From the IMG/VR virus record IMGVR_UViG_3300007542_000015, positions 1 through 34,580 of that record: a stretch of 34,580 bases of DNA. One strand, written 5' to 3'. Below, one piece after another: positions 1 through 34,580 of the stretch. Source of the DNA: a virus. Made by a program: the position numbers and the translations under genes. Each line of letters begins with the position of its first letter. Positions within the stretch are counted from its first letter, which is position 1. Below the pieces are notes generated by a model, which worked only from the letters and a program-made list of their open reading frames with translations, was not told the DNA's origin and did not search any database.

Positions 1-123
1 AAGAATCATCGATGAAAGGGAATTTATGAGGGTATTTTTTAAAGAAGGCTCAAATGTTTTAGAAATATCTAAGCAAATAAATAGATATAAATCTGACACT
101 TATTTAATGTCTCTCTCTACTTC
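1..123. repeat. Left copy of 123-bp terminal direct repeat
   Basis: The first 123 bases are identical to the last 123 bases (34458-34580). The repeat covers the 5' part of the first gene, so that gene is cut and repeated rather than flanked. This is what a circularly closing assembly gives. A genuine short direct terminal repeat is possible but would be unusual inside a structural gene. Confidence 0.97.
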
Positions 124-850
124 TGATGGAATTTACATTGCATCAGACTACCCACTTAATCACTTTTATATAAAGATGGGCGCTGTAAAAAATGAGTCAC
201 CATCAAATGTAATTATTGACTACTGGTCTGCAAGTGGATGGAATCCAGTGGTTCATCAAAATGATTACACTGAAGCATTCTCTCAGTCTGGCTTTGTTGA
301 ATTTACACCAGATAGAGACACGTCATGGACGCTCAGTAATTCAAATTCAAATGGTCAAAGCATAACAGGACTAGAAAGCATAACTGTTTATGATAAGTAT
401 TGGACTAGAATAAACGTGGACGCTGATCTCGATGATAATATAGAGCTTGAATTTATTGGTAATATATTCTCAGATGATGAAGATTTATTTGCTGAGTTCC
501 CTATATTTAATGACTCTAATTTTCTTTCCTGCTTTGAAAGTGGAAAGACTGACTGGCAAGAGCAGCACGTAAAAGCAGCAGACCTAATAATTCAAGACCT
601 GAAAAGAAAGGGGATTATTATGGGACCAGAGAAGATACTTGATAGAGATGTTTTATTACCAGCATCGGTTTGCAAGGTAGCTGAAATTATATTTAACGCG
701 TTTGGTAAAGATTATGAAGATCAAATAAAAAGAGCTAGAAACGAGTACGATAAGAGGTTGGATTTATCAAACTACTTAGTTGATACTAACAACAATGGAA
801 TAATGGAAGCCGTTGATGTTTCCTATAAACAAGGATGGCTTTCTAGATGA
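26..850 (+). CDS. Putative head-tail connector / neck protein
   Basis: A 274-residue protein encoded between the capsid/fibre block (upstream across the contig joint) and the tail terminator. The N-terminal two thirds is rich in beta-strand-forming residues (for example NHFYIKMGAV, WSASGWNPVV, SGFVEFTPD). The C-terminal third (about 175-274) is helical and charged, with a conserved-looking ending DTNNNGIMEAVDVSYKQGW. A C-terminal connector-like helical domain fused to a beta domain fits a head-tail joining role, but this rests on gene order more than on a motif. Start ATG is preceded by GAAAGGG. Its stop overlaps the next start (ATGA), so the two are probably translationally coupled. The gene begins about 40 bp after the fibre terminator in the circular map. 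Confidence 0.6.
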   Translation: MRVFFKEGSNVLEISKQINRYKSDTYLMSLSTSDGIYIASDYPLNHFYIKMGAVKNESPSNVIIDYWSASGWNPVVHQNDYTEAFSQSGFVEFTPDRDTSWTLSNSNSNGQSITGLESITVYDKYWTRINVDADLDDNIELEFIGNIFSDDEDLFAEFPIFNDSNFLSCFESGKTDWQEQHVKAADLIIQDLKRKGIIMGPEKILDRDVLLPASVCKVAEIIFNAFGKDYEDQIKRARNEYDKRLDLSNYLVDTNNNGIMEAVDVSYKQGWLSR

Positions 851-1302
851 GCAAGATTGGAATAGTTTACCCTGCCGTAATAGATAAAATAATTGAGCTA
901 TTCCCTAATAAGGCAAGGATGCACAATCCTTATGAGTTACTAGAGAATCCAGAAATATGCAGAAAAAACGCATGGGGCTTAAGGGTAGAATCCGCAAGTA
1001 GAGAAGATCTTGAGTTCTGTGACATCTCTATAAGTAGAACATTTACAATCGTTTTCGTTAGGCAGTTTGTAACACTTGCCAACAAAGAGGACGGCTTTGA
1101 TGCTATTACAGTCTCAATGCTAGAAGACCAGCAGACATTTCTAGAGTCATTCTTTTCTACTGACAAGATAGGTCAAGGTGATAATATCGAAAGGATTGAT
1201 ATTGAATCAATATCGGGAGTCAATGAGCTGACAGGGGATGAAAAAAAATATCTTTTCAGTGAAATTACATTTAACATATTAATTAATGAAGCAATAAGCT
1301 AG
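847..1302 (+). CDS. Putative tail terminator / tail completion protein
   Basis: A 151-residue protein lying between the connector and the tail tube gene, the usual slot of the siphophage tail terminator (lambda gpU position). The sequence has the pattern of these small alpha/beta proteins: an N-terminal helix (VIDKIIELFP), an NPYELLENP turn, then strands (SISRTFTIVFVRQFVTL) and a final strand ending NILINEAIS. It would cap the tail tube and bind the connector. ATGA overlap with the upstream gene indicates coupling. The stop is TAG, followed three codons later by an in-frame TAA. Function is inferred from size, order and pattern. Confidence 0.6.
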   Translation: MSKIGIVYPAVIDKIIELFPNKARMHNPYELLENPEICRKNAWGLRVESASREDLEFCDISISRTFTIVFVRQFVTLANKEDGFDAITVSMLEDQQTFLESFFSTDKIGQGDNIERIDIESISGVNELTGDEKKYLFSEITFNILINEAIS

Positions 1303-1313
1303 GAGCAATAAAA

Positions 1314-2792
1314 ATGGCTGGATTACAACGAGCGTCAATTTTCGCTATTAAAAAAGAAACAACTGAAGGAGCTTATGTTGCACCTGCTGCTGGTGCGGAT
1401 TTTATCCCACTTAGACCTGGAAGCAGTTTAAACTTTGAGCCAACATTACTTGAGAGTGATGAGCTTTTAAATGATATTGGTGCATCAAAAGGCTCAATTG
1501 GTAAAGAAGCCGTAAGTGGATCTCACTCTGCTTATTTAAAGCACTCTGGCGTTGAGGGCCAAGAGCCTGAAGCTGGTGTCTTTTATGAGTCACTATTTGG
1601 TTCAAAGGTTGTTAACGCTGTTGAATATCAGACTGTTTCGGCTACTGCTAATTCACTAACAGTAGGCGCAGGCGAGGGTGTTAATTTTTATCCTGGTCAA
1701 GCTCTATTGATTAAGAATGGCGCTGGTTACTCAATCAGAAATGTTAATTCAATTGTTGGTGATGTTCTTAATCTTAACTTTGAAATCACTTCAATTCCAA
1801 CTGTTGCAAGTCTAGGAAAGGCAATCACTTATTTGCCAGTAGCTCAAGGACATCCATCATTCTCAACTACTAAATATCTTGGAAATGGTCACGCTATTGA
1901 AGTCTCTGCTGGAAATCAAACTTCTGAAATGTCTGTAACTGCTGATGCTAATGGATTTGGTGAGGTAGAGTTTTCATTTGCTGGGACTAAATACTTTTAT
2001 AATCCAATCGAAATCACATCATCAACAAACACTTTATCGTACACTGATGACAATGGAACAAGCTCTGTTAATGTTTCAGAGAAAATTTATAAGACTCCAA
2101 TTGAATTGGCTTCTGCTCTTGAGCAATCACTAAACTCTGATTCACTTGAAACATTTACTGTCTCTTACTCAAATACAAGCGGTAAGTTTACAATTGCATC
2201 TTCTACAAGCTCTATTGTTGAGCTTCTTTGGACTGAGCCAAATTCTATTGGTGAAAAGCTTGGCTTCTCATTATTGTCTGATGACACTGGTGCTACTTCT
2301 TACGTTTCTGACAACGCGCTAGTGTTAACTTCTCCAATCGCTCCGACATTTGACTCTGCTGAAAACATTATTATCAAGGGTGCTGAATTATTTATTGGTA
2401 ACCAGTCTGACAATGTTTGCATTTGCGCTCAATCTGTTTCGATTGCAGTTAGTAAGAACCTAGAAGATGAAGATTGTATTTGTGAAGAAACAGGTGTTTC
2501 ATCTAAAATACCAACATCTAGATCAATTGAAATGAGCGTAACAGCTACATTAAATAAATATGACGCTGCATTACTAAACTCACTTCTTCAAAATGAAGGT
2601 GTATCTGCAATGTTTAACGCTGGACCTAAGCTTGGTGGTAACTACGTTTCAGGAAAATGCTTTAACTTTTATATGCAAACTGCTACCGTTTCATCATACA
2701 CAACAACAGGTGATAACTTTATCCAAGCTGAATTTACTCTAAAAGGATACGTTACAACATCATCTAAAGATGGATACCTGAACTTTGTTTAA
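1314..2792 (+). CDS. Major tail tube protein with inserted domain
   Basis: A 492-residue protein preceded by a good ribosome site (AGGAGC). The N-terminus (ASIFAIKKETTEGAYVAP..., then FEPTLLESDELL...ASKGSIGKE) and the C-terminal half (SRSIEMSVTATLNKYD...) resemble the phage tail tube family Phage_tube_2, which polymerises into the rings of a siphophage tail. It is longer than a minimal tube protein. Residues about 228-350 look like an inserted domain (NPIEITSST... TPIELASALEQSL... FTVSYSNTSGKFTI... LLWTEPNSIGEKLGF), a module seen inside various phage virion proteins and probably displayed on the outside of the tail. Two Cys pairs (CIC near 369 and 388) follow the insertion. The chaperone and tape measure genes follow directly, which supports the call. 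Confidence 0.85.
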   Translation: MAGLQRASIFAIKKETTEGAYVAPAAGADFIPLRPGSSLNFEPTLLESDELLNDIGASKGSIGKEAVSGSHSAYLKHSGVEGQEPEAGVFYESLFGSKVVNAVEYQTVSATANSLTVGAGEGVNFYPGQALLIKNGAGYSIRNVNSIVGDVLNLNFEITSIPTVASLGKAITYLPVAQGHPSFSTTKYLGNGHAIEVSAGNQTSEMSVTADANGFGEVEFSFAGTKYFYNPIEITSSTNTLSYTDDNGTSSVNVSEKIYKTPIELASALEQSLNSDSLETFTVSYSNTSGKFTIASSTSSIVELLWTEPNSIGEKLGFSLLSDDTGATSYVSDNALVLTSPIAPTFDSAENIIIKGAELFIGNQSDNVCICAQSVSIAVSKNLEDEDCICEETGVSSKIPTSRSIEMSVTATLNKYDAALLNSLLQNEGVSAMFNAGPKLGGNYVSGKCFNFYMQTATVSSYTTTGDNFIQAEFTLKGYVTTSSKDGYLNFV

Positions 2793-2801
2793 GGGGTTTC
2801 A

Positions 2802-3095
2802 ATGTTTGAAAAGGTTACTGAATCAGGTGTTTTAAAGTATAGGATGCCAAACATTCTTGAAGCGTATGACATACTAGAGGACTCTGGGTTCTCTAGTGGT
2901 GTAACTTCACCATTAAAACTAAAAAGAAACATTGTTAAAATACTTGGCCCGATGATTGATATATCTGGAATTGAAGGCGCTGAGTCTTATGATGATATTC
3001 TAAACATGACTGACTCGATGGCAGTTCCACTTAGTGAAATCGCTGACGAGATAATGACCAAAGCATTTGGAGCCTTTAAAAAAAAGAGTTCTTAA
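2802..3095 (+). CDS. Tail assembly chaperone, short form (gpG-like)
   Basis: A 97-residue protein between tail tube and tape measure, the fixed position of the tail assembly chaperone in siphophages. It ends in FGAFKKKSS. The last codons contain an A-rich slippery run (3078-3086), so a fraction of ribosomes should shift to the -1 frame and make a G-T fusion. The short form is probably the major product and would coat the tape measure during tail assembly, then leave before the virion is finished. Start ATG follows AAGGGGTTTC. The protein has no recognisable catalytic motif, as expected. Identification rests on position, size and the frameshift. Confidence 0.8.
   Translation: MFEKVTESGVLKYRMPNILEAYDILEDSGFSSGVTSPLKLKRNIVKILGPMIDISGIEGAESYDDILNMTDSMAVPLSEIADEIMTKAFGAFKKKSS
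3080..3086 (+). promoter_or_regulatory. Programmed -1 ribosomal frameshift site A AAA AAG
   Basis: In the zero frame the codons are TTT AAA AAA AAG AGT TCT TAA. The heptamer A AAA AAG is a classic bacterial slippery sequence (the one used in dnaX). Slipping back one base leads directly into the long -1 frame, and the zero frame stops only seven bases later. Position in the chaperone gene makes a functional site very likely. Confidence 0.85.
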
Positions 3096-3331
3096 AAGAC
3101 GCAATAAGCTGTGCAGAAAATGGCATGAGCTATGAAGATCTCGAAAATCTTTTGCCAGGTGAAACAGAGAACGCGGCTTGTATATGGGAGACATCTAAGA
3201 ACGTAAGGGAATATTATAGGCTAAAATCAGTAATAGACCTTGGCTTAAATGTAGACTTCAAGGAAATACCTTTTGAAAAGCTAATTGTGTTCTCATGGAT
3301 AAGAGAGGCTAAGAGTGGCAGAAAAAATTGA
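3080..3331 (+). CDS. Tail assembly chaperone T extension, read by -1 frameshift
   Basis: This frame is open from just after a TAA at 3077 to TGA at 3331. The first ATG in it (3125) lacks a clear ribosome site. Reading AAAAAAG (3080-3086) with a -1 slip joins residue 95 of the short chaperone to 81 residues here, starting EFLKDAISCAENGMSYEDLE, giving a 176-residue G-T fusion. This is the organisation of lambda gpG/gpGT, in which the T domain recruits the tail tube protein to the tape measure. The end overlaps the tape measure start by 17 bp. Confidence 0.8.
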   Translation, partial: KKEFLKDAISCAENGMSYEDLENLLPGETENAACIWETSKNVREYYRLKSVIDLGLNVDFKEIPFEKLIVFSWIREAKSGRKN

Positions 3332-5363
3332 GTTCGATCTAAAGATAGGAAAGAACGAGCTAGATAAAGGTCTTGATTCTGGAATAAAGAAATCAAAAGA
3401 TCTTAATGGTGTACTAGAAACGGCTCTCGGTGTATTCGCAGGAAACTTAATTACAAGCGGAGTTAATACTGTAGTAGGCGCATTTGGCGACCTTGTTTCC
3501 GTTGCTAAAAGATCAGTAGACGCAGCAGCACTCCAAGAAGTTTCAGTCAATAATCTAAATGCAGCACTATCTAGGGCAGGAATATTAACAAGAGAAACAT
3601 CTCAAGATCTTCAAGAGTTTGCATCACAATTGCAATCTGTCTCCACATTTGGCGATGAGGCAATTCTCGGAGTATCTTCGTTAATAACATCACTAACAAA
3701 GCTAGATAAAGAAGGCATCAAGAGTGCAACGGCTGCAACTATTGATTTAGCTACTGCGCTTGATATTGATCTTGGCACAGCTCAATTGCTAGTAGCAAAG
3801 GCTGCTAATGGTAACATAACCGCTTTTCAGAGATACGGAATTTCAATTGAAAAGGGAACAACAAAAACCGAAACATTTGCAAACACTCTAGAGGCTTTAA
3901 ATAAGCAATTCGGAGGAGCAGCATCATCAAAGCTAAATACTTATTCAGGCTCAGTCACTAGCTTGTCAAATGCCTATGGTGATTTATTTGAACCAATTGG
4001 TGACGTGGTAGTAAAGAACACTGACTTCATAGCAACGATAAATGAGATTAAAAAAGTAGTAGTTGAAGTAACTAAAGAAATATCTAGCAGCAACTCAGTT
4101 TATTCAGAGCTTGCTTCCGATGGTATCTTTGCTGCAATAACAGCTACTCAAATATTCTTAGATGCTCTCGATGGAATTACTGTTGTGTCGAAAGCATTAA
4201 TTAACTCAATAGTAGCAATAAAAAACGCAATTGTTTTAGGTGTAATCGAGCCGTTTAGACTTGCTTACGATGCTGTGCTTTTACTGTTACAAAACATTCC
4301 AGTGCTTGGAAGCCAGTTTGAGAATCTTGTAAACCCATTAGAGAATCTTGCAAACTCAATACGTGGCGATTTGATTGAATCAATAAACGATATTTCAAAC
4401 TCTGTTGATGGAAACGTTTTTAGATCATTGTCCGATGGTGTTGCAAAGTTTGGAAATGATATTATTGAGACATCAGCAAACATAAAGCTTTCAAATCAAG
4501 AGATAAAAAACTCAAATGCTGAAAGAGTTACTGATGAAGATGAAACAGATAAAGCAATAATTGAAAAAAGAAAGCAGTTAAATTTTGAGATTTTAGCACT
4601 TCAACAATCACTTGCAACAGAGCAAGCAACGGCGGCTGAAGAACTTAGAAAAATACAACTTGAAGCTGAAGGCGAAAGAGATATATCTGGAATAGAAAGA
4701 ATAGCAGAAATAAAGCGTCTTGAAGTTGAGGCAATTTTTCAAGCTGAGAAAGATAAGAACGCGCTAATTACTGACTCAAAAGAAAAAGAATTGGCCGATG
4801 AAAGATCATTTGCAAAGGCAAAGCTTGCCCTTGTAAAAATAAACTCAAAAGCTGAGATTGATGCAAAAAGAGAATTGGCACTTCAATAGTCTCAAATATT
4901 TAATTCTAGAATAGCAGCAACTCAAAGCTTCCTGTCTCTTGGAGAAGCTCTATCTAAAAGCGGATCAGTTACGGCCAAAGCCCTAGCGTCTGCAAACGCA
5001 GTAGTTTCCACTTACGCTGGTGCCACTCAAGTTTTAGGAGATCCTGCCATCCCAACTCTTGCCAAGCCAGCATTTGTCGCAGCTACAATTGCTAGCGGTC
5101 TTGCAAACGTAGCAAGAATCAATGGTGTTCAATTTGAAGATGGCGGTATTGTTGGTCAAACTGGCGCAACAAAAGGGCCAGACAATAGAGTAGCAACCAT
5201 TAGAGATGGTGAAATGATATTGAATGCAGAGCAGCAAAAGAAACTATTTGATGCAGTTAATAGCGGAAGCATGGGCGGTGGTGATATAATTTTACAATTA
5301 GATGGAAGAGAAATAGCCCGAGCGGTTAGGACTCAAATAAATGCAGGGTTTAAATTAGCATGA
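3315..5363 (+). CDS. Tape measure protein, interrupted by an in-frame amber codon
   Basis: The frame starts at GTG 3315 (GAGAGG upstream) and would encode 682 residues if the TAG at 4887-4889 were read; as written it stops after 524. The N-terminus (KIGKNELDKGLDSGIKKSK) and the Ala/Thr/Ser-rich helical body are typical of tape measures. Hydrophobic segments lie at about 285-330, and a long coiled coil (about 415-524) leads into the stop. After the amber the same frame continues for 157 codons with no other stop and carries the usual C-terminal signature (DGGIVGQTGATKGPDNR... IRDGEMILNAEQQKKLF), ending in a TGA that overlaps the next ATG. A full-length protein would predict a tail near 100 nm by the usual 0.15 nm per residue rule. 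See findings for the amber codon. Confidence 0.9.
4887..4889 (+). other. In-frame amber codon inside the tape measure gene
   Basis: The codon context is CTT CAA TAG TCT CAA. Frame, codon style and protein signature continue unchanged on the far side. One C-to-T change from CAG (Gln) would make it. No strong ribosome site with ATG/GTG follows closely, so internal restart is not obvious. Confidence 0.9.
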
Positions 5364-6118
5364 ACAGCTTTGAAATATATTCTGAAAATCTTATTTATCA
5401 ATCAACTATAACAGCAAGCAGCGAGAACGCTCAATTCCCACTAGCTAATCTTATTGATCCTAGAAGATCAAAAGTATATAGATCAACATCAAGCAATGAC
5501 AGCATAGTAATGGACTTTAACGAGACTTCAGAAGTTGATTCATTTTTTATTGTTGATGATAAGAGAAATGGCTTCGGTGTACACAAAATAACATTAGAAT
5601 TTAATGGAACAAACGAGTGGTCAAGCCCTGCGGCTACTGAAGAAATAGAGTTCAGCGCACAGCTTGGAATAGGATTTAAAGAGTTCACAATGCACTCTTA
5701 TAGATTTTGTAGAATCGTATTAAATTCAACTCTTTCTTATTGTGAAATTTCAAAGATCTTTATTGGTAAAAAGATGGATCTAGGAAAGTCTATTAACTTT
5801 GGATGGTCAATTAAAAATAATGAGCTTTCAAAAAAGACAACAAATAGATATGGTCAAATATTCACCGACTTAATACTTACCCAGAAAAATATCAATTGCA
5901 GTCTTTCATATTTAAACAAAGAACAGCTGGATAAGATATTTAATTGGCTTGATATTTATAAAGAGTCATCGCCATTTTTTGTCCGAATAGGTTGCAATGA
6001 AATGGTTTCTGATAATAGACGTTTCTCTGGAATGGTTTATCTGTCAGACTCTCCAAGTATTTCTAATCCCAACTTTGGAAAATACAACATGAGTATGACT
6101 CTAATAGAGGCTACATGA
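5360..6118 (+). CDS. Putative distal tail / baseplate protein with discoidin-like N-domain
   Basis: A 252-residue protein immediately after the tape measure (ATGA overlap), the usual place of the distal tail protein. Residues about 1-135 have the pattern of a galactose-binding-like (F5/8 type C) beta sandwich: SENAQFPLANLIDPRRSKVYRS, then SIVMDF, FIVDDKRNGFGVHKITLEFNG and FRIVLN-like strands. The C-terminal part (about 140-252) resembles a tail-tube-like fold (KSINFGWSIKNNELSKKTTNRYGQIF... YLNKEQLDKIFNWL). It likely forms the ring joining tail tube to tip and may bind sugars. The assignment is by pattern and order. Confidence 0.55.
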   Translation: MNSFEIYSENLIYQSTITASSENAQFPLANLIDPRRSKVYRSTSSNDSIVMDFNETSEVDSFFIVDDKRNGFGVHKITLEFNGTNEWSSPAATEEIEFSAQLGIGFKEFTMHSYRFCRIVLNSTLSYCEISKIFIGKKMDLGKSINFGWSIKNNELSKKTTNRYGQIFTDLILTQKNINCSLSYLNKEQLDKIFNWLDIYKESSPFFVRIGCNEMVSDNRRFSGMVYLSDSPSISNPNFGKYNMSMTLIEAT

Positions 6119-6555
6119 AGTTAATAGTTGAAACTCTTTACACATCATTAGCGCAGGAAATAAATTGTAACTCTGAGAGAAGGGTTCACATTGGCGCAAT
6201 AATTCCCTATTTATATTTTCATAATTTAAGTAGTGGAGAGTTCAAGCTTGAAATATTAAAAAACGATTCTGTCGTATATAGTCATTTGTTTGACTGGCAA
6301 GACATAAAGGGAAGCATAACGGAAGATTATTTTCACGTTTATTATCCTATAGTCCCTAGTAGTCCAGTACAAATAGAAGAGGGATCATACTCTATTGTTT
6401 TAACGGCATTGTCTGGTTACAATGTTGAAGGCAATAGCTTTCTAGGTTGGATAAAACAACATGAGGATATTCAATTAAAAATGGATTACTTGCCTAGTAG
6501 TGACAATCAAAACACATTTACTGTACGATTCAAGGAATACAAGGACGGAATATAA
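6115..6555 (+). CDS. Unknown minor tail protein A
   Basis: A 146-residue protein not matched to a named family. It is rich in aromatic and beta-forming residues (IIPYLYFHNLSSGEFKLEILKN, YSIVLTALSGYNVEG) with no Cys-rich or catalytic motif. It overlaps its neighbours on both sides (ATGA at the start, TAATG at the end), so it is co-translated with tail tip genes and is probably a virion component. A beta-sandwich accessory domain is my guess. Confidence 0.65.
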   Translation: MKLIVETLYTSLAQEINCNSERRVHIGAIIPYLYFHNLSSGEFKLEILKNDSVVYSHLFDWQDIKGSITEDYFHVYYPIVPSSPVQIEEGSYSIVLTALSGYNVEGNSFLGWIKQHEDIQLKMDYLPSSDNQNTFTVRFKEYKDGI

Positions 6556-6977
6556 TGGCAAGAATAGTTACATTTTCTGATTCATTTACATCGGCAACAG
6601 AGCCACAAATTGAAGGCTTGGCACAAGAGAACTACTTGGTTCAAAACAATGCAACAAGTCAAGTATTGTTTAATATTGATGCATCGACATACAAGTCGGC
6701 TTTTTTTAATTATGAGCTAATTAGAAAGGATGATTCTGAGTCATTTATTGAGACTGGTAAGATGCAGATTGTTTATGATGGATCATCATGGAATTTTATC
6801 AAGAATATATTTACAAACGATGAGCTTATTGTGAGTGATTTAATTAACAATGAACACGTTGTTTTATCTATGCAAACAACTGGTGATTTAGGAGAATTAA
6901 TTTATAGCTCAGGAAACATGGGCCTCGGTTATGAGGGTAGCTTTAGAATTTCAATCGTAAGGATAGTAACTGTATGA
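6555..6977 (+). CDS. Unknown minor tail protein B
   Basis: A 140-residue protein of unknown function. It shows repeating strand-like stretches (FNYELIRKDDSESFIETGKM, IVYDGSSWNF, LGYEGSFRISIVRIVTV) and an N-terminal half rich in Ser/Thr/Asn. The start shares the A of the previous TAA (TAATG), and the stop overlaps the fibre start (ATGA). Placement just before the large fibre suggests a fibre-anchoring or tail-tip role, by context only. Confidence 0.62.
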   Translation: MARIVTFSDSFTSATEPQIEGLAQENYLVQNNATSQVLFNIDASTYKSAFFNYELIRKDDSESFIETGKMQIVYDGSSWNFIKNIFTNDELIVSDLINNEHVVLSMQTTGDLGELIYSSGNMGLGYEGSFRISIVRIVTV

Positions 6978-9844
6978 AATCACTTTTAACTTTAATCTTC
7001 TTCTTTTTGGTTAGCACTTTATCATTTGCACAAATGGCAAACAGGCTTGATAAGCTTGAGGTAAATGACGTTACGGCTAAGAAGCTGGATGTCGTGTCTA
7101 CAACATCAGGATCTAAGCCTTGTCCAAGTATGTCTATAACTCAAAGAAATGAAATCGTTTCACCTGTTGAGGGTCAATGTATTTACAATAATTCTGTTAA
7201 AACTTTAAACCTTTATGATGGTTCATCATGGGTCGAAGTAGCTGGCGGCGGTGGTGGTGGAATTAACAACTGGCAAACTTCATTTTTTTATGATGTTGGA
7301 GCCGTTGTAATTGAGTCCGATAAGATTTATCAAGCAACAACTCAACACACATCAACAGTATTTTTGTCTGATATTTCAAACTGGGTAGAGCTTGCTAATG
7401 ATGTTTCAAGCTCTGTTGGTGTTCTTCCTATGTCAAATGGTGGTACGGATAAAAGCCTAACGCCTTTACTTGGTGGTTTGGTTTACACTGATGATCTATC
7501 AATGGAAGTGCTACCTGCTGGAACGTCTGGGCAATTACTTAAATCAAATGGCTCTGCTGCACCAGAATGGACTACATTATCAGTAGATGACGCGTCTTTC
7601 TCAGGTGTTTTATCAATGGAGAAAGGTGGAACAAATAGCCCACTAACTGCCACGCCTGGATCTATTGCATACTCTGATATTGATTCACTTGAGTTATTGT
7701 TGCCAGGCACGCCTGGTCAGGTACTTCAAACTAATGGCACTGATGCTCCTAGTTTTGTTAACCAGAGTATACTCGGCAAGCTTGGTGATGGCTCAACTGT
7801 TGTTATCGAAGAATTGCAAGCGCCTAATAATCAAATGACTCAGGTTGACACTAATAAGCACTTAATTGAGTCAGGAAATAAAAACATCCTTCAAAATCCT
7901 AGCTTCGAGTCTTTGCTGGAAGGCGGCTCAATTCCTTATTGGAGTTACGGGTCTTTATCGCCAGTTCAGGAAGAATCATCAAATGTTATTGATGGTAAAA
8001 AGATAGCTGTATTTAGTGCTTCTTCTGAGCCAATACTTCTTACACAATCGTCTACATTATATGCTAACGCATTTGCTGACGGAGTTCAGGGTCTTGTAAG
8101 TGTAAGAGTTAAATCAGACGTAGCCTTAAAGGTTTGCTCAGTAAGTGCTGGAACAACATCAACTTCAAATTGCGTTGACGTAGTACCTGATAATAAATGG
8201 GGTCTTTATAAAGTTCCTACAATTTTAGGAGCAACGTCTAATGGTATCTCAATCGCATCAAGTGGCAATGTAACTGGTGCTGTATACATTGATGATGCTT
8301 TTGTTGGGCCTCAAAGTTTGACTCAAGACACTTCAACTTGTAACTCTATTGAGTGTGAGACTGAGTTTAGTGCATCAGTAAGTGCAGCAACCCCTTCGAT
8401 AACGTCTCAAAATCTTATCTGGGTTTCTTCTGTTGCTAAATCTGGAACTTCTAGTAACATAAAAACTCTAACGATTCCGACTGGTCTTTTTTCCGTAATG
8501 CCCTCATGTTCTTGTACTACGTCTGCGACTGTAAGTTCAAATGACTTGTCATGCGTATTTAATAGGTCAGTATCCTCTACTACCAGCCTTCAATTTAACA
8601 CGCGTAATAATAATACATTCCTAGATTTAGACATTGATATTGTATGCCAACGCTCCGGCTCCGACTTCACAAACGCCAAGCGCCTTGGAAATAACACAAC
8701 TTACTCATCAACTAATGCAGACACTGACTGGGCTTCATGCGGTCACACTCCTTCAGACTTTACAGGATTCGGAACAGTCTCAGCTATTGAAACTCAATGT
8801 AAGCGCCAAGGAAGTGATTTATTGATGCGTGGTAATTTCACCGCAGGAGCAGTTGCAGCGGTCGAGGGAAGAGTAGGATTAAAACTCAATGGCGCATCTT
8901 TAACGAGTGCAGGAATTTATAAAATAGCAAGTATCCAGATTGCAGGAAGAATCGCTGTTAATGCCTCTACGGGATTATTTGAACGAAATGTCCTAATAGA
9001 GCCATCTGTAATCTATATGACTTTCGGAGCATCAAGCGCCTCGAATGCCTCACTGGTAAAAGTGAACGGTAATTTTGTTGGTATCGCATCCACGAAAATG
9101 TCACTCAACGCTCGCATTCCTATCGAAGGATGGGAAAACTCTAATTTAATCATCGGTCAATTTAGCGGACTAGAAAAATGTACAGACTCTTATGAGTGTA
9201 CTGATACATTTAGTGCTCAAATATCCGCTACGGGAATTGTGATTGCAGGAAGTGAAAATATTGACTGGATCGATGGAAATTGTTCAATAACAGGCACATC
9301 TGGTGCTACGTGTACTTATAATACTAATCTGGTTACACAACCAATGAATTGTGTTTCTACTTCATCTAGCCAGTATCATACAATAATCACACCCAGCACA
9401 TCAACGGGATTTACCTCATACACATATAATAGTTCTCACGAACGGGCCGCAGCGGAGCAATATATAATCTGCCAAAAACAAGGCGCAGATTACGTTTCAA
9501 AGACAGCTAAGGCGGTTGCTTCAGATCAGAATTTGAGAACACCAGGAGTGACAAAAGCGGTAGTTTATAGTGCTTTTGTTAGTGGAACAACTGTAAGTAA
9601 CGAAATCGGAAATCTTTTTCAGGGAGGATTCAATGGGGGAAACCCAAATACTGGGACTTTTACTTCAGGGATATTTGCATCGACTCCCTTATGCGTAGTA
9701 GGTTCAAGAAGTGGTGCGCAGTTACAAAATCAAATAACGGCAATCTCGCAAACATCAATTTCGGTGCAGATGACTAACACTAACAATGCGGCTAGTGGGG
9801 CCGGAGGTTCTTTTAATATTACGTGCCATGGACAATCCCCATAA
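6974..9844 (+). CDS. Large modular tail fibre with N-terminal signal peptide
   Basis: A 956-residue fibre-like protein. Residues 1-20 (MKSLLTLIFFFLVSTLSFAQ) form a clear Sec signal peptide, odd for a virion protein. Next comes a segment typical of surface fibres (CIYNNSVKTLNLYDGSSWVE, then a Gly run), then two tandem copies of a repeat of about 60 residues (SNGGT...LPAGTSGQLL.SNG..AP and EKGGT...LPGTPGQVLQTNG..AP). A carbohydrate-binding-like beta domain (about 305-450) follows. The C-terminal half has two related Cys modules, each beginning IECETEFSA or YECTDTFSA and ending CQ(R/K)xGxD(F/Y), around a middle module (WASCGHTPSDFTGFGT... RIPIEGWENSNLIIGQFSG). The protein probably recognises the host surface. 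Codon style changes near 8645, suggesting module exchange. Confidence 0.8.
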   Translation: MKSLLTLIFFFLVSTLSFAQMANRLDKLEVNDVTAKKLDVVSTTSGSKPCPSMSITQRNEIVSPVEGQCIYNNSVKTLNLYDGSSWVEVAGGGGGGINNWQTSFFYDVGAVVIESDKIYQATTQHTSTVFLSDISNWVELANDVSSSVGVLPMSNGGTDKSLTPLLGGLVYTDDLSMEVLPAGTSGQLLKSNGSAAPEWTTLSVDDASFSGVLSMEKGGTNSPLTATPGSIAYSDIDSLELLLPGTPGQVLQTNGTDAPSFVNQSILGKLGDGSTVVIEELQAPNNQMTQVDTNKHLIESGNKNILQNPSFESLLEGGSIPYWSYGSLSPVQEESSNVIDGKKIAVFSASSEPILLTQSSTLYANAFADGVQGLVSVRVKSDVALKVCSVSAGTTSTSNCVDVVPDNKWGLYKVPTILGATSNGISIASSGNVTGAVYIDDAFVGPQSLTQDTSTCNSIECETEFSASVSAATPSITSQNLIWVSSVAKSGTSSNIKTLTIPTGLFSVMPSCSCTTSATVSSNDLSCVFNRSVSSTTSLQFNTRNNNTFLDLDIDIVCQRSGSDFTNAKRLGNNTTYSSTNADTDWASCGHTPSDFTGFGTVSAIETQCKRQGSDLLMRGNFTAGAVAAVEGRVGLKLNGASLTSAGIYKIASIQIAGRIAVNASTGLFERNVLIEPSVIYMTFGASSASNASLVKVNGNFVGIASTKMSLNARIPIEGWENSNLIIGQFSGLEKCTDSYECTDTFSAQISATGIVIAGSENIDWIDGNCSITGTSGATCTYNTNLVTQPMNCVSTSSSQYHTIITPSTSTGFTSYTYNSSHERAAAEQYIICQKQGADYVSKTAKAVASDQNLRTPGVTKAVVYSAFVSGTTVSNEIGNLFQGGFNGGNPNTGTFTSGIFASTPLCVVGSRSGAQLQNQITAISQTSISVQMTNTNNAASGAGGSFNITCHGQSP

Positions 9845-9868
9845 GAATTTTAAAGCTTAGGAGTATTA

Positions 9869-10456
9869 ATGAAAAAACTATTAGTTAAAATTAAAGTAAT
9901 CGACATACCTTACTCTCCTCTAATTCCTGCTATCCATGAAAAGTGGGTTAAGGATGAAGTAGAGCTACTTGAACAACCAATGATTGAGCAAGTAACAGAA
10001 GTATCCGCCAAGTGGACTAAAGATGAGTTAGAAGTGTTTGAGCAGCCGACAATTGAAGTCGATGGCGCTCTTTTACCTGACGAGTCATACACTTATCATG
10101 AAGCTAGTGAGTTGAAAGAAATGGTGAACGATGAGTCTTACACCTATCACGAAGGCTCTCTTGAGGTTCCTGAGGTTTTAGAAGAGTCTCACGAAGAAGT
10201 TATTGCGCAGACTCAAGGAAGCGATGAGGAGCTTGCTGAGTGGCTTGAAGGGGATAAATTCAAATATCCTGAAGGGCACTGGATTGAGTATGTGGACATT
10301 ACGGAACAAGTTAAGCAAGATAAAGTTAACTCTGAAGCTTTAGAATATTTAGCTTCAACTGATTGGCTTATTGTGCGAGAGGTCGAAACCGAAGTTTCGT
10401 GCCCTGAAGATGTTAAGCAATTAAGAGCAGAGGCAAGGGCTAAAGTAATTAGATAA
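9869..10456 (+). CDS. Putative tail fibre assembly protein with acidic internal repeats
   Basis: A 195-residue, very acidic protein directly after the fibre, with a good ribosome site (TTAGGAG). The C-terminus (ALEYLASTDWLIVREVETEVSCPEDVKQLRAEARAKV, about 157-193) resembles the small DUF4376-like tail fibre assembly proteins (pattern YL..TDW...R..E....P.dv...R..AR), which help fold or attach fibres. The N-terminal part carries two internal duplications: KW(V/T)KDE(V/L)E(L/V)xEQPxIE near 27 and 51, and DESYTYHE near 73 and 93. Location next to the fibre supports a chaperone role. Confidence 0.65.
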   Translation: MKKLLVKIKVIDIPYSPLIPAIHEKWVKDEVELLEQPMIEQVTEVSAKWTKDELEVFEQPTIEVDGALLPDESYTYHEASELKEMVNDESYTYHEGSLEVPEVLEESHEEVIAQTQGSDEELAEWLEGDKFKYPEGHWIEYVDITEQVKQDKVNSEALEYLASTDWLIVREVETEVSCPEDVKQLRAEARAKVIR

Positions 10457-10479
10457 TTATTAAATAATTTGGGCCAGAA

Positions 10480-10647
10480 ATGAACAACGAACAAGAATGG
10501 CGACAACATCTTTTTGACGAAATTAAAGAAATTAGAAATGACGTTTCTGAAATAAAAGTTGAGATGAACACTTTAAAAATAAGAGTCGCAGGATTCAGTT
10601 CTCTCATAGGCGCACTTGTTTCATACTTTTGGAATAAATTATTGTGA
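10480..10647 (+). CDS. Small XhlA/holin-like membrane protein
   Basis: A 55-residue ORF. It starts MNNEQEWRQHLFDEIKEIRN, has a heptad-like helix (about 10-35, DEIKEIRNDVSEIKVEMNTL) and then one hydrophobic segment (about 36-50, VAGFSSLIGALVSYF) before a short basic tail. A coiled coil followed by a C-terminal membrane helix is the layout of XhlA-type haemolysin/holin accessory proteins. The stop TGA overlaps the next GTG start (GTGA). It sits among tail genes rather than with the endolysin, so a tail-tip or membrane-injection role is also possible. Confidence 0.6.
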   Translation: MNNEQEWRQHLFDEIKEIRNDVSEIKVEMNTLKIRVAGFSSLIGALVSYFWNKLL

Positions 10648-13187
10648 TTACATTTGAAGAAGCATCAAAGCTACCTAGAAGTGAGAAGATAACTCTAGTC
10701 ACAATGCTTGCAGAAAAGCCTTCAAAGATATTTGAGGTTTATGACGAAGAGAATGGGATATACTCAAAGAAAGTAGATTACTTTGTAGAATCAGTGAAAG
10801 AACTCGGATTTGACCTTGAAAAAGTTAATTCAATATCCGAAATGACTACAAACGAAACATTCTATTTCTCGCCTGACGGAATGGTTGTATATGTTAGAAA
10901 CGCTGGTGGACTAGATCCAAAGCTTTCGACAATGAGTATCGTATATAGATTTCATTTCTCAACTGCGCCAGTAATACTTCCATACGATTTAAACAATGGC
11001 ACACCTGTTGAATGGCTTCCATATATAAGTACAGTCGGGCAAATTGGTCAAAGGTTAGATGACAATCTTGTTGGAGTAGTGCTTGAGTCTTCATCAAATA
11101 TTAAGCTCATTAATACAAGCGGATTTTTTGACTCAATATTTGACACAATGCTTTGGGAAAACAAAGAAGTATCATTTTACTCATGGATAGCTAACACTCA
11201 GATTAGTGAAATAAAAAAGATATTCTCTGGAATTGTTGAGTCTAAAGAGTTTGATTCTGATGGTGTTAACTTTAAAGTTAAAGACTTTATTTTTAGACTT
11301 AAAGAATCGGTCAAGCTAGAGACTTTCTCAGAGATGGACGGATCTATTTTAGATAGTTATATAGGTGCAGCCAAAAGAAGAATTTATGGCAAAGTTGATA
11401 AGTGTCAGACCATTGGGTTAGACGCTGTAAAAGATGGATTTGAATTAACTGGACTTGTAAGCGCAAGCCCTGAAACTGATGTTCTGGCTGGAAGTGGTAC
11501 ACTATTTTTAGAAGAGCTTTCACCAAACGATGAAATAATTTTCGATATTAATGGTGAAAAAATAAAGTTTACAATAGACCAGGTAATTAGTGACACACTT
11601 GCCAAGGTTTCCAAAAATCCAGAAATAGAAATAGTAGAATCACCAGCAATAATATCACCAGAAATTCCATACAGGTTAAAAAATAGAAGCTGGCACATTG
11701 CTGGGCATAAATTAAGACAATCACAACAGGCAATAACGTCAGTAGTTAGTCCTAGGCAGTTTATAGTTGATGACGCTTCTGAGTTCTTTGCTGGCGATAC
11801 TGTTGTTATAAATTCAGTCACAACACAAATCACTAGAATATCGGGCAAAAACATCATACTAGAGCAAGTTATCTCGCCATCTCCAATTGTCGGGGACTTT
11901 ATAAAAAAAGAGTCTGTTTCATTGGCAAGATTTGGAAATGAAAGGATGCTTCTAAATAGAGACTTCACCATAACAAATACTTTTGAGGCTATTTTAAACA
12001 TTAGTGAGCTTGCTGAGTTCAACATTTCAAAAGAAAGAAGATCATCAATTGAGTTTATTTTTGAGAATGGGTCTCGATCAATAACAACGGCTGCCGTGGT
12101 TGATCTCAGGACAATATTAAAGCCAAGGGATTGGATAAGAAAACTAACGCAGTCAGATGATGAGTGGTTTGAAATTCTAAGCGTTAGTGAGCAGGCATTA
12201 GAAATAAGGACTCCATTTACTCAAAGCACTGGGACAGAGATAGCCAGAATTAAAAATGTTGAAATAATAAATGATGACTCTCTTATAACTGTTGACTGCT
12301 ATGGGATTGATTATGAAAACAATTGGGCAAGAACGGCATCAAACGCGGCCAGGCATTTAATTAAATACGATGCTGGATTCTCAAACATAGATGAAGATTC
12401 GTTTTATCAGTCTAATTTAGATGGATCGCATACTCTATCAATGGTGATTCCAGAACTCGGTGAAAAGCAACCAATGATAAGAGATGTTCTTAATATGATT
12501 AACGACTCTGTCTTTGGGTCTTTGTATATCAACTCAGATCAAAATATTTCCTACTCAGTAGTTAATTCTAGAAGACCTGAATCATTGCAATCAATAAAAG
12601 ATGACGAAATAATAAGCTGGTCTTGTGAGTCAGATAACTCAATCGTAAATAAAGTAATATTAAAATATGCGCCTTATGTTGATACCATCACAGGAGAGGC
12701 GGCTACGAATGTAGAAATATTTGATTCTAAATTTGTTGATTATTATTCAGGAATAAAAAACACTGAAGAGAGCACTTCATATATTTATGACAGAAGCTCT
12801 GCTGTTATTATTGCTCAAAGACGGGCATTTTATAAATCAACTTCGTCACTTATTGTAACGCTAAAGGCAAAGGCGCTTTTCTTTAATTATGCGGTGAATG
12901 ACAGGATATACATAGAGCTAGATAGGTTATTTAAGAGATACGGATCATCATCTTCAAAGAAAATAGGCATTGTGTCAGGTGTTAAAAAGACATCAACCGA
13001 TTCTGAGTTGACGCTAAATGACATGGGTAATATATTTAATAGGTGTCCAACAATTGCGCCAAGTGCAACGCCATCTTTTTTATTGGCCAGCGAAGACGAT
13101 AAAGTAAAGTATGGTTTTATTTTAGGCGAAACACTAACACCAGACATCACAAGTGAAGAAGAGCTTGGAAACTGTCTAATAGGATAA
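10644..13187 (+). CDS. Tail hub / baseplate central protein (putative)
   Basis: An 847-residue protein, the third largest product, starting with GTG coupled to the small membrane protein. The N-terminal third has hub-like strands (SIVYRFHFSTAPVILPYDL, WENKEVSFYSWIANTQISEI, KIFSGIVESKEFDSDGVNFKVKDFIFRL), resembling phage tail hub proteins of the gp27/Tal type. The centre contains small repeated beta units (SRQFIVDDASEFFAGDTVVI). The region about 610-760 (YSVVNSRRPES... VNKVILKYAPYVD... SSAVIIAQRRAFYKS) again looks like a hub fold. It would form the tail tip ring through which DNA passes. No lytic motif was seen. Confidence 0.6.
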   Translation: MITFEEASKLPRSEKITLVTMLAEKPSKIFEVYDEENGIYSKKVDYFVESVKELGFDLEKVNSISEMTTNETFYFSPDGMVVYVRNAGGLDPKLSTMSIVYRFHFSTAPVILPYDLNNGTPVEWLPYISTVGQIGQRLDDNLVGVVLESSSNIKLINTSGFFDSIFDTMLWENKEVSFYSWIANTQISEIKKIFSGIVESKEFDSDGVNFKVKDFIFRLKESVKLETFSEMDGSILDSYIGAAKRRIYGKVDKCQTIGLDAVKDGFELTGLVSASPETDVLAGSGTLFLEELSPNDEIIFDINGEKIKFTIDQVISDTLAKVSKNPEIEIVESPAIISPEIPYRLKNRSWHIAGHKLRQSQQAITSVVSPRQFIVDDASEFFAGDTVVINSVTTQITRISGKNIILEQVISPSPIVGDFIKKESVSLARFGNERMLLNRDFTITNTFEAILNISELAEFNISKERRSSIEFIFENGSRSITTAAVVDLRTILKPRDWIRKLTQSDDEWFEILSVSEQALEIRTPFTQSTGTEIARIKNVEIINDDSLITVDCYGIDYENNWARTASNAARHLIKYDAGFSNIDEDSFYQSNLDGSHTLSMVIPELGEKQPMIRDVLNMINDSVFGSLYINSDQNISYSVVNSRRPESLQSIKDDEIISWSCESDNSIVNKVILKYAPYVDTITGEAATNVEIFDSKFVDYYSGIKNTEESTSYIYDRSSAVIIAQRRAFYKSTSSLIVTLKAKALFFNYAVNDRIYIELDRLFKRYGSSSSKKIGIVSGVKKTSTDSELTLNDMGNIFNRCPTIAPSATPSFLLASEDDKVKYGFILGETLTPDITSEEELGNCLIG

Positions 13188-13189
13188 TC

Positions 13190-13699
13190 ATGGCATTTAC
13201 ATCAATTAATATAGATACAATAAAGGTTGGTGATCCTATAACTAAGGACATAATGGATGCAATTAAGTATTCATTAGATGATCTTGATTCAAGGGTTTCG
13301 ACTCTATCTGTTTCTGGTGGATCAGTTTACATTTTAAATGGTGATTTTAGTTTGGTTGGGTATTCATCATCTCAACAAGATATTTTTTACTACAAAGCAA
13401 AACAAGACTTCTCAGTAAATGAGTTTAGTGTTCAGCTATTTAGTAAGCAGGGCATATCTTCAGGTGATCTTGTTTTAGATATTCAAAAGTCATCTGACAC
13501 AAATGATTCTAACTTCTCATCTATACTGACCACTTCTTTATTATTTGATTTCGCGGTTGATGGTGATTATTCATTTAAGTCTGCATCAATTGATTCTGGA
13601 TTAAATGACTTAACTAGCGGTCAAGTATTAAGGATAAAAGTGACTGGTGTTCCTAATGGCTTTTATGGAAAGATTTTAATTAATATTGGAGCGCAATAA
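13190..13699 (+). CDS. Unknown tail-tip protein, possible fibre trimerisation segment
   Basis: A 169-residue protein after the hub (AGGA ribosome site). The N-terminus (INIDTIKVGDPITKDIMDAIKYSLDDLDSRVSTLSVSGGSVYILNG) has the pattern of a fibre attachment helix followed by a turn. The rest (about 55-169) is beta-rich and Ser/Asp-rich, ending LRIKVTGVPNGFYGKILINIGAQ. This fits a short fibre or adhesin subunit placed at the tail tip. No family was recognised. The stop shares a base with the next start (TAATG). Confidence 0.6.
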   Translation: MAFTSINIDTIKVGDPITKDIMDAIKYSLDDLDSRVSTLSVSGGSVYILNGDFSLVGYSSSQQDIFYYKAKQDFSVNEFSVQLFSKQGISSGDLVLDIQKSSDTNDSNFSSILTTSLLFDFAVDGDYSFKSASIDSGLNDLTSGQVLRIKVTGVPNGFYGKILINIGAQ

Positions 13700-14292
13700 T
13701 GAGCTTGCTGAATTCAACTAGAGGAAGCCTTTTAAGAATTACAACATTTACTGATTCTGGGATCTGGACTAAATCTAATGATGTTGGTTTTGTTGTTGTT
13801 GAAGTCACTGGTCTTGGTGGTTTTGGTGGGCCTGGATCCTCTACTCAATCTGGTGGTGGAGGAGGCGGTGGTGGTTATACTAGAAAGACTATTTTAAGCT
13901 CAGATCTTGGGGCTACTGAAGATGTTACAGTTTCACTTTTTGCACCACTCCCAACAAGCTTTGGATCTCATTGTCAGGCGCTTGCTGGTGGTAATGGAGA
14001 AGCTGGTGGAACTACTTGGTCAAATGGTGGTGCTGGTGGAACTTTTGGAACTTCAAGCGGTGGAGATATTAATCTGTTCGGACAGTCTGGATCAAAGGGT
14101 GGAACATCTGATGCTGTAGGTGGTGCTGGTGGCAACTCTCCTATGGTTAACGGTGCTGGAAACCCAACATCTAGCGTTGGAGGCTCTGCTCGTAGTTATT
14201 CTGGCGGTGGTGGTGCTGGTGGTGCTAGCGGTGGACACAATGGTGGGAATCCTGGTGGTGGAATTGTTGTAGTTTACGAGTATTCACTATGA
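13699..14292 (+). CDS. Glycine-rich tail-tip adhesin-like protein
   Basis: A 197-residue protein with runs of glycine (GGGGGGGGY at about 51-59, then GGAGGTFG, GGAGGNS, GGGGAGGASGGHNGG), ending GGGIVVVYEYSL. This resembles glycine-rich phage tail proteins, in which loops between polyglycine motifs form the receptor-binding surface (T4-like gp38 adhesins are an analogous case). The N-terminus (TTFTDSGIWTKSNDVGFVVVEVTGLGG) matches the usual strand before such domains. It is the last structural gene before lysis and is coupled to the endolysin (ATGA). Confidence 0.7.
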   Translation: MSLLNSTRGSLLRITTFTDSGIWTKSNDVGFVVVEVTGLGGFGGPGSSTQSGGGGGGGGYTRKTILSSDLGATEDVTVSLFAPLPTSFGSHCQALAGGNGEAGGTTWSNGGAGGTFGTSSGGDINLFGQSGSKGGTSDAVGGAGGNSPMVNGAGNPTSSVGGSARSYSGGGGAGGASGGHNGGNPGGGIVVVYEYSL

Positions 14293-14663
14293 TTAAGCTT
14301 TCTGATTATTTAATGGGGCGAGAAAAGCTTTACCCTGTCACTAAAGGACAACTAGAGAGTGCTTGCGATTTACTTGCTGCTGTTGGCTTCTTATTTGGGA
14401 AGCTTGGAATTAATCCAATCTTATCTAGCGGATATAGACCAGCGCACTTCAATAAAGCGGCCGGCGGTTCTGCAAGGTCAGGGCATTTAACTTGTGAAGC
14501 AATTGATATAAGAGACACTGACGGCTCTATTGCTAAATTGTTACTTGATAACTTAGAATTATTAGAACGTCTTGGTTTGTATTTAGAGGATCCGTCATAC
14601 ACGATAGGGTGGGTCCATTTGCAAACAAGACCAACACTTAGAAGAGTGTTTAAACCATATTAG
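14289..14663 (+). CDS. Endolysin, M15-type peptidoglycan peptidase
   Basis: A 124-residue protein with the metal-site pattern of the M15 (VanY/D-Ala-D-Ala carboxypeptidase-like) family: SSGYRP near 46-51, SGHLTCEAIDIRD with His66 and Asp73, and GWVHLQ with His110 as the third zinc ligand. These enzymes cut peptidoglycan peptide cross-links. The protein has no signal peptide, so it would need the holin encoded next. It is a single-domain enzyme with no separate wall-binding domain. The gene is followed by a strong ribosome site (TTAGGAGATACC) for the holin. The stop is TAG. Confidence 0.85.
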   Translation: MIKLSDYLMGREKLYPVTKGQLESACDLLAAVGFLFGKLGINPILSSGYRPAHFNKAAGGSARSGHLTCEAIDIRDTDGSIAKLLLDNLELLERLGLYLEDPSYTIGWVHLQTRPTLRRVFKPY

Positions 14664-14671
14664 GAGATACC

Positions 14672-14890
14672 ATGAATGAATTTATTACTAAAGCTCTAGA
14701 GCTTTTAACGTCTGCTGAAGGCGCAAGCGTAACAATCGCAATCGTTTTAGAAGTAGTATTTAGACTATTCCCTTCTGAAAAGCCTATCGGTGTTATTATT
14801 GCAATCGCTGAAGTTATCAAAGGTGTTGGAGAAGTATTAATTAAGCTTTCAAGCCTTATCAATAAAGTCATTCCTCAAAAGATTAAATAA
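14672..14890 (+). CDS. Putative holin
   Basis: A 72-residue protein encoded eight bases after the endolysin. It has two hydrophobic stretches (about 18-33, GASVTIAIVLEVVFRLF, and about 38-60, PIGVIIAIAEVIKGVGEVLIKL) separated by a short charged turn (PSEKP) and a basic C-terminus (KVIPQKIK). Size, membrane segments, charged tail and position are those of a small phage holin that would release the endolysin through the inner membrane. No specific holin family was recognised. Confidence 0.7.
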   Translation: MNEFITKALELLTSAEGASVTIAIVLEVVFRLFPSEKPIGVIIAIAEVIKGVGEVLIKLSSLINKVIPQKIK

Positions 14891-15105
14891 TGGAAATAGA
14901 GACCATTCTTGGATTAGTAAAAATCATTGCTGAAATTTACCAAGATGAGCGTGGTCTCTATCTTTCAAAAGAGCGTGAGAGAATTGAAAAGGACTATTTA
15001 AATGAAATGTCTAAACCTGATGATCTTCGTTCTGATCTTGCTATTGATAAGCTGTACTTTGAAGCCAGTCTCCTCGCAAAGAGAGCAGCAGAGCCTAAGC
15101 ACTGA
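14890..15105 (+). CDS. Small helical protein of the lysis cassette
   Basis: A 71-residue, mainly helical and charged protein (LGLVKIIAEIYQDERGLYLSKERERIEKDYLNEMSKPDD). Its start shares the last base of the holin stop (TAATG). Its 3' third also encodes the beginning of a lipoprotein in another frame, as in Rz/Rz1 spanin pairs, but I see no N-terminal membrane anchor here, so a standard inner-membrane spanin is not supported. Function unknown. Confidence 0.6.
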   Translation: MEIETILGLVKIIAEIYQDERGLYLSKERERIEKDYLNEMSKPDDLRSDLAIDKLYFEASLLAKRAAEPKH

Positions 15106-15322
15106 ATCCCCACCAGAAATTCCATTTGCAATCGATGAATCTTATCTTAAACTTAGAAGAGATGAGTCTGGAATCATAAGACCGTCTTATAGATTTAAAG
15201 AGTGCAAGAAGAGGATTATTTTTTGTGTTGAATGGAAAATAAAAACTGTCTGGTTTAGTGATCTTGAATGGTTCATGCTTAATGGGTGGGGCTTATCGAA
15301 AAGAAAATCATTGATAAAGTAG
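15002..15322 (+). CDS. Lipoprotein nested in the lysis cassette (o-spanin-like candidate)
   Basis: A 106-residue protein starting inside the preceding gene in another frame. It begins MKCLNLMIFVLILLLISC: a short basic start, a hydrophobic core and a lipobox ending at Cys18 (LLISC), predicting an outer membrane or periplasmic lipoprotein in a Gram-negative cell. A good ribosome site (AAAAGGA, about 8 bases upstream) supports the start. The mature part is short, Ser/Gln-rich, then charged and aromatic (KIKTVWFSDLEWFMLNGWG). Rz1-like outer-membrane spanins are also lipoproteins overlapping their partner gene, so a role in outer membrane disruption is reasonable but unproven. Confidence 0.6.
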   Translation: MKCLNLMIFVLILLLISCTLKPVSSQREQQSLSTESPPEIPFAIDESYLKLRRDESGIIRPSYRFKECKKRIIFCVEWKIKTVWFSDLEWFMLNGWGLSKRKSLIK

Positions 15323-15483
15323 ATGGTAGAACATTGAATCGAAAGGGCTTAAAGAAGGGCCGTTCTTTGGGTGAAGTTCAAATGCTTTTAGATCAGGCAA
15401 AGCTTGATGGTAACAGAATGCAGATAACTATCTGGCAATCGGTCTTACTTAAACTAAAGGCTGACAATGAAAAAAATAAATAA
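15286..15483 (+). CDS. Small basic protein of unknown function
   Basis: A 65-residue protein starting with GTG (GTGGGGCTTATC) inside the 3' end of the lipoprotein gene, so the start is uncertain. It is rich in Lys and helical (GRTLNRKGLKKGRSLGEVQMLLDQAKLDGN... WQSVLLKLKADNEKNK). It overlaps the VRR-NUC gene by 17 bases, which argues that it is real and co-translated. No family recognised. Confidence 0.5.
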   Translation: MGLIEKKIIDKVDGRTLNRKGLKKGRSLGEVQMLLDQAKLDGNRMQITIWQSVLLKLKADNEKNK

Positions 15484-15820
15484 CACTCCGACAGAATATG
15501 AAGAACAATGTTTATTTGTTGAGTGGTTTTCTTTGCAGTTTCCACACGTAAGACTTTTTGCAATCCCTAATGGTATGCGAACAAGCATCGGGCAAGCTGT
15601 TAAATTTAAGAAATCTGGAACAAGCAAGGGAGTTCCAGATATTTTCATTCCAGAGTTAAACGCCGCTATTGAGTTCAAGAGAGTAAAGGGTGGAGTTCTT
15701 TCACATGAGCAAAAAGATTGGCTAAGATATTTAGAGGATCGATGCGGCATGAATTGCTTTGTGGCGCACGGATGTGATGAAGCCGTTAGATTTATAATGG
15801 GTTTGACACGCAACAAATAA
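15467..15820 (+). CDS. VRR-NUC domain nuclease
   Basis: A 117-residue stand-alone VRR-NUC (PD-(D/E)xK superfamily) protein. Visible motifs: an N-terminal Glu/Gln helix (EYEEQCLFVEWF), AIPNGMR near 38, then the active-site core GVPDIFIPELNAAIEFKR (Asp about 62, Glu about 72, Lys about 74), followed by LSHEQKDWLRYL and HGCDEAVRFI. Stand-alone phage VRR-NUC proteins are thought to cut branched DNA structures and may help clean DNA before packaging. It is the last rightward gene before the convergent operon and lies next to lysis genes rather than with recombination genes. Start ATG has AAAGG upstream. Confidence 0.87.
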   Translation: MKKINNTPTEYEEQCLFVEWFSLQFPHVRLFAIPNGMRTSIGQAVKFKKSGTSKGVPDIFIPELNAAIEFKRVKGGVLSHEQKDWLRYLEDRCGMNCFVAHGCDEAVRFIMGLTRNK

Positions 15821-15847
15821 GAATAGACAATTAAAACGGGTCTTCCT

Positions 15848-15896
15848 CCCAAATCTTTGGGCCTGATTGCGCTTCACGGAAGATGGCTTTCAGGCC
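15848..15896. terminator. Convergent-operon hairpins, likely bidirectional terminator
   Basis: The 82 bp between the rightward operon (ends 15820) and the leftward operon (ends 15903) contain two overlapping inverted repeats: CCCAAA-TC-TTTGGG (15848-15861) and GGCCTGA...TCAGGCC (15860-15866 with 15890-15896, with an inner CTTC/GAAG hairpin). They share bases, so only one can form at a time. T-runs are modest, so termination strength is uncertain. Confidence 0.5.
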
Positions 15897-15902
15897 TTCA
15901 AA

Positions 15903-15983
15903 TTATTTTCTTGCTGCGACTATTAAATACATTGCAATTATGGTTACAAAATACAAAAAGGCTATGATGCTGCTTAACTTCAT
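15903..15983 (-). CDS. 26-residue membrane peptide
   Basis: A very short ORF encoding MKLSSIIAFLYFVTIIAMYL plus IVAARK: one membrane helix with a basic end. Its ATG overlaps the stop of the upstream metallopeptidase gene (ATGA), the same coupling used by other genes in this phage, which is the main reason to believe it. It is the last gene of the leftward operon. Function unknown. Confidence 0.5.
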   Translation of the reverse strand: MKLSSIIAFLYFVTIIAMYLIVAARK

Positions 15984-16405
15984 ATCCATCTCTGGATGTT
16001 GCTAGAACAATAATATGGAACGCTGAACATATTTTTTTCTTCGCTAGGATAATTAGATCCATGACTAAATCCAATTGAATGAAGCATCTCATGTACAAGC
16101 AAGCCAACTAGATCACTAAACTCTAGAGAATCAAGCTTTCTGATGTTAATGTGGATCTTACCATTTTTGGAATATCCAAGCGCTGAAGTAAATGGATTCC
16201 ATGGTCTATATGTGAAAACTGGAACTATTTTATTAAATGCTTTTATTTTCTCGGTTATTTCATAGCCTGAACCAGAACCAAATTTAAAGTCATCTTTCTC
16301 TCTCAATTCTTGCATCATGTTTGACTGATGGTTAAATAAATTTGTTGCTGCATGAATAGCGCCAGCAATTCTTGGGCTTATAGTTCTATTGTCGTAAATC
16401 TTCAT
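15980..16405 (-). CDS. HExxHxxGxxH zinc metallopeptidase
   Basis: A 141-residue protein with a full metzincin-type zinc motif, HEMLHSIGFSH (His105, Glu106, His109, His115), and a Met (NMF, about 126) a short distance after it that could be the Met-turn. It has no signal peptide, so it would act inside the infected cell unless released at lysis. It lies in the leftward early operon between genes for two tiny membrane proteins and overlaps both by ATGA junctions. The substrate is unknown. Possible roles are inactivating a host protein or processing a phage protein. Catalytic-site assignment is strong, biological role open. Confidence 0.8.
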   Translation of the reverse strand: MKIYDNRTISPRIAGAIHAATNLFNHQSNMMQELREKDDFKFGSGSGYEITEKIKAFNKIVPVFTYRPWNPFTSALGYSKNGKIHINIRKLDSLEFSDLVGLLVHEMLHSIGFSHGSNYPSEEKNMFSVPYYCSSNIQRWI

Positions 16406-16581
16406 TTTTTATTAATCCTGGTTATAATTAAATTACAATCTTGAATTGTTTTGCTTGCGTGCCTAAGCTCTGATCCAACTTTGATCAAAGCAATTTCGTG
16501 ACCAAGGAATACAGCGGCTGCCATTAACAATACAAAGCAATATGCAATCATGATTATGTCGTAAAATTTAAGATCATTCAT
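16402..16581 (-). CDS. 59-residue membrane protein upstream of the metallopeptidase
   Basis: A small ORF starting MNDLKFYDIIMIAYCFVLLM. One hydrophobic helix (about 9-26) is followed by an amphipathic basic helix (VGSELRHASKTIQD...). The ribosome site AAGGA is 7 bases before ATG. Its start shares a base with the previous TAA (TAATG) and its stop overlaps the metallopeptidase ATG (ATGA). It is a good small-gene call. A membrane partner for the protease is possible from context only. Confidence 0.65.
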   Translation of the reverse strand: MNDLKFYDIIMIAYCFVLLMAAAVFLGHEIALIKVGSELRHASKTIQDCNLIITRINKK

Positions 16582-16955
16582 TAGAATATCCTTCTTACTT
16601 CACTCTCAAGCGAGAATTGTAAATTGATTATTTTCATGTCACCAAGCTTTCTAAATTTTGGAGTTCCAGTCTCAGAGAATCCTAAAAAGCTGTAAGTGGT
16701 ATCATCAAGCTCGAATAGCGTTTCCTTAGTTTCTTTTAAAATGTCGGCCATTGTAACCGCGCAAAACTCTTCAATGTACCAATCAACCATTCTTATAACT
16801 ACGCTTAGCTTTCCTGTTTTAATTGCATAAACAAAATTATATCTATCTTTATCATGCTCAACTGCTAGATATTGGTCAATGTACGTGCTTGCGCTAGTGT
16901 CAGACAGTGGGCTGTATTTTCTTAAGTTTGCTAGAAGCTCTTTCATGTCTTTCAT
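16581..16955 (-). CDS. Unknown early protein (124 residues)
   Basis: A 124-residue protein not assigned to a family. The sequence is mixed alpha/beta, with a helical N-terminal half (MKELLANLRKYSPL... YIDQYLAVEHDKDRYNFVYAIKTGKLSVVI) and a C-terminal beta-rich part (TLFELDDTTYSFLGFSETGTPKF). The start has AAAGGGA upstream and lies 56 bp inside the exonuclease gene. It is followed without a gap by the small membrane protein gene. Confidence 0.65.
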   Translation of the reverse strand: MKDMKELLANLRKYSPLSDTSASTYIDQYLAVEHDKDRYNFVYAIKTGKLSVVIRMVDWYIEEFCAVTMADILKETKETLFELDDTTYSFLGFSETGTPKFRKLGDMKIINLQFSLESEVRRIF

Positions 16956-17550
16956 TTTGTATCCCTTTTTTTGCCCAGTTTTCCCACTCTAGAAATTCTG
17001 GAATGTTAATATCGTTTATCATCTTCATAAAAAGCTTATGAGTCATAATACAATCTTCTTCACTATTATGATGATTAAATTCTCCTAAATTGAAATAATT
17101 ACATAGTGATTTTAAATTAAGCTTTGATCCTATGCCAAGATATTTTGCGATTGAGTGGGTTGATAAATACTTCGATTCTGGGAAGCACTGCCCAAAGTCA
17201 AAATAGTACCCATTATCCAGCGCATGAAATCTCAAGATAGCAGCATCATAAGACGTATTATTTTGGCGATTTGCGTGAAAAATTAAATGATTGTTTTTAC
17301 CATTCAAAAGCCAATTAAACATTCTGTCCATTTCATCTTTATAAGGGCTAAATGAGTAAGCCTCTTCTCTACTTATCCCGTGAATTGCTGATGCACCTTC
17401 AGCGTCAGATCCCCAAATTCTAGGCTTAAATTTAAATCCCTTGCTTTCAATAACATTAAAAGAATTATCCATTAGAATAAAGTCAGCAGTTAGTATCTCT
17501 GCACTCGCTGGCCTTAGCGAGGTTGATTCTAAATCTGTTACTAAGAACAC
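16900..17550 (-). CDS. DEDDh 3'-5' exonuclease (DnaQ-like)
   Basis: A 216-residue DnaQ-fold exonuclease. Motif I is VTDLEST (Asp6, Glu8), motif II is SYDAAIL (Asp102) and motif III is HHNSEEDC (His161, Asp166), giving the DEDDh set. Such enzymes degrade DNA or RNA from the 3' end. In an operon with ERF and SSB it probably processes ends for recombination. The start is GTG at 17550, preceded by TAAGG and overlapping the SSB TAG stop (TAGTG). It ends 56 bp inside the next gene. A second, unrelated DEDDy exonuclease is encoded on the other strand at 20892. Confidence 0.85.
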   Translation of the reverse strand: MFLVTDLESTSLRPASAEILTADFILMDNSFNVIESKGFKFKPRIWGSDAEGASAIHGISREEAYSFSPYKDEMDRMFNWLLNGKNNHLIFHANRQNNTSYDAAILRFHALDNGYYFDFGQCFPESKYLSTHSIAKYLGIGSKLNLKSLCNYFNLGEFNHHNSEEDCIMTHKLFMKMINDINIPEFLEWENWAKKGIQNERHERASSKLKKIQPTV

Positions 17551-17858
17551 TATGCGACCTTATCGCCTAGCAATTGAACAGAATTGGCAAGAACGCTAAA
17601 ACGCTCCTTTCCTTCATCATCTTTACTTAGCTGAACTTTACCCTCAACAAAGCACTCTCTTTTTTCTTCTCCATACTTTAAAAGAATTTCAGCAGTTTTA
17701 GAAAAACATACGCAGTTAAAGAATGTCGTGGTTTCTTTCTCTCCAAACTTTTCATAAACTCGCACTGTAAAAGATGCCATTGGCTTTCCTGACTTGGTTT
17801 CAATTGCCTTAATTTTGTAGAGCTTTCCGCCAATTCTTAAGTCATTAATCGATATCAT
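17550..17858 (-). CDS. ssb: Single-stranded DNA-binding protein (OB fold)
   Basis: A 102-residue OB-fold protein. The pattern is that of phage/bacterial SSB: NDLRIGGKLY, KSGKPMASFTVRVYEKF, TTFFNCVCFSKTAEIL, ECFVEGKVQLSKDDEGKERFSVLANSVQLLG. It lacks the long linker and acidic DDDIPF-like tip of bacterial SSB, ending GDKVA, so it probably does not recruit host SSB partners in the usual way. It would coat single strands for ERF-mediated annealing. The ribosome site AAAGGAAAATAAT is made from the last codons of the ParB-like gene. Confidence 0.85.
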   Translation of the reverse strand: MISINDLRIGGKLYKIKAIETKSGKPMASFTVRVYEKFGEKETTTFFNCVCFSKTAEILLKYGEEKRECFVEGKVQLSKDDEGKERFSVLANSVQLLGDKVA

Positions 17859-17859
17859 A

Positions 17860-18612
17860 TTATTTTCCTTTTTTTATTTCTATTCTGTTTTTTTCAGAAA
17901 GCGAGTAATTATAACAAGCCACTATTGACCTTATTGTTTCATCGACTGATTTTGGATTTATCCACTTGCTAATATTTGAATCTACTCTTTGCATTATCTC
18001 AACAGGAGACTTATTTGATGCTGAAGAAACTCTAGATAATGCGTAACAAGCCCTTACAGTGTATTTTTCTTGAACCCTTGATTCACTCAATGCTGAAAGT
18101 GTTTGAATTGTTAAGTCTTTAAACTTGATAGCGATCATTTTATTTTTATCAATGTCATCACCAACTTGCGAACCTGTTCCACCATTCTTGACCAGCATTG
18201 TGACAATCGCTGAAATATCAAACTTGTCATCAAACATTGAAGATATTTTGTAAGCAGTTAGCGCACCAACATCGCCAGATTTTGCAAGCATTTCAATCTT
18301 GTCTTTAAGTGAATGAGTCTTGCCAGCAATGTTCACTCTATGCACGGCTTCAAATGAGTTATCGCTACCTTGGACTATATAATATACAGGAGAGCCAAGA
18401 ATCCTGGATGCCTCAAGTCTATGTTGTCCGTCAATTACTTCAAGATTTTTTGTTACCAAAATCGGGAATACGTGCAACTGAAACTTGTCTTTATTTAAAG
18501 ATATTAGTTTGTTTAAATTTGACCTATTTAGATCTCTATTCCATTCAATAGTTTTAAAAGAGTCATACTTGAATGATACTTTTATTTCTGGTGAATCAGG
18601 AAATATTTTCAT
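17860..18612 (-). CDS. ParB N-terminal domain protein
   Basis: A 250-residue protein with a ParB/sulfiredoxin-like N-terminal domain. The signature VIDGQHRLEASRIL (about 59-72) follows FPILVTKNLE. In the ParB superfamily this motif binds nucleotide (CTP in true ParB). The remainder is helical and unlike a partition HTH/dimer domain, and no parA partner is present, so plasmid-like partition is unlikely. Phage copies of this domain often sit with recombination genes as here, and roles in DNA binding or nicking have been proposed. The end KKGK* encodes the ribosome site for ssb. Confidence 0.8.
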   Translation of the reverse strand: MKIFPDSPEIKVSFKYDSFKTIEWNRDLNRSNLNKLISLNKDKFQLHVFPILVTKNLEVIDGQHRLEASRILGSPVYYIVQGSDNSFEAVHRVNIAGKTHSLKDKIEMLAKSGDVGALTAYKISSMFDDKFDISAIVTMLVKNGGTGSQVGDDIDKNKMIAIKFKDLTIQTLSALSESRVQEKYTVRACYALSRVSSASNKSPVEIMQRVDSNISKWINPKSVDETIRSIVACYNYSLSEKNRIEIKKGK

Positions 18613-18613
18613 C

Positions 18614-19168
18614 TTATTTTCCTTTGCTGTTCTGAGCGTTAATCCATTCAGACGCTTCTTTAAATGAATCTATTTTAGGTGTTTCGATGTTTTTAGATTT
18701 TGAGATTGCATATATGGCTTTCTTCTGTTGCTCAGTAGCTCCACCAGTATCAGACTTGTATGTTTTTAATGGTTGTGATGGTTGGTGATTATTAACTGGC
18801 GCTAAATTATTCCCATCATTATCATCTTCAGTAGTTGAAACACCTAGCATGGCTTGTAATTGGTAACGCTTATAGTAAGTGATTAACGATCCATATTTTT
18901 GAGGATCTGCATGGTGAGGTAAAATCATTTCTGATTCTAGCGCCTCGCCAGATGAGTGAATTAACTTAGTTATTAAAATTGTTTTATCGTTATCAATTCT
19001 CATTGGTTGGATAACCGCTATCCCACAACTTGAAAGAACTGGAACTACTGTTTGAAGAATTGATGATAGATCGGCGTATGAGGACTTGAAAAATGGATTT
19101 TCACTATCCTTTGCCACTGCCTTCATTTGTGTTTGAAATTTTACCAGAGCCTCTGAGATTGATTTCAT
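18614..19168 (-). CDS. erf: ERF-family single-strand annealing protein
   Basis: A 184-residue Erf-like recombinase. Conserved features are NPFFKSSYADLSSIL (about 24-38), VVPVLSSCGIAV, the DPQKYGSLITYYKRYQLQAMLGV block (about 88-110) and a DDDGN-like acidic end of the core (EDDNDGNN, about 114-121). Erf proteins anneal complementary strands and promote genome circularisation or recombination-dependent replication, fitting the neighbouring SSB and exonuclease. A Pro/Ser/Thr linker leads to a C-terminal helical domain (EQQKKAIYAISKS... FKEASEWIN) found on many phage recombinases. AAAAGGA is the ribosome site. Confidence 0.9.
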   Translation of the reverse strand: MKSISEALVKFQTQMKAVAKDSENPFFKSSYADLSSILQTVVPVLSSCGIAVIQPMRIDNDKTILITKLIHSSGEALESEMILPHHADPQKYGSLITYYKRYQLQAMLGVSTTEDDNDGNNLAPVNNHQPSQPLKTYKSDTGGATEQQKKAIYAISKSKNIETPKIDSFKEASEWINAQNSKGK

Positions 19169-19337
19169 CTTGCATCCTTTTAAAAGCCAAGTCGAGTGGC
19201 TTCTGTTTGTTTTGTATCGTTTTACATTTACATTTAGTCTGTGCTGTTACACTTACATCATTCATTGCCCACTTGTCACCATAATTAAACTCATATTCAA
19301 AAAAACACTTTGGGCATATAATTATTTCAGAACTCAT
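19104..19337 (-). CDS. Small zinc-finger-like protein
   Basis: A 77-residue protein with CPKC near residue 8 and CKC near 36, a possible four-Cys zinc site, then a basic helix. Its ATG overlaps the previous stop (ATGA) and has GCAAAGGAAAATAA upstream, an identical copy of the ribosome module before the ParB gene. It ends 65 bp inside the ERF gene with tandem TAG TGA. A DNA- or RNA-binding role is plausible from the Cys pairs. Confidence 0.6.
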   Translation of the reverse strand: MSSEIIICPKCFFEYEFNYGDKWAMNDVSVTAQTKCKCKTIQNKQKPLDLAFKRMQDEINLRGSGKISNTNEGSGKG

Positions 19338-19981
19338 AATTTATTTTCCTTTGCATAACTTCTTAGAGATCTAACAAAATACTCTCGATCATTGCGCTCA
19401 AAAGCCTCATTGCTTATTAAGCCCTGCTGAAGTATTGCATCACCTTTCTTAAAATAAGATCTTAGCCAGTCATTCAATACTAGCATCTCTTGATAGTATG
19501 CGTTAAACATTCTTGAGGCTGGGAATATTTTGTCAGCGTAAATTTTACACATACCAGTTAATTGCTCTTGAGTTCCAAACGTCATGAATTTGGCTTTTAA
19601 ATGGAAATAACATCGGTGTGATAGATCATTTAGCTCATCAACTGAAACGCTCGCCTTGGCCATATATGGACGTAATAGCTCCATAATTTGATTAAGTGTG
19701 GGCATCTTCTCAAACTTGAATGGGATTGATTTACAAACTGCTTCTAAATTATCATCACTGCACCCTGAGTCAATTATATCCTTGGCCCAAAGCGCAAGTG
19801 TTGACTGGTTTGGTGCATACTGAAATCGAAGTGCCACGTTTTTAAGGTGGTTTTCTGCATTGGACTTCTGAACGTCTAGTGACTTGTGAGATTTTTTTAG
19901 CCTATCAAGGGACGGCTCATCATTCCAGCCCTGCATATATTTAATGGTTGAGCTTATGTCGTGTGTCATTTTTGCATCCAT
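19334..19981 (-). CDS. First gene of the leftward early operon, unknown helical protein
   Basis: A 215-residue, mostly helical protein with no family recognised with confidence. The middle (LALWAKDIIDSGCSDDNLEAVCKSIPF, then MPTLNQIMELLRPYMA) has the look of small phage replication or helicase-loader-associated domains, but this is weak. As first gene after the divergent control region and upstream of ERF/SSB, a replication or regulatory role is likely. Two starts are possible: ATG 19981 has no ribosome site, while ATG 19969 (MTHDISS...) has GGA six or seven bases upstream and may be the true one. Confidence 0.65.
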   Translation of the reverse strand: MDAKMTHDISSTIKYMQGWNDEPSLDRLKKSHKSLDVQKSNAENHLKNVALRFQYAPNQSTLALWAKDIIDSGCSDDNLEAVCKSIPFKFEKMPTLNQIMELLRPYMAKASVSVDELNDLSHRCYFHLKAKFMTFGTQEQLTGMCKIYADKIFPASRMFNAYYQEMLVLNDWLRSYFKKGDAILQQGLISNEAFERNDREYFVRSLRSYAKENKL

Positions 19982-20131
19982 TTGTTTTTATTTGTAAAAT
20001 ATCTTGTAAAACAAAAAATAACTTATGTAAATAGACACATTTAAATCGTGTAATAGTTTCAATATCTAATTATTAGATAGTTGATTGATAATTATTATAT
20101 ATTACATTCTGACAATTATTGGGTAATCAAT
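19982..20131. promoter_or_regulatory. AT-rich divergent control region, candidate promoters or origin
   Basis: About 150 bp between the leftward operon and the candidate RNA. It is strongly AT-rich, has two TTGTAAAA copies (from about 19992 and 20004), a perfect 17-bp palindrome and the run ATTATTATATATTA (20091-20104). It probably holds the divergent early promoters. No -35/-10 pair with good spacing was convincing. An easily melted origin is possible. Confidence 0.45.
20063..20079. promoter_or_regulatory. Palindromic operator candidate
   Basis: TATCTAAT-T-ATTAGATA is a perfect 8-1-8 inverted repeat in the divergent control region. Its size and symmetry suit a dimeric HTH repressor such as the XRE protein encoded at 23310. 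I found no second copy elsewhere in the window by eye. Confidence 0.5.
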
Positions 20132-20147
20132 ATGAATCAATCAGAAT

Positions 20148-20560
20148 GGTCTATGCCTGTTGCCCGAGTACGAGAGATTGATGCGAAAGGGATAAAGCAT
20201 AGTAAGCAACGAAGCCTGACGGTTAATAGCTTAGGATGATCTAGCATCCAATTTGAATTACCTAGACGCTACTCCGAATAGGATTAAAGTAGAAAGCACT
20301 CCCAACTTAATGTCATGATGACGGTATAGTTTAATCTAGCGATTGGGACGAGATGAAAGATACAATGTGAGTTTTATAATTTCTGACTACAGGTTATAAA
20401 ACAGTATCTAAGGCTTCCTATTCCCTCGGGTTAATGTACTTTTAAAATAAAAATCTAATTTCTCTCTCGAGTAACATTTAGCCTTTAGGCCGAGCGCATG
20501 ATGCGCGAGTGTTACTGAGAAAACAAGCTGGAAGCGCGTTAGTCTTAATAGCAATGCTTT
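20148..20560 (+). ncRNA. Candidate large structured non-coding RNA
   Basis: About 400 bases with no convincing coding frame and a GC content of about 42% in 20151-20360. Pairings read directly: CTATGC 20151-20156 with GCATAG 20197-20202, interleaved with GTTGC 20159-20163 and GCAAC 20206-20210 (a pseudoknot order); GGATG/CATCC 20234-20249; TCCCAA near 20300 with TTGGGA near 20343; a 9-bp hairpin GTTTTATAA/TTATAAAAC 20371-20402 capped by CTG-ACTA-CAG; and a three-way junction closed by AGTAACA/TGTTACT (20470-20476 with 20510-20516, extended by TTTCTC/GAGAAA) enclosing GCC-TTTA-GGC and GCGC-ATGAT-GCGC hairpins. Strand is assumed from the rightward genes. I do not recognise the family. Large phage RNAs such as GOLLD or ROOL are possible comparators. 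Ends are approximate. Confidence 0.45.
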
Positions 20561-20583
20561 GAAAAATCTAGTATCTTTATTTT

Positions 20584-20853
20584 ATGAAGAATTATAAAGC
20601 AGACGTTTCTTGTATAGTGTGTGGTTGGAGAATGGGCGGCATGGTTACTTATCACCATGTTTATACCAGAAAAGCCTATCCAGAATATTCAACATCAGAA
20701 TTTAATCTAATGCCTCTTTGCGCTTGGCATCACAACGAAACGCACAGCATTGGAACAGTGTCTTTTTCTAAAAAATACTCATCAGTTAATGACTGGCTAA
20801 TCTCTAAAGGTTGGCAACTGTTAAGTGGCAAATGGATTTACTCAAGTAATTAA
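20584..20853 (+). CDS. HNH nuclease
   Basis: An 89-residue HNH protein. It has CIVCGW near residue 10, TYHHVYTRKAYPEY (first His pair) near 21, and CAWHHNETHSIG near 46 with the N and final H of the fold, so it probably binds zinc and cuts DNA. It resembles short HNHc nucleases of phage replication/recombination regions more than intron endonucleases. No ribosome site is visible upstream (TATCTTTATTTT), so expression may depend on the structured region before it or on leaderless initiation. First gene of the rightward early operon. Confidence 0.8.
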   Translation: MKNYKADVSCIVCGWRMGGMVTYHHVYTRKAYPEYSTSEFNLMPLCAWHHNETHSIGTVSFSKKYSSVNDWLISKGWQLLSGKWIYSSN

Positions 20854-20891
20854 TTATATGCAATAGGCAATAAATGCCTCACCATTATTAA

Positions 20892-21863
20892 ATGGTTATT
20901 GAATTACATGAAATAGTAACAAGATTGAAGGCGCTGGCAAGCGAGCTAGGAAAGACTCCTACTGCCAAGCAGTTTGAGTTGTCAGGCATCTCTAAAAGAC
21001 AAATTCATAAGCATAGGTACTCAGAGATTTGTAAGATGGCAGGGCTTGAGCCAAACAGAAGGCCCCAAGACCAAGAGACTTATAAATTAGAGCTAAAACC
21101 TCCCAGGATTCTGATATTTGATATTGAGTCAAGTGATATGCTTGTAAGAGTATATGGCCTAAGAAATAACGACTACATCTCGCCCAATAACATAGTAAAA
21201 GATTGGCACTTATTGTCCTACGCTGCCAAATATTGGAAAGATGATAAAATGTATTATTTAGATAATAGATACGCACTTGATACAACAGACGACAGGCAAA
21301 TAGTTGAAGGGCTGCACGATCTTATAAGCAATTCAGATTGGATTTGTGGCCATAACATGAAGTCGTTCGATATTAAAAAGCTAAGAGCAAGAGCTGAGTT
21401 TTATGAGCTTCCACCAATCCCTCCTGTTAGAGTAATTGACACACTGACAATATGCAGAAAATACTTCGCCCTGTCATCAAACTCACTAGATTATGTAGGA
21501 AAGTATTTTAATCTAAAAAATCGAAAATCAAGCCATGGCAAGTTTCCAGGCAAGGCATTATTTGATGAGTGTATGAATGGAAACATGGAAGCATGGATGG
21601 AGTGCGAGCTTTATAATAAGCAGGACGTCATTGTTACTGAAGAGTTATTTGAAAGACTAATGAAGCATGACAGCTCGATAAATTTCCAAAGCCACACACA
21701 AAGCAAAGTTTGCTCATGTGGATCCATAGAGTTTAAAAAGAACGGCTTTAAATATGCAGCAAGCGGAACATTCCAAGCATATGCCTGCAAGGCTTGTGGA
21801 AAGCATCATCAAAGCAAAGACAATTTAATAGACAAAGAAACAAGAAGGGAATTTTTAAAATGA
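20892..21863 (+). CDS. DEDDy exonuclease with N-terminal homing-type repeat and C-terminal zinc ribbon
   Basis: A 323-residue protein in three parts. Residues about 8-55 (LASELGKTPTAKQFELSGISKR... CKMAGLEPNR) match the homing-endonuclease-associated helical repeat pattern, a likely DNA-binding unit. Residues about 70-255 are a RNase H-like exonuclease: FDIES (Asp77, Glu79), GHNMKSFD (Asp160) and YNKQD (Tyr241, Asp245), the DEDDy set. The C-terminus has a zinc ribbon (CSC at 274-276, CKAC at 299-302). It probably trims DNA during phage replication or repair. No clear ribosome site. A small hairpin AGGCA/TGCCT (20865-20879) lies just upstream. Its stop overlaps the next ATG. Confidence 0.82.
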   Translation: MVIELHEIVTRLKALASELGKTPTAKQFELSGISKRQIHKHRYSEICKMAGLEPNRRPQDQETYKLELKPPRILIFDIESSDMLVRVYGLRNNDYISPNNIVKDWHLLSYAAKYWKDDKMYYLDNRYALDTTDDRQIVEGLHDLISNSDWICGHNMKSFDIKKLRARAEFYELPPIPPVRVIDTLTICRKYFALSSNSLDYVGKYFNLKNRKSSHGKFPGKALFDECMNGNMEAWMECELYNKQDVIVTEELFERLMKHDSSINFQSHTQSKVCSCGSIEFKKNGFKYAASGTFQAYACKACGKHHQSKDNLIDKETRREFLK

Positions 21864-22201
21864 AAACTCCAAAGTTTTATAGATTTTATCAAGATCTTTA
21901 TCACCAAGAATTTGTGTTTCTTCCCGACTGGACAGAGGTTAATATTTATCAAGTATTTGGAGAGCCAATCCCGAACAGTGCTGGCGCAGTGTTTTTAAAA
22001 AATGGAGTCATTTGTATCTGGGTTAAAGAGTTTACATTAAAAAATCTAGAATACTTAACCCATGAAAGTGTTCACGCTGCTAACGTATTGTTTACCACCA
22101 GGGGACAAGAAATTGACGCTGTAAATGATGAAGCTCAAGCGTATCTAGTTCAATGGATATTTGGGCAATGTCTTAAACATTTAAGAGCAAAAAGAAAATG
22201 A
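21860..22201 (+). CDS. HExxH putative metallopeptidase
   Basis: A 113-residue protein. The open frame extends further upstream, but the start at 21860 fits best: AGAAGGGA lies upstream and the ATG overlaps the exonuclease stop (ATGA). The motif YLTHESVHAANVLF (His68, Glu69, His72) is followed by NDEAQAYLVQWIFG with Glu91 as likely third zinc ligand, giving a gluzincin-like arrangement of helices. Proteins of this type are frequent unassigned phage genes. It differs from the metzincin-type protein at 15980-16405. Role unknown. Confidence 0.7.
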   Translation: MKTPKFYRFYQDLYHQEFVFLPDWTEVNIYQVFGEPIPNSAGAVFLKNGVICIWVKEFTLKNLEYLTHESVHAANVLFTTRGQEIDAVNDEAQAYLVQWIFGQCLKHLRAKRK

Positions 22202-22380
22202 AGTACCATGTAAGTATCAACTCGATCTATATTCACTTGGCAGAGCTTCTACATAGAGGAGTCGGACATTCAATTTATATGGTTGATTATTACTCAAAGG
22301 CGAGTGGTGCATTAATCGCATCAGAGAAAATAAGAATAAGCGATGAGACTATAAAATCGTGGGAAGTATGGGAAGGGTAA
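22198..22380 (+). CDS. Small unknown protein (60 residues)
   Basis: Starts at an ATG overlapping the previous TGA (ATGA). The sequence mixes His/Tyr-rich strands (HVSINSIYIHLAELLHRGVGH... YMVDYYSKASGAL) and has no signal or membrane segment. No family recognised. Kept because of coupling and sensible composition. Confidence 0.55.
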   Translation: MKYHVSINSIYIHLAELLHRGVGHSIYMVDYYSKASGALIASEKIRISDETIKSWEVWEG

Positions 22381-22592
22381 TTTTCTTAAACACCTGGCTA
22401 AACATACCAGACGATGAGCGCAGAAAGCATGATCAGATTCAGTCGTTAATCAGCGAGAGGCTTGCAGAATTTAATTACGAGACTAGAGAATATAACGAAT
22501 TTCAAAGAGCTTTATCCAAGCAGAAAAGTCACAATTTGTGGCGCAATAGGATGAAGTTAGTCACAAGCGAAGACTCTGAATCAGACGATTAA
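22368..22592 (+). CDS. Small charged unknown protein
   Basis: A 74-residue protein if ATG 22368 is used (MGRVIFLNTWLNIPDDERRK...), or 77 from GTG 22359. It overlaps the end of the upstream gene. It is mainly helical and highly charged, ending in an acidic tail (SEDSESDD). The acidic end and small size could fit a DNA-mimic or anti-host protein, but there is no direct evidence. Confidence 0.5.
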   Translation: MGRVIFLNTWLNIPDDERRKHDQIQSLISERLAEFNYETREYNEFQRALSKQKSHNLWRNRMKLVTSEDSESDD

Positions 22593-22613
22593 TTGTAAAA
22601 TCTTCACAATCTA

Positions 22614-22642
22614 TTTACTTACTATTCATTCAGTTTTATAAA
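22614..22642 (+). promoter_or_regulatory. Sigma70-like promoter candidate
   Basis: TTTACT (22614-22619), 17-bp spacer, TATAAA (22637-22642), in the 78-bp gap before the gene at 22671, whose ribosome site (GAGAGG) follows. Spacing is ideal, both boxes are one or two mismatches from consensus. Confidence 0.55.
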
Positions 22643-22670
22643 TTAGCTTCATAAAAAAGAGAGGCTTAAA

Positions 22671-23036
22671 ATGGATACAGAGAAAATTCAGATTAATGGA
22701 GTTGATTACATTAGAGCAGACTCAATGGTTAATGAGAAGCCGATTTTAGATGGACTAAATTATGTAATTGTTAGGACTTATTCGGCAGGGGTTTTTGCTG
22801 GTTATCTTGAATCTCGGGATGGACAAGAGGTTGTTTTGCTAAAAGCCAGAAGATTGTGGCAATGGGCCGGGGCTGCGTCACTATCGCAACTAGCGATGGA
22901 TGGAACTAGTAAACCAGAACTTTGTAAATTTCCTTGCGAAGTTGATAAAGTCACTCTACTTCAAGTTATAGAGATTTTAGAGGTTACCACTAAAGCCAAA
23001 AAATCGATTGATTCGGTAAGTATATGGAAAGCTTAA
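22671..23036 (+). CDS. Conserved phage protein (DUF6948-like)
   Basis: A 121-residue protein. The central block YVIVRTYSAGVFAGYLESRDGQEVVLLKARRLWQWAGAASLSQLAMDG (about 31-80) and the ending CKFPCEV... EILEVTTKAKKSIDSVSIWK follow a pattern I associate with the DUF6948 group, small proteins common in siphophages with unknown function, often followed by a Gly-rich repeat protein as here. It has GAGAGGC upstream and probably its own promoter. The end overlaps the next gene by 13 bases. Confidence 0.65.
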   Translation: MDTEKIQINGVDYIRADSMVNEKPILDGLNYVIVRTYSAGVFAGYLESRDGQEVVLLKARRLWQWAGAASLSQLAMDGTSKPELCKFPCEVDKVTLLQVIEILEVTTKAKKSIDSVSIWKA

Positions 23037-23275
23037 TTATTAATGATGGCTCTGGCAATGGCTATGGCTCTGGCTCTGGCAATGGCTCTGGCTATGGCGA
23101 GGGCTATGGTTCTGGCGATGGCTCTGGATATGGCGATGGCTCTGGCGATGGCTACGGCTCTGGCGATGGCAATGACTATGGCGATGGCTACGGCTCTGGC
23201 TTGGGTTCTGGAGATGGGTCTGGCTTTGGCGATGGCTCTGGCGATGGCTCTGGCTATGGCGATGGCTATGGCTAA
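23024..23275 (+). CDS. Gly-Ser-Tyr-Asp repeat protein encoded by a minisatellite
   Basis: An 83-residue protein made almost only of G, S, D, Y and N in units such as GSGDGSGYGDGSGDGYGSGDG. The DNA is a degenerate tandem array of GGCTCTGGCGATGGC-like units from about 23046 to 23274. It overlaps the end of the previous gene and stops at TAA. The Ala/Met-rich translation of another frame over the same array is a shadow. Function unknown: a flexible, intrinsically disordered protein. Length is likely to vary between isolates. Confidence 0.6.
   Translation: MESLIINDGSGNGYGSGSGNGSGYGEGYGSGDGSGYGDGSGDGYGSGDGNDYGDGYGSGLGSGDGSGFGDGSGDGSGYGDGYG
23046..23274 (+). repeat. Tandem GGCTCTGGCGAT-type coding minisatellite
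   Basis: About 230 bp of six-base periodic sequence (GGCTNT/GGCGAT alternation), strongly purine/pyrimidine patterned and more GC-rich than the surroundings. All units keep the Gly-x reading frame. Confidence 0.85.
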
Positions 23276-23309
23276 AAAAGATTGGGCATGGGATTAAAAG
23301 GAGAAATAA

Positions 23310-23573
23310 ATGATAAACAAGGGAATTGTAACAGGAGACTTTATTCGCTCAAGACGAAAAGAGTTAGGGCTTACTCAGAAGCAATTAGCTCAAAAACTTG
23401 GCTGGAAAGTTAACAACACTCAATACATTTCAAACACTGAGAGAGGTTTAAACCCATTCCCTGTGAAAAATGTTTATGCGCTATCATTGGCGCTTCAAAT
23501 ATCTCCAGAGATAATTATTGGTAAGATGCTAGAAGACTATAGCAACAGTATAAGAAAGGAGCTGAGCAAATGA
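23310..23573 (+). CDS. XRE-family HTH transcriptional regulator
   Basis: An 87-residue protein with a Cro/C1-type helix-turn-helix: IRSRRKELGLTQKQLAQKLG (about 12-31), recognition helix around NNTQYISNTERGLNP (about 35-49), then a helical tail (VYALSLALQISPEIIIGKML). It is single-domain with no peptidase or dimerisation module, so Cro-like. It may control the divergent early region, and the palindrome at 20063 is a candidate operator. It has a strong ribosome site (AAAAGGAG). With no integrase present it need not imply lysogeny. Confidence 0.85.
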   Translation: MINKGIVTGDFIRSRRKELGLTQKQLAQKLGWKVNNTQYISNTERGLNPFPVKNVYALSLALQISPEIIIGKMLEDYSNSIRKELSK

Positions 23574-23899
23574 GGCAGCCTAAATTCAAGTTTGGCGATA
23601 AGGTTGCGGAGAAGTTTTCTGATGATCATTTTGTAATAGATTCAATAAAGAGCTACTCCACTGGATATTATTATAATTCAAATGATAAAACCAGGGATTG
23701 GGTGCCAGAGTCAATCCTTGCACTATACGAAGAACAAAAAGTTAAAAAGCTTTATGCTTACATGAACGAGGACTTGGTTATATTTTCACCAATTGAAGCT
23801 AAAGCGGTTAGGGCAACTGGTGGATTATTTGACAGGTGCGAGAATTTCGACATTACTTACGGAGAAAGAATAAATGAGACAATCCCCACGCTACCCTGA
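23570..23899 (+). CDS. Unknown early protein (109 residues)
   Basis: Starts with ATG overlapping the XRE stop (ATGA) and has AAAGGAG upstream. The N-terminal half (PKFKFGDKVAEKFSDDHFVIDSI... GYYYNSNDKTRDWVPESILALY) looks like a small SH3/Tudor-like beta barrel of the KOW type often seen in phage early proteins. The rest is unassigned. Function unknown. Confidence 0.62.
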   Translation: MRQPKFKFGDKVAEKFSDDHFVIDSIKSYSTGYYYNSNDKTRDWVPESILALYEEQKVKKLYAYMNEDLVIFSPIEAKAVRATGGLFDRCENFDITYGERINETIPTLP

Positions 23900-24239
23900 G
23901 ATAACAGTTTATCCAGATGGAAGAATGTTTGATACTGACACAGGTAAATGGCTTAACATAACAAGGATTCACGCTCAATCAACTAAGGGTCCTGTATGTA
24001 ATTGGTCAACGAATGGACGCACTCATGTTTTATCCGTTGCAAAGATCCTATATGAGACTTATGTAAGTGAGAGAGTAATGGATTCTAGCTCTACAGTAGG
24101 CTTTAAGGACGGAAATGATGATAACATTAACGTCAACAATTTAAAGAAAGTTAAGAAGTGGGAGAGAGAGTCAAAAGAAGTTCGAGAATTTGTGCATGAC
24201 TCATGGTTAAACGGTGGGGATGATATTTACTTATGTTAA
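23874..24239 (+). CDS. HNH/NUMOD4-like protein lacking the HNH histidines
   Basis: A 121-residue protein resembling the DNA-binding part of NUMOD4-HNH homing endonucleases: ITVYPDGRMFDTDTGKWLN, VLSVAKILYETYV, then VGFKDGNDDNINVNNLKKV where an active HNH enzyme would have NHKDGNKxNNxxxNLEWV. The catalytic His is replaced (GFKDGN), so cleavage is doubtful and it may be a regulator derived from a homing endonuclease. Compare the intact version at 25873. Start ATG has CGGAG upstream. Confidence 0.6.
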   Translation: MRQSPRYPEITVYPDGRMFDTDTGKWLNITRIHAQSTKGPVCNWSTNGRTHVLSVAKILYETYVSERVMDSSSTVGFKDGNDDNINVNNLKKVKKWERESKEVREFVHDSWLNGGDDIYLC

Positions 24240-24250
24240 TTAAAGCTTCC

Positions 24251-24274
24251 CTCGTGAAAATGAAATAGCGCGAG
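24251..24274 (+). promoter_or_regulatory. Leader hairpin before the Mom-like gene
   Basis: CTCGTG pairs with CGCGAG (24251-24256 with 24269-24274, one G-U pair) around a 12-base loop, just ahead of the stronger terminator hairpin. It may be part of an attenuation arrangement for the Mom-like gene. Evidence is the pairing only. Confidence 0.35.
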
Positions 24275-24285
24275 AGAATGTCATT

Positions 24286-24317
24286 CCAGATCATTCTTAA
24301 TTGAGTGATCTGGTTTT
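24286..24317 (+). terminator. Rho-independent terminator
   Basis: An 11-bp stem CCAGATCATTC/GAGTGATCTGG (one G-U pair) with loop TTAATT, followed by TTTT. It ends the early operon after 24239 and lies 16 bases upstream of the Mom-like gene start, so it could also attenuate that gene. Confidence 0.75.
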
Positions 24318-24333
24318 GTAAAAGGGACTATAA

Positions 24334-24951
24334 GTGATCGTTAAGACCATTAACAATAAGGATAGTTATCCTTACTTACTAGAGATACATTACGCTAAAA
24401 GAATCCCTTCGATCTCGTACTGCTTTGGTTTATTTAGCAAAGAAGAGTTGATTGGTGTTGTGACTTATGGGACGCCAGCCTCGGCTACTCTTAGGCGCGG
24501 AATAGCAGGGGATGACTTTAAGGGTCACATACTAGAGCTTAATCGACTTTGTTTAAAATATAACAGAAAAAATGAAGCTAGCTTTTTAGTTGGCAGAAGC
24601 TTAAGAATCTTGCCAAAAAATAAGATCATCATATCTTTTGCCGACACCCTTCAGAAGCACGTGGGAACAGTTTATCAGGCCTGTAATTTTAAATATTATG
24701 GTCTGAGCGCAAAAAGAACAGATTGGGCAATAAAAGGAATGGAGCATTTGCATGGTCAAACCATAGCTGACATTTCACGTGGGCAGAAAAATAGATCTGA
24801 GTTTATGAGGGAGACATACGGAGACAAATTCTACCTAAAGCCAAGGTCCAGAAAGCACAGGTACATAATAGTAACAGGGAAAAGCATTCCTTATTCCGTT
24901 ATTAAATACAAACAAGAGAGCTACCCTAAAAAAGCATCAGATTATATCTAA
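24334..24951 (+). CDS. Mom-like DNA modification protein (GNAT fold)
   Basis: A 205-residue protein resembling the Mu Mom family: LFSKEELIGVVTYGTPASATLRRGI (about 31-54), HILELNRLCLKYN, then ISFADTLQKHVGTVYQACNFKYYG (about 107-130), the usual hallmark block. Mom proteins have a GNAT fold and convert adenine to a modified base that blocks host restriction enzymes. The start is GTG with AAAGGG upstream. As in Mu, expression may be tightly controlled, and a hairpin and terminator lie directly before the gene. Substrate and modification here are not visible from sequence. Confidence 0.78.
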   Translation: MIVKTINNKDSYPYLLEIHYAKRIPSISYCFGLFSKEELIGVVTYGTPASATLRRGIAGDDFKGHILELNRLCLKYNRKNEASFLVGRSLRILPKNKIIISFADTLQKHVGTVYQACNFKYYGLSAKRTDWAIKGMEHLHGQTIADISRGQKNRSEFMRETYGDKFYLKPRSRKHRYIIVTGKSIPYSVIKYKQESYPKKASDYI

Positions 24952-24960
24952 TAAGGTGGA

Positions 24961-25176
24961 ATGGCTAAGGTTTATAGAGATGGCGCTTACTCAGACCGTG
25001 AATATGATAGTGTTTTAATTATGTACAACGTATTTTATGGGGATCTTGCTTTAACGCTAACAAGTGGAGATGCCTTTATTTGCTCTCAGTTCATCGGTTC
25101 AAATCAGTTTCAAGTAGTAAATCAGTCTTTCAACGGGTTTGATACACTGGAATTTGATGGGCAAGGCTTTAGATAA
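24961..25176 (+). CDS. Small unknown protein (71 residues)
   Basis: Has a good ribosome site (AAGGTGGA) nine bases after the Mom-like gene. The sequence is beta-rich and acidic (SVLIMYNVFYGDLALTLTSGDAFICSQFIGSNQFQVVN) and not assigned to a family. A function linked to Mom is possible by co-expression only. Confidence 0.6.
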   Translation: MAKVYRDGAYSDREYDSVLIMYNVFYGDLALTLTSGDAFICSQFIGSNQFQVVNQSFNGFDTLEFDGQGFR

Positions 25177-25206
25177 TTGACTTAGTTAATTAAAAACACC
25201 TAGAAT
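25177..25206 (+). promoter_or_regulatory. Promoter candidate for the packaging/late operon
   Basis: TTGACT (25177-25182), 18-bp spacer, TAGAAT (25201-25206), in the gap before the packaging genes. Boxes are near consensus for a host housekeeping sigma factor. It would start transcription near 25213. Confidence 0.65.
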
Positions 25207-25208
25207 CA

Positions 25209-25252
25209 ATTAAAGCCTCTGTGAGGTTAACAATTTGAAGCGGTGCTTTAAT
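25209..25252 (+). promoter_or_regulatory. Inverted repeat covering a start codon
   Basis: ATTAAAGC (25209-25216) and GCTTTAAT (25245-25252) are perfect inverted repeats, the second arm including the first two bases of the ATG at 25251. A small CCTC-TGT-GAGG hairpin sits inside. It could control translation or, since the left arm lies around the predicted transcript start, act as an operator. Confidence 0.4.
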
Positions 25253-25445
25253 GGGCGAGTTAGAAATTGATCAAATCGGTGTTTGTGCTGCTATCATTGC
25301 TGGCATATCCACCAAAGTAGATGGTTCAATCATTCTCAAGGTTGAAATCAATCCATCAGAGACAGAAATAATATCTAAATTAATGCAGAAGTGGGCCATC
25401 AATCAAAGGTTAGTAAATCTTGGCATTGTGAGTGTTAAACAATGA
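25251..25445 (+). CDS. Small unknown protein upstream of the small terminase
   Basis: A 64-residue protein (IGVCAAIIAGISTKVDGSIILKVEINPSETEIISKLM...). It is mixed alpha/beta, with no membrane helix or metal motif. The stop overlaps the small terminase ATG (ATGA). It is the first gene after the late promoter. No family recognised. Confidence 0.6.
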   Translation: MGELEIDQIGVCAAIIAGISTKVDGSIILKVEINPSETEIISKLMQKWAINQRLVNLGIVSVKQ

Positions 25446-25876
25446 GCAATCCAATAGGAAGACCATCAGATTATGATCCAATTCACGTTACTGAAATGCT
25501 TAAATTCTTTTTAGAGTGGCCATTAACAAGAACAGTTAAGAAGCAAATTGTCTCAAATGGAAGGGTTATTAATTTTGAAGATGTATTAGTTAACTATCCA
25601 CCAACTTTAAATAAGTACTCGATAAAAATTGGAACCGACAGGCACACTTTAAAGAGATGGTCGGATGAAAATGGGGAGTTTCGCACCACCTATATGCGAT
25701 GCAAGGCAATTCAGGAAGAATGGCTAAGCGACAGAGGTACGACTGGTGAGTATAATCCAGGCTTCACTAAGCTCATGTTGGTAAATCATACTGACATTAA
25801 AGACAAAGTTACTCACGAAGTTGATGAAGATACTAAGAAAGCATTGAAACTTGCTTATAGGATAGATCCAAAATGA
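25442..25876 (+). CDS. terS: Terminase small subunit
   Basis: A 144-residue protein with features of phage small terminases: GRPSDYDPIHVTEML at the N-terminus, a central HTH-like region (PTLNKYSIKIGTDRHTLKRW) and FRTTYMRCKAIQEEWLSDRG followed by FTKLMLVNHTDIKDK, the pattern common in this family. It would recognise the packaging site and stimulate the large subunit. It is separated from the large subunit gene by a homing endonuclease gene. ATGA overlaps join it to both neighbours. Confidence 0.75.
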   Translation: MSNPIGRPSDYDPIHVTEMLKFFLEWPLTRTVKKQIVSNGRVINFEDVLVNYPPTLNKYSIKIGTDRHTLKRWSDENGEFRTTYMRCKAIQEEWLSDRGTTGEYNPGFTKLMLVNHTDIKDKVTHEVDEDTKKALKLAYRIDPK

Positions 25877-26379
25877 TTAGAACGATTAATGGTTTTGAAA
25901 ACTATTCAATATCTGAAAATGGTGAAATATTCTCACTTTACGAAAAAGGTAAAAGAGGAAAGACAGGGTCTTTGAGTAGGCTAATGAAAACATCTATCGG
26001 AACAAGTGGTTACGAGACTGTTCATCTCTACAAGAATGGTAAAAGATTTACAATAATGGTTCACAGGATAATGGCAGAAACTTTCCTGTCTCCTGTAGAT
26101 GGAAAAAATGTTGTAAACCATAAAGATCTAAACAAGAAAAACAACGTAATTTCAAATCTTGAATGGGTTACTCATGCCGAGAATTATTCCCACGCAAACC
26201 TACACAATGTAATGAAGAAGCCACCAGTAATAAGACTATTAACAGATGAGCAAGTTCTATCAATAAGAACTTTTAATAATCCCAAGATGGACAAGGTTTT
26301 CGCTGAGTCTTATGGCGTGGATAAGTCATCAATATGCAGAGTAAGAAACTACAAGAGCTATAGATGGCCAACATTGTAG
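25873..26379 (+). CDS. NUMOD4-HNH homing endonuclease
   Basis: A 168-residue free-standing homing endonuclease. NUMOD4 motif: FENYSISENGEIFSL (about 8-22). HNH motif: VHRIMAETFL then NVVNHKDLNKKNNVISNLEWVTHAENYSHA (about 79-108). A C-terminal HTH (LTDEQVLSIRTF... ESYGVDKSSICRVRNYKSYRW) should provide DNA binding. Such genes spread by cutting related phage genomes at the matching site. It is squeezed between terS and terL, overlapping terS by 4 and terL by 16 bases, so the terL start codon lies within it. The stop is TAG. Confidence 0.88.
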   Translation: MIRTINGFENYSISENGEIFSLYEKGKRGKTGSLSRLMKTSIGTSGYETVHLYKNGKRFTIMVHRIMAETFLSPVDGKNVVNHKDLNKKNNVISNLEWVTHAENYSHANLHNVMKKPPVIRLLTDEQVLSIRTFNNPKMDKVFAESYGVDKSSICRVRNYKSYRWPTL

Positions 26380-27734
26380 AGGATAGCACCCTCCCAAACC
26401 TGACGACATTTAATCCAAATTTTATACCCTATCAGATAAAGGTTGTAAACCTCCTGAGAAGAGACTGGGATTACTCCAAAGGAACACCAGAAGTTCTACT
26501 CAGCGGCAGTTACGGCTCTGCAAAATCAATCCTAATGGCGCACCTAGGCGTTACACATTGCATTTTTAATCCAGGAGCAAGGCTTTTGCTTGCAAGAAAG
26601 GCACTGCCAGACCTTAAGGATACAATCTTTAAAGAGATTCTAGAGCACTTAGATGGCGCATTAAAAGAGGGCACTGATTACACTGTAAACACATCATCAG
26701 CAAAAATAACATTCAGCAATGGGTCTGAAATTATATCAAGATCATGGAGTGATAAAAAGTATCACAAAGGAAGATCTCTAAAGCTGTCGATGGTTATATT
26801 TGAGGAGTTAACAGAGAATAACGAGGAAGACAAAGAAGCCTTTATGACTTTAAAGGCAAGGCTTAGGCGTATATCTGGCATAAAAGAAAACATATTAATA
26901 GCTGCTACAAATCCATCAAGCCCTAATCACTGGGTTTATAAATATTTCTTTGATGAGAAGAAAGAAACCAGATTTGTATTTAAGTCAGTCACTACAGACA
27001 ACCCATTTCTTGACCCTGTTTACATTAAGCAATTAAAAGAAGACTTGGATCCAATTCAAGCCCAGAGATATATTTACGGGGAGTGGGTGGAGCTTACTAA
27101 AGATCGAGTTTATTACGCTTACAATAAAGAGCTAAATTACAGAGAATCATTTGATATTAACTACAGTGATGAGTTGAGGTTATGTCATGATTTTAACATC
27201 GGTCACGGCAAGCCAATGAGTGCTGCTGCTGCTGTCAAGATAGGAAGAAACTACCACATCATAAAATCATTTCATGTTGAGGGTGCAAGGACTTCAGACA
27301 TCATGGAAGAGATAGCATCTAGCGGATTACTTGATAAGTTTAGAACCATTACTGTGTATGGTGACGCATCAGGTAAGAATAGGGATACAAGGTCAATCAA
27401 GTCAGACTATGACATTATAAGAGAATTTCTTGCTAACTATAGAACTAGAGAAGGAAGGCAATTAAGCTTTTCAATGAAGGTGCCATTATCAAATCCGCCA
27501 ATTAGAAGAAGGCACAATCTTGTCAATGCACATTTTATAAATGAGAATAAAGAAGTCAGACTTTACGTTTATGATATGTGGCTTCATGATGGATTTATGC
27601 AGACATCATTCAAGAAAGGCTCAAGCATAGAGGATGACTCGCTACCAGAGCAGCACGTTACAACTGCTATTGGATACATGATTGATTATGATATTAATAG
27701 GACGCAAGCACAGTCTAAAACAATTCAACTGTAA
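26364..27734 (+). CDS. terL: Terminase large subunit
   Basis: A 456-residue packaging ATPase/nuclease. Walker A is LLSGSYGSAKS (lysine about 54), Walker B is SMVIFEELTE (about 142-151), and AATNPSS (about 180-186) is the coupling motif. The nuclease domain has CHDFNIG (Asp276) and VYGDASGK (Asp334). Length is normal. It powers DNA translocation through the portal and cuts the concatemer. The start at 26364 lies in the homing endonuclease gene and has only a weak ribosome site, so either translational coupling or a changed start after the insertion is likely. The type of ends (cos or pac) cannot be told from this. Confidence 0.92.
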   Translation: MANIVEDSTLPNLTTFNPNFIPYQIKVVNLLRRDWDYSKGTPEVLLSGSYGSAKSILMAHLGVTHCIFNPGARLLLARKALPDLKDTIFKEILEHLDGALKEGTDYTVNTSSAKITFSNGSEIISRSWSDKKYHKGRSLKLSMVIFEELTENNEEDKEAFMTLKARLRRISGIKENILIAATNPSSPNHWVYKYFFDEKKETRFVFKSVTTDNPFLDPVYIKQLKEDLDPIQAQRYIYGEWVELTKDRVYYAYNKELNYRESFDINYSDELRLCHDFNIGHGKPMSAAAAVKIGRNYHIIKSFHVEGARTSDIMEEIASSGLLDKFRTITVYGDASGKNRDTRSIKSDYDIIREFLANYRTREGRQLSFSMKVPLSNPPIRRRHNLVNAHFINENKEVRLYVYDMWLHDGFMQTSFKKGSSIEDDSLPEQHVTTAIGYMIDYDINRTQAQSKTIQL

Positions 27735-27742
27735 GGAATAAA

Positions 27743-29092
27743 ATGGCCCTCAAAGATAAACGAAATGAAATCATAGAGTATGTAAAATCAAACGCCTCAT
27801 TCTTGAACAAGAGTGCGGAAGCCCTGAATATTTACGAAGGAAATTTACTACCTTACGTTGATAATATTTTAAGAACTTCACTTTCAGCAAACTATTACAA
27901 TTCGATAAAAGATAGAATTTTACCCATAAATATCTTACAAAGATTTATTGATAAGGTATCAACAACTTACTCTAAAGAGCCTTCTAGAACATCAGAAGAT
28001 CCTAAAGCTCAGGAGTTTGTAGATTTTTACTCTCACGCATTAGACATTGATCAGTCTGGGACTATTGCAGACGCTTACTCTCATTTATTTAAGGGCTTCG
28101 CATGGGAGCCGTACGTTGATAAGTCTGGAAAGCCAGCAATCAGAGAGCTTTCATTTAACTCATTTTTAGTGATGAGTGACTCAAGAGTTAATCCTGAAGA
28201 AGAGACAATTTTCATCAAGTTAATGGGCAAAAAGAATAATGATGATAATTCTATGCTGCTTCACGTATACACCGATGATGAGTTTGACTCGTTTTATATG
28301 AGCGGTGAAGAGAATACGCAAGATCTATTAGATAACGATGGTGTAAATCTTATTGGCATCATCCCGTTCGTTTACGGAAAGCGTCAAAAGAATAGATTAT
28401 TGCCAGTGCTTGACTCTGATATGCTCAAGATAACTAAGGCGATCCCTGTCATGCTAAGTGACGCAGCAGGGGCCCAGCACTTTCAGTGCTTTTCAATTCT
28501 ATATGGGACCGATTTATCATTTGACAACGCTGTTATTGCACCAAATGTTATTTGGTCACTTAAGTCAGATCCAAATAGCGATAAGGCTCCACAAATAGGA
28601 ACAATTAAGCCTGAAGCAGACACGGAAAAGGTGGTTCAGTTTGTAACTACAATTTTCACAATGTGGCTTGAATCTAAAGGTGTAAGAATAGGGTCAATGG
28701 GTTCAGTTGATGGTGGCAACGCATCTAGTGGTATTGCTAAAATTATTGACGAGATTGACGTCTGGGAAATCAGAAAGAAATCACAAGAATGGTTTGAGAA
28801 AGATGAGAAAGAATTGTGGAATGTTAAGCTTCCTAAAATTCATAACTATTGGATCAAATCAGGAATGGTTAAGCCTTCAGAAGTTCCAGGAATGATGATT
28901 AACGATGAGCTGGACATTAAGGTTAAGTTTGAAGCGCCTAAACCTATGCAGACGCGAATGGAAGAAATTGCTGAGATTAAGGCCGAGATTGACTTAGGTG
29001 TTATGACTATGGAGCAAGCTATTAAAAGATTATATCCTGATGCTGATGAAGCTCAGATTAAAGAAGCTTTAGCTAATAGGGTACTTGTATAG
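27743..29092 (+). CDS. Portal protein
   Basis: A 449-residue protein after the large terminase (AAGGAA ribosome site), the fixed position of the portal. The N-terminus (SAEALNIYEGNLLPYVDNILR... ILPINILQRFIDKVSTTYSKEP) is the typical start of SPP1/HK97-type portals. The C-terminal helices (MEEIAEIKAEIDLGVMTMEQAIKRLYPDADEAQIKEAL) match the usual portal ending. It forms the dodecameric ring at the capsid vertex. The stop TAG at 29090-29092 overlaps the putative AUA start of the next gene. Confidence 0.88.
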   Translation: MALKDKRNEIIEYVKSNASFLNKSAEALNIYEGNLLPYVDNILRTSLSANYYNSIKDRILPINILQRFIDKVSTTYSKEPSRTSEDPKAQEFVDFYSHALDIDQSGTIADAYSHLFKGFAWEPYVDKSGKPAIRELSFNSFLVMSDSRVNPEEETIFIKLMGKKNNDDNSMLLHVYTDDEFDSFYMSGEENTQDLLDNDGVNLIGIIPFVYGKRQKNRLLPVLDSDMLKITKAIPVMLSDAAGAQHFQCFSILYGTDLSFDNAVIAPNVIWSLKSDPNSDKAPQIGTIKPEADTEKVVQFVTTIFTMWLESKGVRIGSMGSVDGGNASSGIAKIIDEIDVWEIRKKSQEWFEKDEKELWNVKLPKIHNYWIKSGMVKPSEVPGMMINDELDIKVKFEAPKPMQTRMEEIAEIKAEIDLGVMTMEQAIKRLYPDADEAQIKEALANRVLV

Positions 29093-29583
29093 ACTGGACT
29101 AGAGAAAAGATTAAACTTCCAAAGTCTCTCAAGCCTAAAGAGAGAGTTCAGATCGCTGAAGTGGTCTTGGATATTATTGTTTCCAGAACTTTAAACGGAA
29201 TGGATAAGAACAATAAAAAGTTTAAGAAATATACTAAGGAGTATGCAGAAATTAAAGGCACTGATGTCAGTGATGTCGATCTAACATTTAGTGGTGATAT
29301 GCTGGACTCACTAGAGCTTGTTAGTCACAAGTCGGGTGAAATAGTAATAGGCTACAAAGAGCCATCAGAAGAATTAGCTGGGAAAGTTGAGGGAAATAGG
29401 CGCGGAACATACGGACAATCTAAGCCAATACCAGGAAAGGCTAGAGACTTCTTAGGTATATCACAATCGGAGCTTGATACAATTATCGATTCATATAAAG
29501 AAGATGAGCCAGCAATTAACGACTTATCAGCTGATGAGCTTGACGCATTGGCAAGACAGATAGCCGAAGAGATGTTTTCATGA
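29089..29583 (+). CDS. Neck/head morphogenesis protein, apparent AUA start
   Basis: The family-like protein begins DWTREKIKLPKSLKPKERVQ and continues through LDIIVSRTLNGMDKNNKKF, KKYTKEYAEI, VDLTFSGDMLDSLEL and GTYGQSKPIPGKARDFLGI, a widely distributed phage morphogenesis/neck protein. The first standard start codon in frame is GTG 29161, which would remove the first 24 residues. The frame is open upstream to a TAG at 29077, and the only reasonable start there is ATA 29089, seven bases after AGGG and overlapping the portal stop as ATAG. I therefore place the start at 29089 (164 residues). GTG 29161 (140 residues) is the conventional alternative. Confidence 0.7.
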   Translation: MDWTREKIKLPKSLKPKERVQIAEVVLDIIVSRTLNGMDKNNKKFKKYTKEYAEIKGTDVSDVDLTFSGDMLDSLELVSHKSGEIVIGYKEPSEELAGKVEGNRRGTYGQSKPIPGKARDFLGISQSELDTIIDSYKEDEPAINDLSADELDALARQIAEEMFS

Positions 29584-30071
29584 GCGCATCAGACACAATT
29601 GCAAAGCTAAATAGAAAGCTTCAAGTAAAGATCAGAGTGGCTACAAGGGAAGCGGCTAAAGAGATAATCCAAGTTGTTATTGATGTGATTAAGATAAAAG
29701 CAAGGTTTGAAGGGGAAGGAAAGTCTGGCTCTTTTGATGAATTAGAAGAGACCACTGTTAAATATCGTCAAAGATACGCTAAGAATTTGCACCCAGATAC
29801 CGAACCATCTAAGTCAAACATTACTGCAACAGGTCAAATGCTTGACGCTCTAACTGGTAAGTCATCAGGTAGCAAGGTAACTGTTTTCATCAAAAACAAT
29901 AAAAGAAAAAAAGAACTATCAGGTGCTAGGTCCACATTAACTAACGAACAAGTGCGTTCCCATGTTGAAAAAGTGCGAGAGTTTTTAGTATTATCTGAAC
30001 AAGACAAGAAAGAAGTTATAGATGTTGCAACAGAAATAATTAGACAGAGCATAAAAGACTTGTTGAAATAG
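29580..30071 (+). CDS. Second neck/morphogenesis protein, possible paralogue
   Basis: A 163-residue protein coupled by ATGA to the previous one. It shares with it the order of features: TVKYRQRYAKNL against KKYTKEYAEI, ITATGQMLDALTG against LTFSGDMLDSLEL, and REFLVLSEQDKKEVIDV against RDFLGISQSELDTIIDS. This suggests an old duplication. It has a longer helical N-terminus (IAKLNRKLQVKIRVATREAAKEIIQVV). HK97 gp10-like or minor head roles are possible. The stop is TAG. Confidence 0.65.
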   Translation: MSASDTIAKLNRKLQVKIRVATREAAKEIIQVVIDVIKIKARFEGEGKSGSFDELEETTVKYRQRYAKNLHPDTEPSKSNITATGQMLDALTGKSSGSKVTVFIKNNKRKKELSGARSTLTNEQVRSHVEKVREFLVLSEQDKKEVIDVATEIIRQSIKDLLK

Positions 30072-30072
30072 T

Positions 30073-30102
30073 TTGACAAGTAAATTTGACAAGGGAATTA
30101 TA
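30073..30102 (+). promoter_or_regulatory. Promoter candidate before scaffold/capsid genes, with direct repeat
   Basis: TTGACA (30073-30078), 18-bp spacer and ATTATA (30097-30102) immediately before the scaffold gene. TTTGACAAG occurs twice (30072-30080 and 30085-30093), 13 bp apart. The -35 box is consensus but the -10 is poor and very close to the ATG, so transcripts would be almost leaderless. Tentative. Confidence 0.35.
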
Positions 30103-30104
30103 GA

Positions 30105-30701
30105 ATGAGCGACTCAAACGCTGGCAGTGCCGCATCTCAAGATCCTAGTGGGATACATGAGAAAGAAACATTACAAGATAAAGTGGCTTATGAAACTTAT
30201 CGCCGAGTACTAGCTGAGGCTAGGAAATACAAGGATCAAGCTAGAATGCTTGAAGATGAGAAGAATAAGAATCATGAGTTAAAGCTCAAAGAGAACAATG
30301 AGTGGAAAGCCTTAGCTGAAGCCAAGGCATCACAAGTTGAGTCTCTTGAAAAAGCTTATAGAGAGCAGAATGAGCAAATTGTTAATGGTCTTAAATACCA
30401 GCAGTTTGAGAAACTTTTGGGTGAAAAGCTCAAGAACCAGGACTATGCCACATTTATCGACTTTGATAAAATTGTGATTAACCCTGAAACAAAGCGCGTT
30501 GATGAAGAATCAGTCAAAGGAGTAGTTGGGGAGTTTGTAAAAAACCACTCACACTTAGTTGATTTTGGTGATGGAAAAAGAATGCCAAATGAGGCGGCCA
30601 GCACTGGAAGTTTCTCGGGTGAAAAGAATATTGATAAAATGAATGCCAAAGAGCTTGAAGAATATATCAAGTCTCAATATAGGGCTGGGCTACTTACTTA
30701 A
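30105..30701 (+). CDS. Capsid scaffolding protein
   Basis: A 198-residue, charged, helical protein immediately before the capsid gene. A long coiled coil (about 25-110: YRRVLAEARKYKDQARMLEDEKNKNHELKLKENNEWKALAEAKASQVESLEK) is followed by a C-terminal segment (SGEKNIDKMNAKELEEYIKSQYRAGLLT) that likely binds the coat protein. Size, helical content and position are those of a scaffold that guides procapsid assembly and is then lost. Ribosome site AAGGG. Confidence 0.8.
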   Translation: MSDSNAGSAASQDPSGIHEKETLQDKVAYETYRRVLAEARKYKDQARMLEDEKNKNHELKLKENNEWKALAEAKASQVESLEKAYREQNEQIVNGLKYQQFEKLLGEKLKNQDYATFIDFDKIVINPETKRVDEESVKGVVGEFVKNHSHLVDFGDGKRMPNEAASTGSFSGEKNIDKMNAKELEEYIKSQYRAGLLT

Positions 30702-30728
30702 TAAACAAACTTCTCAAGGAGAGAATAA

Positions 30729-31580
30729 ATGGCTGACGTAATTACTGGCGGTCTCGCCAACACAAAACAGGCTTTAATTAGCTCACTGGTTCAAAAAGAA
30801 CTAGCATTCAACGCAGTTTTAAAGAACACAATTATGGATGTTTCTCCATTTGCTGTTCCAGGTGCTTTGTCTGTATCTTTCCCTAAACTTACTTCTTTCA
30901 CTGTTGTAAACAGAACAGAAGGATCTCAGGGCGATGCTACTGCTTTGACATCTTCTTTAGATACTATGCTTTTCGACTTTAAAGCTTATGTTGCTTACAT
31001 CATTGATGCAGTAACTAAGAAGCAAGCTAATATTGACGTTGAAATGGAATACGCTAAGTTTGCTGCTGCTGCTCATGGTCGCTATGTTGATCAACAAATC
31101 ATTCTAGCTCTTGCTGGTGCGACTTCATCTTTCATCAATGTTGGTGCTGATGCTGACGTTTCTTATGCGGACCTTCTTGAAATGAGAAAAAACTTAATGA
31201 AAGCTGATGCTGTAATGAGCAACTGCGTAATCGTTGCTTCACCTGCTCAAGAGGCTGTACTATTTAGCCTTGATGAGTTCAAGAGAGCTGACGTTTACGG
31301 ACAAGGCAACATTCCTACAGGTGTAATTGGTTCAATTCTTGGTATGCCAATTTACGTTCATAATGGATTATCTGACAAAGAGCTATACATGTATGAGAAA
31401 TCTGCTCTAGCAATAGGCTTTCAATCTGCTCCATCTATGTCTGCACAAGGTGCTAACGAGTATGGTGTAGGTTCAGAGCGCGTTGCAATTGACCAGCTTT
31501 TTGGTGTTAAAGCACTTCAAACTGGTCTCAAGGGTGCTGCTGCTGGCAAGTCTCCATTGATTCAAGGTTTAAACGACTAA
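30729..31580 (+). CDS. Major capsid protein (HK97 fold)
   Basis: A 283-residue coat protein with a very strong ribosome site (AAGGAGAG). Recognisable HK97-fold stretches: VPGALSVSFPKLTSFTVVNRTEGSQGDATALTSSLDTMLFD (E-loop and strands), YVAYIIDAVTKKQANIDVEMEYAKFAAAAHGRYVDQQIILAL (spine helix region) and ILGMPIYVHNGLS... GVGSERVAIDQLFGVKAL (A-domain and end). Codon choice is noticeably T-ending and uniform, as expected for the most expressed gene. A strong terminator follows directly. No maturation protease gene was seen, in keeping with a separate scaffold. Confidence 0.88.
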   Translation: MADVITGGLANTKQALISSLVQKELAFNAVLKNTIMDVSPFAVPGALSVSFPKLTSFTVVNRTEGSQGDATALTSSLDTMLFDFKAYVAYIIDAVTKKQANIDVEMEYAKFAAAAHGRYVDQQIILALAGATSSFINVGADADVSYADLLEMRKNLMKADAVMSNCVIVASPAQEAVLFSLDEFKRADVYGQGNIPTGVIGSILGMPIYVHNGLSDKELYMYEKSALAIGFQSAPSMSAQGANEYGVGSERVAIDQLFGVKALQTGLKGAAAGKSPLIQGLND

Positions 31581-31587
31581 TAAAGCA

Positions 31588-31610
31588 GGGGAGGGAAACC
31601 TCCCCTTTTT
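31588..31610 (+). terminator. Strong Rho-independent terminator after the capsid gene
   Basis: GGGGAGG-GAAA-CCTCCCC, a perfect 7-bp GC-rich stem with GNRA loop, followed by TTTTT. The next gene begins six bases after the T-run. Confidence 0.92.
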
Positions 31611-31615
31611 AAATT

Positions 31616-31822
31616 ATGCAAGCATTACCAAACTACTTAAAAGCCAAGTCTGCTGAAGGTCTTAAGAGGCTATGCTCAGACAATAGCATCAAGAAAGATA
31701 GGTACTTTAGGTACCAGATTGTTTTTGATGGATCATTTTGGTTTGCTTGGTATGAAGAAGACGCAACTGATTCTATACAAAACGAAATAAAAGCTAAAGA
31801 ATTGCTAGATAGCTCTAGATAA
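31616..31822 (+). CDS. Small conserved-looking protein after the capsid gene
   Basis: A 68-residue protein (MQALPNYLKAKSAEGLKRLC..., then FRYQIVFDGSFWFAWYEED) of a type often found after phage coat genes, function unknown. The short beta-hairpin part with W and Y residues is characteristic. The gene lies immediately beyond the terminator and has no ribosome site, so expression should be low and depend on read-through. Confidence 0.65.
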   Translation: MQALPNYLKAKSAEGLKRLCSDNSIKKDRYFRYQIVFDGSFWFAWYEEDATDSIQNEIKAKELLDSSR

Positions 31823-31877
31823 ACGCGATAAGGTTTTTAATATCTTTAAATGTTTATTTCGATGAGTAGGGGTATCG

Positions 31878-32141
31878 ATGAAAAAAACACTTGTCGATAG
31901 AGAGTTTTCAAAGTTTCGAGATGGCAATAGCGGTGATGCTGTTGCTGTTACCCATGATGGTGGGCCAGTACCTACGGAACCAAGTGGTGTAGATTGGGAT
32001 GAAATCGTTACATCTTTCCCTGATGTCCATCAAGAGCTTTACACGTACAAATTAAATTCAGAAACGGTGCAAACAGTTCTTGTTAGTTATCAAAGTGAAA
32101 GTAAGAAAACTATTATTTATATGCAGAGAACGAGGTTTTAA
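31878..32141 (+). CDS. Small virion-region protein (87 residues)
   Basis: AGGGG ribosome site, ATG start. The N-terminus (MKKTLVDREFSKFRDGNSGDAVAVTHDGG) is similar to attachment segments of phage decoration or fibre proteins. The C-terminus (QELYTYKLNSETVQTVLVSYQSESKKTIIYMQRTRF) is a beta pair. It could be a head decoration or connector accessory. No named family. Confidence 0.58.
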   Translation: MKKTLVDREFSKFRDGNSGDAVAVTHDGGPVPTEPSGVDWDEIVTSFPDVHQELYTYKLNSETVQTVLVSYQSESKKTIIYMQRTRF

Positions 32142-32330
32142 ATGCCTTGGATATTTGATGCAAGATCTATAGATATTGTTTTTGTGGTTGATACAAATAC
32201 GCAGGTTGTTTCTGGTTCAATTGAATTTGGAGGCGAATCTGGTGGAGACCTTGCCATTGATGTCGGAAATAGAGATAATGATACCTCTATTGTTGATTCA
32301 GGTCTAAGAGTAGTAGATGGCAGTATTTAA
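32142..32330 (+). CDS. Small beta-rich protein (62 residues)
   Basis: Starts directly after the previous TAA (TAAATG). It is short, acidic and strand-rich (IDIVFVVDTNTQVVSGSIEFGGESGGDLAIDVG). Gene order suggests a small head/neck accessory. Its end overlaps the next gene by 14 bases. No family recognised. Confidence 0.5.
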   Translation: MPWIFDARSIDIVFVVDTNTQVVSGSIEFGGESGGDLAIDVGNRDNDTSIVDSGLRVVDGSI

Positions 32331-32694
32331 AGCACCTAGAATTTCAAGCTCTCAAAGAAGCACGTTAGTTTTAGAGCCAAGTGAAATAGTTTATGACACC
32401 GATAATAATTCATTTTATGGTGGTAATGGATCGGATCTTGGCGGCTTTCCAATTGGCCTTGGCGCTAGTGGTTTAGTCACTAAATATAATTTAACCCAGC
32501 AAGATACAAATAGAAGATTTATATTATTACCAAGTGAACCATTCTCATCATCAAGCGTTAGGCTTAATATCGTTGGTGGGATTGAACAAGTTAACGGCAT
32601 AGACTTCATAGTAACTGGCAACGTGCTTTCGTGGGATGGTCTAGGATTGGACAATTTTCTCGAAGAAGGGGATACCCTTCTGGTTCAGTATTAA
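32317..32694 (+). CDS. Short fibre / decoration protein with Mtd-N-like start
   Basis: A 125-residue protein. Residues about 8-48 (RISSSQRSTLVLEPSEIVYDTDNNSFYGGNGSDLGGFPIG) follow the pattern of the N-terminal beta domain found on major tropism determinant and many phage fibres (LxxGEixYDTdtnxxxxGnG...GGxPi). The rest (about 55-125) is a small beta domain of the kind that begins YNLTQQDTNRRFILLPSEP. It is likely a virion surface or fibre-base protein and precedes the long coiled-coil fibre. Confidence 0.65.
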   Translation: MAVFKAPRISSSQRSTLVLEPSEIVYDTDNNSFYGGNGSDLGGFPIGLGASGLVTKYNLTQQDTNRRFILLPSEPFSSSSVRLNIVGGIEQVNGIDFIVTGNVLSWDGLGLDNFLEEGDTLLVQY

Positions 32695-32712
32695 TAACAA
32701 GGAGTGTTAAAC

Positions 32713-34407
32713 ATGGCTCAACAAATCAAAAAGAAATTTCTAGCCCCAGAAGTGGTAGAGTATTTCGACAATCAAATCAGTGCAGCAGAAAGTTCTGTTG
32801 TATCTGAAAAAGAACGCGCTGAAGGTGCAGAACAAGCACTTGACGCCAAAATCGAACAAGAGAAGCTAGATAGAGCAAGTGGAGATTTATCTACGCTTAC
32901 TTCAGCTAATTCTCACGCTGATTCTAAAGTTCTTGAAGAGAAGAATCTTAGAGAGGCTGCTGACAATGCGCTAGACGGTAGAATTACAACTTTAGAGGGG
33001 CAAGTAGGAGAAGATCTCCAGACTGCTATTTCTGAGCTTGAAAGCTCTATCAGTGCAGAAGCTACGGCAAGACAAGAAGCTGACTCAAACCTACAGTCTC
33101 AGGTTGATGCTGAGAAGGGTAGAATTGATGCAATTCTTTCTTTGTCTGACGCTGACAAGGATAGCTTTAAAGAGATTGTAGATCTAATCAACTCGGTTGA
33201 CACTGAGAATGACCAGGCATTTGCTTCGTATGTTCTTTCAAATGATTCGGCACTTGCCGAAGAAGTTTCTAGAGCTACATCTGCTGAGTCTGGTCTAGAG
33301 TCTAGAATTTCTGCTGTTGAATCTCAGGTTGGAGAAGATTTACAGTCTGCTATCTCTGAGCTTGATCAAAAGATTACAACAGAAAAAGAATCAAGAGAAG
33401 CGGCTGATCTAAGCATTCAAGGTGAAATCTCTGCAATACAAGGAAGCGAGAACGTAGTATTTGAAGACAGTGCTGCCACTTATGCTGATGGTGCTGCTGG
33501 AATTAAAGATCCATCTGGTCGCGATGGTTGGTATTTTAAAAATGCTAACAACAAGATCAACTGGTACTTTTTTGACGGATCAAAAGAAAACGTAACTGTT
33601 TCTCAATTTGAGAATATGTACTCAGTAGCTACTGTAGATGCTCCATTGACTTCTAGCGACACATTCTTGATGGCTTACTACACTATGCCTCAAGGTGATG
33701 GTCAAGATGCTGGATCATGGTATAGATCTCGACAAGTTTATGTCCCAGTAAATACATTTGAGCGTGGTGTTAAATCATTGTTCTATGTTGGTGCAGAGCC
33801 TTCGGCTGATCTATATCCAGGTCTCCCTCGTGTTCAAATGGTCATTTCTAACATCGCAACAGTAGGGCCAAATGGTTCTTCTGAGCAATTAATGACTACA
33901 GTTTTTGGAACAAATAGCGGAGCAACTCCAGGAAAGATTGAGTTAGTAGTAAATAAACTAGGCTTCAAATCAAGTGTATTCTCTGCTGAGTATTCCCTAG
34001 AAATTAGAGGTGACTTTAGTCTTTCAGGAATTAAACAGTCTATTCTTGAGCAATCGATTGAGCTTAACAGCAAGATCTCTGCTGAAGAGTCTGCTAGAAT
34101 TTCAAAAGATGAGCAACTTGAATCCAGCATCACTGCTCTTGAATCTAGCGTTCAAGAAATCCAAGCTAAGGGGTTCGGTAAAGGCTCAACTGTTGTTGGA
34201 TCTGAGCTTTCATTTCTTGATCTGGATAGACATGAAACGGTTTTATCTGTTTCTGTTGGTAGACTATCAGTTCACGAGGGCGAGGATTTTACCGTCTCTG
34301 TTGTTGGTGGAAAAACTCGCATCACTTGGATTGGCTCTTTAGTTAATCCTGATGGTGCTGAAGCTATTGAAACTGGTGACAAAGTTTTCTGGTCAGGCGC
34401 TTACTAA
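32713..34407 (+). CDS. Long coiled-coil head or tail fibre
   Basis: A 564-residue protein from ATG 32713, chosen over GTG 32704 because AAGGAG lies 8 bases before the ATG. Residues about 15-245 are coiled coil with repeated units (SEKERAEGAEQALDAKI; EEKNLREAADNALDGRI; two copies of QVGEDLQ(T/S)AISEL). A beta domain (about 250-430, DGWYFKNANNKINWYFFDG... YYTMPQGDGQDAGSWY) follows, then a second short coiled coil (about 435-490) and a beta tip (GKGSTVVGSELSFLDLDRHETV...WSGAY). This is a trimeric fibre architecture. Position between capsid and connector suggests a head or neck fibre that may bind cell-surface glycans. Confidence 0.75.
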   Translation: MAQQIKKKFLAPEVVEYFDNQISAAESSVVSEKERAEGAEQALDAKIEQEKLDRASGDLSTLTSANSHADSKVLEEKNLREAADNALDGRITTLEGQVGEDLQTAISELESSISAEATARQEADSNLQSQVDAEKGRIDAILSLSDADKDSFKEIVDLINSVDTENDQAFASYVLSNDSALAEEVSRATSAESGLESRISAVESQVGEDLQSAISELDQKITTEKESREAADLSIQGEISAIQGSENVVFEDSAATYADGAAGIKDPSGRDGWYFKNANNKINWYFFDGSKENVTVSQFENMYSVATVDAPLTSSDTFLMAYYTMPQGDGQDAGSWYRSRQVYVPVNTFERGVKSLFYVGAEPSADLYPGLPRVQMVISNIATVGPNGSSEQLMTTVFGTNSGATPGKIELVVNKLGFKSSVFSAEYSLEIRGDFSLSGIKQSILEQSIELNSKISAEESARISKDEQLESSITALESSVQEIQAKGFGKGSTVVGSELSFLDLDRHETVLSVSVGRLSVHEGEDFTVSVVGGKTRITWIGSLVNPDGAEAIETGDKVFWSGAY

Positions 34408-34417
34408 AAGCAAAATT

Positions 34418-34446
34418 GTGGTGGGGCGAAAGCCCTGCCACTTTAA
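34418..34446 (+). terminator. Rho-independent terminator after the fibre
   Basis: A 10-bp stem (34418-34427 with 34432-34441, two G-U pairs) with a GAAA loop, followed by TTTAATTTAATT. Like the capsid terminator it has a GNRA tetraloop. It separates the head/fibre module from the connector-tail module across the contig joint. Confidence 0.8.
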
Positions 34447-34457
34447 TTTAATTAAAA

Positions 34458-34580
34458 AAGAATCATCGATGAAAGGGAATTTATGAGGGTATTTTTTAAA
34501 GAAGGCTCAAATGTTTTAGAAATATCTAAGCAAATAAATAGATATAAATCTGACACTTATTTAATGTCTCTCTCTACTTC
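34458..34580. repeat. Right copy of 123-bp terminal direct repeat
   Basis: Identical to bases 1-123, including the first 98 bases of the connector gene (its partial copy starts at ATG 34483). Joining the two copies gives one closed 34,457-bp map with an intact connector gene 75 bp after the fibre stop. Confidence 0.97.

Follow-up and report, generated by a model that had tools for sequence, protein, structure and literature searches.

HK022 put is a cis-acting RNA antiterminator of two stem-loops (~70 nt in total), present as the copies putL and putR, which binds the beta-prime zinc-binding domain of RNA polymerase and suppresses termination (PMC9378689). GOLLD and ROOL are noncoding structured phage RNAs of several hundred nt with Rfam models (PMC12286853), frequently located near tRNA genes (PMC7567579), and phage ICP1 expresses an abundant noncoding transcript of ~800 nt in its lysis cluster (PMC7567579). 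The RNA described here resembles put in being a structured RNA placed early in a predicted early transcript, after a promoter-like block and, in some relatives, before a terminator-like hairpin, and in the size of its folded core (~60-86 nt, against ~70 nt for put). Unlike put, it consists of a three-way junction followed by a hairpin instead of two stem-loops, and it occurs as one copy per record, none being found on the leftward transcript, whereas HK022 carries both putL and putR. With these differences the phage RNA is not a put member, and the likeness is an analogy of place. A likeness to GOLLD and ROOL had been suggested from the sequence alone, and it goes no further than the presence of a noncoding structured RNA in a phage. 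Instead of a multi-domain structure of several hundred nt, the conserved core measures ~86-110 nt and the 230 nt on its 5′ side are devoid of conservation or folding signal; no tRNA gene was found in the window, and the Rfam covariance models were matched neither by the window nor by its relatives. The ICP1 transcript, compared by place and size alone, also comes from a long gene-free phage space (the transcript being here predicted), but differs in both genome place and size.

The window, i.e., the whole stretch of DNA analysed, is an IMG/VR record of 34,580 bases from an uncultured phage, with no DNA match among phage isolates and plasmids. It encodes tail, head and terminase genes together with a divergent early region. 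The leftward replication/recombination operon carries an unknown protein (the 19334 gene), an Erf-like annealing protein, an SSB and an exonuclease, and the rightward operon carries an HNH nuclease followed by an exonuclease. The long gap noted between these operons was confirmed, with 602 bp (19982-20583) that make it the largest gene-free gap of the window. The lack of a ribosome site before the nuclease gene was also correctly noted; a Shine-Dalgarno sequence is missing from the first genes of both operons (starts 19981, 20584 and 20892), while a simple test detected one in 32 of 50 listed genes. The AlphaFold model of the 19334 protein, with a mean pLDDT of 62, was too weak for a fold search.

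Considered by itself, the 413-nt stretch at 20148-20560 gave little sign of structure. Its folding energy corresponded to a z-score of -0.66, 21 of 100 shuffles folding as well, and its counts of exact complementary arms of 7, 8 and 9 nt were equalled in 44-45 of 171 equal-sized genome windows, i.e., about a quarter. The excess of complementary arms put forward by the sequence-only reading was thus not recovered, and single-sequence folding (z about -0.7) was rejected as evidence for an RNA. The 5′ part (20148-20380, ~230 nt) showed no folding signal (z = +0.45) and no detectable homologue in the relatives. The arms of the reported 9-bp hairpin, GTTTTATAA and TTATAAAAC, are present at about 20371-20403, but the interleaved helices of pseudoknot order found no support, the only DNA covering that part being a near-identical contig (L001) with four differences to the window over 8,969 bases, none of them in the element. 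A second junction-like copy at ~20290-20345 (GTCATGATGAC within TCCCAA/TTGGGA) was discarded, since it was missed by both covariance models described below even with filters off. The 3′ core was accepted as real because of comparative evidence only.

Related IMG/VR contigs were brought in through the exonuclease alignment A1. A blastn comparison of one of them (L010) with the window, in which folding was ignored, gave a match within the gap at 20447-20553 (74%, E 1.3e-12), and the same motif was seen upstream of the exonuclease in L013 before any pattern search. A pattern search of IMG/VR, with stem arms left as N, recovered L010 and L013 and added L096 and L127. The pattern contained the letters CATGATG, CGAR and GAGAAAA, so that invariance in the members it found is partly imposed, including GAGAAAA in L096 and L127; it did not specify the arms of stem A or the variable pairs, two in number, of hairpin C. 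The ~86-nt core is therefore carried by four other phage contigs, with an identity to the window of 73% in L010 and about 61% in L013, L127 and L096. As the cores of L013 and L127 are 96.5% alike, the members represent four distinct lineages. In L010, L127 and L096 the core occupies the same divergent gap, between the homologue of the 19334 gene and the exonuclease; the L013 contig lacks its left end.

The alignment of these five sequences (A5) comprised 23 pairs in four helices, with 96.5% of cells paired (Table 1). The closed three-way junction with two hairpins described from the window alone was found at 20466-20519. Stem A is the strongest helix: its 10 pairs are intact in all five sequences, and six of them have changed on both sides. 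Every sequence also has the bulged G (20469). Overall, 11 of the 23 pairs displayed two-sided changes, which are the compensatory changes that the sequence-only reading had proposed as a check. The covariation score reached 0.591, against 0.205 after shuffling and at most 0.10 when the alignment was slid by 1-3 columns, and none of 500 shuffles attained the observed value. The same picture emerged from three non-redundant sequences, the two-sided changes amounting to 10-11 of 23 pairs across both tests. Chance complementarity in non-functional intergenic DNA would agree with the unremarkable single-sequence folding, but it is already contradicted by these covariation tests, the signal being lost on sliding, and we regard it as exceedingly improbable. 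A structured RNA at ~20458-20543 is, on these comparisons, very probable. What stands of the proposed new RNA is consequently this segment, supported by covariation, and not a large ornate RNA of 400 nt.

The plus strand is favoured, because U-G and G-U pairs are preserved on it and because model R1 scored 105 bits on this strand vs 19.8 bits on the other. The same evidence bears on a DNA hairpin or protein-binding site acting as single-stranded DNA rather than as RNA. Both strands do fold, the minus strand with even lower z-scores in single sequences; however, the conserved U-G/G-U pairs, loops and junction letters favour a plus-strand RNA, and the element follows a promoter-like block when read in the direction of transcription, which leaves such a DNA site highly improbable. 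Hammerhead ribozymes also have a three-way junction, at which the strands CUGANGA and GAAA are conserved, and constitute an Rfam family. The junction strands are here short (YGA, GAR) and differ from them, without a CUGANGA/GAAA core and without an Rfam match.

Table 1. Features of the divergent early region (window positions unless a contig is named).
Feature	Position	Strand	Remarks
Unknown-protein gene	19334..19981	-	Divergent neighbour on the upstream side, conserved in L010, L127 and L096
AT-rich divergent control region	19982..20131	.	GC 18.7%; similar AT-rich stretch in L127 and L096
Candidate promoter	20353..20380	+	ATGAAA-16-TATAAT, 10/12; weak, such sites not in excess over shuffles
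Predicted 5′ leader of the transcript	20387..20457	+	Poorly conserved
Conserved RNA element	20458..20564	+	Model R1, 105 bits
Element core	20458-20543	+	Leave-one-out model R2 (built without the window), 70.1 bits, E 2.5e-15
Stem A	20466..20519	+	Closing helix of the three-way junction; 5′ arm 20466-20468 plus 20470-20476, 3′ arm 20510-20519
Hairpin B	20481..20490	+	GCC-UUUA-GGC; 95% of cells paired, one two-sided change
Hairpin C	20494..20506	+	GCGCA-UGA-UGCGC, UGA triloop kept; pairing in every cell, two-sided changes at two pairs
GAGAAAA	20517..20523	+	Conserved, with the initial three bases closing stem A; noted in L010 and L013 ahead of the pattern search
Hairpin D	20527..20535	+	GCU-GGA-AGC; pairing in 85% of cells, two-sided changes at two pairs
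HNH nuclease gene	20584..20853	+	89 aa; outside the element
Exonuclease gene (phrog_403)	20892..21863	+	Conserved downstream neighbour of the RNA
31-nt block GAATGAAATNNAAATGAATGTCAAACTCNGG	L013:528-558, L127:9535-9565, L096:9413-9443		
G-runs	L013:~204-222, L127:~9211-9229, L096:~9144-9162, L010:~4166-4183		

The distribution of the element was narrow. Three patterns retrieved no IMG/VR member beyond the five, further matches being without the junction, and one pattern run on 84,980 GTDB species found no copy, its matches likewise lacking the junction. The core was also absent from the exonuclease relatives outside the divergent arrangement (L011, L012 and L393-L396). These patterns demand exact letters and could miss distant members; on present evidence, the element seems limited to a narrow phage clade. 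A search of Rfam 15 returned no match at the gathering score for the window and none for the relatives, in line with an uncatalogued RNA, and the matches obtained at relaxed thresholds (snoRNA, CRISPR, cobalamin) were set aside as implausible and below the gathering score. The element is best read as a new RNA family, absent from Rfam 15. Besides, the upstream neighbour was found elsewhere in another setting: L292 carries, on the reverse strand at 4010-4640 and beside a homologue (39% identity) of the 19334 protein, a ~630-nt gene-free stretch unrelated to the core. It folds better than shuffles (z -2.68), has no Rfam match and may represent a further phage RNA in this position.

The HEARO (IscB omega) RNAs form an Rfam family and adjoin an IscB-type gene (RuvC+HNH). 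An HNH gene is likewise found near the present RNA, but the encoded domain measures 89 aa and moves without regard to the RNA, being elsewhere or missing beside it in relatives, and the RNA has no Rfam match. Nothing lies between RNA and exonuclease in L127 and L096; the window-type HNH is found 3.3 kb downstream of the RNA in L013 and L127, a different type (HNH_3, L010:4426-4794) takes its place in L010, and in L395 the window-type HNH precedes an exonuclease in the absence of the RNA. From these arrangements the suggested link between RNA and nuclease gene was rejected, and the HNH gene appears to be incidental to the RNA. Differing mobile-type nuclease genes flank the divergent gap across relatives; in L127 (8767-9057), the encoded protein gave PADLOC hits that look like GIY-YIG.

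The surroundings of the core suggest how it may be transcribed. The core is preceded, in L013, L127 and L096, by a conserved promoter-like block, TATTGACA-N17-GATAAG, its spacing being counted from TTGACA. Downstream of the core, ~36 nt before the exonuclease start codon, an 8-10 bp terminator-like hairpin with both-sided changes is followed by TTTTTTCTTTT. A simple scanner flagged neither feature in the relatives, owing to a weak -10 and to a terminator loop above the permitted length; both rest on conservation. A leader transcript of ~370-400 nt, running from the promoter-like block to the terminator-like hairpin, is plausible in these three relatives. From the best promoter-like site in the window (20353-20380), transcription would start near 20387 and not at 20148, which places stem A about 80 nt downstream, within the range of the relatives. 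Between core and terminator, the 31-nt block GAATGAAATNNAAATGAATGTCAAACTCNGG is nearly invariant in the three relatives and absent from the window and L010. A different arrangement was seen in the upstream region of L011 (1130-1240), where a GGCTGCACC/GGTGCAGC helix overlaps a CCCCG/CGGGG terminator-like arm; the overlapping helices are a possible pseudoknot or attenuator, with a single-sequence z of only -0.8.

G-runs occur at the predicted transcript start in four relatives (GGGAGGGGTGGGGGAGGG in L013/L127), where they possibly form a G-quadruplex or a slippage site. Together with the AT-rich flank (19-22% GC) and the adjoining replication-type genes, they would agree with a replication origin situated in the AT-rich divergent region, the RNA being its primer or forming an R-loop, or the DNA itself being folded. 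However, the window has no G-run at its predicted start and the exact DnaA box TTATNCACA occurs nowhere in it, its GC skew reflects only operon orientation, and a primer would not need a conserved three-way junction. Such an origin is considered improbable.

We propose instead that the rightward early operon, which faces away from the leftward replication/recombination operon, begins with the plus-strand RNA. This RNA has the conserved fold of a three-way junction (stem A with its bulged G, hairpins B and C) followed by GAGAAAA and the GGA-loop hairpin. It would be made as the operon's 5′ leader, starting in the divergent control region, and would influence transcription elongation or termination in cis. 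In L013, L127 and L096, expression of the operon would depend on conditional read-through, as with a put-type antiterminator or an attenuator, because the terminator-like hairpin and its T-run precede the exonuclease and no evident promoter was seen after them. Cis control is preferred because of this order, i.e., promoter-like block, RNA, terminator-like hairpin and exonuclease, with no visible second promoter. Against a cis leader, the leftward transcript bears no copy of the RNA, and no terminator was found between the RNA and the next gene in the window and in L010. The terminator switch is thus visible in three relatives only, and the cores of two of these are 96.5% alike. No antiterminator helix of an alternative, mutually exclusive kind was found.

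The main rival to the cis leader is a free-standing, trans-acting noncoding RNA (~370-400 nt) that would have a promoter and a terminator to itself and would bind a protein or the host machinery, its proximity to the exonuclease being incidental. Abundant phage noncoding RNAs of such a sort are known (ICP1; PMC7567579), and in L013/L127/L096 the gene-free unit is bounded by the promoter-like block and the terminator-like hairpin and its fold is more stable than shuffles (z -2.6 and -3.5). However, in all five members the exonuclease comes directly after the RNA, it has no evident separate promoter, and the missing terminator in the window and L010 also speaks against a free-standing unit. This RNA acting in trans is a doubtful but serious possibility. 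The full proposal of a conserved RNA, serving as early-operon leader and acting in cis, is itself held tentatively, at somewhat under even chances.

A narrower form of the cis leader, in which an RNA-only antiterminator or terminator switch of a three-way-junction class unrelated to put controls the early operon of an uncultured phage clade, seems unlikely. Few natural cases in which RNA alone controls phage transcription elongation are well described (HK022 put), and a second, unrelated architecture, if true, would mean that such control recurs. Whichever way it acts, a phage RNA family now has a secondary structure, a strand and a genomic context, and offers a directly testable candidate element of early-operon control.

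Two other features were observed in the window, namely a second large gene-free gap of 470 bp at 4890-5359, in the tail gene region, and a gene for a Mom-like DNA modification protein at 24334-24951 (phrog_1384, E 2e-49).
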